Shown here: one piece after another, positions 1 through 60,640 of the stretch
Layout of the letters: the number at the start of each line of letters is the position of its first letter
Position numbering within the stretch: the stretch's first letter is position 1
DNA from: an uncultured Alphaproteobacteria bacterium
GTDB lineage: Bacteria > Pseudomonadota > Alphaproteobacteria > Rhodobacterales > Rhodobacteraceae
Reading direction: 5' to 3'
Assembly: GCA_902524655.1 (NCBI GenBank)
Contig: CABZEG010000006.1
Span: 1-60,640 of the forward strand
DNA length: 60,640 nt
Made by a program: the position numbers and the translations under genes
The notes under the pieces: generated by a model
What the model saw: the letters and a program-made list of their open reading frames with translations, nothing else
What the model was told of the DNA's origin: nothing
The model's database searches: none

Positions 1-854
1 TCTTCTACAAAACGTGCAATTTCTTTATTATCTTTTGCTAGAGCCTTTGCCAAAGAGTGATTTGGGGATATAGCGCAGAAGGACATTCCAAATATGGTAT
101 CAGGTCTAGTAGTAAAGACCTCTAGCTTGTCCAAATGAGGGGAGTTTGCCAAAGAGAAAGTAATAGAAGCCCCTTCGGACCTTCCAATCCAATTTTTTTG
201 CATTAACTTCACTTTTTCTGGCCAGTTTGGTAGGTTGTCTAGGCTTTCCAAAAGTTCTTGTGAATAGTCTGAAATTTTAAAAAACCATTGGGTCAGCTCT
301 CTTTTTTCGATTTCTGCTCCTGATCTCCATCCCTTTCCATTCTCTACCTGTTCATTTGCCAAAACGGTTTTGTCAACTGGATCCCAATTCACTAATGATT
401 TTTTTCTATACGCTAAGTTTTTTTCCAGCATGTCGATGAAGAGTTCTTGTTGTTGTTTGTAATAGGTCTCATCACAGGTGGCAAACTCTCTCGACCAGTC
501 AATTGATAGCCCCATTGGTTTGAGCTGGGATTTCATTTCTTCTATATTTTTATATGTCCATGTACCTGGATGTACATTATTTTCCATAGCCGCATTTTCG
601 GCAGGCATACCGAAAGCATCCCATCCCATAGGATGCAAAACATTAAATCCTTTGTGTCGTTTGTAGCGGGCAATGACGTCTCCCATTGTGTAGTTGCGAA
701 CATGACCCATGTGGATTTTTCCTGAGGGGTATGGAAACATTTCAAGAACATAATATTTCTTTTTGGTTTGATCAACATCAGTAAAATAAGTATTTTGCTC
801 TTCCCATATTTTCTGCCATTTTCTTTCAGCTTGTTTTGCGTTATATCGTTCCAT
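1..854 (-). CDS. leuS: Leucyl-tRNA synthetase, N-terminal part (runs off left edge)
   Basis: Encodes the first ~284 residues of LeuRS, which charges tRNA-Leu in the cytoplasm. The N-terminus [14 protein letters not shown], the [11 protein letters not shown] signature (HIGH-type ATP site, about residues 43-53) and the Rossmann/editing-domain boundary [10 protein letters not shown] are clear. The start is ATG at 852-854. The reading frame is still open at base 1, at about the point (…ARFVEE) where family members enter the editing domain. The rest is not contiguous: the matching C-terminal part lies at about 4.34-5.99 kb on the opposite strand, with roughly 15 residues missing between the two. 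Confidence in identity is very high. Whether the left continuation is leuS or something else cannot be seen. Confidence 0.95.
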
Positions 855-1137
855 TTTTTGCCTATGACTGTAAAATATAGATTTCAAGAGGTTTTAATTT
901 TTTTTACAATTCTAATCAACTACTATTAATAAGCTTCTTAGTCAATTTCTGACAGTTTTTGTTGCAATTTTACATCATTAAAAAAAAACAAATAAGCAAA
1001 GTCGAATGCTCTCTTGACCTTTTAGCACTTAATAAGAAATATATACTTTACATGCTTGGGAATGGTGTAGGTTTATAAGACTTGCGCATGTCAAGCAGGT
1101 GCACCTAAATGTAAACATTTAAATATGAGGAAAGAAC

Positions 1138-2652
1138 ATGAAAAAAGTTCTATTAACGACGACAGCGATCGTTGGGCTTTCTGCGCCCTCTTTCGCTGCT
1201 GATCCGACCGCCGTGTCAGATCAACCATATTTCCACCACGCACATCCAATGACGTGGTCTGGAGCTATGTCTATAAAGTTAACAAACCAGTCAACCAAGG
1301 ATTCAGACGATGCTAAGGATAAAGCAGCGAAGAAAAACATGGTTTTCGGTCACTTAGCAGGTATCACAATTGCCGCCACGACTGATTACGAAGAGCAAGT
1401 CGTAGCGAGTGTTGCGGATATAGGATCGTTAGTTGACACTGTACAAACTGCTGCGATGGTAGTTATTTCAGACTACTTGGATGACATGAAGACAAATATC
1501 AGCGCACACGCTAGCTACACGCTAGCCACTGCTATAAACGCTGGTGGTGCTTCAGCTGTTGAAGATGTGATCGATGACTTTTTAGGTGGCTCATTCTCAG
1601 AAGCTATGGATGTTATCATCGAAGCGCATGCAAATGGTACTACACCAAACGGATCAGCGATGTCAGATCTTCGTGCTGATCTACAGGCATTTGCTGATGC
1701 TCAAGACGATGCTGCAGAAGCTGTAGAAACTACTGCATCAATCAACACTACTGCTTCACTTGGTGTTGCCATGTCAGCAGGTGATGGTTGGACAGCATCA
1801 ACAAGTGGAACCATTAACTTAGGTTCTGGATCAGTAGCTGGAGGCACAGTGTCCATGAGTAACGGTATGCTAACATTGTCTGTTGGTAAGACACAGCATG
1901 CTGCAACATCTGCTGTAACAAAAATGTTCGGTATGGACGTTGCATTGGATACCAATGCAGCCGATACACAGCTTCAAGCTACTATGGCTGTAGGTGGAGC
2001 TACCATCCAAGTAGATAACGAACTAGATGGTGATAACTTAGAAACTAAGAGCCAAACAGTTGGTATCAAGGGAGCATATGGCACTATGTCGTATGGTCTA
2101 GGATGGCAAGCTGATGGTGATTTAGGTTTCTCTTTAGGTACAACCCTCGGTGGCATCGGCTTAACGATATCAAGAGTTAATGCAGGTAATACCTACTCCA
2201 TGGGTGTTGCAGCAGCAGTAGATCTTGGTGGCGGAATGACGTTGAACGCTACTAATGCTCAAAACTCTGATGGACTTCAGGACAAGAGCTTTGATTACGA
2301 TGCAGTTACATCAGATTATACTGGTTTTGCACAAGGTAAGAGTATCACGCATGCGTTTGCACTCAAGGCAGTGCATAAGAGTATCAGCACTGTAGGTATA
2401 AACTACGCTGGTGGCGGTACATCTGTCGGTATTACTTATCAGGAAAAAGCTGGGACAAGTGCAGCTGGTGATAACCTTATAGCTTCCGGTTCTATGGCCA
2501 TATCACCAACTATCACTCTGACTGGTAGCTACAACAAAGATGACGCACTAACAACGATCGGTGCTTCTGGACCATTAGGTTCAGCAGGAACACTGAGTGC
2601 TACAATGACAAGTACTGGTTCGTCAACATTGACAGCTTCTTTTAAGTTCTAA
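1138..2652 (+). CDS. Porin-like outer-membrane beta-barrel protein
   Basis: A 504-residue protein with a clean signal peptide (MKKVLLTTTAIVGLSAPSFA, cleavage after AFA/A). It is rich in Gly, Ala, Ser and Thr, has alternating hydrophobic/polar strands across residues ~195-500, and ends in phenylalanine (TASFKF), the usual C-terminal beta-signal of outer-membrane barrels. Residues ~50-200 form a more helical, Ala-rich insert, unusual for a plain 16-stranded porin. The start is set by GAGGAAAG 5-12 nt upstream of the ATG. Codon use is richer in GC than neighbouring genes, as expected for a highly expressed protein. An intrinsic terminator follows directly. It probably mediates passive uptake of small solutes. 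The exact porin family was not confirmed. Confidence 0.8.
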   Translation: MKKVLLTTTAIVGLSAPSFAADPTAVSDQPYFHHAHPMTWSGAMSIKLTNQSTKDSDDAKDKAAKKNMVFGHLAGITIAATTDYEEQVVASVADIGSLVDTVQTAAMVVISDYLDDMKTNISAHASYTLATAINAGGASAVEDVIDDFLGGSFSEAMDVIIEAHANGTTPNGSAMSDLRADLQAFADAQDDAAEAVETTASINTTASLGVAMSAGDGWTASTSGTINLGSGSVAGGTVSMSNGMLTLSVGKTQHAATSAVTKMFGMDVALDTNAADTQLQATMAVGGATIQVDNELDGDNLETKSQTVGIKGAYGTMSYGLGWQADGDLGFSLGTTLGGIGLTISRVNAGNTYSMGVAAAVDLGGGMTLNATNAQNSDGLQDKSFDYDAVTSDYTGFAQGKSITHAFALKAVHKSISTVGINYAGGGTSVGITYQEKAGTSAAGDNLIASGSMAISPTITLTGSYNKDDALTTIGASGPLGSAGTLSATMTSTGSSTLTASFKF

Positions 2653-2673
2653 AGTGAGTAATCATTAATACTG

Positions 2674-2702
2674 AAAGGGCGGGTTTTCCCGCCCTTTTTT
2701 TT
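2674..2702 (+). terminator. Intrinsic terminator after the porin gene
   Basis: A 10-bp perfect stem (AAAGGGCGGG / CCCGCCCTTT) with a TTTT loop is followed by a T tract. The only in-frame upstream start of the next gene (TTG at 2701) falls inside this T tract. Confidence 0.93.
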
Positions 2703-4101
2703 GATAAAACTGAATGAAAAAAAAAAAGAAAATATTTTTTCTAAAGATTTAATAAAAGCAGTGGAGCTTGCGAATTCGGGCGCTTACGATGAGGCGGCTA
2801 ATATTTGCAGAAAAATAAAATCATATAATACTGATAATGCAATATTTTTTAATGTCTTTGGCATTGTATGTAGAAGGCTAGGACTTTTAGATGAAGCGGC
2901 GAGGTACTCTAAGAGGGCCATCCAAATAGATGGAAGTTTGGTTGCGGCAAAGATGAATATTGCAAATATTGAACTCCAAAGGGGTTCTATAAACGAAGCC
3001 ATTAAATTGCTAGAAGTAATAGTGAAGGAGGAACCAACGTATGAAGAGGCTAAAGCAAACCTCGCTTTAGCGTATAAGAACATTGGAAAATTGCCAACAG
3101 CGCTAAATATCTATAGGAAATTAATCTTTCAGGAACCCTGGTCTGCGAAAGCAAGGTTTAACTATGCTACGACACTAGTAACAATAAAAAATTTTAAACA
3201 AGGGTGGCAAGGTTATGAGTATCGGTGGAAAATTGGAGCTGCTACTAAAGTGCAATGGCCAATCAAGAGTAAGCCTATGTGGAAGGGAGAAAGGGGAGAA
3301 CGTATTGTTTTATGGAGAGAACAGGGTGTTGGAGATGATATTATATTTTTGGGTTTAGTTCCTGAAGTTAAAGAGATGTGTAGGGCGCTATCGGTATATG
3401 TTGATCCACGCCTACAACCCCTATGTAAGCGAGCGATGCCAGACATAGATTTCATCAAAGATGTTAAGGACCTAGAAAGTATCGAATGTGATTATCATTT
3501 GCCGATGGGAAGTGTACCGGGTTTGATCCGCAATGACATTAGCGATTTTGATAGGACGGTTAAAGGGTATCTAAAAGCGGATCCACAACGCGTAGAGTTG
3601 ATACGTAATGAATTAAATTTACGTGGTAAGACAGCCGTTGGTATTTCATGGAAGAGTTTCAAATCTTTAAACCAAACAAAGAAGAGTGTGCAATTGAGAG
3701 ATATGGAGCGAATATTTTCGGGATTGGATGTAGTATTGGTTAATCTTCAATATGGTGATATTGCGGACGAGATAAAGGAGTTTAAGGAGGAGACCGGGAT
3801 AGAAGTAGTGCAATGCGCTTCTGTAGATAATAGAGAAGATCTTGATGGATTAGCGGCGTTGATTGAAGCTTGTGATTTAGTGATATCAACTAGTAACGTT
3901 ACAATTCATATGGCGGGAGCATTAGCAAAAGAGACATGGGTATTATTACCCTATGTGGCAAATTTTTGGTGGTTATTAGAGAGAACGGATAGTATTTGGT
4001 ATCCTAGTTTAACGCTGTATCGTCAACCTAATCTAGATGATTGGAACAATGTTTATCTATCTGTTAGAAAAGATCTAGAAACAAGGCTTCAGTATAATTG
4101 A
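2701..4101 (+). CDS. TPR protein with C-terminal glycosyltransferase-9-like domain
   Basis: Residues ~15-155 form about four tetratricopeptide repeats (AVELANSGAYDEAANIC, YSKRAIQIDGSLVAA, LEVIVKEEPTYEEAK, YRKLIFQEPWSAKA). Residues ~190-465 resemble the heptosyltransferase-like (GT9 fold) half of TPR/GT proteins common in marine alphaproteobacteria, including an LWREQGVGDDIIF loop and a late STSNVTIHMAGAL segment. The start is doubtful. TTG at 2701 lies in the porin terminator and has no ribosome-binding site, whereas an ATG at 2714 followed by eleven A residues is one base out of frame. A paralogous TPR start follows at 4.17 kb. Substrate is unknown; protein or envelope glycosylation is an inference. 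Confidence 0.7.
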   Translation: MIKLNEKKKENIFSKDLIKAVELANSGAYDEAANICRKIKSYNTDNAIFFNVFGIVCRRLGLLDEAARYSKRAIQIDGSLVAAKMNIANIELQRGSINEAIKLLEVIVKEEPTYEEAKANLALAYKNIGKLPTALNIYRKLIFQEPWSAKARFNYATTLVTIKNFKQGWQGYEYRWKIGAATKVQWPIKSKPMWKGERGERIVLWREQGVGDDIIFLGLVPEVKEMCRALSVYVDPRLQPLCKRAMPDIDFIKDVKDLESIECDYHLPMGSVPGLIRNDISDFDRTVKGYLKADPQRVELIRNELNLRGKTAVGISWKSFKSLNQTKKSVQLRDMERIFSGLDVVLVNLQYGDIADEIKEFKEETGIEVVQCASVDNREDLDGLAALIEACDLVISTSNVTIHMAGALAKETWVLLPYVANFWWLLERTDSIWYPSLTLYRQPNLDDWNNVYLSVRKDLETRLQYN

Positions 4102-4170
4102 GCTGCTGGGGGATAGGGTATAAATAAGGATAATAGACATAATATAGCAAAAGCTGACTTAGAATCTATA

Positions 4171-5985
4171 ATGTATATGTATCGTCAGAAACGCTATGAT
4201 GATTGCATCAGGGAAGTAAAATCAAAGTTAAAAAAGAGCCCTAATTCTTTACATTTGTTGAACTATCAGGCTATGGCTTATTCGGCCTTAAAAAGAGATA
4301 AAGAAGCACTTCTGAGTTACCAGAAGATTGTAAAAAAAGGACTTGAGACTAAAATAAAAGTAATACATCCCTTCGAAAATAGAAAAGTGCCCCTCTACAT
4401 TGCAAATTTTGTTTTGATGGAATACGGAACTGGAGCTGTCTTTGGCTGTCCAGCACACGACCAGCGCGATTTAGAGTTTGCACTGAAGTATAAATTGGAC
4501 GTGTTTCCGGTGGTATGCCCTAAAAATCAAGATGCGGCTTCGTTTTCAGTTGAAAATGAGGCCTATGTTGGAGATGGAAAAATTATAAACTCAAAGTTTT
4601 TGAATGGACTGACAATCAATGAGGCTAAGAGAAAAATAATTTCTTCACTATCTGAAAAAAAGATGGGTGAAAAAAAAGTTACCTACAGACTGAAAGACTG
4701 GGGTATTTCTAGGCAAAGGTACTGGGGATGTCCGATCCCAATAATATATTGCAAACACTGTGGCGTTGTACCAGAAAAAAAAGAAAATCTACCTGTTAAA
4801 CTCCCAAAAAACGTTTCTTTTGAAAAACCAGGAAATCCACTGGCGTCTGCAACTGAGTGGCTTAAAGTAAATTGTCCAACTTGTGGAAAACCAGCCAGGC
4901 GTGAAACAGATACTATGGATACTTTCGTAGACAGCTCTTGGTATTTTATAAGGTTTACAAGCCCTAAACATAATAGACCCACACGAGAGAGTGATTTAAA
5001 ATACTGGATGAATGTAGATCAGTACATTGGTGGTGTTGAGCACGCTATTTTACATCTTTTGTACTCCCGTTTTTTCGCGCGCGCTTTACATAAAACTGGG
5101 CACATTCCCAAAGTGTTTCTGGAGCCATTTTCAGCGCTATTTACTCAAGGAATGGTTTGCCATGAAACCTACAAAGATCCCAATGGCAATTGGCTTTCAC
5201 CAGAAGAAATTAGAGTATGTTTGGATAGTTCAGGAAAAAAAATCGTAAAATGCATTAAGAAAGGGTCAGATGTTAAAATTGGTCGATCCGTAAAAATGTC
5301 TAAGTCAAAAAAGAATGTTATAGATCCAATAGACATAATTGATCAATTCGGAGCAGATACAGCTAGATGGTTTGTGATGTCGGATAGTCCTCCCGAGAGA
5401 GATATATCGTGGTCAACAGAAGGTGTTGAGGGAGCATGGAAACATCTTAATCGAGTCTGGCGATTGACCAAACAGATAACCAATATGCTTGAAGAGAAAA
5501 ACTTAAATTTAAAGTCATTTGAAGATAGAGAAATAGATGATTTTATTTTTTATACATCAAAATTTATTGAAAGTTTTTCCTTTAATAAAGCAATCGCGAA
5601 AATTTATGAATTGACAAACTTTTTAGCTAAAGAGGACATAAGTATAGAACAAAAAATTTATGGAATAAAATCCCTCGCGATCCTCATGGAACCTTTTACT
5701 CCACACCTATCACAAGAAATTTGGGTTACAATAGGTGAAAAGGGCCTAATTGCCGAAGCTAAATGGCCAGCTATTAAAGAGTGGAAGACTAAAAGTGAAA
5801 ATATAATTTTACCAATACAGATAAATGGAAAAAGAAAAGCTGAAATATCGGTGGCTCCTAATCTCACTGAAGAAAAAATTAAGGAATTAATTCTTAGAGA
5901 GGAGATAATTAAAAAAGCTTTGCTGAATTCCAACATAAAAAGGTTCATTTATGTTCCAGGAAAAATTGTAAACCTCGTCATATGA
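4171..5985 (+). pseudogene. leuS: Chimeric ORF: TPR N-terminus fused to C-terminal ~65% of LeuRS
   Basis: Residues 1-~55 are a TPR segment ([25 protein letters not shown]) related in style to the gene before it. From about residue 57 ([14 protein letters not shown]) it is LeuRS: editing-domain end with [15 protein letters not shown], catalytic domain with [11 protein letters not shown], zinc-type Cys pairs (CKHC, CPTC), the KMSKSKK loop at about residue 375, the anticodon-binding domain, and the C-terminal [11 protein letters not shown]. The HIGH half is absent, so it cannot charge tRNA alone. The join is near base 4336, in the run GTAAAAAAAGG. The 3' context (lptE, holA) is the normal leuS neighbourhood, so this is the resident 3' end. 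It is joined to foreign 5' sequence by an inversion or a chimeric read. Confidence 0.9.
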
Positions 5986-6024
5986 AAGTTTAGACCTATA
6001 ACCAATAAAATATTCATTGTACTA

Positions 6025-6486
6025 TTGCTTTTTGTAAACGTTAGCTGTGGGTTTTCACCTTTGCATAACAATATAAACTCAATGGAGGTATTCAAAAATA
6101 TTGATATAAAAAAAGAAAATACCTCATTTGCTTCTTTAATTGTAGAATCTCTTAATGTTAAAGCACCTTTTACGAAAAGCGGGCAAAACTCTCTGCATAT
6201 AACGCCTAGTGTAAAGAACTCTTATGGCGTGATTACAAAAGAAAACGAAATAACAAGATATTCTGTAACCTTGGATGTGGCTTATGTCTTGCTCGATAAG
6301 AGATCGAAAAAAATTATTCTCCAAAATAAAGTATCTGCTACTTCAGATTACAGCGCTGCTGTGACGTTTACTGGTTTTGCCACAGAAATAGCCAAAAGAA
6401 ATACATACGAAAGACTTGCCGATTCGGTTGCAGATAAAATAATTACCGAGATCCTGATTTATAATTCAAGTGAGAATGCTTCTTGA
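6025..6486 (+). CDS. lptE: LPS-assembly lipoprotein LptE
   Basis: A small outer-membrane lipoprotein that plugs the LptD barrel during LPS insertion. The LLFVNVSC lipobox with cysteine at residue 8 of this frame, the Gly-Phe-x-Pro-Leu motif after it, and the location between leuS and holA identify it. The 153-residue length is normal, but the N-terminus from TTG 6025 is too short for a signal peptide. The same frame extends back to the leuS stop and reads KFRPITNKIFIVLLL without any start codon. ATG 5982, which overlaps the leuS stop as ATGA, would supply a perfect signal sequence if one A of the AAA at 5985-5987 were absent. I infer a one-base insertion (error or mutation). The gene overlaps holA by 4 bp. 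Confidence 0.8.
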   Translation: MLFVNVSCGFSPLHNNINSMEVFKNIDIKKENTSFASLIVESLNVKAPFTKSGQNSLHITPSVKNSYGVITKENEITRYSVTLDVAYVLLDKRSKKIILQNKVSATSDYSAAVTFTGFATEIAKRNTYERLADSVADKIITEILIYNSSENAS

Positions 6487-7490
6487 TTTACTACAAGAAC
6501 AGGATCGAAAGTTTAAATGGAATGTTTGAAAAGTGCTCCATGATAGTACTAATCAGTAAACAATATAACTTTTTGCAAAAAGAGGCAAAAAGAATTTCTG
6601 ATGCAATTGCTGGCCCGAATGCAAATAATGAAATGAGAATAGCAAAGTATTTTAATCAGGAAATAAATGGGAAAAGAGAAGAAATAATAGCAAGTTTAAG
6701 GACAAAAAGCTTCTTTCCCGGCCCAAAAATAATAATTTTAAATGGATTGCCTGAAAAAGATTTCAAAATAATCCTTGAGATTGAGTCAGCATGGCAAAAG
6801 GATGATGCCATAACTATTGTGACGACCAATAATTTGCCCAGAAACCAGGAATTTAGGAAATTACTAGAATCCAGTATAAAGATAATTGCTATTAACTACA
6901 CTGAAAATAAAGTGAAAAGTGAGGTATTGAGTAAAAAACTAGCTGAAAAAGGGCTTAAATTTGAGGGCGAGGAAGTATTAGGGACGCTAATCGAGTTCGC
7001 AAATTTTACATCTGAGGATATGCTTGATAATGAGCTTGAAAAGCTAAAGCTTTTCAAACTATACGATGACAAACCCATAACCAATAATGATTTCTTTGAT
7101 ATAGTATCGATCAACTATGAAATTGACGAATTAAGTTTGGCGGTGGCGGTGGCGGATAGAAACATTGTCGAAGTTGAGAAAAAACTAAGCTTATTTTATT
7201 CACGAGGCAATAATCTTGTAACTATGTTACAGTTTTTATCCGCATATTTTTATAAGTTATCTTTAATAAAGATGTATGGACCTACCAGCTTTGAGGTGAA
7301 ACGTGAATATCCTTTTCTTGTTACCAATGACCTTGAAAAAGCAAAAATTCATGTAAAACGGTGGTCTTCAGAACAATTAAAAATTGTGACTAATTGTATA
7401 ACAATTTCGGATCTTAAATTAAGAAAATATCACTCAGTGTTTCAACGATCTATAATAACGCAATGTCTTAATAAAATTATGGATGTATAA
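6483..7490 (+). CDS. holA: DNA polymerase III delta subunit
   Basis: The clamp-loader subunit that opens the sliding clamp. The 335-residue length and the order of segments match alphaproteobacterial HolA: NNEMRIAKY early, then SFFPGPKIIILNG, the central ATP-less AAA+ fold, and a C-terminal helical domain with QFLSAYFYKL. The start is TTG at 6483, overlapping the lptE stop (TTGA). No in-frame ATG precedes it, and the first internal ATG (residue 14) would also preserve the fold. Co-transcription with lptE and leuS is the usual arrangement. Confidence 0.88.
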   Translation: MIYYKNRIESLNGMFEKCSMIVLISKQYNFLQKEAKRISDAIAGPNANNEMRIAKYFNQEINGKREEIIASLRTKSFFPGPKIIILNGLPEKDFKIILEIESAWQKDDAITIVTTNNLPRNQEFRKLLESSIKIIAINYTENKVKSEVLSKKLAEKGLKFEGEEVLGTLIEFANFTSEDMLDNELEKLKLFKLYDDKPITNNDFFDIVSINYEIDELSLAVAVADRNIVEVEKKLSLFYSRGNNLVTMLQFLSAYFYKLSLIKMYGPTSFEVKREYPFLVTNDLEKAKIHVKRWSSEQLKIVTNCITISDLKLRKYHSVFQRSIITQCLNKIMDV

Positions 7491-7495
7491 CTTTC

Positions 7496-8473
7496 TTGTT
7501 TAAACCTTTAAAAAATCTAACAAAAGTTCTTCTTTTTCCCATATTTTATTTTTTATCTTTGATTTGGAGCACTTTGCATAGCCTGAGAATAAGACTCGGC
7601 AGATACGAAAAAATGCCAATTCCTGTAATTTGTGTTGGCAATGTGACTATGGGAGGTGCCGGTAAAACCCCAACGGTTATTTTTCTAGCAAACTACTTTA
7701 AGAAAAATAAAATTAAAGTCCATGTTGTAAGCCGTGGGTATGGCGGGAAATATAAGCAACCCCTTTTGGTAAATCCAAAAATTCATACTGCTTTGGATGT
7801 AGGTGACGAGCCGTTTTTGATATCTCAGTATACAGAAGTTTGGGTGTCAAAACAAAAGAAAGAAGGGGTCTTATTAGCTTACAAAGCGGGAGCTGAATTA
7901 GTGCTACTGGATGATGGTCATCAAAACTTTACAATTAAAAAAAATGTGAACATTTTGGTATTTGATGCAGAATCAAATTTAAAAAATGAAAGAATTTTTC
8001 CTTTGGGTAACTTGAGAGAGAGCCCGAAATCTGCGATTGTAAGAGCCGATTTTTTTATATGTATTGGTAGTGCGATTGCTAGAAAAAATTTTCAGGAAAC
8101 ATTTTTGCAATACAAGGCTTCTAAGGTTATCGAAGGAGAATTTAAGGCCACCATAAATCCCATTTTAAAGAAAAGAAAACTTGTTGCATTTTGTGGTATT
8201 GGAAGACCGGAAAAATTCTTTTCGATGCTAATCGAATTAAATATGCTAGTTATCAAAAAAGTATCGTTTCCTGACCATCATTTTTATTCAACAAGTCAAC
8301 TCGATAAAGTTTTGAACATAGCAAAAAAAAATAATGCTTTAATTGTGACAACAGAAAAAGACTTTGTCAAAATTCCCAGAGCTTATAAAAAATTAGTACA
8401 TTCAATAAATATCGATCTTCATATATCAAAAAATGAAGAAGTTCTTAAAAAATTAAAGGATTCAGTTTTTTAA
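7496..8473 (+). CDS. lpxK: Tetraacyldisaccharide 4'-kinase
   Basis: Phosphorylates the lipid A disaccharide at the inner membrane. It has an N-terminal hydrophobic segment (residues ~10-28), a P-loop variant GNVTMGGAGKTPT (about 48-60), the family motif SRGYGG, LLDDGHQN, and late TTEKDFVKI. The 325-residue length is typical. The start TTG 7496 has no clear ribosome-binding site and lies 6 nt after holA, so the exact start is uncertain. The 3' end overlaps the convergent dsbA-like gene by 12 bp. Together with LptE and the nearby outer-membrane genes it marks an LPS-producing Gram-negative cell. Confidence 0.93.
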   Translation: MFKPLKNLTKVLLFPIFYFLSLIWSTLHSLRIRLGRYEKMPIPVICVGNVTMGGAGKTPTVIFLANYFKKNKIKVHVVSRGYGGKYKQPLLVNPKIHTALDVGDEPFLISQYTEVWVSKQKKEGVLLAYKAGAELVLLDDGHQNFTIKKNVNILVFDAESNLKNERIFPLGNLRESPKSAIVRADFFICIGSAIARKNFQETFLQYKASKVIEGEFKATINPILKKRKLVAFCGIGRPEKFFSMLIELNMLVIKKVSFPDHHFYSTSQLDKVLNIAKKNNALIVTTEKDFVKIPRAYKKLVHSINIDLHISKNEEVLKKLKDSVF

Positions 8474-9097
8474 TTCTTTTTCAATTATTTCCTTTAATTC
8501 TTCATAGGAACGATTGGTGTACTTTTGTCCATTAATAATGAACGTGGGTGTTGATTCGATCGCGTCTTCATTAACATATTCACGGTATTGGTCTACTAGA
8601 TCTAATGCCTTTTCTTGATCTTCCAAACAAGAAATGGCCTTTTCCTTTTCAATTCCAGATTTTGCTGAAATCTTTAAAAGCATATTTACAATGCCATCAC
8701 TAGTTTCTGATCTAGACCATTTTTGCTGTTCGGAATAAAGTAAATCTAGCATGCCAAAATAACGTTTTACTGAATTTGTGCAGCGAGCGGTCAGAGCAGC
8801 CCACAATCCAGCCTTGTCAAAATAGATCTCTCTATGAATAAATTTCATTTTTCCAGTCTCAATGAAGTCTTTATTTAACTTTGGGTAAACGTCGGTGTGA
8901 AAAGCCGCACAAGCTGGGCAGGTTAGTGATGCATACTCTACAAAAATAATAGGGGCATTGTCATTCCCTTTGGACATTTCAATATATTTTTTTTCAACCT
9001 TTGATGTTTCTGCTGCGAAAGAAAATCCTGAAAAAAAAAGTAACCAAAGTAATAGAGGGAAATTAATATATAATGTTTTAATACTAAATAGCTTCAT
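8462..9097 (-). CDS. DsbA-like thiol-disulfide protein, periplasmic
   Basis: A signal peptide (residues 1-28, ending FSFAAE) is followed by a thioredoxin fold with the DsbA-type insertion. The active site is CPAC in LTCPACAAFH (about residues 60-63) and the cis-proline loop is STPTFIING. An extra cysteine pair (ARCTN, ISCLE) lies in the helical insert. It probably oxidises cysteines or acts as an oxidoreductase in the periplasm. It overlaps the upstream DUF721 gene by 14 bp, so the two are co-transcribed. The mutY/DUF721/dsbA grouping is common in Rhodobacterales. Confidence 0.85.
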   Translation of the reverse strand: MKLFSIKTLYINFPLLLWLLFFSGFSFAAETSKVEKKYIEMSKGNDNAPIIFVEYASLTCPACAAFHTDVYPKLNKDFIETGKMKFIHREIYFDKAGLWAALTARCTNSVKRYFGMLDLLYSEQQKWSRSETSDGIVNMLLKISAKSGIEKEKAISCLEDQEKALDLVDQYREYVNEDAIESTPTFIINGQKYTNRSYEELKEIIEKELKN

Positions 9098-9569
9098 TTT
9101 TTTTCCTTGAGTGTCTAAGGTTGTTTTTCATTTTGGCAAGCGCATGCTCTAATTGCTTACTTTCTATTTTGAGGTTAGTGGCCCGTTCGCTTTTTGGCGC
9201 ATCTAAACTAGGAAAATTATCGATTTCTACAACATTTTTATTGGTAATATGGTTTAATCTTTGTAATTTTATCTCACCAATAACCTCTTCTGAATAGTAA
9301 GAATTTATCTTTTCAATAATGTCTCGCGTTTGTAAAGATAATTCTGCCATGAATGGACCTGTCATACTAAGATAAAGAATATTTTTTTTTCCACCTTTGA
9401 TACTCTTCATTCTGATTGGTTGAGCTTTTTTTGAAATCTCATCCCCTACTACTGCTTCCCATATATTTAAGAATTTAGTGAAGTTAACTGTAGTAGAGTA
9501 ACCGTGCTTTTTCACTAGTGGCACAATTATCTTTCCAATGGATTTGAAATTACTTTTTTGATGTTTCAT
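9084..9569 (-). CDS. DUF721 (DciA-like) protein
   Basis: 161 residues from ATG 9569. The DUF721 core reads FLNIWEAVVGDEISKKAQPIRM and then LYLSMTGPFMAELSLQTRDIIEKIN, with a basic C-terminal tail (NNLRHSRKKNEA). DUF721 includes DciA, a helicase-operator protein that aids DnaB loading; that role here is inference. The longest open frame runs back to 9815 but the extra residues are antisense to mutY and look unlike the family, so I use MKHQ at 9569 (MDYV at 9596 is the alternative). It is divergent from mutY with about 43 bp between starts. Confidence 0.75.
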   Translation of the reverse strand: MKHQKSNFKSIGKIIVPLVKKHGYSTTVNFTKFLNIWEAVVGDEISKKAQPIRMKSIKGGKKNILYLSMTGPFMAELSLQTRDIIEKINSYYSEEVIGEIKLQRLNHITNKNVVEIDNFPSLDAPKSERATNLKIESKQLEHALAKMKNNLRHSRKKNEAI

Positions 9570-9612
9570 AGTATTTATAATGTCAACATAATCCATTGCA
9601 TAGCAAATTGAA

Positions 9613-10659
9613 ATGTCAATTATTACAAAAACTTTATTAAAATGGTATCTTGATAACGGGAGAATACTACCTTGGCGAGTAAGTCCCAAGGATGCGAAGG
9701 CTGGACAAACTCCTGACCCATATAAAGTATGGATATCCGAGATTATGTTGCAGCAAACCACTGTTAACACTGTTATCCCATATTTTAAAAAATTTATTAA
9801 GAAATGGAACTGCATTGATAAACTTAGCCAAGCTAACGAAAATGATATTTTAGCTTTCTGGGCTGGTCTTGGTTATTATGCCCGAGGAAGGAATCTTTTA
9901 AAATGCGCAAGAGAACTAGCCGAGAAGTTTGATAGCAAGATACCAAATGACAAAGAAGTTCTTTTAGGATTGCCAGGTATAGGTGAATATACTGCCTCTG
10001 CTATAAGATCGATAGCCTTCGGTGAAAGCGAAGTTGTTATCGATTCAAACATAGAAAGAGTCGTTTGTAGAATTTTCTGTATTAAAAAACCCATAAAGCA
10101 ATCTAAAAAGAATATTAAAAAATATGCCCACCTTCTATTTCCGGAATACAATAGTGGTGACTTTGCGCAAGCATTGATGGATTTTGCAAACTTTATTTGC
10201 AAACCAAAAAAACCTAATTGTACACTTTGTCCAATTGCAAAGTCATGTTTAAGCTTTCAAAACGATGAAGTAGACAATATTCCTATAAAACCAACAAAAA
10301 AAATTAAACCACTAAAAAAAGGTTACGTATTTTTTGCAAAAATTAATCCTAATATGTTCTTACTTGAGAGAAGGCCGAGCGAGGGAATATTGGGGGGACT
10401 ATTGGGTTTCCCTACATCTACATGGGATGAGAGAAAATTTGAAACCACGTATCCTTTTGAGGCCAAATGGACTCATATCAATAAGGTAGTTACACATCAA
10501 TTTTCCCATTTCAAACTTGAACTCGAGATAGTATTGGGAGAAAAAGTAGACCCTCAATTTGATAATTCTAAATATTTGGCGATAGAAGATGTTAATTTTG
10601 ATTTGATGGCTTTACCAACCTTAATGCGCAAAGTTTATATCAAAGCAATCCAAATTTAA
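9613..10659 (+). CDS. mutY: Adenine DNA glycosylase MutY
   Basis: Removes adenine mispaired with 8-oxoguanine. Visible features are the catalytic Glu in ISEIMLQQT, the helix-hairpin-helix LPGIGEYTASAI, the catalytic Asp in VIDSNIERV, the [4Fe-4S] cluster spaced C-x6-C-x2-C-x5-C near residues 196-212, and a C-terminal NUDIX-like domain that recognises the oxidised base. At 348 residues it is full length. ATG 9613 is the first start. It ends 2 bp before the convergent ccrM stop. Confidence 0.96.
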   Translation: MSIITKTLLKWYLDNGRILPWRVSPKDAKAGQTPDPYKVWISEIMLQQTTVNTVIPYFKKFIKKWNCIDKLSQANENDILAFWAGLGYYARGRNLLKCARELAEKFDSKIPNDKEVLLGLPGIGEYTASAIRSIAFGESEVVIDSNIERVVCRIFCIKKPIKQSKKNIKKYAHLLFPEYNSGDFAQALMDFANFICKPKKPNCTLCPIAKSCLSFQNDEVDNIPIKPTKKIKPLKKGYVFFAKINPNMFLLERRPSEGILGGLLGFPTSTWDERKFETTYPFEAKWTHINKVVTHQFSHFKLELEIVLGEKVDPQFDNSKYLAIEDVNFDLMALPTLMRKVYIKAIQI

Positions 10660-10661
10660 TA

Positions 10662-11810
<1,149 letters not shown>

Positions 11811-11833
11811 ATTGGGTGCGTCAAATTTTTTAT

Positions 11834-12445
11834 TTAAAAACAGTCACTTATTTTTCTAAAACACAACATATTGTATATCGGCTTAAAAGATCTCCTATGT
11901 TCAGTGTTAATACCCAACTTGTTGATACCAAGTTTGTGTTGCTCCACTCCATATCCGACATTTTTTTCCCAGCCATAACCTGGGAAGCGTATATTCAATG
12001 ATTTCATATAAAAATCACGTGATACTTTTGCAACAATGGAAGCTGCTGCTATACTTGCTATTAACGCATCGCCCTTTATAACAGAACTAGCTCTTGCGCT
12101 AGATCTGAATATTTCAGGTAATTTATTTCCATCAAAGTATAAAGTATCCTGTTCTTTAGAAACTTTATTGACAGCCACTTGCATTACATGAAGCGAGCAA
12201 TTTAAAATATTAAACTTATCAATCGTATTCGCTGAAGAAAAAGCAATCCCGACAGAAAAAGATTCCAGTATCTCAAAATACAATCTTATTCTATGCTTTT
12301 GGCTTAAAGTTTTTGAGTCAGCTAAACCTTTAATATTGTGTTTTTTATCAAACCTTACAGCGGCCGCAACTACTGGACCGGACCATGCGCCGCGACCAAC
12401 TTCATCTATTCCACAATGAAACCCTAAGTCATCAAAATCTTTCAA
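11834..12445 (-). CDS. rnhB: Ribonuclease HII
   Basis: Cleaves RNA-DNA hybrids and misincorporated ribonucleotides. The catalytic segment GIDEVGRGAWSGPVVAAAV (first two carboxylates Asp-Glu, residues ~13-14), LADSKTLS, the third acidic residue in KGDALIASIAAASIVAKV, and the C-terminal GYGVEQHK…HRRSFKPI are all family hallmarks. 203 residues is a normal length. ccrM follows after a 62-bp gap that holds the hairpin. Confidence 0.95.
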   Translation of the reverse strand: MKDFDDLGFHCGIDEVGRGAWSGPVVAAAVRFDKKHNIKGLADSKTLSQKHRIRLYFEILESFSVGIAFSSANTIDKFNILNCSLHVMQVAVNKVSKEQDTLYFDGNKLPEIFRSSARASSVIKGDALIASIAAASIVAKVSRDFYMKSLNIRFPGYGWEKNVGYGVEQHKLGINKLGINTEHRRSFKPIYNMLCFRKISDCF

Positions 12446-12597
12446 ATATTTTTGCCTTTACACATATTAACCCATATTTGATCTCTTAATTTTTAATGTC
12501 AACATGGTCATATACTTTTATATTTGTCAGCAATAAATTAAAAAATCTAAAATTTATTCGTTTATAAATAAGTCATGGGTAAAAATGGTTAGTGCAT

Positions 12598-12870
12598 ATG
12601 AAAGTTTGGATAATAGTTTCAGTAATGTTTTTAATGGATAATTCTCAAGTAAAGATTGCCGAAACGGTTAATGAAAGCGCTCGATTTTTCAGCACAGAAA
12701 AACAATGCATCAATACTTTGGAGAATAAAATGGTTAATGGAGACGTAATGGTTGAGTTTTTCGGTGGGGCTTTTGTAACTAGCGGCTCAGTTTTTCAAAA
12801 GATTAAGCAATGCATGGAAATGGAGTTAGAGGAAAAACAGTTAAAGCGCCTTTTGAGAGAGCTTAAGTAA
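12598..12870 (+). CDS. Small hypothetical protein, possible exported
   Basis: A 90-residue ORF from ATG 12598 (a GTG two codons earlier is the alternative). The N-terminus MKVWIIVSVMFLM is short and hydrophobic and could be a signal or anchor. The rest is charged, with two cysteines (KQCIN, IKQCM) and a Lys/Glu-rich C-terminal helix (MELEEKQLKRLLREL). No family is recognised. It sits alone in an AT-rich patch, convergent with the next small gene with only 2 bp between stops. Confidence 0.5.
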   Translation: MKVWIIVSVMFLMDNSQVKIAETVNESARFFSTEKQCINTLENKMVNGDVMVEFFGGAFVTSGSVFQKIKQCMEMELEEKQLKRLLRELK

Positions 12871-12872
12871 TA

Positions 12873-13115
12873 TCAAAAGTCTACGAATTTTAAATTTTGG
12901 ATTAGTGAATACGTAATGATTGTGACAACAATAAGCATGACACCTGTAATATAAAATCTCCTTTTTAGCTTTTTTGAACGCTCTTTTATTTCTTCTGAAG
13001 TAGTACCAAAGAATTGCTCAAAAGTTTTCTGTAGTTTTTTTATATCCTGCTCTTTTATATTTTGTGAACTACCATAAACCTCATTAATTTTTGCTGTCTT
13101 TTTACTTTTTTTCAT
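12873..13115 (-). CDS. Small hypothetical protein with C-terminal membrane helix
   Basis: 80 residues: a Lys-rich N-terminus, an amphipathic stretch (IKKLQKTFEQFFGTTSEEIKER), and one predicted transmembrane helix, FYITGVMLIVVTIITYSLI (about residues 54-72). This is the layout of a tail-anchored membrane protein facing the cytoplasm. No family recognised. Confidence 0.5.
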   Translation of the reverse strand: MKKSKKTAKINEVYGSSQNIKEQDIKKLQKTFEQFFGTTSEEIKERSKKLKRRFYITGVMLIVVTIITYSLIQNLKFVDF

Positions 13116-13243
13116 TTACAATTCTCTTCCGTTGATTACTGTTTTTACTTTCCGCCCAGTGGTATAAAAAATTGAACAAGTATCTAATAAATACATTTCT
13201 CTCGATTATAATTCGAATCTCACGGAAGTAAAACGAGATAGCA

Positions 13244-13393
13244 ATGAAGTTAACTAAAGAAACTATATGGCACTTTACCTGTGATTACTGTAAATTATGG
13301 TGGTCGTTTGCAACTAGCGACGATTATAAACCAAAAGGTTCCATATTTTGTCCCCACTGTGGAAAGAGGAATAAAATTGATACCGAAACCTAA
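13244..13393 (+). CDS. Small zinc-ribbon protein (49 aa)
   Basis: A short ORF starting ATG 13244. It encodes two CxxC knuckles, CDYC at residues 14-17 and CPHC at about 36-39, separated by an aromatic-rich hairpin (KLWWSFATSDDY), and ends in a basic tail. The paired knuckles predict a single zinc ribbon. Coding is supported by the conserved spacing and the absence of internal stops. There is no strong ribosome-binding site, though GAG lies about 9 nt upstream. Function unknown; nucleic-acid or protein binding would be typical. Confidence 0.5.
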   Translation: MKLTKETIWHFTCDYCKLWWSFATSDDYKPKGSIFCPHCGKRNKIDTET

Positions 13394-13445
13394 GTTAATT
13401 ATAAAAATTTGCTGACTAAGTGCTGCATTATGACAATTAATTTGG

Positions 13446-14156
13446 TTATAGCTGATAAAATCTTACTAAATTGTCATAGCTCTCTTTAATAAAATTTTTT
13501 TTATTACCTTTAAATGTTATAAGTTTTGTTTTATTTTTAAATAAATATTCATAATTTTTTTTATACATAACCTCTCTGGCAATTCTTAAATAAATATGTA
13601 TTGGCAAAAAGCTGACCGGATAATTATTATCTCTAAAAACTAAAGTTAATGAATATTGGTCACCATACCATCGATGAAAGCGGTTCGGCAAAGAATAGCA
13701 TTTTTCTAATAAGTCTGAAAAAAATTTTTCACCATTTCTGAGAACCATCCCACCGAAGAGATAAGGCATAACCTCCTTAAACGTTTTATTTTCAAATTCA
13801 GGATAATATTCCGGAGAATTATAATTTATTCTCGTATCGTTGTCTCTTTCTATAAGATAAATATCGTCTTTTAAAGCGTGCAATTCTAATTTTTGTATAA
13901 CAAGGCTATCTGCATCACAAAAGAAAGTCGTATTACCGTTATAGGGAAAATCTTTATATGCATGTAATCTAGCCAACATAATATCTTTAGGTAAGCTAGT
14001 CCTTACTGTTCTTGTGACCCCTTGTATCTTAGGAGTTTGAAAATTTGTCAGGTGAAATATTTTTACATCATTAGCATATACCAGCCTTATTGATTTTACA
14101 AGGAGACTGGGAATGGTAATATCATTTCCTATCCAGAAAAAAGCTATCTGATCCAT
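13446..14156 (-). CDS. Putative GT-A-fold glycosyltransferase
   Basis: 236 residues from ATG 14156. A DxD-type metal/nucleotide-sugar motif occurs in TTFFCDADSLVI, preceded by LARLHAYKDFPY, in the position typical of GT-A enzymes. A downstream segment, PYLFGGMVLRNG…HRWYGDQYSL, fits an acceptor-side loop with a catalytic Asp. The C-terminal 40 residues are Lys/Asn-rich. The gene is isolated and very AT-rich, with decayed sequence behind it, suggesting a remnant of a surface-polysaccharide or glycan locus. Exact family not identified. Confidence 0.5.
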   Translation of the reverse strand: MDQIAFFWIGNDITIPSLLVKSIRLVYANDVKIFHLTNFQTPKIQGVTRTVRTSLPKDIMLARLHAYKDFPYNGNTTFFCDADSLVIQKLELHALKDDIYLIERDNDTRINYNSPEYYPEFENKTFKEVMPYLFGGMVLRNGEKFFSDLLEKCYSLPNRFHRWYGDQYSLTLVFRDNNYPVSFLPIHIYLRIAREVMYKKNYEYLFKNKTKLITFKGNKKNFIKESYDNLVRFYQL

Positions 14157-15260
14157 ATGTAACAAATTTTTAATACCAAAATTTTAATAAATTTATGTTG
14201 CAAAATCCTCACTATATTTTTTGCTTCTCTAATCACAAAGTTACAAACCATAATACAAATTTTTCATAATTTAAAAATATTTTTGAGTTTTTATATCTGA
14301 CCTTAAGAATTAAATAATTAAGAATATATAAATTTCAGAAACACAATACTACAATTTAAAAACTACACCATTGCAAGGTTATGAAAAGTACCTGTGACTT
14401 TGGATGGCGGTCAGCTAATCTGTGAGTGTAAGAACAATTTTTTTTAAAAAGAGATGGGGTCGTTTTACTATTTTCTTGAAATAAATAGTGTGAAAAGGTA
14501 TTAGACATTCGAGCCGACTTGCAAGCTGCTGACAGTATAATCCTGAATATTGTACTTGTTCAGAAATATCTATCCACTGAAGCTAACAGTTCATTAAAAG
14601 AAAGAAGGGTGCGGTATTTTTCATTCAAGCCCCATCATTTTAATTTCAAAAGATTGAATCTAAATTTTCAAGCTAATGCATTTCTAAAAAACTTTGTTGA
14701 TGAATTCTGTTGGTAAAAAAACATGATTTTACTTTTTCTTAGGTTTAAAAATCCGGACCATTTTTCATATGCTGGAGCAATTGGAATATCCGAAAATATT
14801 TCATCTACTCTTGTTAAGATAAATGCGATTGATGGTTTTTTAAATGGCGCTCCTTGCAGATATTAAAAGTTGCTAGGGTCGATGTAGAAAGACATAAATA
14901 TAGATTTTGGGAATGGGAAAAGCTATTTCTGCCCTTGGACCGATTATATTTTCCAAGTGAATATCTAAAAGTAGTAGTCGTTAAATCTACTCTTTTCTAA
15001 AATCAAATAGATATAGAATATTTGTCTTTCACAATAAAATTAAACAGTTGGAAGAACTAGTTAAATTAGTCCAATATTTGATAAATATAACGACATTGTC
15101 CACGCTAAAATTATCAGGATTTTAGTTTTAAAGTTAAGTATTGACCTATATAGCGCATCTTTTTGAAGCAAGATGCATTTAAAATAATTTTGACTGAAAT
15201 CTGTTTTTTACGTAAATTTATAAAACTATTTTTAAGTATGTACTTTATGGATAGTTTTTT
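14157..15260. other. AT-rich stretch without convincing intact genes
   Basis: About 1.1 kb between the glycosyltransferase-like gene and tRNA-Arg. The only sizeable open frame (14519-14716 +, 65 codons) lacks a ribosome-binding site and recognisable similarity. At 14723-15000 two frames together read like the end of a protein (separate entry). The remaining ~260 bp before the tRNA shows only T/A-rich sequence. It looks like an eroding accessory site at a tRNA gene. Confidence 0.55.
14723..15000 (+). pseudogene. Decayed ORF, weakly FkbM-methyltransferase-like
   Basis: Frame one (ATG 14723 to TAA 14866) reads MILLFLRFKNPDHFSYAGAI… VKINAIDGFLNGAPC. A one-base shift near 14860 continues as ILKVARVDVERHKYRFWEW to TAA 15000. 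The combined pattern, a short strand, 'IDGFL', then 'ILK(x)DVExH' followed by a Trp-Glu, resembles the late part of FkbM-type SAM methyltransferases (LD.FL…LKIDVEGHE). The similarity is faint, the upstream half is missing, and a frameshift is required. Treat as a possible remnant only. Confidence 0.25.
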
Positions 15261-15335
15261 GGACCCGTAGTTAAACGGATATAACAAATCCCTCCTAAGG
15301 ATTAGTTCTAGGTTCGATTCCTAGCGGGTTCGCCA
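15261..15335 (+). tRNA. tRNA-Arg (anticodon CCT)
   Basis: A 75-nt cloverleaf including an encoded CCA. The acceptor stem GGACCCG pairs with CGGGTTC (one G-T). The anticodon stem AATCC/GGATT closes the loop CTCCTAA with anticodon CCT, reading AGG. The T arm is CTAGG-TTCGATT-CCTAG. The downstream neighbour ubiB is convergent, with its stop codon 2 bp away. Confidence 0.93.
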
Positions 15336-15337
15336 GT

Positions 15338-16777
15338 TTAATTTTTATCAGAAAATTTATATGCTCTAATAAAATCGTCTATAAGTCTTGGAAGTTGAGG
15401 ACCCAATTTGCGTAACACTTTGACCATCTTGAAAACATCTTTCAAAATAGCTTTTGGACCTACAGAGGCGGCAATATATTTCTCAACAACAGGTCTAGCG
15501 GTCTCCCACATATTTATATTTGGATCTAAACTCCTCGACACTCCTTCAACTACAACCATTGTACGCTGCAATAGTAATAACTCAGTTCTTGTTTCCATTC
15601 CAAATTGCTCTGTTACTTCAAACAATCTGGCTAACAACTTAGCCATAGAAATATCTGAAGCCTCCATACCAAAGATTGGCTCGCCAACTGATCTTAGAGC
15701 TTGAGAAAACTCATGCACATCTTGATTATCGCTAACATAACCTGCCTCGAAATGTACTTCCGCAACTCTTAGATAATCGCGTCTCAAAAAACCTATTAGT
15801 ATTTCTGCATAAGTCTTTCTGGTATATTCATCTATTCTACCCATTATGCCAAAATCCATTACTATTAATGTACCATCACTTCTACATTTAAGATTGCCCT
15901 GATGCATGTCTCCGTGAAAAAATCCATCTCTTAGAGCTTGGGTCAAAAAAGTTTTGATGATCCTTTTTGCGAAGCTTTCAATATCCACTCCACTCTTTTT
16001 AATTTTTTCTACATTACCAACGGACATTCCATCTACCCACTCAGTTGTAATGACACGTTTACCAGATAGAGACCACATCACTTTAGGAACATAAAAATTC
16101 CTATCACTTTTTGTATTTTCTGCAAATTCAGCGGCGGCTGAAATTTCCATTCTTAGATCTAGTTCTTCACGCACCAGTCTCTCAAAATGGTTTATAACTT
16201 CTATAGGTTTAAGCCTCCTGAAACTAGGTATAATAAACTCGATAAATTTTGCTAAAAATAACAAAGCAGCTAAATCTTTAAGAAAAACCTTTTCGACTTC
16301 AGGCCTTAATATCTTGACTGCTACCACTTCATTTGTTTCCCTAACTATTGCCTTATGAACCTGAGCAATTGATGCAGCGGCAACTGAATCTGAAAATGAA
16401 GAAAATATAGTGTCAACTGGACTTCCAAGTTCCTCATTTACAATTTTTTTTGCCTCTCTTGTTGGGAAAGGGTCTAAAGAATCTTGCAAAACCTTAAGTT
16501 CAATAGCTAAATTAGTCCCTACTATATCAGGCCTTGTGGATAGCAATTGCCCAAATTTTATATATGCTGGCCCCAATGCAATAAGCGCTCTAACAATAGG
16601 AGATTTCTTAAAGGGCCCTTTAATACCAAAAACAATTAAGGGCTTCCCCATGAATAAGATAACGAATTTTATCAGCTTTGAAACTTTGGTAATTTTCAAG
16701 ACCTGTTCAACAGCGCCCGTTCTAAAAAAAGTTCCAACCACTCTAATTAACCTAAAGGGGTTATGAAACCACTTCAT
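15338..16777 (-). CDS. ubiB: UbiB family ATPase/kinase for ubiquinone synthesis
   Basis: An atypical kinase needed for ubiquinone biosynthesis, membrane-associated. It carries the UbiB-specific KxGQ motif (PAYIKFGQLLSTRPD, about residues 70-84), the Ala-rich nucleotide loop AAASIAQVHKA, the lysine in VAVKILRP, the HGDMHQGN catalytic segment and the metal-binding VMDFGIMGR. 479 residues, somewhat shorter than E. coli UbiB, with a reduced C-terminal membrane region. ATG 16777 overlaps the ubiE stop by one base (TGATG), which implies translational coupling. Confidence 0.95.
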   Translation of the reverse strand: MKWFHNPFRLIRVVGTFFRTGAVEQVLKITKVSKLIKFVILFMGKPLIVFGIKGPFKKSPIVRALIALGPAYIKFGQLLSTRPDIVGTNLAIELKVLQDSLDPFPTREAKKIVNEELGSPVDTIFSSFSDSVAAASIAQVHKAIVRETNEVVAVKILRPEVEKVFLKDLAALLFLAKFIEFIIPSFRRLKPIEVINHFERLVREELDLRMEISAAAEFAENTKSDRNFYVPKVMWSLSGKRVITTEWVDGMSVGNVEKIKKSGVDIESFAKRIIKTFLTQALRDGFFHGDMHQGNLKCRSDGTLIVMDFGIMGRIDEYTRKTYAEILIGFLRRDYLRVAEVHFEAGYVSDNQDVHEFSQALRSVGEPIFGMEASDISMAKLLARLFEVTEQFGMETRTELLLLQRTMVVVEGVSRSLDPNINMWETARPVVEKYIAASVGPKAILKDVFKMVKVLRKLGPQLPRLIDDFIRAYKFSDKN

Positions 16778-17511
16778 CAGATCTTCCAGCCGCTGTGCAT
16801 TGCAACTACTCCTTGAGTTAAATTCCTGTAATTAACCTGTCTGAAGCCAGCTTCAGCAACTAGATTTGCAAGTTCTTCTTGAGAAGGAAATTTTCTTATA
16901 CTCTCAATTAAGTATTGATAGCTTTCAGCGTCATTAGCTATCAACTTCCCAAGCCTAGGAACTACATTAAATGAAAACGCATCATAAATCTTGTTCAAGG
17001 TCTCATTTTCAACTTTACTAAATTCGAGGATCATAATTCTTCCTCCAGGCTTTAAAACTCTCAAGGCTTCGGATAAACAATTTTTTAAATCCAAGACATT
17101 TCTTATTCCAAAGGAAATTGTATAATAATCAAAAATCTCATTCTCAAAAGGTAATTTCATAGCATCTCCACACACCCATTCTAAGACTGTTTCGATTTGC
17201 TTCACCTCAGACCTTCTCTTTCCTTCTTTAAGCATATTTTCATTTCTATCTAGAATAGTAACTTTTGCTTGGTTTCTCGTTCTTTTAGCAAAGCGAAAAG
17301 CTATATCTCCGGTTCCACCTGCTACATCAAGAAGATGAGTACCTTTTCGAGGTGCTAGCCAGTCTATGAAACTATCTTTCCATAATCGGTGAAGACCTGC
17401 ACTCATAAGATCATTCATCAAATCATATCGAAAAGCAACGCTGTCAAAAACCTCATTTACTAACTTAGGCTTTTCTTTTTTACTAACTTTTTTGAAACCA
17501 AAATTTTCCAT
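16777..17511 (-). CDS. ubiE: Ubiquinone/menaquinone C-methyltransferase
   Basis: A class I SAM methyltransferase acting on demethylated benzoquinol. It has the SAM motif LLDVAGGTGDIAFRFA (about residues 61-76) and the family signatures YDLMNDLMSAGLHRLWK and YTISFGIRNV…LKPGGRIMILEFSK. Full length at 244 residues. The order rsmD-ubiE-ubiB on one strand with small gaps suggests one operon. Confidence 0.96.
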   Translation of the reverse strand: MENFGFKKVSKKEKPKLVNEVFDSVAFRYDLMNDLMSAGLHRLWKDSFIDWLAPRKGTHLLDVAGGTGDIAFRFAKRTRNQAKVTILDRNENMLKEGKRRSEVKQIETVLEWVCGDAMKLPFENEIFDYYTISFGIRNVLDLKNCLSEALRVLKPGGRIMILEFSKVENETLNKIYDAFSFNVVPRLGKLIANDAESYQYLIESIRKFPSQEELANLVAEAGFRQVNYRNLTQGVVAMHSGWKI

Positions 17512-17543
17512 TTTTATACTTCTCTAGCAATAAACAAGCAGCT

Positions 17544-18131
17544 TCACTCGTTGAAACCTTTAAAGAAGTTCAAATACGTTTTTCCGATTTTTTTGCTTCT
17601 TAAGATTTCAAATCCATCCATTTTTTCTAATTGTTTATTACATTCATATATAATAAGCGAATTAATCTTTGTCACTCTTAACTCTTTTAATCTGATAAAA
17701 ACTTTACTAGCTTCTATCAGCTCATACGGTGGATCTAAAAAAACAACATCAAACTTATTACAAAGAGATAAATTTTTATCAAAAAAATCATGGTTAATTA
17801 CGCGCAAGCAATTTACATGGTCATTCTCATGGAGCTTAAATTTAGCAAGATTTTTAGTTATGCATTCACAAGCTGCACCATCTTTATCTAAAAAAGTAAC
17901 TATTGAGGATCCTCTAGATATAGCCTCAATACCGATAGCACCCGATCCAGAATAGCAGTCAAAAAACGAAATATTTGAAAATTCAATATTGAAACCGTAC
18001 TCCAAAATGTTGAATAATGTTTCTTTAACCCTATCTGACGTCGGTCGAGTAATAAAGCTTTCAGAACCTTTAAATTTTTTGCCATTTGTTAGGATCTTTA
18101 AGCCTTTTAGTTTTCCGCTGAGAACTCTCAT
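17544..18131 (-). CDS. rsmD: 16S rRNA (guanine966-N2)-methyltransferase
   Basis: Opens with MRVLSGKLKGLKI, continues with TRPTSDRVKETLFNIL, then the SAM site FDCYSGSGAIGIEAISRG, and the catalytic DPPYE near residue 132. These are the RsmD signatures. 195 residues is normal. It overlaps the upstream oxidoreductase gene by 4 bp (ATGA type). Confidence 0.93.
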   Translation of the reverse strand: MRVLSGKLKGLKILTNGKKFKGSESFITRPTSDRVKETLFNILEYGFNIEFSNISFFDCYSGSGAIGIEAISRGSSIVTFLDKDGAACECITKNLAKFKLHENDHVNCLRVINHDFFDKNLSLCNKFDVVFLDPPYELIEASKVFIRLKELRVTKINSLIIYECNKQLEKMDGFEILRSKKIGKTYLNFFKGFNE

Positions 18132-19348
18132 TTGAGATTTAGAGTTGCTTTAATATCAAAATTAATGTCACGTAGAATTTCTTTTTTTGGAGATTTTTTT
18201 TCTTCGATCAAACGTTTACCTATCATATAGCTAAATGGGTCATTAAAAGAGTCAACTGCCAGCAAAATCTCGTCTTTATAGTACCAGTAAGATAATTTAT
18301 CCTTTACTTTTCTTTCTATAATGTCAGTAAAACCGTCACAAAGACCGGCTATTTGCAACTTTTGGTCAAATTGCTCGGTCCAAAACCATGGCTTAGCCTT
18401 GAAGCTGGTTCTTTTACCAGAGATGTTTAATGCAACTGTTTGACCTTGATCGATGGCATTTCCAACTGATTCTAGCCGCAAAAACCCTCCGTTATGATCA
18501 AATGAAGCGCAATCTCCTGCTGCATATATTGATGGGTCACTTGTCTCTAGTCTTTCATTAACCTTTATACCGTTTTCAATCTGCAATTTTGCATCTCTTG
18601 CAAGATCAACTTCCGGGTATCCACCAGTGGCAACTAGCAAAGTGTCCACGTCAATTACTTTTCCAGAAACTAGTTCAACGTTTGTAACTTCACTTTCGAT
18701 GTTATTTATTTTTTTGACAAAATCATTTTCAATAATTTTAACTCCATTTGTTGAAAAGATCTCCCTAAAATAAGCTGCTGTAGGTTCTCCAGCCACCCTT
18801 TTGAGTATTCTGTCAGCCCCTTCAACAACTGTTGTCTTCATGCCAAATGAAGAACAAACCGACGCAACTTCCAAGCCCAAATAGCCGCCTCCAATTATCA
18901 AAATCTTTTTTCCTGTGTGTAGCTGGTTTTTTAAATTTTTAGCATCATGCAAATTACGCAAATAATAAGCGTTTGAATAATTATCACAATCGCTTAGAGG
19001 AGCCTTTTTAGCTTTACTGCCAATCGCGATAACTAATTTAGTGTAATCAATCTTTTCACCACCTTGCAAATGAACTTTTTTATTATCTCTATCTATTTTT
19101 GTAGCCTTCTTCGAAAGAAAAACCTGAATATTGTTGGTTTTATAATAATCAATTTTTTTCAGTAGAAGGCGTTCTTCTAGAAATTGTCCGGTTAGAAACT
19201 TCTTGGACAGTGGTGGTCTTTGATATGGGTAATAATTTTCTTCACATATCATACAAATTTCACCTCTAAAACCAAGAGACCTTAATTTGCTTGCACAAGA
19301 TATAGAGGCCTGACCGCCACCTATAATTACTATTTTCTCCATCATCAT
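18128..19348 (-). CDS. FAD-dependent ferredoxin/rubredoxin-type reductase
   Basis: A pyridine-nucleotide-disulphide-fold flavoprotein. It has an N-terminal FAD Rossmann motif (IVIIGGGQASISCA), the YQRPPLSK segment typical of ferredoxin reductases that serve oxygenases, a second NAD-binding motif (ILIIGGGYLGLEVAS, about 148-162), and the FAD-binding YAAGDCASFD. There is no CxxxxC redox disulphide. It would pass electrons from NAD(P)H to a small iron-sulphur protein; no ferredoxin partner is encoded nearby. Three consecutive ATGs (19348, 19345, 19342) are possible starts. Confidence 0.85.
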   Translation of the reverse strand: MMMEKIVIIGGGQASISCASKLRSLGFRGEICMICEENYYPYQRPPLSKKFLTGQFLEERLLLKKIDYYKTNNIQVFLSKKATKIDRDNKKVHLQGGEKIDYTKLVIAIGSKAKKAPLSDCDNYSNAYYLRNLHDAKNLKNQLHTGKKILIIGGGYLGLEVASVCSSFGMKTTVVEGADRILKRVAGEPTAAYFREIFSTNGVKIIENDFVKKINNIESEVTNVELVSGKVIDVDTLLVATGGYPEVDLARDAKLQIENGIKVNERLETSDPSIYAAGDCASFDHNGGFLRLESVGNAIDQGQTVALNISGKRTSFKAKPWFWTEQFDQKLQIAGLCDGFTDIIERKVKDKLSYWYYKDEILLAVDSFNDPFSYMIGKRLIEEKKSPKKEILRDINFDIKATLNLK

Positions 19349-19443
19349 AAATTTGTAAGAAAGTTCTTCAAAAAAATCAATTAACGTTGTATTAAAACCC
19401 TATGATATGTTAGTTACACTCATACATTCAATAGAGGCCTTTT

Positions 19444-19938
19444 ATGAAATACTCTGTAGGAGACGAATTTCCAGAAGTTATTTTTAACTGGATGGATGAC
19501 AAATTTGAAGTCCAGAAAGCTGGAACTGGTGAGCTTTTTGACAACAAGAATATTATACTTATTGGAATGCCCGGTGCTTTTTCACCTACTTGCTCTATGA
19601 TGCACCTACCTAGTTTCATTAAAAGTGCTAAGAAATTTAAGACCTTGGGAATTGATGAAATTTTTTGCGTTTTAGTAAATGATGTTTATGTTGCAAAGGT
19701 CTGGGGTGAGTCAACTGGTGCAACAAAAGCTGGCATAAAAATTATTACCGATCCATTATCCATTCTTGCTGAAACATTAGACTTTGAATTTACGGTTAAG
19801 GGTACAGGTTTATTAAGAAGGCTTCAGAGATTTACCGCTTTAATAAAGGATAAAAAGATCGAAAGGCTTTATTTTGAAAAAGAACGCGGGGTTTGTGATA
19901 TGACTTCAGCACAAACTATTTTGAACGATTTAACTTAA
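19444..19938 (+). CDS. Peroxiredoxin, Prx5 type
   Basis: A thiol peroxidase of 164 residues. The active site is PGAFSPTCS (peroxidatic Cys at about residue 48, with the Thr before it). The downstream LVNDVYVAKVWGE and late Arg in the LLRRLQRF region fit the Prx5 subfamily. The last 4 bases overlap the convergent pterin dehydratase gene. The ribosome-binding site is weak (AGAGG about 11 nt before the ATG). Confidence 0.9.
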   Translation: MKYSVGDEFPEVIFNWMDDKFEVQKAGTGELFDNKNIILIGMPGAFSPTCSMMHLPSFIKSAKKFKTLGIDEIFCVLVNDVYVAKVWGESTGATKAGIKIITDPLSILAETLDFEFTVKGTGLLRRLQRFTALIKDKKIERLYFEKERGVCDMTSAQTILNDLT

Positions 19939-20228
19939 GTTTCCATCTCCACCTTATTAGCAAAATTAAGATCTAGTTCTGTTAACCCACCTGCATCATG
20001 TGTTGAAAGGGATATATCGACCGTTTTAAATACATTAGTCCAGTTTGGATGGTGGTTAATCTCCTCCGCTATAAATGCGATCCGACACATCCATGAAAAT
20101 GCCTCCTTGAAGTTTTTAAAAACAAAGGTTTTTTGGACGTAGATTTTGTCCTCCGAAAAACTCCATCCTTTTGAAAGCAAATGTTCAAACTTTTCATCTA
20201 TTTCTTTATTACTAAGTTTTCTTGGCAT
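19935..20228 (-). CDS. phhB: Pterin-4a-carbinolamine dehydratase
   Basis: A 97-residue protein with the family motif EEINHHPNW (catalytic His pair, about residues 57-65), the C-terminal STHDAGGLTELD, and an early KGWSF strand. It recycles 4a-hydroxytetrahydropterin and can act as a transcription co-factor in other organisms. No phenylalanine hydroxylase is in this window, as is common in alphaproteobacteria. The start overlaps the end of the upstream acyl/acetyltransferase-like gene by 17 bp. Confidence 0.92.
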   Translation of the reverse strand: MPRKLSNKEIDEKFEHLLSKGWSFSEDKIYVQKTFVFKNFKEAFSWMCRIAFIAEEINHHPNWTNVFKTVDISLSTHDAGGLTELDLNFANKVEMET

Positions 20229-21375
20229 CTATTTTTTCTCCTTTTTTAAATGGGCTGATAAACTGTATTTGTTTGCTGCTATGGCTAACAATTTTTTTCT
20301 CTTCTTTTAAAAAATCATCTAAAGCGTTCATAAAGCCTTTATGTGGAAACCAATGGCTTGAGTATGTTATACACGCTTCGTATCCTCTTGCAATCTTATG
20401 GTCTCCTTGAGCACCAGCCTCTACCCTTTTCAAACCCCGCTCGATAGCGAAATCTATAGCTTTATAGTAACAAAGCTCAAAGTGCATTGCAGGAAAAAAC
20501 TGATTGCACCCCCAATATCTCCCATACAAGCAATCTGATCCTATGAAATTCAAAGCGCCCGCTACATACTGATCATTTTTTTTTGCCAGCACTAGTAGAA
20601 TGTTATCTTTTAAGTTTTGTTTCAGACCCATAAAAAAATTCTTAGTAAGGTAAGGATAACCCCATTTTCTCTGTCCAGTATTTAGATAAAAATGCCAAAA
20701 TGACTCTAGCTCAAGGTCTGTTAGTTGACTTCCAGTTAAAGATTTAATCTCACCACCAAAGTTGCTTGCCTGTTTTCTTTCCTTAATTATATTTTTCCTC
20801 TTGCGGTAGGTTAATGAGCCTAGGAAATCATCAAATGATTTATAGTCTCTATTAAACCAATGATATTGGATGCCTTCTCTTACAAGCAGATTGTTTTTTT
20901 TTGCAATACTAACAAAACTTTTACTACAGAAAGTTATATGTAATGACGAAAGATTATTTTCCTCGACGAGTTTCTTTGCTGATGAAATCATTTCATTAAC
21001 CTTATCTTCGTGTTCACTGTGTACTAATATTCTTTCCCCTGAAACAGGAGTAAATGGTACCGCTGCTTGTAGTTTTGGGTAGTAATTTGCCCCTGATCTC
21101 TCATAGGCATCGGCCCAACTATGATCAAAAACATACTCTCCTTGGGAATGATTTTTTAAAAAACTTACGATTATTCCTACTACGATATCTTTTTCTTTAA
21201 AAACTATATAAAAAGGAATCCATCCGGTTTTAGGTCCTACAGAATTGCTAGTTTCCAAAAGAAAAAAAAAATCATATGAAAGGAAAGGATCACCACCTGC
21301 CCTACTAGAACGGCATGCTTCCCATTCATCTCTTGATATGGACTTTATAGTTGTGCAAATTGCAGTTTCCAACAT
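20212..21375 (-). CDS. DUF482 / GNAT-like protein
   Basis: 387 residues in the COG3146 (DUF482) family, which has two tandem GNAT-like folds related to peptidoglycan-type aminoacyl transferases. Recognisable segments are SRAGGDPFLSYDFFFLLE near the start, FDHSWADAYER, LPVREGIQYHW-type and SLTYRKRKNI in the middle, and HFELCYYKAIDFAIERGLKRVEAGAQGDHK near the end. Substrate unknown. It lies in a minus-strand run RidA-GDPD-DUF482-phhB with small gaps or overlaps, which suggests an operon. Confidence 0.85.
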   Translation of the reverse strand: MLETAICTTIKSISRDEWEACRSSRAGGDPFLSYDFFFLLETSNSVGPKTGWIPFYIVFKEKDIVVGIIVSFLKNHSQGEYVFDHSWADAYERSGANYYPKLQAAVPFTPVSGERILVHSEHEDKVNEMISSAKKLVEENNLSSLHITFCSKSFVSIAKKNNLLVREGIQYHWFNRDYKSFDDFLGSLTYRKRKNIIKERKQASNFGGEIKSLTGSQLTDLELESFWHFYLNTGQRKWGYPYLTKNFFMGLKQNLKDNILLVLAKKNDQYVAGALNFIGSDCLYGRYWGCNQFFPAMHFELCYYKAIDFAIERGLKRVEAGAQGDHKIARGYEACITYSSHWFPHKGFMNALDDFLKEEKKIVSHSSKQIQFISPFKKGEKIDAKKT

Positions 21376-21391
21376 CTTTCCTTTGCAATCT

Positions 21392-22159
21392 TTAGTCTGC
21401 TATATCAGGCTCATAATGTTCAAAGGTGATATTATCTACTAATCCCTTCAAACTCTTCTCGATCTTCCTTGAAGTAATTGTCCAGGATAAAATTGCAATA
21501 TTTAATTTTTTTAACCTTTTAACTCTGATATTTTTAATCCCTTTCCAGTCCTGAGAGATAAAATGGAATTTATTAGCAACTATTTCATTTTCAATTTTGT
21601 TATTTTTAATCTTACTACCAATACTCTCAATTTTTGGAAAACTAGTAGTTAGACCTAAAGGAAACCTTCTAAACAAATTTCTTTTTCTGATATACTTTAT
21701 TAGATCTGAGTTAAAAGACATTAGAGCAACAGGGCCCTTGTAGCTTTCAAGTTTCTCTGCAAGGACCCTTGTGAACATATTCAAGTTTTTTTTAATATAC
21801 TTGGAGTATTTGATTTCTATTAGCACGGGCACACGGCCATTTACTAAATTAAAGACCTCTTCTATCGTGGGCACTTTTTCATTGTTAATTAGCTTCGCTT
21901 TTTTTATGTAACTTAAGTTTTTATTAAAAACAAAGCCTGTTTTTGTTGTAAGCCGACCAAGAAAAAAGTCATGAAAAACGATAATTTTAAAATCCTTAGT
22001 AAAATGTATGTCCATTTCAATTGAGTAGTTTTTCTCAATTGCTAGCCTAAAAGCTTCCAAAGAGTTTTCTGGAATTGTTTCAGAAACTTTCAATGACCTT
22101 GAATGAAAGCCTCGGTGCGCAAAAGGCCTTTCAGTCAAGAAGCTGTGAGGGTTCGTCAA
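21392..22159 (-). CDS. Glycerophosphodiester phosphodiesterase
   Basis: A GDPD-family TIM barrel. The catalytic HRG is in AHRGFHS, the metal-binding Glu-x-Asp in IEMDIHFT, and the second catalytic His in FHDFFLGRLT; PENSLEAF is also typical. It would release glycerol-3-phosphate from glycerophosphodiesters. No signal peptide, so cytoplasmic. It starts 2 bp after the RidA gene ends. Confidence 0.9.
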   Translation of the reverse strand: MTNPHSFLTERPFAHRGFHSRSLKVSETIPENSLEAFRLAIEKNYSIEMDIHFTKDFKIIVFHDFFLGRLTTKTGFVFNKNLSYIKKAKLINNEKVPTIEEVFNLVNGRVPVLIEIKYSKYIKKNLNMFTRVLAEKLESYKGPVALMSFNSDLIKYIRKRNLFRRFPLGLTTSFPKIESIGSKIKNNKIENEIVANKFHFISQDWKGIKNIRVKRLKKLNIAILSWTITSRKIEKSLKGLVDNITFEHYEPDIAD

Positions 22160-22161
22160 GG

Positions 22162-22620
22162 CTAGGATTCTACTTCAAATATTCCATCAATTTCAACCGC
22201 AACTCCAAGTGGTAGATTTGCGCCAACTGCCGTTCGAGCATGCCTTCCTTTTTCACCTAATAATTCAACTAAAAGATCAGACGCTCCGTTGATAACGCTG
22301 GGTTGCTCGGTGAAATCTGGCGCAGAATTTACAAAACCACCAAGCTTCACAACTTTGGTCACTTTATTTAAGTCTCCATTTACCGCACTTTTCAATTGCG
22401 CCAGCAACGAAATGGCGCATTGTCTTGCTGCATCATATCCTTCTTCTACATTAAGATCTTTACCTAAAACTCCTTTAATAAAACCATTTTCATTTTGAGA
22501 CACTTGTCCAGATACAAAAACCAGTTTATCAATCTTTACGTAGGGTATGTAGTTAGCAGCCGGTGGTGGTGCGTCGGGTAATACTATACCTTTGTCGATA
22601 AGTGTTGCATTGATGTCCAT
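22162..22620 (-). CDS. RidA family enamine/imine deaminase
   Basis: 152 residues, a YjgF/YER057c/UK114 protein of the longer alphaproteobacterial type. VFVSGQVSQNENG, the central AARQCAISLLAQL helix and the active-site arginine region GRHARTAVG…LPLGVAVEIDGIFEV are all present. It hydrolyses reactive enamines made by PLP enzymes. First gene of the RidA-GDPD-DUF482-phhB run. Confidence 0.92.
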   Translation of the reverse strand: MDINATLIDKGIVLPDAPPPAANYIPYVKIDKLVFVSGQVSQNENGFIKGVLGKDLNVEEGYDAARQCAISLLAQLKSAVNGDLNKVTKVVKLGGFVNSAPDFTEQPSVINGASDLLVELLGEKGRHARTAVGANLPLGVAVEIDGIFEVES

Positions 22621-22714
22621 TTTTCAATCCTTTCAAAAAAATCAAATGTTTAGGTATACTAATGATAAATATTTATACATAATTCCTTTATCTTTATAAA
22701 CAAAAAGGTATTTT

Positions 22715-23596
22715 ATGAAAAATACAAACATTGAGATTAAAGCTTTTTTCCATGAATCTACAAATACCATTTGCTACGTCGTTAGTGACAAGGAAACAAA
22801 ACGAGCTGCGATAATTGATAGTTGTCTAGACTATGATCATGCAGACGGTAGTTTAGACACAGAACATGCTGATTCTGTGATACAATACATACAAGCAGAA
22901 AACTTAAAACCTACTTGGATCCTCGAAACACATGTACATGCTGACCATTTATCTGCAGCCCCATACTTTAAGGAGAAGTTCGAGGTGCCAGTTGCCATTG
23001 GTAAAAATATAACAAAGGTACAGCATACTTTTGGTGTTATTTATAATACTGAACGAGGTTTTAGAAAAGATGGTTCGCAGTTTGATCACCTTTTTGAAGA
23101 TGGAGAGAAATTTAGTATTGGCAATTTAAGTTGTGAGTATATTTTTACACCAGGTCATACACCAGCGTGTGGTTCTTATAAAATCGAGGATAATATTTTT
23201 GTAGGTGATACACTTTTTATGCATGATTTCGGTACTGCAAGATGCGACTTTCCAGGAGGTGATGCTCGTGATCTCTTTAAGTCAATAAGACGAATTTTAA
23301 ATTACCCTGAAAATACCAATCTTTGGATGTGTCATGACTATTTGACCGATAATCGGAAAAATTATCAGTGGAAATCTACTGTGGAAAAACAGAGAAAGTT
23401 AAACCCTCATGTAAAAGACGGTATAAATGAAGAAGAGTTTGTAAAAATAAGAGAAGAGAAAGACTCGCGTCTTGGGGCACCTAAACTTATAGTGCCATCG
23501 ATACAAGTAAACATGCGCGCAGGAGAAATGCCTCCACCAGAACGTAACGGAGTTTCATACCTGAAGGTTCCCGTAAAGTTTAAAAAGGAAGAATAA
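22715..23596 (+). CDS. Metallo-beta-lactamase-fold hydrolase (Blh / persulfide-dioxygenase-like)
   Basis: 293 residues with the zinc-binding THVHADHLSAAPYF, PGHTPACGSY and GDTLFM motifs and the late MCHDYL. The order and extra C-terminal region place it with 'beta-lactamase hydrolase-like' and ETHE1-type persulfide dioxygenases, which act in sulphide/glutathione persulfide oxidation. No rhodanese domain or sulphide:quinone reductase is adjacent, so the substrate is uncertain. Strong AAAAAGG upstream of the ATG. Confidence 0.85.
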   Translation: MKNTNIEIKAFFHESTNTICYVVSDKETKRAAIIDSCLDYDHADGSLDTEHADSVIQYIQAENLKPTWILETHVHADHLSAAPYFKEKFEVPVAIGKNITKVQHTFGVIYNTERGFRKDGSQFDHLFEDGEKFSIGNLSCEYIFTPGHTPACGSYKIEDNIFVGDTLFMHDFGTARCDFPGGDARDLFKSIRRILNYPENTNLWMCHDYLTDNRKNYQWKSTVEKQRKLNPHVKDGINEEEFVKIREEKDSRLGAPKLIVPSIQVNMRAGEMPPPERNGVSYLKVPVKFKKEE

Positions 23597-23622
23597 ACTC
23601 AAATCGTATATAAGTTACTCCT

Positions 23623-24228
23623 ATGCACATTTCATTAAAATTTTTTTTCGCCTGTTTTTTACTTCTGTTAATCTCGCTCACTTTTCAAAAATTATATGCT
23701 GACAGAATGGTTGAGTCTCAGAAGTTGGTTAAAAGTCTTTATTCAGACTTGGTTAGTATATCAATGAAAGAGCTAACAATTGATCAGCAAAAAAATGAGC
23801 TCAACAATCTATTTCAAAAATATGTTGATATTCCCATTATCGCAAGAGCAGTTTTGGGGAAAAGTTGGCGTGGAGCTGACTCGGATCAGAGGAAGCGATT
23901 TATTCATGCATTCAAAACATATGTTTCTAATAAGTATGGAAGACAATTTTCAGAATTTAGGGGTACAAAACTCGAAATAATAAAGAGCCGAGATACACTT
24001 ACAAAAGCAGGTGTACTTGTATCTACAATAGTTGTTCTACCAGGCAATCCCTCGATGAAAGTAGTATGGCAAGTATCAGATGGTAGTGGGTCTTTAAAGT
24101 TAATCGATTTAAGGGTAGAGGGGGTATCGATGCTTTCAACTGAGAGGCAGGAAATCAGATCAAAATTAAAGAAATTTAATGGATCGTTGGATAATCTTAT
24201 TCTTGGAATTTCCCAGGTAAAACCCTAG
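23623..24228 (+). CDS. MlaC/Ttg2D-family periplasmic phospholipid carrier-like protein
   Basis: 201 residues with a signal peptide (residues 1-26, LLLLISLTFQKLYA). The mature part fits MlaC: FQKYVDIPIIARAVLGKSWR, DQRKRFIHAFKTYVSNKYG and the late KLIDLRVEGVSMLSTERQEI. MlaC ferries phospholipids between outer and inner membranes. The other mla genes are not adjacent, which is common in Rhodobacterales. The 3' end overlaps the convergent PBP gene by 4 bp. Confidence 0.88.
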   Translation: MHISLKFFFACFLLLLISLTFQKLYADRMVESQKLVKSLYSDLVSISMKELTIDQQKNELNNLFQKYVDIPIIARAVLGKSWRGADSDQRKRFIHAFKTYVSNKYGRQFSEFRGTKLEIIKSRDTLTKAGVLVSTIVVLPGNPSMKVVWQVSDGSGSLKLIDLRVEGVSMLSTERQEIRSKLKKFNGSLDNLILGISQVKP

Positions 24229-26240
24229 TTACCCCACAAAAGAGCCCTTATCAAGCCGCCAATAAGAGAGGAATTTTTTTGTTTACTATCTAATTCATCT
24301 TGAGATTGAAACAGAAATTTTGTTGCCGTTTCATCATATACTCTTAATGTATCAAACTGATTGGGTGAAACCATCGCTATTTTCTTTTTAAAAACAATAT
24401 CAGAGCTTATCTTTGTCATTATACTTGAAAATATCTTTGCTGGCAGACCACCCCCATTTACGTTTTTTAATGGTCTATTATCGTCATTTCCTATCCATAC
24501 ACCAATTACGTAATTGCTAGAGAAGCCAACAAACCATGCATCTCTGAAGGACTGACTGGTACCAGTTTTCCCAGCTATTTGCCAATCTGAGACGGATGCA
24601 TTCTTACCTGTTCCGGTTTCTACACTTGAAAACATAAGATATTTTAGCGCTTGTGCGGCAAGCTTTGAAAAAACTTGAAACCCTTGCTCAGATCCTTCCC
24701 TGATAATTACTTCATCAGTTTCTTTTATTCTTAGGTCTCTCCACCCTTTGGAGTTAATTTTTTTCCCATTATTAAGAATACTTGCGTATGCAGTAGTAAG
24801 TTCTAATAAGCTTACCTCAGAGGATCCTAAAGCCACAGATGGTTCACTAGGTATAGCAGTGTTTATGCCCAACTCTTTGGCTAAAGTTTTTACTCTATTT
24901 ATACCAATTTGACTTCCTAATTTTACCGCAACTGTATTAATAGATTTTGAAAAGGCTTCTTCTACAGTAACTGGTCCGAGATAACTATTATTATAGTTTT
25001 TAGGGGTATATTCTTTGTATTTGTTTTTACCAAACATAATCGTCACGGGTTCATCACTGATCACTGTATTGGGGGATAGACCAAGATCAAGAGCAGCCCC
25101 ATAAACGAACGGCTTGAAAGCTGATCCAGGTTGCCGTTTTGCCTGATATGCTCTATTGAATTGTCCTGGTATTTTTTCAGAAGGCCTTCCGCCACTCATT
25201 GCTCTTACGCGCCCTTCTGCTGACATAACCACAACAGCAATTTGTGCTTTAGATCCTGACATGATCTCAGTCTTCAAAAAAGAATATATAGTGTCATCAA
25301 CAGCATTCTGAATTTTTGGATCAAAGAACGTTCTTATTATAATATCTTCTTTGCTTTGTTTTGTTATTTCTTGAGGAGCATCCTGCATTACCCAATCAGC
25401 ATAATAAGATCCAACATTATTTATACTATTCTTTTCAATTTTTGGAAGAGATCGTGCAGCTTTCTCGAAATCAGCTATGGATATAGATTTTTGGTCTTTC
25501 ATTATCTTTAAAACTGTAAGTGCTCGAGCATGTGAAAGATCTTTATTGTTTATCGGTGAATACCGAGTTGGGGCTTTCAATAGACCAGCTAAGAGTGCAG
25601 CTTCACCCATTGAAAGCTTAGAGGATTGTTTATTAAAATAACGCTCTGATGCAGCTTCAAATCCATATGCCCCAGATCCTAAATATACTCTATTCAAATA
25701 AATAGATAGTATTTCTTCTTTAGAGTATGCATACTCCAAAGCTAGAGCAAAGGGAATTTCAAGTAGTTTTCTGGAAATAGTCGATCTTCTACAATGCTTT
25801 TGACTATTCGTGTCACCTTGCAAAAGACAAAGTATTTTTGCTACCTGCTGAGTAATAGTTGAACCCCCATGACCAGAAAATGGGCCCCTCCCCTCTCTCA
25901 AATTTATTCTTATTGCACCCAAAATACCTCTTATTGAGACACCATAATGGGAGTAGAACGTTCGGTCCTCTACAGATATTATTGCATCATGAAGAAATCG
26001 GTTCAAATCTTTTGATTTCAAAATACCACCAAATTGATTACCACGCCAAGCAAACACATCGTCCTTTCTGTCAAGAAGTGTTACCGAACCTCTTTTTCTA
26101 TCATCCAAAAGTTCAGCGATTGGTGGTAGCTTATTTACAAAGTTTGCAACGGCTATCAAAAGAATTATAGCACCTATTGTAGTCACATTCAAAGCCAACC
26201 AAATAAAATACTTTAATGTTTTTCTTAAAATTGTATGCAT
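24225..26240 (-). CDS. Class A penicillin-binding protein (PBP1 type)
   Basis: A bifunctional peptidoglycan glycosyltransferase/transpeptidase of 671 residues. It has an N-terminal membrane anchor (about 12-30) and a GT51 domain with catalytic EDRTFYSHYG and GGSTITQQ. The transpeptidase domain has SxxK in PGSAFKPF (about residue 372), an SxN (SINTV) and KTGTS (about 560). A Cys pair in the insert ILCLLQGDTNSQKHC is unusual. It builds septal or side-wall peptidoglycan in the periplasm. Confidence 0.93.
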   Translation of the reverse strand: MHTILRKTLKYFIWLALNVTTIGAIILLIAVANFVNKLPPIAELLDDRKRGSVTLLDRKDDVFAWRGNQFGGILKSKDLNRFLHDAIISVEDRTFYSHYGVSIRGILGAIRINLREGRGPFSGHGGSTITQQVAKILCLLQGDTNSQKHCRRSTISRKLLEIPFALALEYAYSKEEILSIYLNRVYLGSGAYGFEAASERYFNKQSSKLSMGEAALLAGLLKAPTRYSPINNKDLSHARALTVLKIMKDQKSISIADFEKAARSLPKIEKNSINNVGSYYADWVMQDAPQEITKQSKEDIIIRTFFDPKIQNAVDDTIYSFLKTEIMSGSKAQIAVVVMSAEGRVRAMSGGRPSEKIPGQFNRAYQAKRQPGSAFKPFVYGAALDLGLSPNTVISDEPVTIMFGKNKYKEYTPKNYNNSYLGPVTVEEAFSKSINTVAVKLGSQIGINRVKTLAKELGINTAIPSEPSVALGSSEVSLLELTTAYASILNNGKKINSKGWRDLRIKETDEVIIREGSEQGFQVFSKLAAQALKYLMFSSVETGTGKNASVSDWQIAGKTGTSQSFRDAWFVGFSSNYVIGVWIGNDDNRPLKNVNGGGLPAKIFSSIMTKISSDIVFKKKIAMVSPNQFDTLRVYDETATKFLFQSQDELDSKQKNSSLIGGLIRALLWGN

Positions 26241-26328
26241 GACTACTTCAAAATTTTTTCTAACAACAATTTACCCGTGAATAAATCTTTGTAAACCCAT
26301 GAAGATTAAACCGAAAAGGTTCTTTTTG

Positions 26329-26371
26329 TGCCTAAAATTTAACCAAATACTATTTATTGCCTAAAATTTAA
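26329..26371. repeat. Pair of 14-bp direct repeats upstream of glnK
   Basis: TGCCTAAAATTTAA occurs exactly at 26329-26342 and 26358-26371, with starts 29 bp apart (close to three helical turns), in the gap between the divergent PBP gene and glnK-amtB. It does not match the NtrC or sigma-54 consensus. Likely an operator for some regulator, by position only. Confidence 0.4.
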
Positions 26372-26381
26372 ACAATATTAA

Positions 26382-26825
<444 letters not shown>

Positions 26826-26851
26826 CCCTATTATTAAAGAAAGAGAAAGTA

Positions 26852-28168
26852 ATGTCTAAATTTTTATTTTTGAGCACTGCTGTGCTAGGTCTGTCTTCGA
26901 CAACAGCTTTCGCAGATGGACACACCCAAGACTACAGCGAGTCTGGGTATTTCATATTTAACACGCTGCTTTTCCTTATCGGCGGTTTTTTAGTGATGTG
27001 GATGGCCGCTGGCTTTGCGATGTTGGAAACTGGTTTGGTAAGATCAAAGAATGCTTCAACACAACTTCTTAAAAATGTTGCACTATTCTCTCTTGCTTCA
27101 ATCGCATATTTTATAGTTGGATTTAACCTGATGTACCCTGGAGATGGTTGGATTATTAACGGCTGGATGGGCGGATTTTCTTTGACCGGTTTGGAGCCCG
27201 CAGGAGTGGGCTCTGACGGTGTCGACTTGACTTATGCTTCCGTTGGGTCCGACTTCTTCTTTCAATTGATGTTCTGTGCAGCGACCGCATCAATCGTATC
27301 CGGTACAGTGGCGGAACGTGTGAAGTTATGGCCATTTTTAATCTTTACGGTAGTACTTACAGGTATTTTTTATCCAATAAGTGCTTCTTGGCAATGGGGT
27401 GGTGGATGGCTATCAGAAGCTGGTTTCTCAGATTTTGCTGGATCAACAGTGGTTCACGCGACTGGTGCAGCAGCAGCTTTGGCCGGTGCTATGGTGATTG
27501 GAGCAAGGCATGGAAGATATAAAGACGATGGATCTGTTGTACCAATGCCTGGCTCAAATTTACCACTTGCCACGCTGGGTATGTTTATTCTTTGGCTTGG
27601 CTGGTTTGGATTTAACGGTGGATCTCAGCTTGCTATGGGTACAATCGGGGATGTGGCTGATGTATCAAGAATATTCGCAAACACCAATACAGCGGCGGCT
27701 GGCGGTGCTGTTGCTGCATTGATATTAACACAAATAATGTATGGCAAAGCAGATTTGACAATGGTGCTCAATGGTGCATTGGCAGGTCTAGTATCTATAA
27801 CAGCAGAACCTCTTATGCCCTCACTGGGATTAGCCACAATCATTGGAGCCATCGGTGGAATAATAATTGTGTTTTCAGTTCCTTTATTGGATAGGTTAAA
27901 AATCGACGATGTAGTGGGTGCGATATCTGTACACGGTATAGCGGGAATATGGGGAACTCTAGCTGTTGTGCTTTCTAACTCAGATGCATCTTTCGGTACT
28001 CAATTACTTGGTACAGTGTCTATTTGTGTATTTACTTTTGTTGTTTCGTACATTGCATGGCTTGTATTAGACATGATACTGGGAGCGAAGGTAAGTGAAG
28101 AAAGTGAAATAGACGGTCTTGACAAGACTGAGCTAGGTATTGAAGCCTACCCAGATTTTTCCAAATAA
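26852..28168 (+). CDS. amtB: Ammonium transporter AmtB
   Basis: 438 residues with a signal peptide (…TTAFADGH), then eleven membrane spans. Conserved pieces are MWMAAGFAMLETGLVRSKN, twin-histidine pore residues in STVVHATGA and ISVHGIAGIWG, and LWLGWFGFNGGS. It imports ammonium across the inner membrane under GlnK control. Ends in a strong terminator. Confidence 0.96.
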   Translation: MSKFLFLSTAVLGLSSTTAFADGHTQDYSESGYFIFNTLLFLIGGFLVMWMAAGFAMLETGLVRSKNASTQLLKNVALFSLASIAYFIVGFNLMYPGDGWIINGWMGGFSLTGLEPAGVGSDGVDLTYASVGSDFFFQLMFCAATASIVSGTVAERVKLWPFLIFTVVLTGIFYPISASWQWGGGWLSEAGFSDFAGSTVVHATGAAAALAGAMVIGARHGRYKDDGSVVPMPGSNLPLATLGMFILWLGWFGFNGGSQLAMGTIGDVADVSRIFANTNTAAAGGAVAALILTQIMYGKADLTMVLNGALAGLVSITAEPLMPSLGLATIIGAIGGIIIVFSVPLLDRLKIDDVVGAISVHGIAGIWGTLAVVLSNSDASFGTQLLGTVSICVFTFVVSYIAWLVLDMILGAKVSEESEIDGLDKTELGIEAYPDFSK

Positions 28169-28193
28169 CCTGTTTATACTATTTCTCCTCCTA

Positions 28194-28227
28194 AACCCAC
28201 TCATTTTTAATGAGTGGGTTTTTTTTT
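28194..28227 (+). terminator. Intrinsic terminator after glnK-amtB
   Basis: A perfect 12-bp stem (AACCCACTCATT / AATGAGTGGGTT) with a 3-nt loop is followed by a run of T residues. It lies 26 bp past the amtB stop. Confidence 0.95.
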
Positions 28228-28295
28228 ATATTATTTGATTTTTAGTTAAAAAGATGTTTTGATTCCTTATAATCAATACAACTTAAGGGTACAAC

Positions 28296-28586
28296 ATGAC
28301 ACAAAAACCGATGACTAAGGCACAGCTTGTATCGGCGTTAGCAGACGCGACAGGTTCTGATAAGGCCTCTTCAAATAGAATGCTAGATGCTTTATCAGGT
28401 ATTATTACTAAAGAAGTAGCTGCTGGAGGCGCAGTAACAGTTCCGAATGTTGGAAAATTTTTTTGCAGAGCCAGACCTGAAAGAATGGTAAGAAATCCTG
28501 CCACAGGCCAGCAAATGAAAAAACCGGCTGATAGGGTAGTAAAAGTTACTATTGCAAAAGCTCTGAAAGACGTAATCAACTCTTAA
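28296..28586 (+). CDS. hup: HU family DNA-binding protein
   Basis: 96 residues, nucleoid-associated. It has the HU fold with an N-terminal helix pair (KAQLVSALADATGSDKASSNRMLDALSGII), VTVPNVGKFFCRARPERMVRNPATG in place of the usual beta arm with its intercalating Asn-Pro, and the final KVTIAKALKDVI. A cysteine at FFCRA is less usual. Sits between the amtB terminator and the permease gene. Confidence 0.93.
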   Translation: MTQKPMTKAQLVSALADATGSDKASSNRMLDALSGIITKEVAAGGAVTVPNVGKFFCRARPERMVRNPATGQQMKKPADRVVKVTIAKALKDVINS

Positions 28587-28611
28587 AAAATCTGTAAAAA
28601 AAACAGTTTAG

Positions 28612-31958
<3,347 letters not shown>

Positions 31959-32014
31959 TTAAAAATACTATGTTCTTATTTATAAATTTTCTAAAATAAG
32001 GGAGCCTGGAATTG

Positions 32015-33046
32015 ATGGAAAAGCAAGTTGTAGACCTAATCGGAAATACACCTCTTATAAAACTAAAAAAGGCGTCAGAGGAGACTGGGTGTAATATTTT
32101 TGGGAAGGCGGAATTTTTAAATCCGGGACAATCAGTTAAAGACAGAGCTGCCTTGGAAATAGTAAAAAAAGCAATCGCCTCAGAACAAATCGGTCCCGGT
32201 GGTTCAATAGTTGAAGGGACAGCAGGGAACACTGGAATCGGTATTTCTCTCGTGGCTAGTTTCTATGGCTTAAGATCAGTTATAGTTATTCCAAAAACAC
32301 AGACAGAAGAAAAAAAAGAAGCTCTGAGGATGCTAGGTGCTAAGTTGATTGAGGTACCCGCAAAGCCATACAGCGACCCTAACAACTATATTAGATATTC
32401 AGAGCGACTAGCTTTAGAATTAAATAAAGTTTCAAAGGCGGGGGCTTTTTGGGCAAATCAATTTGATAACGTGAATAATAGGCAAGCACATATCGAGAAT
32501 ACCAGTCAGGAAATATGGGAACAAACAAATGGTAGGATTGATGGTTTTATCTGTTCTGTTGGAACCGGAGGAACTTTAGCAGGTGTTAGTATTGGATTAA
32601 AAAAGAGAAACAACAGCATTAAAATTGGATTAGCTGACCCTGATGGGTCAGCCCTTTTCAAATATTATAATGAGGGAAAATTAAAATCAGAAGGCTCCTC
32701 CATTACTGAGGGTATTGGTCAAGGACGTATTACAAGAAATCTTGAAGGCCTTAAACCTGACTTCAGCTATAATGTTAAAGATGATGAAGCGCTTAACATC
32801 ATTTATTCTCTTATAATTGAAGAGGGTCTGAGCCTAGGTACATCATCTGGGATAAACATATGTGGCGCGATTAAAATGGCAAAAGAGCTTGGGCCTGGCC
32901 ATAACATTGTTACAATACTTTGCGATCACAGCCAGAGGTATAAATCCAAACTTTTTAATATTGATTATCTCAAAGAGAATAATTTACCTATTCCTGTTTG
33001 GTTTAAAAACGAAAATCATGACTTGCCAAACGTATTAATAAAATAA
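32015..33046 (+). CDS. cysK: Cysteine synthase A
   Basis: A PLP enzyme making cysteine from O-acetylserine and sulphide. The PLP lysine is in GQSVKDRAA (about residue 44). The phosphate/substrate loop is GTAGNTG (Ala where CysK usually has Ser), and the family GTGGTLAGVS and EGIGQGRI segments are present. 343 residues from ATG 32015 (a TTG directly before it is the alternative), with AAGGGAGCC upstream. The 3' end overlaps the convergent TauE-type gene by 31 bp, an unusually long convergent overlap. Confidence 0.95.
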   Translation: MEKQVVDLIGNTPLIKLKKASEETGCNIFGKAEFLNPGQSVKDRAALEIVKKAIASEQIGPGGSIVEGTAGNTGIGISLVASFYGLRSVIVIPKTQTEEKKEALRMLGAKLIEVPAKPYSDPNNYIRYSERLALELNKVSKAGAFWANQFDNVNNRQAHIENTSQEIWEQTNGRIDGFICSVGTGGTLAGVSIGLKKRNNSIKIGLADPDGSALFKYYNEGKLKSEGSSITEGIGQGRITRNLEGLKPDFSYNVKDDEALNIIYSLIIEEGLSLGTSSGINICGAIKMAKELGPGHNIVTILCDHSQRYKSKLFNIDYLKENNLPIPVWFKNENHDLPNVLIK

Positions 33047-33822
33047 GAAATAAAGGCGGAGTCATTTAAGAGCTTGATAGAAGAAATAAGTAAAAAAAAC
33101 AAAAGAAACTTCTCAAAAAGCTTCTCGGGTATAAACGATCTTATTTTTTCTCCTATTAAAAAACCAAACATCGATGGAATTACCATTAAAGCAGAGAATA
33201 TAAAGGTTTTTATGTCCAACAAATCGAAGAAGTAGTGGGTAGAAAAAAGTCCGAGTGAACCAACAAATATGTAAAGACCTGTGAGGCCTACGAATTGATC
33301 TTTATTGGATTTCCTTATTAAAAGAAGTACAGCGATTGTTGGTGCCCAAACATGAGTGAACCCCGCTGCTGTGCCTATAATGGCTCCTGATACAACTTGT
33401 AAAATTTTATCGAACCCTCGGCCGAGAGATAGAGAAAAACCTGTCGCGCGATAAATTATAAAAGTGAAAATCATTAAGCTGAGTAAAAAGGAAAGTGTTT
33501 TCTGTTCTAATGAAAATGAAAAATAACTAAAAATGAAGGTACAAACAAAAAGAGATACTAACAGATATTTATTTGATAAAATCATATCAACCTTATCAGC
33601 AGACCTATAATACTGTAAAAAGTTCGTAAACAGCGTTGGTATAATTATCAGCATCATCGCAAGTCTCGGTGAAGTATAAAGGCTTAGAAGTGTTATTGAA
33701 ACGATAGGCAGTCCCATGCCTATGCTACCTTTTACTATTCCAGCAATTAAAAAAACAGCAGCCGTTAAGAAAATAAAATAACTCGTAATATCATCATTAA
33801 AAAAGGTGGGTAAATCAGACAA
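33016..33822 (-). CDS. TauE/SafE family membrane exporter
   Basis: 268 residues, about eight membrane spans. The family pattern GIVKGSIGMGLPIV near the N-terminus is repeated in altered form as GAIIGTAAGFTHVWAPTIAVLLL in the second half. These proteins export sulphite or organosulphonates; substrate not determined, but cysK next door deals with sulphur. The start overlaps the end of pncB by 8 bp, so they are likely co-transcribed. Confidence 0.88.
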   Translation of the reverse strand: MSDLPTFFNDDITSYFIFLTAAVFLIAGIVKGSIGMGLPIVSITLLSLYTSPRLAMMLIIIPTLFTNFLQYYRSADKVDMILSNKYLLVSLFVCTFIFSYFSFSLEQKTLSFLLSLMIFTFIIYRATGFSLSLGRGFDKILQVVSGAIIGTAAGFTHVWAPTIAVLLLIRKSNKDQFVGLTGLYIFVGSLGLFSTHYFFDLLDIKTFIFSALMVIPSMFGFLIGEKIRSFIPEKLFEKFLLFFLLISSIKLLNDSAFISYFINTFGKS

Positions 33823-35107
33823 TCAAAGTTTCTTTACTCTGTTGAGATAATCCAAAAGTTTTTTTGTATTGTTCTATTTTTTTTTCTGGTCCCATTGCCT
33901 TATAAGAATTGTCTGACAATTTTACGGTCGGTTGTCCATTGGCAGAAACAGCTTTACAGACCAATGAAAATGGATCTAACGCCCCATTATCAATCAAACC
34001 TCTAAAATCATTTGTTAATAAAGTTCCCCAGCCGAAACCTATTTGGACTATTTGGCTGAATTTTTCATAGAGCTCAATTATCTTTTTTGTGTCGAGGCCA
34101 TCTGAAAAAATTATCAATTTTTCTTTGGTATTTTCACCCTTTTTTTGCCACCACTCAATGGCGCACTGGGCTCCTATCTCAGGATCACCTGAGTCGATTC
34201 TTACTCCAGTCCACGAAGCAAGCCAGTCAGGCGCATTATTTAAAAAATTTTGGGTGCCATACGTATCAGGTAGTATAACCCTTAAATTCCCATCATGCTC
34301 TTCATGCCAATCCTCTAAAACCTTATAGGGTGCCTGTTTTAGTTCTGTATCCGTTTTTGCCAAAGCTGAAAAGATCATGGGTAGCTCATGGGCATTGGTT
34401 CCTATCGCTTCAAGCTCACGTCGCATAGCGATGAGGCAATTCGAGGTACCAATAAACTTTGACCCCATACCTTCACACATGGCCTGCACACACCAATCTT
34501 GCCAGAGGAAACTATGCCGCCTTCTAGTTCCAAAGTCAGCTATTCTCATTCCATCGAAAGGCTTCAACTGCTCTATTTTTTCCCATAGCTTTGTCATTGC
34601 TCTTGCATACAGAACCTGTAACTCGAAACGCCCCATACTCTTTAAAACAGCTTTAGATCTCAACTCTGTCAATACGGATAAAACTGGAACCTCCCAAAAC
34701 ATAACCTCGGCCCATGGACCTTCGAAACTAATTTCAAACTGCCCATCTTTTTTTCTAATCTCATATTCTGGTAACTTTAGTTTTTCTAACCAATCGATAA
34801 ATGATGGTCTAAATATAGCGCGCTTTCCATAAAATAAGTTTCCTCTTAACCAAGTGGACTCTCCCTTACTTAAAGATAAATCTCTTATATGGTTCAATTG
34901 CTCCCTTAATTCTTGTTCATCTATTACATTTGCAAGGAGTATTTTATTTGATCTATTTAAAACGGAAAACTTAACGGTTACGTCAGGCGCATTTCTCAAC
35001 ACAAATTGAGCCATTAATAATTTGTAAAAGTCTATATCCAGCAAAGACCGCACTATTGGATCAATTTTCCAATTGTGGTTATATACTCTGGAAGCAATAT
35101 CTATCAT
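33815..35107 (-). CDS. pncB: Nicotinate phosphoribosyltransferase
   Basis: Makes nicotinate mononucleotide from nicotinate and PRPP in NAD salvage. The N-terminal MIDIASRVYNHNWKIDPIV, LLDIDFYKLLMAQFV, FGTRRRHSFLWQDW, the catalytic-loop GTSNCLIAMRRELEAIGTNAHE, and RIDSGDP are all typical. 430 residues from ATG 35107; a GTG at 35146 is an unlikely alternative. No clear ribosome-binding site. Confidence 0.95.
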   Translation of the reverse strand: MIDIASRVYNHNWKIDPIVRSLLDIDFYKLLMAQFVLRNAPDVTVKFSVLNRSNKILLANVIDEQELREQLNHIRDLSLSKGESTWLRGNLFYGKRAIFRPSFIDWLEKLKLPEYEIRKKDGQFEISFEGPWAEVMFWEVPVLSVLTELRSKAVLKSMGRFELQVLYARAMTKLWEKIEQLKPFDGMRIADFGTRRRHSFLWQDWCVQAMCEGMGSKFIGTSNCLIAMRRELEAIGTNAHELPMIFSALAKTDTELKQAPYKVLEDWHEEHDGNLRVILPDTYGTQNFLNNAPDWLASWTGVRIDSGDPEIGAQCAIEWWQKKGENTKEKLIIFSDGLDTKKIIELYEKFSQIVQIGFGWGTLLTNDFRGLIDNGALDPFSLVCKAVSANGQPTVKLSDNSYKAMGPEKKIEQYKKTFGLSQQSKETLIV

Positions 35108-35287
35108 AAGATCATAACACAAAGATTTTAGTCCAATTGCAAGCACTAATAGAACGGGATCTAATTACAATAATACGAGTCACATTGATAAAATTTTTAA
35201 TTTTAAATTTTCCAAAGTATTGAAAAAATTGATTTTTTTATGGTTAATTGTTGTTATTGGTGTCTGATAAAAAGGGAGATCAGCTAT

Positions 35288-36208
35288 ATGCCGTTTAAAT
35301 TTTTTAGTAATAAGGAAAACTTTTTTAAAGGTAATCTGCATGGGCACAGCAATTACTCCGACGGAAAACTAACGCCAGAAGAAGTGTGCAACGCATATAT
35401 TGAAAAAGGGTATGACTTTATCTCTATAACAGACCACTTCCTCAAAATGTTTAACTATCCGATAACATCACCTGAATTAAAGATAAAAAATTTTACAGTT
35501 ATACCTGGAGCTGAGTTACATACAAGCGCGATGGAAAATGGAGAACTTTGGCATTTGCTTGCTTTGGGTTTGAATGACAAGTTTAAACCACCTGACCAAC
35601 CTAACTTTTTGATAAACACTAAATCAGAAAATATTGAAAACCTGAGCTCACGTCTTTTCGATGCAGGTGCCTTTGTTTCACTTACACACCCAGAATGGAA
35701 TGGAATGACGCTCAAAGACACACTTAATATCAACAAAGCGCACGCTATAGAGATTTATAATCATAGCTGTGCCATTGAATGTGACAGAGGATCAGGGGTC
35801 GCAGTACTGGATCAGATTCTTAACTATGGGAAAGAACTTAATATCATAGCCACAGACGACTCCCATTTTCATATCGATGATGCGTTTGGAGGCTGGGTTA
35901 TGGTAAAGTCAGAGATTAATAGCGAAGAGGCGATACTTGAAGCTCTTAAAAACGGTCACTACTATTCATCTCAAGGTCCTGATTTCAAAAATATAAAGGT
36001 CCAAAAGGGCCGTTTGGAAGTATTATGCTCACCTGTTGAAAAAATTATTGTTAGTGGATACGGATCAGCAAGCATATACAATAATAAAACTGCTATGGAG
36101 TCTGCAGTTTTTAATTTAGGACTACTTCCCCAAAAAAAATGGCTAAGAGTTACCATTATTGATAATAAGGGAAAGAAGGCTTGGACAAATCCAATCTATG
36201 ATTACTGA
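35288..36208 (+). CDS. PHP-domain metal-dependent phosphoesterase
   Basis: 306 residues from ATG 35288, preceded by GGGAG at about 14 nt. The PHP metal-binding motifs are GNLHGHSNYSDG, ISITDHF, PGAELHT, LTHPEWNG and ATDDSHFH. The C-terminal ~80 residues form a small beta domain. Probably a nucleoside or small-molecule phosphoesterase; no substrate can be assigned. The end is 7 bp from the convergent hydrolase gene. Confidence 0.85.
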   Translation: MPFKFFSNKENFFKGNLHGHSNYSDGKLTPEEVCNAYIEKGYDFISITDHFLKMFNYPITSPELKIKNFTVIPGAELHTSAMENGELWHLLALGLNDKFKPPDQPNFLINTKSENIENLSSRLFDAGAFVSLTHPEWNGMTLKDTLNINKAHAIEIYNHSCAIECDRGSGVAVLDQILNYGKELNIIATDDSHFHIDDAFGGWVMVKSEINSEEAILEALKNGHYYSSQGPDFKNIKVQKGRLEVLCSPVEKIIVSGYGSASIYNNKTAMESAVFNLGLLPQKKWLRVTIIDNKGKKAWTNPIYDY

Positions 36209-36215
36209 GCCTTTT

Positions 36216-37124
36216 TTATATTGTTTGATTTATAAATCTTATAATCTCATCAAAAACCATTCTGGCTTTTTTGGATAAATGACGTGCTCTAAGAAAACCA
36301 TGGGGCAAACCTAAGCCTTCTAGATAAGTTATATCGCACCCGTATTGCTTTAGACTTTCTACATAAGGCTGACAATCATCCGCTAAAGGGTCAATTTCAG
36401 CACTGACCAGTAATGTCTTAGGCATATTATCATTATCAAAATTTCTAATGAGATCATGAAGCCCCATTTTTAATGGAAGGCCAGCACATTTATGATAAAA
36501 ATCTATATCATCTTGAGTTAGAAGCGGCGCATCATAAAACTTTCTCTTATTAGCTCCACTGATCTCACCAGCCAAATCAGGATAGATGAGCACTTGGGCT
36601 TCTGGGCGAATTGAAACATTTCTAACCTTGTTTGCCACAAAACCTGCTAAAGTACCTCCTGCACTATCCCCGACCAAAATTAGTCGTCTCTCAGGATTTT
36701 TAATAAAGTAGTAAAAACGAATGGCATCTAGAAAAAACTCTGGGTATGTAACCTCTGGAGCGAGTGAATAGTCTAGTGAGAAAACGTTACACCCTGTACT
36801 TTCACAAATTTCAGCACATATATCGTCATGACTTTCGAGTCCCCCCACAAGAAACCCTCCCCCATGGAAATATATTAGATCAGACTTATTGTCGGTGCCC
36901 TTAGAATACTGTCGATAGTTCAAAGACCTCTCTTTGAAGGCTACTTTTTTATCTTCAACTTGTACGTTTGGAGGTCTTACTTGTCTAAAATGTTTCACCA
37001 TTTCATTATAGCTTTGCCGTAACTTTTCTACTGAGTCCCCTACATGTTCTTGTGCGAAAGTTTCAGAAATACGTATAAATTCTTTTATTTCTTCATCGAA
37101 CAACTTTTCGTATTTTGGGCTCAT
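36216..37124 (-). CDS. Alpha/beta hydrolase (hormone-sensitive-lipase-like)
   Basis: 302 residues from ATG 37124 (the upstream TTG frame is unsupported). The oxyanion motif is YFHGGGFLVGG, the nucleophile elbow GDSAGGTLAG (Ser at about 157), the acid in SAEIDPLADD and the histidine in GLPHGFLRA. This is the HSL family of esterases. Substrate unknown. It is divergent from the ABC transporter operon, separated by 160 bp, so they might share control. Confidence 0.87.
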   Translation of the reverse strand: MSPKYEKLFDEEIKEFIRISETFAQEHVGDSVEKLRQSYNEMVKHFRQVRPPNVQVEDKKVAFKERSLNYRQYSKGTDNKSDLIYFHGGGFLVGGLESHDDICAEICESTGCNVFSLDYSLAPEVTYPEFFLDAIRFYYFIKNPERRLILVGDSAGGTLAGFVANKVRNVSIRPEAQVLIYPDLAGEISGANKRKFYDAPLLTQDDIDFYHKCAGLPLKMGLHDLIRNFDNDNMPKTLLVSAEIDPLADDCQPYVESLKQYGCDITYLEGLGLPHGFLRARHLSKKARMVFDEIIRFINQTI

Positions 37125-37284
37125 TTTTAATCTCAGGTTACGTAGGGTCAATCTTTGAAATAGTAATGTTTTCTCTTGTCATAGTGTAAATTGTTACTTA
37201 ACATTTAACCTAATCTTTACAATAAATTAAAAAAATCTTTCCATAACGGATAGATTTACTCAAAAATTTAGGGGAGAAATTAAA

Positions 37285-38877
37285 GTGAAAGATAAATTCA
37301 TAAAAGCTCAACAAGAGAAATTGACGCTTGGAGCAATTGATCGACGACAGTTTATGACATCGGCAATCGCTGCGGGTATAGCAATACCAACAGCCTTGTC
37401 ATTGGCTAGTGATGCAATTGCGGCAACACCAAAGAAAGGTGGAAAATTTAGAATGGGTTTAGGGCACGGCTCGACTACAGATACGCTCGACTCAGGAACA
37501 TCGGAAAACCATTTTACTCTTGTGAATGGGTACACCTTTGGAAATCATCTAACCGAAATCAATAATGAAGGAAAGCTTGTTGGCGAATTAGCTGAAACCT
37601 TTGAGTCAGATGATGGTAAAACTTGGGTATTTAACTTAAGAAAAGGTGTTGAATTTCACAATGGAAAAACAATGACATCAGAAGATGTTTTAGCGTCTTA
37701 CGAGCATCATATGGGCGAAAAGTCAACTTCTGCTGCAAAGGGATCACTATCACCTGTAAAGAGTATAAAAGCTGATGGAAAATACAAAGTAATAATGGAA
37801 TTAGACAGTCCTGATACTGACTTCCCTTACATTGTAAGTGACTATCACATCTCTATCAGGCCAGCTGGTGATATGACCTCAGGAGTTGGTACAGGTGGAT
37901 ACATCGTTCAATCCTTCGAACCAGGCGTAAAGTCTGTATTGAAGAGAAATCCAAATTACTGGAAAGAAGGCGCAGCACACTTTGATGAGGTCGAATTATT
38001 ATCGATTGTTGACCCAAATGCTAGACAAACTGCTTTGATAAGTGGTGAAATTGATGCGATGGATAGAGTTGATCTAAAAACTATCAATTTGATGAAGCGT
38101 AACCCAAATATAAACATTATGCAGGCAACAGGAACGGCTCACTATACCTTTCCAATGCGACTAAATGTTGATCCTTTTGGTGATTACGACTTGAGGATGG
38201 CCTTGAAATGGGCTGTGGATCGTCAAGAGCTTGTTGACAAGATCCTTCTTGGTTATGGAGCAGTAGGTAACGATATTCCAATCGGTACTGCGAATTATTT
38301 CCATAACTCGGACTTACCTCAAAGAGAATTTGATGCTGATAAAGCGGCTTTTCACTACAAAAAATCAGGTCACTCCGGAAAAATACAATTATCAGCCGCT
38401 GATGCTGCATTCGCTGGTGCAGTAGATGCTGCCCAATTAATGGCAAACTCTGCAAAAAAAGCTGGAATTGACATCGAAGTGATCCGTGAGCCTAACGATG
38501 GGTATTGGTCTAATGTGTGGAATAATGACGCAAAAGGCTGGTGTGCGTGTTACTGGGGTGGACGACCTGCTGAGACTATGATGTTCTCAGCCGCTTATGT
38601 AGCCGAGTCAAAATGGAATGACACTATGTGGAAAACAACCGACTCTGCTGTTAAGTTTAATCAACTTGTTAAAGACGCCAGGAAAGAACTCGATGAGAGC
38701 AAGAAGCGGGATATTCTTTATGAATGCCAGCGTTTAATTTATGATGATGGCGGATTGCTCTGCCCTCTCTTTAACAGTTACGTAAGCGCAAACAGCAAGA
38801 AAATTGCCCATGGCAAAATAGCAGCCAACTGGGATAGCGATGGCGCCAAGTGTGTTGAGCGTTGGTGGTTTGCATAA
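37285..38877 (+). CDS. Peptide/opine-type ABC transporter substrate-binding protein
   Basis: 530 residues, SBP_bac_5 family. A Tat signal DRRQFMTSAIAAGIAIPTAL precedes a hydrophobic stretch and AIAATPKKGGKF, so it folds before export. The body has WVFNLRKGVEFHNGKTMTSEDV and RMALKWAVDRQELVDKIL, both standard for this family. Good AGGGGAG at the start. The following 66-bp gap holds a hairpin. The five-gene run ends with a UPF0173 hydrolase. Ligand not predictable. Confidence 0.92.
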   Translation: MKDKFIKAQQEKLTLGAIDRRQFMTSAIAAGIAIPTALSLASDAIAATPKKGGKFRMGLGHGSTTDTLDSGTSENHFTLVNGYTFGNHLTEINNEGKLVGELAETFESDDGKTWVFNLRKGVEFHNGKTMTSEDVLASYEHHMGEKSTSAAKGSLSPVKSIKADGKYKVIMELDSPDTDFPYIVSDYHISIRPAGDMTSGVGTGGYIVQSFEPGVKSVLKRNPNYWKEGAAHFDEVELLSIVDPNARQTALISGEIDAMDRVDLKTINLMKRNPNINIMQATGTAHYTFPMRLNVDPFGDYDLRMALKWAVDRQELVDKILLGYGAVGNDIPIGTANYFHNSDLPQREFDADKAAFHYKKSGHSGKIQLSAADAAFAGAVDAAQLMANSAKKAGIDIEVIREPNDGYWSNVWNNDAKGWCACYWGGRPAETMMFSAAYVAESKWNDTMWKTTDSAVKFNQLVKDARKELDESKKRDILYECQRLIYDDGGLLCPLFNSYVSANSKKIAHGKIAANWDSDGAKCVERWWFA

Positions 38878-38900
38878 TATTTAAAGGTTAATTTAAATAG

Positions 38901-38924
38901 GAAGGGCAGAATTATCTGCCCTTC
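38901..38924. repeat. Intercistronic hairpin between binding protein and permease
   Basis: A perfect 10-bp inverted repeat, GAAGGGCAGA-ATTA-TCTGCCCTTC, with A residues rather than T residues after it. It is not an intrinsic terminator on either strand. Hairpins at this place typically protect the abundant binding-protein mRNA or reduce read-through into permease genes; that role is inferred. Confidence 0.6.
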
Positions 38925-38943
38925 TAAAAAAATAGATATTTCT

Positions 38944-39924
38944 TTGCATCCTGTAGTTAAAACAGTTCTTGAGCGTTTGGGGTTAGGCTTGGCCACCCTT
39001 TTTTTCGTTTCTATAATAATTTTCTCAGCAATTGAAATGCTTCCCGGAGACTTCGGACAAGCAATACTCGGTCAAGCAGCATTACCCGAAACAGTGGCTG
39101 CTTTCCGACAGGAATTAGGACTTGATAAACCTGCACACATAAGATACTTCGACTGGGCACTAGGTGCAATACAAGGGGATCTTGGAACGTCTTTTTCTGG
39201 ACGTAATGCTTCTGGCGCCGACAGATCCGCTGAAGTGGTAGATAAAATCGCTCCAAGATTATGGAATACACTGTTTCTGGCTTCAATGGCAGCTCTTATT
39301 GCCGTTCCTCTATCTCTAATATTAGGGATATTAACGGCCCTCTACCGCAACTCGTTTTTTGACAGGTCTGTTAACACAGCCACATTGACAACGATTTCAT
39401 TTCCTGAATTCTTTGTTGCTTACATCTTGATTTTGTTCTTTGCCTCGCTTAACCAGATATTTCCATCTTTGGCAAACGTAGATCCTGATACAAATTTGGG
39501 TGAAAGAATTTACCGTACAGCGCTACCCGCTTTCACATTAACATTAGTGATTGTTGCTCATATGATGAGAATGACACGAGCAGCAATTATAAATCTACTT
39601 GCTAGCCCTTACATACAGATGGCCAAACTATCAGGCGCCTCTCAAACAGAAATTATTCTTAAACATGCGTTACCCAATGCTTGGGCTCCTATCGCAACTG
39701 TCATAGCCTTCAATCTAGCGTATCTTGTAGTAGGCGTAGTCGTCGTAGAGGTCGTTTTTGTATATCCAGGTGTAGGTCAGTTAATGGTAGATGCTGTAAG
39801 GACACGTGACATACCTGTTGTACAGGGATGTGCTCTTATCTTCGCTGTTACGTACATTCTATTAAATCTTATAGCAGATATAATCGGTATAGTTACTAAT
39901 CCAAGATTACTGCATCCTAAATGA
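38944..39924 (+). CDS. ABC transporter permease (DppB/OppB type)
   Basis: 326 residues, six membrane spans. It has the N-terminal VVKTVLERLGLGLATLFFVSIIIFSAIEMLPGD and the EAA-type coupling loop MAKLSGASQTEIILKHALPNA. The start is TTG 38944, with no clear ribosome-binding site; no ATG lies upstream in frame. It overlaps the next permease by 4 bp (ATGA). Confidence 0.9.
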   Translation: MHPVVKTVLERLGLGLATLFFVSIIIFSAIEMLPGDFGQAILGQAALPETVAAFRQELGLDKPAHIRYFDWALGAIQGDLGTSFSGRNASGADRSAEVVDKIAPRLWNTLFLASMAALIAVPLSLILGILTALYRNSFFDRSVNTATLTTISFPEFFVAYILILFFASLNQIFPSLANVDPDTNLGERIYRTALPAFTLTLVIVAHMMRMTRAAIINLLASPYIQMAKLSGASQTEIILKHALPNAWAPIATVIAFNLAYLVVGVVVVEVVFVYPGVGQLMVDAVRTRDIPVVQGCALIFAVTYILLNLIADIIGIVTNPRLLHPK

Positions 39925-40841
39925 ATAAAGATACCAACACATATTCCGCTGCTGGCGAAGTGGGCTCCGTTCTAGAGAGCCGTTCAACTTTCACAAGACT
40001 AAAGATTGAACTTAATAAAGCTCCACTTACTGCAAAATTTGGCATTTTTATAATAATTGTTTTTGTAGGGTTGGCTATTTTTGCTCCCCTTATAGCACCT
40101 TATGGTGAGGCTGAAGTCTTTCCTGAGCCTTACGCACCTTGGAGTGCAAATCATATATTTGGAACCGACCAGATCGGTCGCGATATATTTTCAAGACTGA
40201 TATTCGGGGCACGAAATACTGTTGGAGTTGCTTTTGCTACAACAATTCTTGCTTTTTTAATAGGAGGTGCATTGGGATTGGCTGCTGCTATTAATAGATC
40301 TTATCTGGATCTTTTTTTAAGTAGAACAGTAGATGTTTTAATGGCTATCCCTCAGCTCATTTTTGCATTAGTTTTGCTATCCATCTTCGGCTCTACCATT
40401 ATAAACTTGATCATAATAATCGCAGTGTTGGATTCTACCCGCGTATTTCGCCTTACGAGAGCAGTTTCTCTTAATGTGGTAGTTATGGATTATGTAGAGG
40501 TTGCTAAATTGCGTGGAGAAAATATAAGCTGGGTGATGCGAAAGGAAATTTTACCAAACATTCTCCCACCTTTGATAGCGGAGTTTGGTCTTCGTTTTTG
40601 CTTTGTATTCCTATCCATTGCTGCACTCTCTTTTTTAGGAGTTGGCATTCAACCACCAACTGCGGATTGGGGTTCCATGGTTAGAGAAAATGCTTCTCTC
40701 ATACAGTTTGCCCAATATGATTTAAAGGCGGCGATGACACCACTTTTACCCGCTGCAGCAATTGCTCTTCTTACAGTAGCCGTCAATTTTGTGGTTGATT
40801 GGTTTTTACATAAAACCAGTGGAATTAAAGATGAAAAATAA
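39921..40841 (+). CDS. ABC transporter permease (DppC/OppC type)
   Basis: 306 residues: N-terminal cytoplasmic tail, first span at ~residues 37-58, then IFGTDQIGRDIFSRLIFGARNT and the coupling loop VAKLRGENISWVMRKEILPNI. Partner of the preceding permease. The downstream ATPase start lies inside its last four codons. Confidence 0.92.
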   Translation: MNKDTNTYSAAGEVGSVLESRSTFTRLKIELNKAPLTAKFGIFIIIVFVGLAIFAPLIAPYGEAEVFPEPYAPWSANHIFGTDQIGRDIFSRLIFGARNTVGVAFATTILAFLIGGALGLAAAINRSYLDLFLSRTVDVLMAIPQLIFALVLLSIFGSTIINLIIIIAVLDSTRVFRLTRAVSLNVVVMDYVEVAKLRGENISWVMRKEILPNILPPLIAEFGLRFCFVFLSIAALSFLGVGIQPPTADWGSMVRENASLIQFAQYDLKAAMTPLLPAAAIALLTVAVNFVVDWFLHKTSGIKDEK

Positions 40842-42444
40842 AAAAGACAATACTACTCTGCTTCAAATCAAAGACTTAAAGATTGAAGGTTTTTCCGATG
40901 AAAGATGGCATAAAATCATTAAGGGAGTGAATTTAGAGCTTAAAAGAGGAGAGGTGCTCGGACTGATTGGTGAGTCTGGAGCTGGAAAGTCCACGCTGGG
41001 TCTCGCAGCTATGGGCTATACACAACCTGGATGTCGTATTACAGGAGGTCAAATTAATTTTGACGGTGTTGATCTTACAAAGCGTACTGACTCAGAAAAA
41101 AGAAAGTATTGGGGCAATAGAATGACGTACGTAGCTCAATCAGCTGCCGCTTCATTCAATCCAGCTCATCGTTTAATTAATCAAACTACTGAGTCAACGA
41201 TCAGGGCTGGCCTAAAAAAGCAAAATGAGGCATTTGATGAGGCACGCGCTCTTTATGATGCTCTTAATCTTCCTAATCCAGAAACTATTGGTGAAAGATA
41301 TCCACACCAAGTCTCGGGTGGGCAGCTTCAGCGAATAATGACAGCTATGGCTATGTCACCTAATCCTGATTTAATTGTGTTTGATGAGCCTACCACTGCA
41401 CTAGATGTAACTACCCAAGTTGAGGTTCTTGCCGCAATGCGTGATATCGTTAAAACCTATGGCACGGCAGCAATATATATAACACATGACCTTTCCGTCG
41501 TTGCGCAAATGGCGGATAGAATTAAGGTTTTGAGATATGGTGAAGAAGTTGAGGAAGCGATGACACGAAAAATGTTAAAGTCTCCGAAAGAAGATTATAC
41601 CAAAAGCCTTTGGTCTGTTCGATCTATTCAAAAGCCCGAGAAAAAAAGTAAAGACATTATTTTAGAGGTCAAAAATGTAGATGCGTTCTATGGAAGTTTT
41701 CATGTGTTGAAAAATATTAATATAAAATTGCCCTTGGGCCGGACGGTGGCATTGGTAGGTGAAAGTGGGTCAGGGAAATCAACGGTGGCTCGCGTGATTA
41801 CTGGATTACTGGAGCCAAAAATAGGTTCTGTAAAATTCAAAAATCGTGAATTGCCTCCATCTCTGAAGGGAAGAACTAAAGACCAACTTCAAAAAATTCA
41901 AATGATCTATCAGATGGCTGATGTTGCAATGAACCCTAAGCAGACCGTTTATGATATTATCAGTCGGCCTGCTAGCTTTTTTGCTGGCTTAACAGGTGCT
42001 AATTTACGAAAAAGAGTAATTGAACTCTTAGAGCAAATAGATCTAGATGAAAGTTTTATAGACAGATATCCAAGTGAACTATCTGGGGGGCAAAAACAAC
42101 GCATATGTATAGCAAGGGCTTTAGCCGCTAATCCAGAGGTAGTAATATGCGATGAGGTGACTTCAGCATTGGATCAGATCGTCCAAGAGGGAATTCTTAA
42201 GCTTTTAGGACGATTGCAGAAAGACTTGAATCTCTCCTATATTTTCATAACGCATGACATCGCTACAGTTAAGGCAATATCAGACGAGGTTGTCGTTATG
42301 AATGAAGGAGAAGTTGTTGAACAGGGTTTAAAAAGTGAAATATTTTCACCACCACATCCAGAATATACAGAATTACTACTATCCTCCGTGCCCGAAATGG
42401 ATCCAGATTGGCTAACGGATCTATTGAAAGCGCGAAACTATTAG
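40831..42444 (+). CDS. ABC transporter ATPase, DppD-DppF fusion
   Basis: 537 residues from ATG 40831, carrying two nucleotide-binding domains. Domain 1 has Walker A GESGAGKST, signature SGGQLQR and Walker B LIVFDEPT. Domain 2 has GESGSGKST, SGGQKQR and VVICDEVT, where the last residue pair is Glu-Val instead of Glu-Pro. Such fusions replace separate DppD and DppF in many alphaproteobacteria. It powers the importer encoded upstream. It overlaps the preceding permease gene by 11 bp. Confidence 0.93.
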   Translation: MKNKKDNTTLLQIKDLKIEGFSDERWHKIIKGVNLELKRGEVLGLIGESGAGKSTLGLAAMGYTQPGCRITGGQINFDGVDLTKRTDSEKRKYWGNRMTYVAQSAAASFNPAHRLINQTTESTIRAGLKKQNEAFDEARALYDALNLPNPETIGERYPHQVSGGQLQRIMTAMAMSPNPDLIVFDEPTTALDVTTQVEVLAAMRDIVKTYGTAAIYITHDLSVVAQMADRIKVLRYGEEVEEAMTRKMLKSPKEDYTKSLWSVRSIQKPEKKSKDIILEVKNVDAFYGSFHVLKNINIKLPLGRTVALVGESGSGKSTVARVITGLLEPKIGSVKFKNRELPPSLKGRTKDQLQKIQMIYQMADVAMNPKQTVYDIISRPASFFAGLTGANLRKRVIELLEQIDLDESFIDRYPSELSGGQKQRICIARALAANPEVVICDEVTSALDQIVQEGILKLLGRLQKDLNLSYIFITHDIATVKAISDEVVVMNEGEVVEQGLKSEIFSPPHPEYTELLLSSVPEMDPDWLTDLLKARNY

Positions 42445-42453
42445 GAGATTAAT

Positions 42454-43146
42454 ATGAAAATTATTTGGCTAGGGCATGGAAGCTTTAGAATAGAAATTGA
42501 AGATCGGGTTATGCTTATAGATCCTTGGTTGAATGGCAACCCATTATTCCCTTCAGAAAAAAGACAAGAAGCATTACACGACATAACTGATATTCTTATC
42601 TCTCACGGACACTTTGACCATACGAATGATACTATAGAAATAGCTAAAGAAACTAATGCCCCCATTTATGGAATAGCCGATCTAATGTCGTATTGGGAAG
42701 AGAGTGAAGGGGTTACTACAACCGGATTTAATAAAGGTGGAACTGTTAATCTTGGAAACGTTAAAGTTACTATGGTAAATGCTGTTCACAGCTCATCTAT
42801 GATGAAAAATGGCCAGATAATGTATACTGGTGCTGAAGCAGGCTTTGTAATTGAAGGTGAGAATAATACAATTTATTTTTCTGGGGATACTGACGTGATG
42901 GCTGACATGGAAATAATTAACGACCTTCACAAACCAAATATTGGCATTCTATCCTGTGGTGGACACTTCACTATGGATATGAAAAGGGCAGCCTATGCAG
43001 CAAAAAAATATTTTAACTTTGAGAAACTAATTCCCTGTCACTACAAAACATTTCCTCTTCTCGAACAAAATGCTGATGTTCTAACAGAAGAACTGGGCTC
43101 AAACATAGTTGTTGAGCCCGAAGTTATGAGCCCAATAGAGATCTAA
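42454..43146 (+). CDS. UPF0173-type metal-dependent hydrolase
   Basis: 230 residues, metallo-beta-lactamase fold. It starts MKIIWLGHGSFRIE, with zinc ligands in ISHGHFDH, AVHSS, FSGDTDV and a late PCHYKTFP. The substrate is not known for the family. Starting 9 bp after the ATPase gene with AGGAG upstream, it is probably the last gene of the ABC transporter operon and may act on an imported compound. Confidence 0.88.
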   Translation: MKIIWLGHGSFRIEIEDRVMLIDPWLNGNPLFPSEKRQEALHDITDILISHGHFDHTNDTIEIAKETNAPIYGIADLMSYWEESEGVTTTGFNKGGTVNLGNVKVTMVNAVHSSSMMKNGQIMYTGAEAGFVIEGENNTIYFSGDTDVMADMEIINDLHKPNIGILSCGGHFTMDMKRAAYAAKKYFNFEKLIPCHYKTFPLLEQNADVLTEELGSNIVVEPEVMSPIEI

Positions 43147-43156
43147 TACTGCTATT

Positions 43157-43669
43157 TTATAGCTCCTTTGGGCAAATGAATTCTTGAATCTTGAACATCG
43201 TATCGCCCGTGTGTGACCACTTGTCTATCGTGGATGTAAGAGTACAAAAAGCGGCAGTAGGATATTTGTGTTCGACTCTACTCAGTAAATTCGAGTTTTG
43301 CTCGGTGTCTGAGAGACGCAGAACTGTCTCTTGTATGGCTGGATTATGTCCCACAATAAGTACTGATGATATGTCATCTTTTATTTTAGATATGAACTCC
43401 AACATCATATGATCGTCAAAAGTATAGAGATCTTTTTTATACATTATCTCTGTATCCTTAAGGGAGGGTTTTATGATTTCAATTGTCTCCACTGCTCTTA
43501 AGGCGGTTGATGAGAATACACTATCAAAATTCTTATTCGCGGTTTCAAAGAAATCTTTCATAATTGTTGATGCTCTTTGCCCTTTATCTGCTAATCTACG
43601 GTCGTGATCAGACACCAACGGAGAGGTCCAGTCTGATTTGGCATGACGTATAAAGGATAGAGATTTCAT
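43157..43669 (-). CDS. SixA-like phosphohistidine phosphatase
   Basis: 170 residues of the histidine-phosphatase superfamily. The catalytic RHA replaces RHG in SFIRHAKSDW (about residues 7-10). A second arginine lies in SSTALRAVET, and the catalytic His in VGHNPAIQETV. Cytoplasmic. The substrate may be a phosphohistidine protein or a small phosphoester. Confidence 0.85.
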   Translation of the reverse strand: MKSLSFIRHAKSDWTSPLVSDHDRRLADKGQRASTIMKDFFETANKNFDSVFSSTALRAVETIEIIKPSLKDTEIMYKKDLYTFDDHMMLEFISKIKDDISSVLIVGHNPAIQETVLRLSDTEQNSNLLSRVEHKYPTAAFCTLTSTIDKWSHTGDTMFKIQEFICPKEL

Positions 43670-43791
43670 TTTTTTATCAATTTCTTTTTATTCATTTCTT
43701 AAACCAATTGAAATTTTTCCAATTAGCAATAATTTCGACCAGTGTAAAACATTAAGATTACAAGTCGAGTTTTAACTAATAGTTTCGACGA

Positions 43792-44643
43792 TTACAAACT
43801 ATTGGAAGTAGAGTAATTAAATTCTGCAAGGGAAGCTAATCTATACTTGGTTCTTAAATATCTACTTTCAACAATTGTCGACTTCCACCAACAATATGAC
43901 CCATGTCTCCATGCGAAAGCTGCCCTAATTTTTCTATAACGCTCATATAAATCAGGCCGTTCAACAAATTTCCAAAAACTATTAAAGTCTTTTGCGGAGA
44001 AAGGTGTTCCGTTAGCGAGTATCTGGAAACCTGGTGAAATAAATGAAAATATATCCTCACAGATGTCCCCTTTTGCTGGTGTTTGCCAATCAATTAACTT
44101 TATGCCTCCTCTAAATTCACTTATCAAATTCTGCCTTATATCTCTATGTAAGAGTGAAAATTTTTTAAGTGGTGGGATCTGCTCCGGGTGCGGTCTTTTC
44201 ACTTTAGGCAATTTTTGGCACTTTGCCAGAAACACATCTCCCTGTTTCAAAAGTTCCTCTGGTTCACAACTGACCTCCTTAAATTTTTCTGGATTGATCC
44301 TCTCTTTTTCCAAAATAAGCTCTGCCACTGCCTTGATGTCATTTTGCCAAGGAATACCCTCAACATATCTGTAGGCAATAATAGAAAGATCAGGCCATGA
44401 TTTCACAAATTTAGGTGCAATATTTATTTTCTTAACAGTTTTAAGTGCCTTTTCTTCTTCCTGTAATGAATTTTCAAACAAAGATCCTTGAGGAACCTTG
44501 AGATATTTTTTCAACACAATCTCCTGCGCTCCTTTATACCTCCAAACATGATTAGAGTGGCCACCAACCATCTTTATTAAGTTTCCTTGGACATCTTCAC
44601 TCTTATTTTTTGCCAGTGATACAACTATATTTTCTAAATCCAT
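43792..44643 (-). CDS. Aminoglycoside/choline-kinase-like phosphotransferase
   Basis: 283 residues, protein-kinase-like fold of the APH/choline kinase group. The catalytic loop is LLHRDIRQNLI (Asp at about residue 163, Asn five residues later). The metal site is IKLIDWQT (Asp replaced in DFG context by Asp-Trp). An early lysine lies in IVLKKYLKV. It phosphorylates a small molecule; choline, ethanolamine or a sugar are candidates. An isolated gene between a phosphatase and an aquaporin. Confidence 0.75.
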   Translation of the reverse strand: MDLENIVVSLAKNKSEDVQGNLIKMVGGHSNHVWRYKGAQEIVLKKYLKVPQGSLFENSLQEEEKALKTVKKINIAPKFVKSWPDLSIIAYRYVEGIPWQNDIKAVAELILEKERINPEKFKEVSCEPEELLKQGDVFLAKCQKLPKVKRPHPEQIPPLKKFSLLHRDIRQNLISEFRGGIKLIDWQTPAKGDICEDIFSFISPGFQILANGTPFSAKDFNSFWKFVERPDLYERYRKIRAAFAWRHGSYCWWKSTIVESRYLRTKYRLASLAEFNYSTSNSL

Positions 44644-44813
44644 TGATGCTACTTATGTCCGACATTTAAAAATTGTAGATTGGGACTTTGCCATGCTCTT
44701 TTGTAAAATAAAAATTATTAATAAGTAAGCTTAAAAGAAGATAAGGTTTAATAATCTGATATCATGTTTAAAGACTTGAAAAGTAAAAGAGCAAAAAGTG
44801 ACAGCGGATTTGA

Positions 44814-45470
44814 ATGACATATAAAAAAAACATAGCAGAGTTTATAGGTACCTCTTTTTTATTAGGGACGATAGTCGGCTCAGGCATAATGAGTGAAAGG
44901 CTTTCAGCAGGAATTGAGTCTTTGGCTTTATTAGGAAATACCATAGCTACAGGGGCGATTTTATTTGTTATGATCACAATTCTAGCTCCAGTTTCGGGCG
45001 CTCACTTCAATCCAGCTGTATCACTAGTTATGCGTTTAAGAGGGAATCTTAATAATGTTGAGCTTTCTACATACTTACTTTCCCAAATAGCGGGATCAGT
45101 TTTTGGAACCTGGGTTGCTCATTTTATGTTTGATGTAAGTATCATACAATTTTCGTCAAAGATAAGAACGGGCTCACCAATTTATATTGCCGAGTTCGTT
45201 GCGACTTTTGGCCTAATTTTTACTATATTGCTAGGATCAAGATATAGTCCCAGAAAGGTACCCGCATTAGTAGGCTTATATATAACAGGTGCTTATTGGT
45301 TCACCTCTTCTACCAGTTTTGCTAACCCAGCAGTAACATTCGCTAGGACCTTGACGGATACATTTTCAGGCATTAATTTCTCTGATCTTCCCTTTTTTAT
45401 ATTATTTCAAGTATTAGGTGGAGTTTCTGCACTTACTGTTTGTAACCTAATTGAAAATGGTAGGAAATGA
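44814..45470 (+). CDS. Aquaporin / MIP-family channel
   Basis: 218 residues, six spans plus two half-helices with NPA motifs (SGAHFNPAVSLVMR and SSTSFANPAVTFAR; the selectivity-filter Arg is the last residue of the latter). Resembles the AqpS/aquaporin-Z-like members of alphaproteobacteria, which move water, glycerol or arsenite. No arsenic genes are near. Confidence 0.9.
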   Translation: MTYKKNIAEFIGTSFLLGTIVGSGIMSERLSAGIESLALLGNTIATGAILFVMITILAPVSGAHFNPAVSLVMRLRGNLNNVELSTYLLSQIAGSVFGTWVAHFMFDVSIIQFSSKIRTGSPIYIAEFVATFGLIFTILLGSRYSPRKVPALVGLYITGAYWFTSSTSFANPAVTFARTLTDTFSGINFSDLPFFILFQVLGGVSALTVCNLIENGRK

Positions 45471-45544
45471 TGTTATGCGGTTGAATTAGGCGGACCTCTT
45501 ATGTTTGTATACTATAAAAAGGCGCCCTAATTTACTCATTTAAG

Positions 45545-46210
45545 CTACAGCTTTTCGACCATCAGATGCCAATGCCATGAGTTTGGTTTATCATGTTCTT
45601 GCATAGTAAGCCGATTAAATTCAAAATCCTTAAATATCGACGTTAATTCGTTGGCAGTACAATAATAATGAGGATGAGCCTTATCGCTTTCAGAGTCTGA
45701 ATTGACAATCCAAGTGTTTGTGGAAATCTCTTTGCAATCGAATTCACTTTTTAAAAGGTCAATTCTTTTCTTAGGGAGCATGGTTCCATGAAACGTGCCT
45801 CCAGGTTTCAGTACTCTTTTTATCTCATTTACAGTATCGATTAAAATATTGTGATTACCATGGTAAATCACATTCCACGATAACACGTGATCGAAGTAAT
45901 CATTAGCAAAGGGTAATTGATCCATTTTTCCAAGTACTGTTTTTATAGAAATACTTTTTTCCTTTCCTAACTGCTCAATAGAAGCAAGTCCACTTTCTGC
46001 TGCATCAAAAGCAGTAACCTCACAACCGTTTTCCGCAAAAGGAAGGCTATGCCGGCCTACCCCGGCACCGAGATCTAAAACCTTTTTAGATGGCCCGATA
46101 TTTTCGAAAGTTGCGAGCACCTCTGGCTCAGCTACAGTCCATTTCTCAGTAACAATTTTATTATCCCATTCAGTATTCCAATACTGATACGCCGTATCTG
46201 TTTTTGACAT
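45545..46210 (-). CDS. SAM-dependent methyltransferase in the phnDCE operon
   Basis: 221 residues from ATG 46210. A class I SAM site VLDLGAGVGRHSLPFAENG (about residues 43-61), an acidic loop ending VTAFDAAE, and post-motifs LSWNVIYHGNHN and LKPGGTFHGTML are present. It begins 27 bp after phnE and is co-directional, so it is almost surely co-transcribed with the phosphonate importer. No known C-P lyase step uses this enzyme. A role in modifying a phosphonate, or in detoxification, is inference. Confidence 0.8.
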   Translation of the reverse strand: MSKTDTAYQYWNTEWDNKIVTEKWTVAEPEVLATFENIGPSKKVLDLGAGVGRHSLPFAENGCEVTAFDAAESGLASIEQLGKEKSISIKTVLGKMDQLPFANDYFDHVLSWNVIYHGNHNILIDTVNEIKRVLKPGGTFHGTMLPKKRIDLLKSEFDCKEISTNTWIVNSDSESDKAHPHYYCTANELTSIFKDFEFNRLTMQEHDKPNSWHWHLMVEKL

Positions 46211-46236
46211 TTTTCTATCTTTCTTTTCCAAATGCG

Positions 46237-47070
46237 TTATTTCCCGCTCTTAACAGATCCATCAAGTATCTTTAAGCGAGCATAACTGCTGATTTGTTCT
46301 ACGAACAATATTAACACAAACATTAAGCCTATTACAATAACAGCTCTATCGTAAGCCATCCAATTAAAAAGACTGTTTAATTCCATTCCGATTCCACCAG
46401 CACCAACTAGACCTAACACTACTGATCCTCTTACAGACTTTTCTAAGGCGAAAAGCGATGTCGTTATAAAGCCAGGCATGGCGGCAGGAATGATTGCTGA
46501 AAAAGTACTGTCTAGCTTTGACGCTCCACTACTCTCTATACCTTCAGCTGCACTCCTTTCAACATCCTCCATCTCTTCAGCAAAAAATCTACCTACAAAT
46601 CCTATTGTGTCTATCGCAATCGTTAATGTGCCTGCAAAAGCTCCAAGCCCTACAACCATTACAAATATTATTGCCCATACTAAATCAGGTATTGTTCGCA
46701 TAAATGTTATTAGAAACTTTGCAACTACTTGAAGCATTCTTGCCGGGATGCTATTTCCGAATAAGCCTCTTGAGGCCATCAGCGCAAATAAAAAACCTAC
46801 AATTATTCCTAAAAACGTACCAAAAATTGCCATTTGAGCCGTCTCAATTAAGAGCAAAATATACCTGTTAAAATCATTCCAGCTTAATCTATGCTCGCTA
46901 ATAGGAGGAAAGGCTTCACTGAGAAACCTACCAATGTACTCACTGCTTCCAAATAATTTGCTAAAGGAAAAACCGGAGCCATCAAGAGCCCACACCATAA
47001 TCAAAAAGAAAACAATAATGGATATATATTGAAAGGATGAGATTTGTTCAAATCTTTTTGGGGTTTTCAT
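46237..47070 (-). CDS. phnE: Phosphonate ABC transporter permease PhnE
   Basis: 277 residues, inner-membrane permease. An N-terminal span precedes RYILLLIETAQMAIFGTFLGIIVG, then the coupling loop EGIESSGASKLDSTFSAIIPAAMPGF and ALEKSVRGSVVLGLVGAGGIGMEL, which are PhnE family hallmarks. Only one PhnE is encoded, where some alphaproteobacteria have two in tandem. It follows phnC by 16 bp. Confidence 0.93.
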   Translation of the reverse strand: MKTPKRFEQISSFQYISIIVFFLIMVWALDGSGFSFSKLFGSSEYIGRFLSEAFPPISEHRLSWNDFNRYILLLIETAQMAIFGTFLGIIVGFLFALMASRGLFGNSIPARMLQVVAKFLITFMRTIPDLVWAIIFVMVVGLGAFAGTLTIAIDTIGFVGRFFAEEMEDVERSAAEGIESSGASKLDSTFSAIIPAAMPGFITTSLFALEKSVRGSVVLGLVGAGGIGMELNSLFNWMAYDRAVIVIGLMFVLILFVEQISSYARLKILDGSVKSGK

Positions 47071-47086
47071 TTTCTGTTTCTATCAA

Positions 47087-47854
47087 TTAAACGAATCTTA
47101 CAGAGCTTTCGTATTGTGCAATTAATTTTTTTGGATCTATCGTTTTACTTGCTTTGAAGAAACTTATTTCACCGTCTTTTAAAGCTAAAACTTTGTCAGA
47201 ATATTTTACTGCATCTTCAACATTGTGGGAGGTAAATATGACTGTCATCTTTTCTTTTTTACATAGTTCTGTGAGAAGCTCCATAACTGTTTTTGCAGCT
47301 ACTGGGTCAAGGCTAGCGACTGGCTCATCAGCAAGTAATAATTTGGGTTTTTGCATCAGAACTCTTGCTATTGCAACTCTTTGAGATTGCCCTCCTGAAA
47401 GGGTGTCAACTCGTTTCATCGCAAGGTGAGTTAAATTCACCTTCCGTAGGCAATCCATTGCCCTTGACCTAGAAGCTTGGGGTGCCAGAAAATGAAACCA
47501 TCGTGTTGCTCGCTTTAAACCGCTAGTGATATTTCCAAAATCTCCATGAATAACATTAGACAACACACTCAGTCGAGGAACTAGATTATGCCGTTGAAAA
47601 ATAAACCCTACATCTCTTCGTATTTGTCGTAGCCGATGACTATTTAAATTTGTTATTTCCTTGTCAAAAACTTTGATACTTCCACTCGATGGCTCAATTA
47701 AGCGGCTGCAACATCTCAGCAAGGTAGATTTACCTGCTCCATTAGAACCAATTATCGCTAATAAACTTTGCGAATTAACGCTAAAAGAAAGACCTTTTAA
47801 TACAGATTCGCTACCGAAGCTTTTTTTTAAATCTTTTATTTCTAAATCAATCAT
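47087..47854 (-). CDS. phnC: Phosphonate ABC transporter ATPase PhnC
   Basis: 255 residues. Walker A GSNGAGKST (about 35-43), Q-loop FIFQRHNLVPRL typical of PhnC, signature LSGGQSQRVAIAR, Walker B LLLADEPVASLD and switch TSHNVEDAVK. It drives uptake through PhnE. The order phnD-phnC-phnE is the usual one. Confidence 0.95.
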   Translation of the reverse strand: MIDLEIKDLKKSFGSESVLKGLSFSVNSQSLLAIIGSNGAGKSTLLRCCSRLIEPSSGSIKVFDKEITNLNSHRLRQIRRDVGFIFQRHNLVPRLSVLSNVIHGDFGNITSGLKRATRWFHFLAPQASRSRAMDCLRKVNLTHLAMKRVDTLSGGQSQRVAIARVLMQKPKLLLADEPVASLDPVAAKTVMELLTELCKKEKMTVIFTSHNVEDAVKYSDKVLALKDGEISFFKASKTIDPKKLIAQYESSVRFV

Positions 47855-47903
47855 ATATCAAGCGCCCTATACTAGCATAGAGCGCTCTCCATACATCTAT
47901 GGA

Positions 47904-48782
47904 TTAGTCTTGAATATCAAATTCGGGCAATCCAGCTGTCCTGTACATGGCTCTTACTACATCATAGTCCGAATCATTAACTTCCAGCAATCTTGTGCCA
48001 ATATATTTATCATTGGCTGGCTTACCTTTATCATCAAGCCCAGCTAAAATTCCAGCAATCAGCGAATCTTCATTATCTTTCATTGCCTTGGTTACTTTAT
48101 CTATTTCAGCCTGCGTTAAATGACCTCCACCCATCATCATATCGTAGGGCAGATCACCTGACCTAGCTAACACCTTGAACTGACCTTGATTTTCGGGCGT
48201 TCTATTATATTTGATCCAAGAGCTAATTCGGACACCAATTGCCGCTGTATCACCTCTCTCTAGCCCAGCATGTTGCAATGCCTTCTTTGTATGGATTACT
48301 TTGATGTCTTTCATTGGGTCTACTCCATGGTCCATCATCACTTGCATCGGACAAAAATGTCCAGATGTCGACCCAGGCTTAGCAAAAGAGACTGCTTTAC
48401 CTTTTAAATCTTCCATCTTCATTATTCCTACTCCTGTCTTAACGACAATACCGCAGTAATAATCTGGTCTCGCAATCGCAATCATTGCTTGAGAGTTTGT
48501 AAGCTTGTTAATTGCCACATACTCTGCAGGACCTGTTATTGCAAAATCTAATTTCTTTCCTCTCAATGCCTCTGCTGTTGCAGTTTGATTGCTTACGGCA
48601 AAAAATTCAAAAGTATCACCAGTGGCTTTTTCTAAAGCGTCCTTAAATGGTCCCCACTCAGAGATAAGAGCATCCATTCCTTCAATATCAGTAACAGCCA
48701 TTTTGTAATTTTTCGCTGAAACTACTGAGCCTATCCCTAGGGATAAGCAAATTAACAATAAAGTTTTAATAACAAATTTCAT
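47904..48782 (-). CDS. phnD: Phosphonate-binding periplasmic protein PhnD
   Basis: 292 residues from ATG 48782, preceded by AAGGAG (7-12 nt). A frame open to 48821 is not used. Signal peptide MKFVIKTLLLICLSLGIGSVVSA. The mature protein has WGPFKDALEKATG, AITGPAEYVAI, SFAKPGSTSGHFCPMQVM and HAGLERGDTAAIGVR, matching the PhnD/PtxB group. A PHO-box-like site lies 39 bp upstream. Confidence 0.95.
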   Translation of the reverse strand: MKFVIKTLLLICLSLGIGSVVSAKNYKMAVTDIEGMDALISEWGPFKDALEKATGDTFEFFAVSNQTATAEALRGKKLDFAITGPAEYVAINKLTNSQAMIAIARPDYYCGIVVKTGVGIMKMEDLKGKAVSFAKPGSTSGHFCPMQVMMDHGVDPMKDIKVIHTKKALQHAGLERGDTAAIGVRISSWIKYNRTPENQGQFKVLARSGDLPYDMMMGGGHLTQAEIDKVTKAMKDNEDSLIAGILAGLDDKGKPANDKYIGTRLLEVNDSDYDVVRAMYRTAGLPEFDIQD

Positions 48783-48820
48783 AATTAACTCCTTGCTTTT
48801 CCCAATTATTAAAAAGTTCA

Positions 48821-48838
48821 TTGACGCTTTTGTGACAG
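48821..48838 (-). promoter_or_regulatory. PHO-box-like site upstream of phnD
   Basis: Read on the minus strand the 18-mer is CTGTCACAAAAGCGTCAA. It matches the PhoB consensus at 14 of 18 positions, and its 7-mer repeats start 11 bp apart. A further TGAC at 48855 is in the same 11-bp phase. It predicts phosphate-starvation control of phnDCE. Confidence 0.6.
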
Positions 48839-48902
48839 AAACCTAATAAATTTTTGACAATTTTATACCCTCATAAGATATCCACGATATTATTTCTTTT
48901 TC

Positions 48903-48944
48903 AGAAAAAAAGGGAGAACTCTACAGGCACTAGATTCTCCCTTT
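48903..48944 (-). terminator. Intrinsic terminator, minus strand
   Basis: Arms AAAGGGAGAA (48909-48918) and TTCTCCCTTT (48935-48944) enclose a 16-nt loop. On the minus strand the stem runs into a T tract. It lies 264 bp past the stop of the upstream acyltransferase gene. The stretch 48945-49207 between them shows no ORF or other signal I can name. It also insulates phnD from upstream transcription. Confidence 0.75.
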
Positions 48945-49207
48945 GAGGGAAACGAGATCTAATTGTATTCAGATAAATAATACAAAGAGATAACATTATT
49001 ATGAATTTTTTTAGTCATCAATTTTCTCATTCAGTCTAAAGTCCAAGTTTCTCAGAGCGCTTGGTTTTATTGGGAAAAGGCCAAAAGAGAACATAACCAT
49101 CTCTAGTTCGGGTTAGATAAATCTACCTTTTAGTTTCGTTTTCTTTAGCTAATGTTGGTAACCTACTGATTGTTTGACGCTGTATTGACCCAGCTCTGAT
49201 TTATAGC

Positions 49208-50041
49208 CTAAGACCAATCATATGTTTGGCGCCTGAGATATTCTGTGACCACATTCCGGTTTTCCATTTCAGCTAGTTTGGAACTGTGTATAGAGGGACG
49301 CATCGTGACAGTTAAATTTGTCCCCATTCTTCTACAAATTTCCCTAAACATAAGTGAATAACCAAGCGTAAAGCTTATTTTTCTCACAATTTGAAATAAC
49401 GCTGAATTACGTCCCTCAAAGTAGAACGGAATAGTAGTTGTGTCAGGCTGCAACGCTAATTTCGCAACAAATGTTTTCCACGGCGCATCACTTGCAGTTC
49501 CAAATATATTTGGCGCTAATGATATGGCACCTGCTGGGAAGATTATAAGTGCACCACCATTTCTGAGGTGTTCCAACGCTCCACGGCGAGACTCCATATT
49601 TGTTTCAAGCGCAATTTTCGTCTCTGCAAAATCTATTGGCAGGATTTTGTCCATTACCGCTGGTGCCTGTCTCAATACCCTGTGGGTAATGATTTTATAG
49701 TCCTGCCGTACTTCGGCCATAATTGAACATAAGGCAAGTCCATCTATTACACCATATGGATGATTAGCGATGGTCACGACCCGTCCAGTAGACGGTATGG
49801 ACGCCATTATTCCATTTGAAACTTCTCGACGGATGTCTAGTTGGATACGCAGTCGGTCAAGCGCATCTGACCAAAAATATTCTGGATTTAGATTATCATT
49901 TACATAGTCAAAATACAGTTTTTCTATACGCGGTTGACCCGTTAATTTTTCTAAGTAGCGGATTATTTTGTTGGAAATTACACCCATTTCTCCATCGGCG
50001 AATGAAAACACAGGGTGTGTCTGACTTCTATTTTGCAACAT
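49208..50041 (-). CDS. Lysophospholipid-type acyltransferase
   Basis: 277 residues of the PlsC/LPLAT superfamily. The acceptor-binding/catalytic motif is NHPYGVIDGLAL (family HX4D spread) and the acyl-binding motif FPAGAISLAP. The group includes OlsA-like enzymes of ornithine/amino-lipid synthesis and hemolysin-type acyltransferases. No N-terminal membrane span is obvious. AGGAG precedes the ATG and a PHO-box-like site lies 55 bp upstream, so a role in membrane-lipid adjustment during phosphate limitation is plausible but unproven. Confidence 0.8.
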   Translation of the reverse strand: MLQNRSQTHPVFSFADGEMGVISNKIIRYLEKLTGQPRIEKLYFDYVNDNLNPEYFWSDALDRLRIQLDIRREVSNGIMASIPSTGRVVTIANHPYGVIDGLALCSIMAEVRQDYKIITHRVLRQAPAVMDKILPIDFAETKIALETNMESRRGALEHLRNGGALIIFPAGAISLAPNIFGTASDAPWKTFVAKLALQPDTTTIPFYFEGRNSALFQIVRKISFTLGYSLMFREICRRMGTNLTVTMRPSIHSSKLAEMENRNVVTEYLRRQTYDWS

Positions 50042-50095
50042 CTAAACTCCTGCCTCAGGGATAGTTAAATGATGTAACAAATAATTGATGAATTA

Positions 50096-50113
50096 ATGAA
50101 AAATTAATGACAT
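50096..50113 (-). promoter_or_regulatory. PHO-box-like site upstream of the acyltransferase
   Basis: Minus-strand 18-mer ATGTCATTAATTTTTCAT, 14 of 18 matches to the PhoB consensus with 11-bp repeat spacing. A third degenerate unit (50118-50124) keeps the period. Distance to the acyltransferase start is 55 bp. Confidence 0.45.
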
Positions 50114-50204
50114 CCACGTGAGTAAGTTCTCAAGTTTTGATCGTACTTTTTCAATCAAATTAGATTGAATAATAAAATTATTAACTCAAATGATGCTTTA
50201 AAAA

Positions 50205-50233
50205 TTTTCATCAAATTGTCATCTATCTTTAAC
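50205..50233 (+). promoter_or_regulatory. PHO-box-like site in plus orientation, upstream of a putative sRNA
   Basis: Three 7-mers, TTTTCAT, TTGTCAT and CTTTAAC, start at 50205, 50216 and 50227, exactly 11 bp apart and in the sense orientation. Each adjacent pair matches the PhoB consensus at about 14 of 18 positions. A -10-like TATCTA follows at 50244-50249, ten bases after the last unit, which is the spacing expected of PhoB-activated promoters. Confidence 0.45.
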
Positions 50234-50255
50234 ATTTAAAAGATATCTATTGTCC

Positions 50256-50317
50256 AAATACACGCATGTATTTCCCTCCCAACTGGGCCGTTGTAAGCAG
50301 GCGGCCCTTTTATTTTT
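50256..50317 (+). ncRNA. Candidate small RNA, ~60 nt, phosphate-regulated
   Basis: There is no ORF on the plus strand upstream, yet a clear plus-strand intrinsic terminator is present: stem GGGCCG (50285-50290) / CGGCCC (50302-50307), then TTTTATTTTT. From the predicted start at about 50256 the RNA would open with a perfect 7-bp hairpin, AAATACA-CGCA-TGTATTT. A single-stranded CCCTCCC (50274-50280) follows, complementary to Shine-Dalgarno sequences, then the terminator hairpin. The compact plan (promoter with PHO-like repeats, 5' hairpin, anti-SD stretch, terminator) is that of a trans-acting sRNA. Not matched to any named family. Confidence 0.4.
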
Positions 50318-50395
50318 GATACATTGATGTAGCAGCTAGTCAATTTCTAAAATTGGACTTTAGAAGCGTGTTGTAAGACTATTTTTAATTTTTAT

Positions 50396-50423
50396 TTGAC
50401 TAAATTATTTTTATTGCTAGATC
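50396..50423 (+). promoter_or_regulatory. Sigma-70-like promoter for the membrane protein gene
   Basis: TTGACT (50396-50401) and TAGATC (50418-50423) with a 16-bp spacer lie 38 bp before the ATG at 50462. This suggests separate transcription from the putative sRNA upstream. Confidence 0.4.
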
Positions 50424-50461
50424 TTGGCGCGATTAAACTTAAATCCTCAAAGGGAAGTAAA

Positions 50462-50884
50462 ATGTCGAAGGAAAAAGACGCTGATACCATCACTGAATTC
50501 GGTGAAGACGGCAAATTACATAATATAACTACTAAAGCAGGAAGACTAGCAATGGAGTTAGCGTATGAAAAAAAGAGGCTTGCTCAAGAGCTAGAGGAAT
50601 TACAAGGCGAGTACGATGACATTAAACCTCTTACGCCTACTGGTACAAGAGATTGGTATGTTAAATGGGGAGCCATGATATTGTGTGTATTAGGAGTATT
50701 TCTTACATCAGGAAAAATGTATATTTTGGGGCAATTGTGTTATTTCTTTAGTGCCATCGGATGGATATATGTCGGCATGCAATGGAGCGACAGAGCACTA
50801 ATGATTGGATCCGCGATATGTGGTACTGCAGTTGCCATGCTGTTGATAGACAATCCCGACTTGTATCTGCTTCTTTCAAGATAA
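50462..50884 (+). CDS. Small membrane protein of unknown function
   Basis: 140 residues from ATG 50462 (AAAGGGA upstream; the frame open to 50396 is not used). The N-terminal third is charged, with a short coiled-coil-like helix (AYEKKRLAQELEELQ, about residues 35-49). About three hydrophobic spans follow (WGAMILCVLGVFL, LCYFFSAIGWIYVGM, ALMIGSAICGTAVAMLLI). Family not recognised. It lies between phosphorus genes but reads in the opposite direction. Confidence 0.6.
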   Translation: MSKEKDADTITEFGEDGKLHNITTKAGRLAMELAYEKKRLAQELEELQGEYDDIKPLTPTGTRDWYVKWGAMILCVLGVFLTSGKMYILGQLCYFFSAIGWIYVGMQWSDRALMIGSAICGTAVAMLLIDNPDLYLLLSR

Positions 50885-50946
50885 ATACTCCTATTGCTAT
50901 TTTTAAAAAAATAGAATTAGTATCGCAAAAAAGGTTTTTAAAAGGA

Positions 50947-51720
50947 TTAATTTACCTCTTCGTTATGGATAGTATAATTCTCACCATCCAGTAGGATAAT
51001 GCCATATCCCGAATTCTCACCTTTGGCATATTCTACTCTATCGGCTTTGAACTTTAAGACCATTTGCTGATTTATGCTTTTGAACGTGGAGAAATTATAT
51101 CCTTCGTAAAGACCACATATACTTCTATGTATGTGACCAGATATTAGATGGTTTACATTATTGAAATTTTTTATAGTTGAAAAAAAATCGTGGGAATTTT
51201 TTAGTTTTAGTTTGTCCATAGCCTGCATTCCCGTTGTAAAAGCGGGATGGTGCATAAACAAAATTACTTTTTTATGATCCGCTTCTTTAAGTTTTTGACT
51301 CAACCAGTCGAGTCTTTTTTTACATAAGTAACCACAGCTTTTGGGTATGTCATCGTGAGGATCTTTAAGCGTATCTAAGAATATAAAATCAAGATTTTCA
51401 TAAGCCTCACTACTCTGTAAGAATCCATTATGATCTGGTTGGTAGTATGGAAATACATCGAGGAAGTTCTTTCGGTTATCGTGATTTCCAAGCATAAATT
51501 TTATGGGTCTATTTATTACCGAGACCAAATTTCTTAAGGCACTATATTCTTCAATTTTACCACTATCCGCTAAGTCGCCTGTAAAGACTAGCGTATCAAA
51601 ATCATTATGATTGCCTTGCAAGTGCAGTATAGCTTTCTCAAGTTTTTGAGATGATTTTTTTAAACTTGGTTCATCAGCAGAGTTTAAGTGAATATCTGAA
51701 AAGACTATGATTTTTTTCAT
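50947..51720 (-). CDS. Calcineurin-like metallophosphoesterase (CpdA/GpdQ type)
   Basis: 257 residues. The dimetal motifs are all present: FSDIHL, FTGDLAD, LGNHDNR, MHHPAFT and SGHIHR, in the spacing of class III cyclic-nucleotide/glycerophosphodiester phosphodiesterases. No signal peptide. In this context a phosphodiester-salvage role is more likely than cAMP turnover, but the motifs do not decide. The 278-bp gap before phnM's stop shows no ORF or PHO-type repeat. Confidence 0.85.
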   Translation of the reverse strand: MKKIIVFSDIHLNSADEPSLKKSSQKLEKAILHLQGNHNDFDTLVFTGDLADSGKIEEYSALRNLVSVINRPIKFMLGNHDNRKNFLDVFPYYQPDHNGFLQSSEAYENLDFIFLDTLKDPHDDIPKSCGYLCKKRLDWLSQKLKEADHKKVILFMHHPAFTTGMQAMDKLKLKNSHDFFSTIKNFNNVNHLISGHIHRSICGLYEGYNFSTFKSINQQMVLKFKADRVEYAKGENSGYGIILLDGENYTIHNEEVN

Positions 51721-51998
51721 TTTTAGCTCTCGAAAACTTTATTGGTCTAAATGTCTGCCCCACCCCACGACGTGACTCTATAGCTCTTCTAAAGTTGCAT
51801 TTTACAAAAGATAGATTCATTGGTCTACGATTTAGTCTGCAGCTAAGTTTATTGTCTATACCCTTTTGAAGAAGTCGGAAATTTGAATTAATGGATATCT
51901 ACTGTCAAAAGAAACCCGATAGTGATATAATTCGAATATGTGACCATATATGATGCTAAAAATAACCTATTGTATAACTCAGAGACTAAAATCCCTTT

Positions 51999-53165
51999 TC
52001 ACTGGCCTTCATGAAAGATATGTGGACTTTGGGGAGAATTAGGAGTCCAAACCCTTTGAATTATAGGAAAATTATTTTTTACATCAAAAAGAAGTAAATC
52101 AGCTCGCATACCAACCTTAATCAAACCGCGATCATTGAGATTAGCTGCTTTTGCTGGTGTCTCAGTAACCGCCTTTATTCCCTTTGCAAAATCTCCCAAA
52201 ATATCTCCAAGTTTTACCGCTCCCATTAGCAGTGAAGAAGGCATATAATCCGATGAAAGAATATTACAGCAACCCATGGAAACAAGGTCCTTAGCGGCGA
52301 CATTTCCCGAGTGGGACTCCCCTCTCAGAATGTTTGGTCCTCCCATGATAATATTAATTGATGATCGATTTAATACCTTTGAAGCTTCAACAGTTGTTGG
52401 AAACTCGGCAATTTTACATCCATTTTCAATTGATGTAATTGCATCATTCTCTGTCGTGTCGTCATGACTTGCGAGAATAGCGCCAAGTCTTTTATTCGCA
52501 CTTAAAGTTGCGGCATGGTTTCTATCTCCCCAAGCCTTTTTTATTTTATAAAGACGTTCAAAATGATCTTCCAAATCTTTTGGACTCATAGAGTATTTTC
52601 CCTTTAAATACTCTGCCATTTTATCTAAGTCTCTAAATTGCTTTTGGCCAGGAGTATGATCCATTAAACTAACTATTCCAACTCTATCTTCTTGGGTAAA
52701 CTCTTCCAATTCAATTTCCAAAGTTTCAGAACAAACTTCTGCTCTAAGATGCGTAAAATGACTTATTTTCAGGCTTTTCTCTGCTCTCAGCTCCTTAATG
52801 CTGTCCGTAACTTGCCTAGCATATTTAAGATAGTTACCCCGTTTATCTGACACTATCGAACCAACCCGCAATGCGTCAAAAACAGTCGTAATACCAGCAC
52901 TTTCTAGTTCTCTATCATGTGATAAAATCGCAGCTCTTATTGGCCATTTAACATTTGCTCTTGGTTGCATATGTCTTTCCAAATTGTCTGTGTGTAGTTC
53001 AACCAGGCCTGGTGATAAATAATTTCTATTACAATCGAAAGAACCGCGTATAAATCCTTTTCCGGAGTTAACCTCTTTAATGACCCCATCTTCTACCCTG
53101 ATGCTTCCGTTTACTACTTCGTTCTCCAGAACTAGACGAGCATTGCTTAAAATAAATTCATGCAT
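51999..53165 (-). CDS. phnM: Ribosylphosphonate triphosphate diphosphatase PhnM
   Basis: Removes pyrophosphate from ribose-1-phosphonate 5-triphosphate in the C-P lyase pathway. Amidohydrolase fold. The metal site is in GLVELHTDNLERHMQPR, which carries the PhnM-specific HTDN-x-E-x-H pattern, with later VSLMDHTPGQKQFRD, GAILASHDDTTEND and SSDYMPSSLL. 388 residues, full length. It stands apart from the phnG-N operon and is divergent from the DUF1045 gene with a 76-bp shared upstream region; no good PHO box is seen there. Confidence 0.96.
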   Translation of the reverse strand: MHEFILSNARLVLENEVVNGSIRVEDGVIKEVNSGKGFIRGSFDCNRNYLSPGLVELHTDNLERHMQPRANVKWPIRAAILSHDRELESAGITTVFDALRVGSIVSDKRGNYLKYARQVTDSIKELRAEKSLKISHFTHLRAEVCSETLEIELEEFTQEDRVGIVSLMDHTPGQKQFRDLDKMAEYLKGKYSMSPKDLEDHFERLYKIKKAWGDRNHAATLSANKRLGAILASHDDTTENDAITSIENGCKIAEFPTTVEASKVLNRSSINIIMGGPNILRGESHSGNVAAKDLVSMGCCNILSSDYMPSSLLMGAVKLGDILGDFAKGIKAVTETPAKAANLNDRGLIKVGMRADLLLFDVKNNFPIIQRVWTPNSPQSPHIFHEGQ

Positions 53166-53241
53166 ATAAATTCACACGTTTGACTTAAAAGTTTCATATA
53201 AATATTTCAAATTTTTTGTACTCTGTAATTAGGACATTTTT

Positions 53242-53934
53242 ATGACAAATTATTCCAGATACGCAATTTATTTTTCTCCCTATCCAGATACATTTCTCGA
53301 TAAAGTTGGGTCTCGATGGTTAGGCTGGAATCCAAAGAAAGGAAAGATTACCAACGACAAGAAAATAAAAAATCCGAAATTTGTTGACTTAAAGTCTATC
53401 ACGGAAAAAGCAAGGATATATGGCTTACATGGCACACTCAAAGCACCATTTGTACTAAAAGAAAAATATTCATACAAAGATCTAATTAGCGATGTAGAAT
53501 TAATTTCAAAGCGACATCGTAAGTTTATAATCCGAAATCTAGTCTTAAAAAAGCTTGGCAGCTTTTATGCTTTAGTTCCTGAAAGAAGCACTAAGGCACT
53601 AAAATCTTTAGCAGATGATTGCGTTTCCTCTCTAGATAAGTTTAGAAAACCTCCTTCATCTACAGAACTAGAAAAAAGAAGATCTAATGGACTTGATTTT
53701 CAGGAGGAGGTAAATTTAAAGAAGTGGGGTTATCCATATGTGTTCAATAAATATAAATTTCATATTACATTAACTGGAGAAATAAGATTGGGTGAAGAGA
53801 AAAATATTCGAGAAACAATAGAATTAAATTTTCAAAAAGTTATCGGATATCCCTTACCTTTTTTAGATATCTGTCTTTTTGGGCAAAGGGATGATAGCTA
53901 CTTTTGTGAACTGAAAAGATTTTCTCTGCTTTAA
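53242..53934 (+). CDS. DUF1045 phosphonate-metabolism protein, 2H phosphoesterase type
   Basis: 230 residues. Two HxT motifs, LHGTLKAPF (about residue 56) and FHITLTGEI (about residue 173), mark the 2H (LigT-like) phosphoesterase fold, whose members open cyclic phosphodiesters. The family is tied to C-P lyase genes. E. coli uses PhnP to open 5-phosphoribosyl 1,2-cyclic phosphate. No PhnP is present in this window, so DUF1045 is the natural candidate for that step. It is convergent with phnN, overlapping by 4 bp. Confidence 0.85.
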   Translation: MTNYSRYAIYFSPYPDTFLDKVGSRWLGWNPKKGKITNDKKIKNPKFVDLKSITEKARIYGLHGTLKAPFVLKEKYSYKDLISDVELISKRHRKFIIRNLVLKKLGSFYALVPERSTKALKSLADDCVSSLDKFRKPPSSTELEKRRSNGLDFQEEVNLKKWGYPYVFNKYKFHITLTGEIRLGEEKNIRETIELNFQKVIGYPLPFLDICLFGQRDDSYFCELKRFSLL

Positions 53935-54455
53935 TGCATTACAGATAATAATTGAATAACTGCTTTATCTAGATCATGCTCATTGTTTATAATGATTGAG
54001 CCCGTTGGAATATCAAATTTCGCCCTTTTTAACCTTAGTTGAATATCCTTTGCATTTTCTCTAGCTCTTTTTTTCAATCTTTCGAGAACGATTTCTTCTT
54101 TAGCATCAATGTAAATTATTTTTAAATCTGGAAATTGCTGCTTATATTCCTTAATAGCATGTCTAGATCCATTGAAAATTACGTTTGTTCCCTTATTAAG
54201 GTGATATATAATATCAATAGGTATCCCATAAAAGTTATTATGCGCATACCAATGAATAGCGACTCTTTTTTCTTTTAATAAAATATCTATTTGAGACTGA
54301 TCCACTTTAATAAAGTCTTCGTTGTCGACCTCAGCATTCCTAGAAATATATCTTTTAGGGAAATATGCATCGACTTTATTCTTAGCAGCATTAAGAATTG
54401 AATCTTTCCCCACTCCAGAAGGGCCTACCACTGTAAATAATGTTCCTTTACGCAT
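53931..54455 (-). CDS. phnN: Ribose 1,5-bisphosphokinase PhnN
   Basis: 174 residues, guanylate-kinase-like. P-loop VGPSGVGKDSIL (about residues 10-21), YISRNAEVDNEDF, and the late Arg-rich ERLKKRARENAKDI lid. It converts ribose 1,5-bisphosphate to PRPP, returning the sugar of the C-P lyase pathway to nucleotide metabolism. Last gene of the phnGHIJKLN run. Confidence 0.93.
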   Translation of the reverse strand: MRKGTLFTVVGPSGVGKDSILNAAKNKVDAYFPKRYISRNAEVDNEDFIKVDQSQIDILLKEKRVAIHWYAHNNFYGIPIDIIYHLNKGTNVIFNGSRHAIKEYKQQFPDLKIIYIDAKEEIVLERLKKRARENAKDIQLRLKRAKFDIPTGSIIINNEHDLDKAVIQLLSVMH

Positions 54456-54467
54456 AATAGATTTTTC

Positions 54468-55142
54468 TCAGCTTGCTGAAAAGTTGCTTACATCTATTTC
54501 TCGATCACACACTTTATCCCTTACTTCTTTGTCATGAAAGATACCGAGTATTGCTGACCCTTTTTCTTTTTTTTCTGAAATCATATCCATGACAATTTTT
54601 TTGTTTTCACGATCGAGGCTCGCCGTCGGCTCATCCAAAAGAAGCAACTTGTAGTCTTTAGAAAAGCCAATAGCGATATTTACCCTTTGTTGTTCCCCTC
54701 CTGAAAAAGTCAGTGGGGAGAGGTGCCATAACTGAGAGCTTAAATTTAGCCTAGACAATAATGTCTCAGCGATATCCTTCGCTCTGGCGCGACTTTCAAA
54801 TTGATCAAGAAGAGGTTCCATAACCAAATCTATGGTGCTTACTCTCGGTAAAACTCTTAAAAATTGACTTACATACCCCATTTTTTGTTTTCTTAATATC
54901 GACATTTCAATGGCTTTTAAATCAAGGATATTTTCCTTATCTATATAAATCTCTCCTTCTGCACATACATAATTACCGTAAATCATTCTCATTAAAGTTG
55001 ATTTGCCACAACCAGAGTTACCTATCAATGCAACACATTCCCCCGAATTAACATTAAAGCAAGCATCTCTAATAACTGAAAATTTCCCTTTGTCTAAGTT
55101 CTTTAGATTGAAGGATTTTGCAACATTTTTTACTTCCAACAT
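54468..55142 (-). CDS. phnL: C-P lyase ABC-type subunit PhnL
   Basis: 224 residues. Walker A GNSGCGKST, PhnL-type GYVSQFLRVLPRVSTIDLV, signature FSGGEQQRVNIA and Walker B LLLLDEPTASLD. PhnL binds the C-P lyase core and is not a membrane transporter ATPase. It sits 2 bp after phnK. Confidence 0.95.
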   Translation of the reverse strand: MLEVKNVAKSFNLKNLDKGKFSVIRDACFNVNSGECVALIGNSGCGKSTLMRMIYGNYVCAEGEIYIDKENILDLKAIEMSILRKQKMGYVSQFLRVLPRVSTIDLVMEPLLDQFESRARAKDIAETLLSRLNLSSQLWHLSPLTFSGGEQQRVNIAIGFSKDYKLLLLDEPTASLDRENKKIVMDMISEKKEKGSAILGIFHDKEVRDKVCDREIDVSNFSAS

Positions 55143-55144
55143 TT

Positions 55145-55915
55145 TTACACCTTTAGTATTGAGGAGACTAGTAATTGCGTGTAGGAATGCTGTGGATCAT
55201 CCAAAACTTGGTCGGTTAATCCAGTTTCAACAATTTTGCCATTTTTCATAACAATCAATCTATTGGCCATGAACCTCGCAACTGCGAGATCATGCGTTAC
55301 GATTATTACTGACAATCCTAATTCTCTAACCAAAGATCTTATGAGATCAAGTAATCTTGCTTGGACAGATACATCAAGCCCACCCGTAGGTTCATCCATA
55401 AATATTAGCCTAGGTTTCGTTATAAGATTTTTAGCAATCTGAAGTCTTTGTTGCATTCCACCAGAAAAAATACTCGGTTTGTCATCCAGTCTGATTGCAT
55501 CTATTTCAACCTTTTCGATCCATTCGGTGGCTTCAGCCCTAATTTGGGAGTAATTTCTATACCCTATTGCCATTAGTCTTTCGCCAATGTTCCCTCCAGC
55601 ACTCACTGCCATTCTAAGACCATCTCGAGGATTTTGATGGACAAAGGCCCACTCGGTTCTCAGTAGGTTTCTTTTTCTGGGTTCCGGCAAAGACAATAGA
55701 TCCAACCAATTATTATCTCTATCCAAATATGTTATATTACCACCATCTGGTACCAAGCTTCCAGACAAGCAATTTAGAAGAGTTGATTTGCCAGAGCCAG
55801 ACTCTCCAACAATTCCAACGACCTCACCAGTGTAAAGCTCTATACTTAAGTTGTTGCAAGCATACACATCGCCAAATTTCTTATTTATAGCCTTCGCTTT
55901 TAAAATCTGTTCCAT
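55145..55915 (-). CDS. phnK: C-P lyase ABC-type subunit PhnK
   Basis: 256 residues. Walker A GESGSGKST (about 36-44), the PhnK-specific RTEWAFVHQNPRDGLRM segment, signature FSGGMQQRLQIAKNL, Walker B LIFMDEPTGGLD and switch VTHDLAVAR. It docks on PhnJ of the core complex. Lies 3 bp after phnJ. Confidence 0.96.
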   Translation of the reverse strand: MEQILKAKAINKKFGDVYACNNLSIELYTGEVVGIVGESGSGKSTLLNCLSGSLVPDGGNITYLDRDNNWLDLLSLPEPRKRNLLRTEWAFVHQNPRDGLRMAVSAGGNIGERLMAIGYRNYSQIRAEATEWIEKVEIDAIRLDDKPSIFSGGMQQRLQIAKNLITKPRLIFMDEPTGGLDVSVQARLLDLIRSLVRELGLSVIIVTHDLAVARFMANRLIVMKNGKIVETGLTDQVLDDPQHSYTQLLVSSILKV

Positions 55916-55918
55916 TGT

Positions 55919-56755
55919 TTAACTTTTTTGACTATTGCAGTAATCACTATCTGAACATGAAAACATTCTAGTTCCCTTATCATCAATAACCACTTCATCG
56001 AGATATGTATTGGTGGCACCACATATTTCACAAGTCTTCTCGGCTCTTGAGGCTTCAAATGGATAATCTTCAAAATCAAGACTTATAACCTTAGTATATG
56101 GAGGAACTGCGTAAATCCTTTGTTCTCTCCCAGCTCCAAAAAGCTGAATTGCCGGGCAAAAATTCATTTTTGGGTTATCAAATTTTGGTGTAGGTGATGG
56201 ATCCATTATATAACGATCGTTAACTTTTACTGGATAAGCGTATGCTGTCGAAATCTCCCCGTTAATAGATATGTCTTCATATAATTTAACATGCATCAAG
56301 CCATATTCTTCTAATGCGTGCATAACCCTTGTTTCGGTCTCTCTAGGCTCTAAAAATCTTAAGGGCTCTGGTATTGGGACTTGATAAACGAGTATTTGAT
56401 CTTCTGATAAAACTTGTTCGGGAATGCGGTGTCTGGTTTGAATTACAGATGCTTTTCCAGTGTTTTCAGTGGTTTTTACACCAGCTACCCTTTCAAAAAA
56501 TTTTCTTATAGAGACTGCGTTGGTTGTGTCATCTGAACCCTGATCTATGACCTTCAATACATCCGTTTCTTGCAAGCATGCTGCTGTGACCTGAACGCCA
56601 CCAGTACCCCAACCATAAGGCATTGGCATTTCCCTACTTGCAAAGGGAACCTGATATCCTGGAATGCATATCGCTTTTATTAGAGCCCTTCTTATCATTC
56701 TCTTGGTTTGCTCATCAAGGTAAGCAAAATTGAAATCCTCTTCGGAGTTACTCAT
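55919..56755 (-). CDS. phnJ: Carbon-phosphorus lyase PhnJ
   Basis: The radical-SAM enzyme that cleaves the C-P bond of ribose-1-phosphonate 5-phosphate. The C-terminus shows the diagnostic cysteines C-x2-C-x21-C-x5-C (CEIC then CSDSDYC), which supply the [4Fe-4S] ligands and the catalytic thiyl cysteine. N-terminal GYQVPFASREMPMPYGWGTGG and YKVRSLDF-like ISLDFEDYPF regions are typical. 278 residues, intact. It overlaps phnI by 4 bp. Confidence 0.97.
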   Translation of the reverse strand: MSNSEEDFNFAYLDEQTKRMIRRALIKAICIPGYQVPFASREMPMPYGWGTGGVQVTAACLQETDVLKVIDQGSDDTTNAVSIRKFFERVAGVKTTENTGKASVIQTRHRIPEQVLSEDQILVYQVPIPEPLRFLEPRETETRVMHALEEYGLMHVKLYEDISINGEISTAYAYPVKVNDRYIMDPSPTPKFDNPKMNFCPAIQLFGAGREQRIYAVPPYTKVISLDFEDYPFEASRAEKTCEICGATNTYLDEVVIDDKGTRMFSCSDSDYCNSQKS

Positions 56756-57834
56756 CCTTTTTTTGCCTCAAAAGCTGTTTTTCTTATCTTTCTAATTAGC
56801 TCCAGTTCTGCCTGAAAATCGACATAATGAGGAAGCTTAATATGCTCTACAAAACCAGTCGCTTGAATATTATCTCCATGGTACAGAACAAACTCTTCAT
56901 CTTGAGCAGGAGCACCATCGCTAACCTCTCCCAATTCTTTCCAACGTAGAGCGCGATCAACTAAAGCCATCGATATCGCTTTCCTCTCCGATTGACCAAA
57001 AACAAAACCATAGCCTCTAGTAAATTTAGGGGGGTGGGTCTTTGAGCCCAGAAATTGATTAACCGTCTCGCATTCTGAAATCTCTATCTCAGCTATCTCT
57101 ATATTAAACCCTATCTCTGGGATTTCAAATTCAACAGATATAAGTCCTATTCTTAGCTCACCAACGAATGGATGATTTCTTCCGAACCCCCTTTGGGTTG
57201 AGTATGCCATACCTAATAAAAACCCTTCATCGCTTCGAGTAAGAGCCTGTAGCCGCAATGCTCTATTAGCAGGAATTTCCAAAGGCTGTCGAGTGAGATC
57301 TGGCGACTCCGCTTCACTAGATGATGTCTCTTCTGTCTCAATAATTCCTTCATTATTAAGGAACTGAGTGACGTGTTGGAACATTTGTTCAGTATCTTTT
57401 CCAGGCTCAAATTCATCGATGCTGCCATCTGCTAATAGTTTGAAATCTAAAAGTCGATGAGTGTAATCAAAAGTCGGTCCAAGAAGCTGGCCTCCTGGAA
57501 TGTCCTTAAACGTCGCGGATATTCTTCTTTTAGCAATCATTTTGTCCGTATTTATAGGCTGCCCAAATCCAAATCTCGGTAAGGTTGTTCGGTATGCTCT
57601 TATTAAAAAAATCGCTTCGATTAAATCTCCTCTAGCTTGCTTTATTGCTAAAGAAGCAAGCTCAGGATCAAATAGCGAACCTTCAGCCATCACTTTTGCT
57701 ATTGATAAAGATAATTGAGTCTTTATTTGATCGACACTCAGATCTGTGACTTTTCTGTCTCCTCGACGTTCATCCTCCAGCCACCTATGTGCATTATCAA
57801 TCGCTCTTTCGCCTCCTTTTACCGCTACATACAT
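56752..57834 (-). CDS. phnI: C-P lyase core subunit PhnI
   Basis: Transfers the phosphonate to ribose by displacing adenine from ATP, with PhnG, PhnH and PhnL. It begins MYVAVKGGERAIDNAHRWL, with LRAYRTTLPRFGF-type LIRAYRTTLPRFGFGQP and RRISATFKDIPGGQLLGPTFDYTHR in the middle and LPHYVDFQAELELIR at the end. 360 residues, standard length. It follows phnH by one base. Confidence 0.96.
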   Translation of the reverse strand: MYVAVKGGERAIDNAHRWLEDERRGDRKVTDLSVDQIKTQLSLSIAKVMAEGSLFDPELASLAIKQARGDLIEAIFLIRAYRTTLPRFGFGQPINTDKMIAKRRISATFKDIPGGQLLGPTFDYTHRLLDFKLLADGSIDEFEPGKDTEQMFQHVTQFLNNEGIIETEETSSSEAESPDLTRQPLEIPANRALRLQALTRSDEGFLLGMAYSTQRGFGRNHPFVGELRIGLISVEFEIPEIGFNIEIAEIEISECETVNQFLGSKTHPPKFTRGYGFVFGQSERKAISMALVDRALRWKELGEVSDGAPAQDEEFVLYHGDNIQATGFVEHIKLPHYVDFQAELELIRKIRKTAFEAKKG

Positions 57835-57835
57835 A

Positions 57836-58399
57836 TTATGTCTCTACCATTGTTGTTCTAGGCAGTCCCATAACAAAATTTTCTTTTGCCAAAAAAATAT
57901 CAACTCCTAAAGGAAAACTGATAGCACTTTCTCTTTCAATAATCTTTTCCGGGAGCTCTACATGAAGCGTCTCTTTAATCCCTGGTCCCTTTAGAGAAAA
58001 ACTTTTTACATCTTTGCTTGCATTTTCAATCACAATATTGGCCGACCTGTCGGGATACTCGTCCGTACCAATAGGAAATTCGTGAAAAGGTAGTAGTTCC
58101 TCTATATGCCCCACTGCGAAATCAACATTTTTATCGCCAGAAATTTTTGCACCGGTATAAAAATTTATCCAATCCTCGACATTTTTATTTCGAAAGGTCT
58201 CTCCTAAAAAAATCTTAGTATTAAAATCACAAAAAACTAATAGAAGCGTTGCACCAGCGATAGATAGAGGGGTGGGAAGTCCATCAATGACCTGAAAATT
58301 CTGAATTTTTCCTGGCATTGCCATCGCTTTCAACGCTATCCTAAAAGCTCTAGCAGCATCCTTGGACTGGTCTTGGAAGAAGGGAAGCGGATTTGTCAT
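57836..58399 (-). CDS. phnH: C-P lyase core subunit PhnH
   Basis: 187 residues, PLP-transferase-like fold without PLP chemistry. FRIALKAMAMPGKIQNF at residues ~20-36 and PIGTDEYPDRSANIVI are the PhnH hallmarks, followed by LKGPGI and SFPLGVDIFL. It overlaps phnG by 4 bp. Confidence 0.95.
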   Translation of the reverse strand: MTNPLPFFQDQSKDAARAFRIALKAMAMPGKIQNFQVIDGLPTPLSIAGATLLLVFCDFNTKIFLGETFRNKNVEDWINFYTGAKISGDKNVDFAVGHIEELLPFHEFPIGTDEYPDRSANIVIENASKDVKSFSLKGPGIKETLHVELPEKIIERESAISFPLGVDIFLAKENFVMGLPRTTMVET

Positions 58400-58842
58400 T
58401 TTTCGTCTTCTCCACGCACAAGAGTAAAAAAATCCACCTTTGTTTTTTCTGCTTTTCTTTTAATTAAGTCATGTCTTTTTTTCTCAATTTCTTTTAGTTT
58501 AATTACTATTTTACTTTCAATTAAGGTCCTTTTATCGCTTTGCATTAAAGCGTCACATAGCGCAGCAACTGTCGACTTCTTTTTACTTCTACCTTGCACA
58601 TATCCATGACCAACTAACTTACCGTCTTCTAATTGAATAGAGCATCGCGTAACGGAAATTTCGCCTGCATTAAATTTTTGCCCAGTGTTTCCAATCCTCG
58701 CTGTCGCCATAATTGTGCCTATTTCCGGTTTTCTCAGATAAGTATAGCTCGGATCTAACCCAGTAGACTCATACAACCCAACGAGATCGGATTCAGATGA
58801 TTTTGCTAAATAGCTCAACCATTTAGACCTGACTAGTGACAT
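58396..58842 (-). CDS. phnG: C-P lyase core subunit PhnG
   Basis: 148 residues. Recognisable parts are VGLYESTGLDPSYTYLRKPEIGTIMATARIGNTG (split here by typical PhnG turns), FNAGEISVTRCSIQLEDG and VQGRSKKKSTVAALCDALMQ. First gene of the operon; ATG 58842. A PHO-box-like site lies 70 bp upstream. Confidence 0.95.
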   Translation of the reverse strand: MSLVRSKWLSYLAKSSESDLVGLYESTGLDPSYTYLRKPEIGTIMATARIGNTGQKFNAGEISVTRCSIQLEDGKLVGHGYVQGRSKKKSTVAALCDALMQSDKRTLIESKIVIKLKEIEKKRHDLIKRKAEKTKVDFFTLVRGEDEK

Positions 58843-58911
58843 GCTTACCCGTACGGTTTATAATTAAATCGGTTTCAAACTAACCTATAGTTGAATATTT
58901 ATTTGAAAATT

Positions 58912-58929
58912 ATGACAAGAACATGACAG
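58912..58929 (-). promoter_or_regulatory. PHO box of the phnGHIJKLN operon
   Basis: The minus-strand 18-mer CTGTCATGTTCTTGTCAT has two near-perfect 7-mers (CTGTCAT, TTGTCAT; 13 of 14 bases) spaced 11 bp apart, in correct orientation toward phnG. -10-like CTATAG follows downstream. It starts immediately after the stop codon of the upstream Sel1-repeat gene. Confidence 0.75.
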
Positions 58930-58930
58930 A

Positions 58931-59698
58931 TTAAGTTCTATGAGCTTTTTCTTTAAGAAAAATCCTTATTTGCTCCAAATTGAACTTTGCATCATTATCA
59001 CCATTATCAGCAGCCGACAAATACCACTTCATTGCCTCGGAAAAGCTTTGCTTCGTGCCGATTCCCATATGATGCATGTAGCCTAAATTAAATTGTGCCT
59101 CTACTAAGCCTGATGAGGCAGCTTTTTCATACCAATAAAGAGCTCTCTTGAGGTCTTGCTTGATGCATTTACCTTTTTCAAGTAATAGCGCCAAGTTATA
59201 TTGTGCATGATAATCTCCACCCTCGGCAGCCAAAAGGTACCAATATTTTGCTCTTGTAATATTTACTGGAGAGCCTTCTCCACTCTCGTACATGAGAGCC
59301 ACATTGTATTGAGCCACCGAATTACCTAACCTTGCAGCATCCAAATAAAGGTCAAGAGCTATACCTTTGTTTTTTTCTAGCACTAATCCTTGATCATAAA
59401 AATATGCCAAGTTAGTCATAGCTTTAGGGTGCTTCTTTTTTGCTGCTTTTTTATACCATTTTATAGCCACTTCATTATTTTGTAACACCAACAGCCCTTT
59501 ATCATACGCCCTTCCTAATTTGTATTGATATTCCGGATGGCCCGAATAGGCCATTACCTTATTGAAGCTGAGCTCCGTGAAACTAATATCATCTTTCTCT
59601 TTTTTTTTACCAGTTAAATCGATCACTAAAAGCGAGACAAATGCTATGAATACTAAAATGTATGGGGATTTCTTAGCGTATTTTTTTGAATAATACAT
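58931..59698 (-). CDS. Sel1-repeat (TPR-like) protein with N-terminal membrane anchor
   Basis: 255 residues. Hydrophobic anchor at ~13-29 (YILVFIAFVSLLVIDL), then five to six Sel1-like repeats of ~36 residues (YKLGRAYDKG, MTNLAYFYDQG, YNVALMYESGEG, YNLALLLEKGKC, FNLGYMHHMGIG). Such repeats are protein-binding scaffolds. A very good PHO box overlaps its presumed promoter but lies only 4 bp before the ATG, so either the start or the role of the site is unusual. It precedes phnG on the same strand with an 88-bp gap. Confidence 0.8.
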   Translation of the reverse strand: MYYSKKYAKKSPYILVFIAFVSLLVIDLTGKKKEKDDISFTELSFNKVMAYSGHPEYQYKLGRAYDKGLLVLQNNEVAIKWYKKAAKKKHPKAMTNLAYFYDQGLVLEKNKGIALDLYLDAARLGNSVAQYNVALMYESGEGSPVNITRAKYWYLLAAEGGDYHAQYNLALLLEKGKCIKQDLKRALYWYEKAASSGLVEAQFNLGYMHHMGIGTKQSFSEAMKWYLSAADNGDNDAKFNLEQIRIFLKEKAHRT

Positions 59699-59702
59699 TA
59701 TG

Positions 59703-59731
59703 ATGACATTTATATGACATAAATATGACTA
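59703..59731 (-). promoter_or_regulatory. Triple PHO-box repeat next to the Sel1-repeat gene
   Basis: Three 7-mers (TAGTCAT, ATGTCAT, ATGTCAT on the minus strand) spaced 11 bp apart. The pair at 59703-59720 matches the PhoB consensus at 16 of 18 positions, the best in the window. The orientation points at the Sel1-repeat gene, whose ATG is only 4 bp away. Confidence 0.7.
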
Positions 59732-59809
59732 AGTAAAGCATTATTATTGTTGATTTTTTTATATTTATATGTATCATAATTTGTAAAAAAAGTCAGATTG
59801 AGGGGAAAA

Positions 59810-59968
59810 ATGAGGTTTCGAACAGTAAAATCAGAGAATTTTTTCAGAAAAAAGCAAACTAAGCTATTGAAAGCTTACGCTTTAGGAAAAGTAAAAAAGG
59901 CCGAGAAAATCAGGCAAGGCCTTCTTATATCTAACACGGTTCACGTCAATAGATCTGGGTTTAAATAA
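59810..59968 (+). CDS. Small basic protein (52 aa), unknown
   Basis: ATG 59810 preceded by GAGGGGAAAA, a strong ribosome-binding site. The product is MRFRTVKSENFFRKKQ… ending VNRSGFK: rich in Lys/Arg, one helix with regular hydrophobics (LLKAYALGKVKKAEKIRQGLLI). It may bind nucleic acid. It is divergent from the Sel1-repeat gene across the triple PHO box. The last 8 bases overlap the chrA-type gene, convergently. Family not recognised. Confidence 0.5.
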   Translation: MRFRTVKSENFFRKKQTKLLKAYALGKVKKAEKIRQGLLISNTVHVNRSGFK

Positions 59969-60640
59969 TATTCGTCAATGTGTTTAAATCCAATCCGTAA
60001 TGTTTAAGTTGAGTGAAGCAAGCGCCCATAAGGCCTAAAAAAATAAGAGATAGCCAAGGTGACATCCGTAGATAAAAAATCAGGATGAAGGAAATTAGAA
60101 TTAAAATAATCGATGTTTCTGATGTTGCTATCGATGGTATAACAAAAGCCAAAAAACTTACAAATAGAATTGAGGTTACAGCTACATTTACTCCCCTTAT
60201 TCCCCGCAGAAAAACTCTATGTCTTTGAAGAACATTCCAAAAGTTTATTGCAGGAGCTACGAGAAGTAAGGTGGAGCCATAAAGAGAAATTAGTAGAATT
60301 AATGAGTACAAGAGCTTTTTCTGATCTGACACGTCCCCTAATAGAGCACCAAGATACGCAGCAAAAGAAAATAGTGGTCCAGGAATAGCTTGGGCCATTC
60401 CATAGCCAAGCATAAAATCTTCCGAAGATATAAAGCCATTCTGGACAACTACACCCTCTAACAACGGGAGCACAACGTGACCACCTCCAAAAACCAAAAA
60501 ACTCATATTGAAAAAGTCCCGGCATATTGCAGGAACGCCTTCTAAACTGATAACATTCGAAAAAATTAATAAAATCACAAGAATAAAAAGACAGAGAATA
60601 GAATGTATACTGTTCCCTATTTTCAACTGGTTAGAAAAGT
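59961..60640 (-). CDS. chrA: Chromate transporter (ChrA type), C-terminal part, runs off right edge
   Basis: The frame is open to the last base of the window; no start is used. The visible ~226 residues hold the second CHR domain: FFNMSFLVFGGGHVVLPLLEG, FMLGYGMAQAIPGPLFSFAAYLGA, and four to five membrane spans. The first CHR domain would lie beyond the window. Members export chromate or have other anion roles in marine bacteria. Identity of the family is firm; substrate is not. Confidence 0.85.
   Translation of the reverse strand, partial: FSNQLKIGNSIHSILCLFILVILLIFSNVISLEGVPAICRDFFNMSFLVFGGGHVVLPLLEGVVVQNGFISSEDFMLGYGMAQAIPGPLFSFAAYLGALLGDVSDQKKLLYSLILLISLYGSTLLLVAPAINFWNVLQRHRVFLRGIRGVNVAVTSILFVSFLAFVIPSIATSETSIILILISFILIFYLRMSPWLSLIFLGLMGACFTQLKHYGLDLNTLTNII

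Follow-up and report, generated by a model that had tools for sequence, protein, structure and literature searches.

The window analysed here, which is the whole of a 60,640-base contig (C6) of genome G000, carries leuS in two parts on opposite strands, and this split is very probably an inverted chimera of multiple displacement amplification (MDA) in a probable single-amplified genome rather than a real feature. In G000 itself leuS is almost certainly intact and divergent from the porin. The assembly amounts to 1.77 Mb in 72 contigs and is 71% complete. An inverted amplification or assembly join was also the reading favoured by the first-pass annotation, and it is supported by the gene order in congeners, by the continuation of the interrupted TPR gene in a relative and by a 46-nt offset at the contig end.

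The two LeuRS parts follow each other in family order, do not overlap and hold 834 of about 850 codons (284 plus 550). Contig C6 has no single full-length LeuRS ORF, though each half fits the family profile TIGR00396 (Table 1). The profile matches of both parts bear out the earlier description of a leuS gene split on opposite strands with an in-frame TPR-LeuRS ORF. In the order of its parts the split gene resembles a bacterial leuS; it is cut and inverted here, whereas the 12 congeners in which leuS was found have it intact.

Table 1. Features of the window around the split leuS gene.
Feature	Position	Strand	Evidence and remarks
leuS 5′ part	1..854	-	codons 1-284 (854-3) plus 2 nt; family profile TIGR00396 (leuS_bact) positions 1-279; PF13603 and PF00133; base 1 is the contig end
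porin-like gene	1138..2652	+	divergent from leuS; DNA match beside leuS in 11/12 congeners; no Pfam family
TPR gene 1 of array	2701..4101	+	TPR_19 and other TPR families; C-terminal half weakly heptosyltransferase-like
TPR gene 2, 5′ end	4126..4329	+	truncated by the join; 67% identical over 70 codons to G007:C52:8155-8364
chimeric join	4330..4333		base-by-base comparison with TPR orthologue and 12 leuS genes; first leuS-shared base probably 4332
leuS 3′ part	4332..5985	+	TIGR00396 positions 291-842, matched by ORF 4171-5985 (TPR start plus leuS 3′ part); in frame with TPR start; 66-78% identical to 12 congeners
lptE-like gene	6025..6486	+	right of leuS; similar ORF at the same place in L037-L039; named by position only
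holA	6483..7490	+	TIGR01128, 3e-19; 69.5 bits, below the cut-off of 80

To establish how the locus is arranged in related genomes, leuS was searched for in 21 congeners (G001-G021). A strong match to the 3′ part was present in 12 of them and none in the other nine. In all 12 the gene is uninterrupted and 851 codons long. The porin lies on the minus strand and leuS on the plus strand in 11 of the 12, and in the twelfth, G014, the contig starts at leuS. Beyond the porin, DNA matching TPR gene 1 was observed in nine of those 11 congeners; in G011 and G009 the match stops near the porin end, and a TPR-like ORF is present there in G011. Rightward, the DNA match covers both lptE and holA in all of the 12 but G009, where it reaches only 6452. 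From a wider listing of loci (the best 80 of 99) only three congeners were used. Judging from these alignments, the usual congener order is TPR(-), porin(-), leuS(+), lptE, holA, and the window is inverted against it from base 1 to about 4331.

The suggestion that related genomes might show leuS-lptE-holA with a divergent porin was thus confirmed in 11 of 12 cases. The names of these neighbours held to different degrees. The gene called holA is backed by its below-cut-off TIGR01128 match and by the DNA match in congeners, while lptE owes its name to its position, as neither Pfam nor NCBIfam gave a match for 6025..6486. The divergent gene beside leuS was recovered as described, but the name porin has no Pfam support.

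Additional evidence comes from the gene that the join interrupts. Within the genus, the only good match to the cut-off start of TPR gene 2 is in contig C52 of G007, besides two weak ones (27% and 31%). It was in G007 that the rest of the gene, which the first-pass annotation had proposed to look for, was found, and G007 is the one congener in which this continuation was seen. There the gene is an open frame of 713 aa that does not enter leuS, and the next genes are a third of the TPR type and one for a membrane protein, ArnT-like by eye. When G007 genes 2 and 3 were used as queries, neither the rest of TPR gene 2 nor gene 3 was found in G000; the queries recovered gene 1 (69% and 66%, respectively), the gene 2 stump (75%, 53 codons) and further TPR proteins with no more than 35% identity. 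Of the ArnT-like gene, just the final 98 codons were found in G000, where contig C55 opens with them; this contig is collinear with G007:C52 from base 2716 down (78%). Beyond the join, some 5.4 kb of the true locus, as measured in G007, was not found in the G000 assembly, whose graph seems to lack the true path there.

G007:C52 holds two full paralogues and one fragment of TPR gene 1. Together, positions 4037-8769 of that contig (L125) and 2701-4329 of the window contain tandem TPR genes beside the porin that have in common a weakly heptosyltransferase-like C-terminal half; for TPR gene 1 the match to TIGR02201 (0.0021) is far below the cut-off. A TPR protein that is a distant relative of TPR gene 1 (26%) is encoded at the start of another G000 contig (L135; G000:C63:3-1268), and its end appears, by eye only, to be a methyltransferase-like half.

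The join had been placed near ~4336. The approximate site stood, and the comparison of bases moved it to about 4330-4333: DNA similarity to TPR gene 2 of G007:C52 ends at 4329, and leuS similarity begins at ~4332/4333. Base 4330 fits all 12 leuS genes but differs from the TPR orthologue. Since base 4331 (T) agrees with none of the 12 leuS genes (nor with the TPR orthologue), base 4332 with seven and base 4333 with all 12, the leuS-shared sequence probably starts at 4332.

An exact 12-nt inverted repeat lies on the join: 4327-4338 is complementary to 899-910, a stretch immediately 5′ of leuS. Of 3000 window positions drawn at random, 1.9% have a match of this kind of 12 nt or more. The repeat could be a trace of a two-step template switch, from the TPR gene to the leuS upstream region and from there to leuS, or it could be due to chance in A-rich DNA. 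A two-step switch would explain bases 4330-4331, which are not found in the TPR orthologue.

The leuS gap between base 1 and base 4333 measures 46 nt in 12/12 comparisons, in agreement with the earlier estimate that the window starts within ~50 nt of the matching breakpoint. A contig start that was left untrimmed and overlaps the join was considered and rejected, as the longest exact match between the reverse complement of 1-300 and bases 4300-4700 is 8 nt.

G000 is probably a single-amplified genome, its DNA presumably multiplied by phi29 polymerase, as suggested by the names of its relatives and by its last-numbered contigs (C70, C71 and C72), which at 2274, 2116 and 2113 bases are just over 2 kb long. 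The named relatives AG-892-M03, AG-899-B02 and AG-904-M20 have a name form that we take to be the one used on single-cell plates. The record title of AG-892-M03 reads 'MAG', and the prefixes of the three names are absent from the main text of PMC9771814, which weakens the link to the pipeline of that paper. According to a passage of the same paper, SPAdes --sc assemblies of marine single cells were trimmed by 100 bp at contig ends and subjected to a >2000-bp cut; likewise, a passage of PMC5519541 states that contigs lost 100 bp at either end and were subject to a >2000-bp cut after SPAdes --careful --sc on marine single cells. We infer that G000 passed through a single-cell pipeline of this type (SPAdes --sc with 100-bp trimming).

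In its --sc mode SPAdes presumably ends at K = 55. The K-mer at the fork would then be 4332-4386, and the removal of 100 bases places base 1 opposite 4286, as observed. If the shared sequence is taken to start at 4330 or at 4333, the prediction is off by 2 nt or 1 nt, respectively. A fold-back chimera thus predicts the 46-nt gap to within about 2 nt, given a fork near 4332, K = 55 and 100-bp trimming, in a geometry that rests on one chimera. For 144 ends in 1.77 Mb, a position fixed beforehand has a contig end no more than 1 nt away with a chance of ~2e-4, and no more than 50 nt away with one of ~8e-3.

In single-cell MDA of E. coli (Lasken and Stockwell 2007, PMC1855051), 406 of 475 chimeras were inverted and 337 of these 406 joined points <10 kb apart; complementary bases (2-21) at the join are a further mark of this class. 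The window shares with these chimeras segments from the same locus, an inverted orientation (the leuS parts lie on opposite strands here and on one strand in relatives) and a distance of <10 kb, in this case about 4.3 kb. By analogy, its join is of the commonest kind of MDA chimera. The comparison covers these three traits and not microhomology at the join, as the species' native sequence past both ends of the join is missing from the assembly; the 12-nt match of 4327-4338 to 899-910 would allow a two-step switch.

Such an arrangement could arise as follows. During MDA, synthesis of a strand may have proceeded leftward out of leuS, across the porin and TPR gene 1, and reached TPR gene 2. The 3′ end of this strand, once freed, could then have mis-primed at leuS, about 4.3 kb off, on a displaced strand close by, and have been extended rightward. 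The product would be a hairpin-like molecule in which two opposed copies of the leuS 3′ part and its right flank surround a 4.3-kb loop (1 to about 4331). Both loop ends would lead into one leuS node of the assembly graph, so that the loop could be attached in either orientation. The assembler would have joined the wrong loop end and left the right one dangling, as base 1. A hairpin molecule with both loop ends in one leuS node would account in one step for the join, for the place where the contig ends and for the distance between the two. We infer both that the chimera arose in amplification, not in library preparation or assembly, and which path the assembler took through the graph.

A chimera formed during library preparation or by the assembler alone would leave the same sequence, and the contig cannot tell these origins from amplification. 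We nevertheless hold such an origin to be very unlikely. The TPR orthologue and the leuS genes have no long common word at the join, which argues against an assembler error, and a library chimera, being rare, would have to win out over the true path, whereas an event early in amplification would presumably be copied many times. We consider it even less likely that the sampled cell had bases 1 to about 4331 truly inverted and drew its LeuRS from a second, intact leuS at another place. An assembly that is only 71% complete might have left such a copy unassembled, but none was found in G000, where the window DNA matches only itself, and leuS is intact at the same locus in the 12 congeners that have it. 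Outside C6, PF00133 was detected in a 923-aa frame on C2 and a 616-aa frame on C3, which we take to be other class I synthetases; a LeuRS query gave two short weak stretches on C2 and nothing on C3. The alternative of a second intact leuS, raised by the first-pass annotation, is therefore left without support in this 71%-complete assembly. Moreover, if the inversion were fixed, base 1 would lead into the rest of TPR gene 2, and the contig end at 46 nt would be unexplained; a fixed inversion accounts for the join only. A cell that was truly inverted would have a TPR-LeuRS fusion without the N-terminal half of the catalytic domain and would depend on a second leuS or on flipping in the population, a situation that we find hardly credible.

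The probability of an invertible (phase-variable) segment, present in both orientations in the replicated chromosomes of one cell, is in our view close to nil. Two orientations would also fork the assembly near base 1, and the 12-nt inverted repeat on the join might seem to speak for such a segment. That repeat, however, links the join to the region upstream of leuS and not to the other breakpoint, and flipping its arms leaves leuS split; its frequency at random positions given above is a further argument against it. None of the 11 inverted pairs within 1-4800 links the two breakpoints, and the 8-nt maximum reported above applies here as well, with the 46 missing nt lying outside that comparison. 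In the sequence present, those 46 nt aside, inverted repeats were not found at both breakpoints, and the proposal of an invertible segment, also made earlier, gains no support from it. Additionally, one of the orientations would inactivate an essential enzyme.

It is worth stressing that the probable MDA chimera should be marked as such, to keep the TPR-LeuRS fusion out of collections of new domain architectures and leuS from being scored as broken. A simple possible signature of chimeras in end-trimmed single-cell assemblies, of which the window provides one case, is a contig end that stops short of a mirrored inverted join by 100 minus K bases.

The contigs of the congeners show a regularity of their own at this locus. 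In 11 of the 12 congeners the contig with leuS ends 2.3-2.6 kb upstream of the gene, around the first gene of the TPR array. Identity between paralogues was not found to lie behind this common end in G007, where the gene 1 fragment has exact matches of only 34 and 21 nt with genes 2 and 3, shorter than K = 55. The nine of 21 congeners with no strong leuS match compare with 5.3 expected from the listed completeness values. This mild excess perhaps reflects a locus that adjoins an array where assemblies break.
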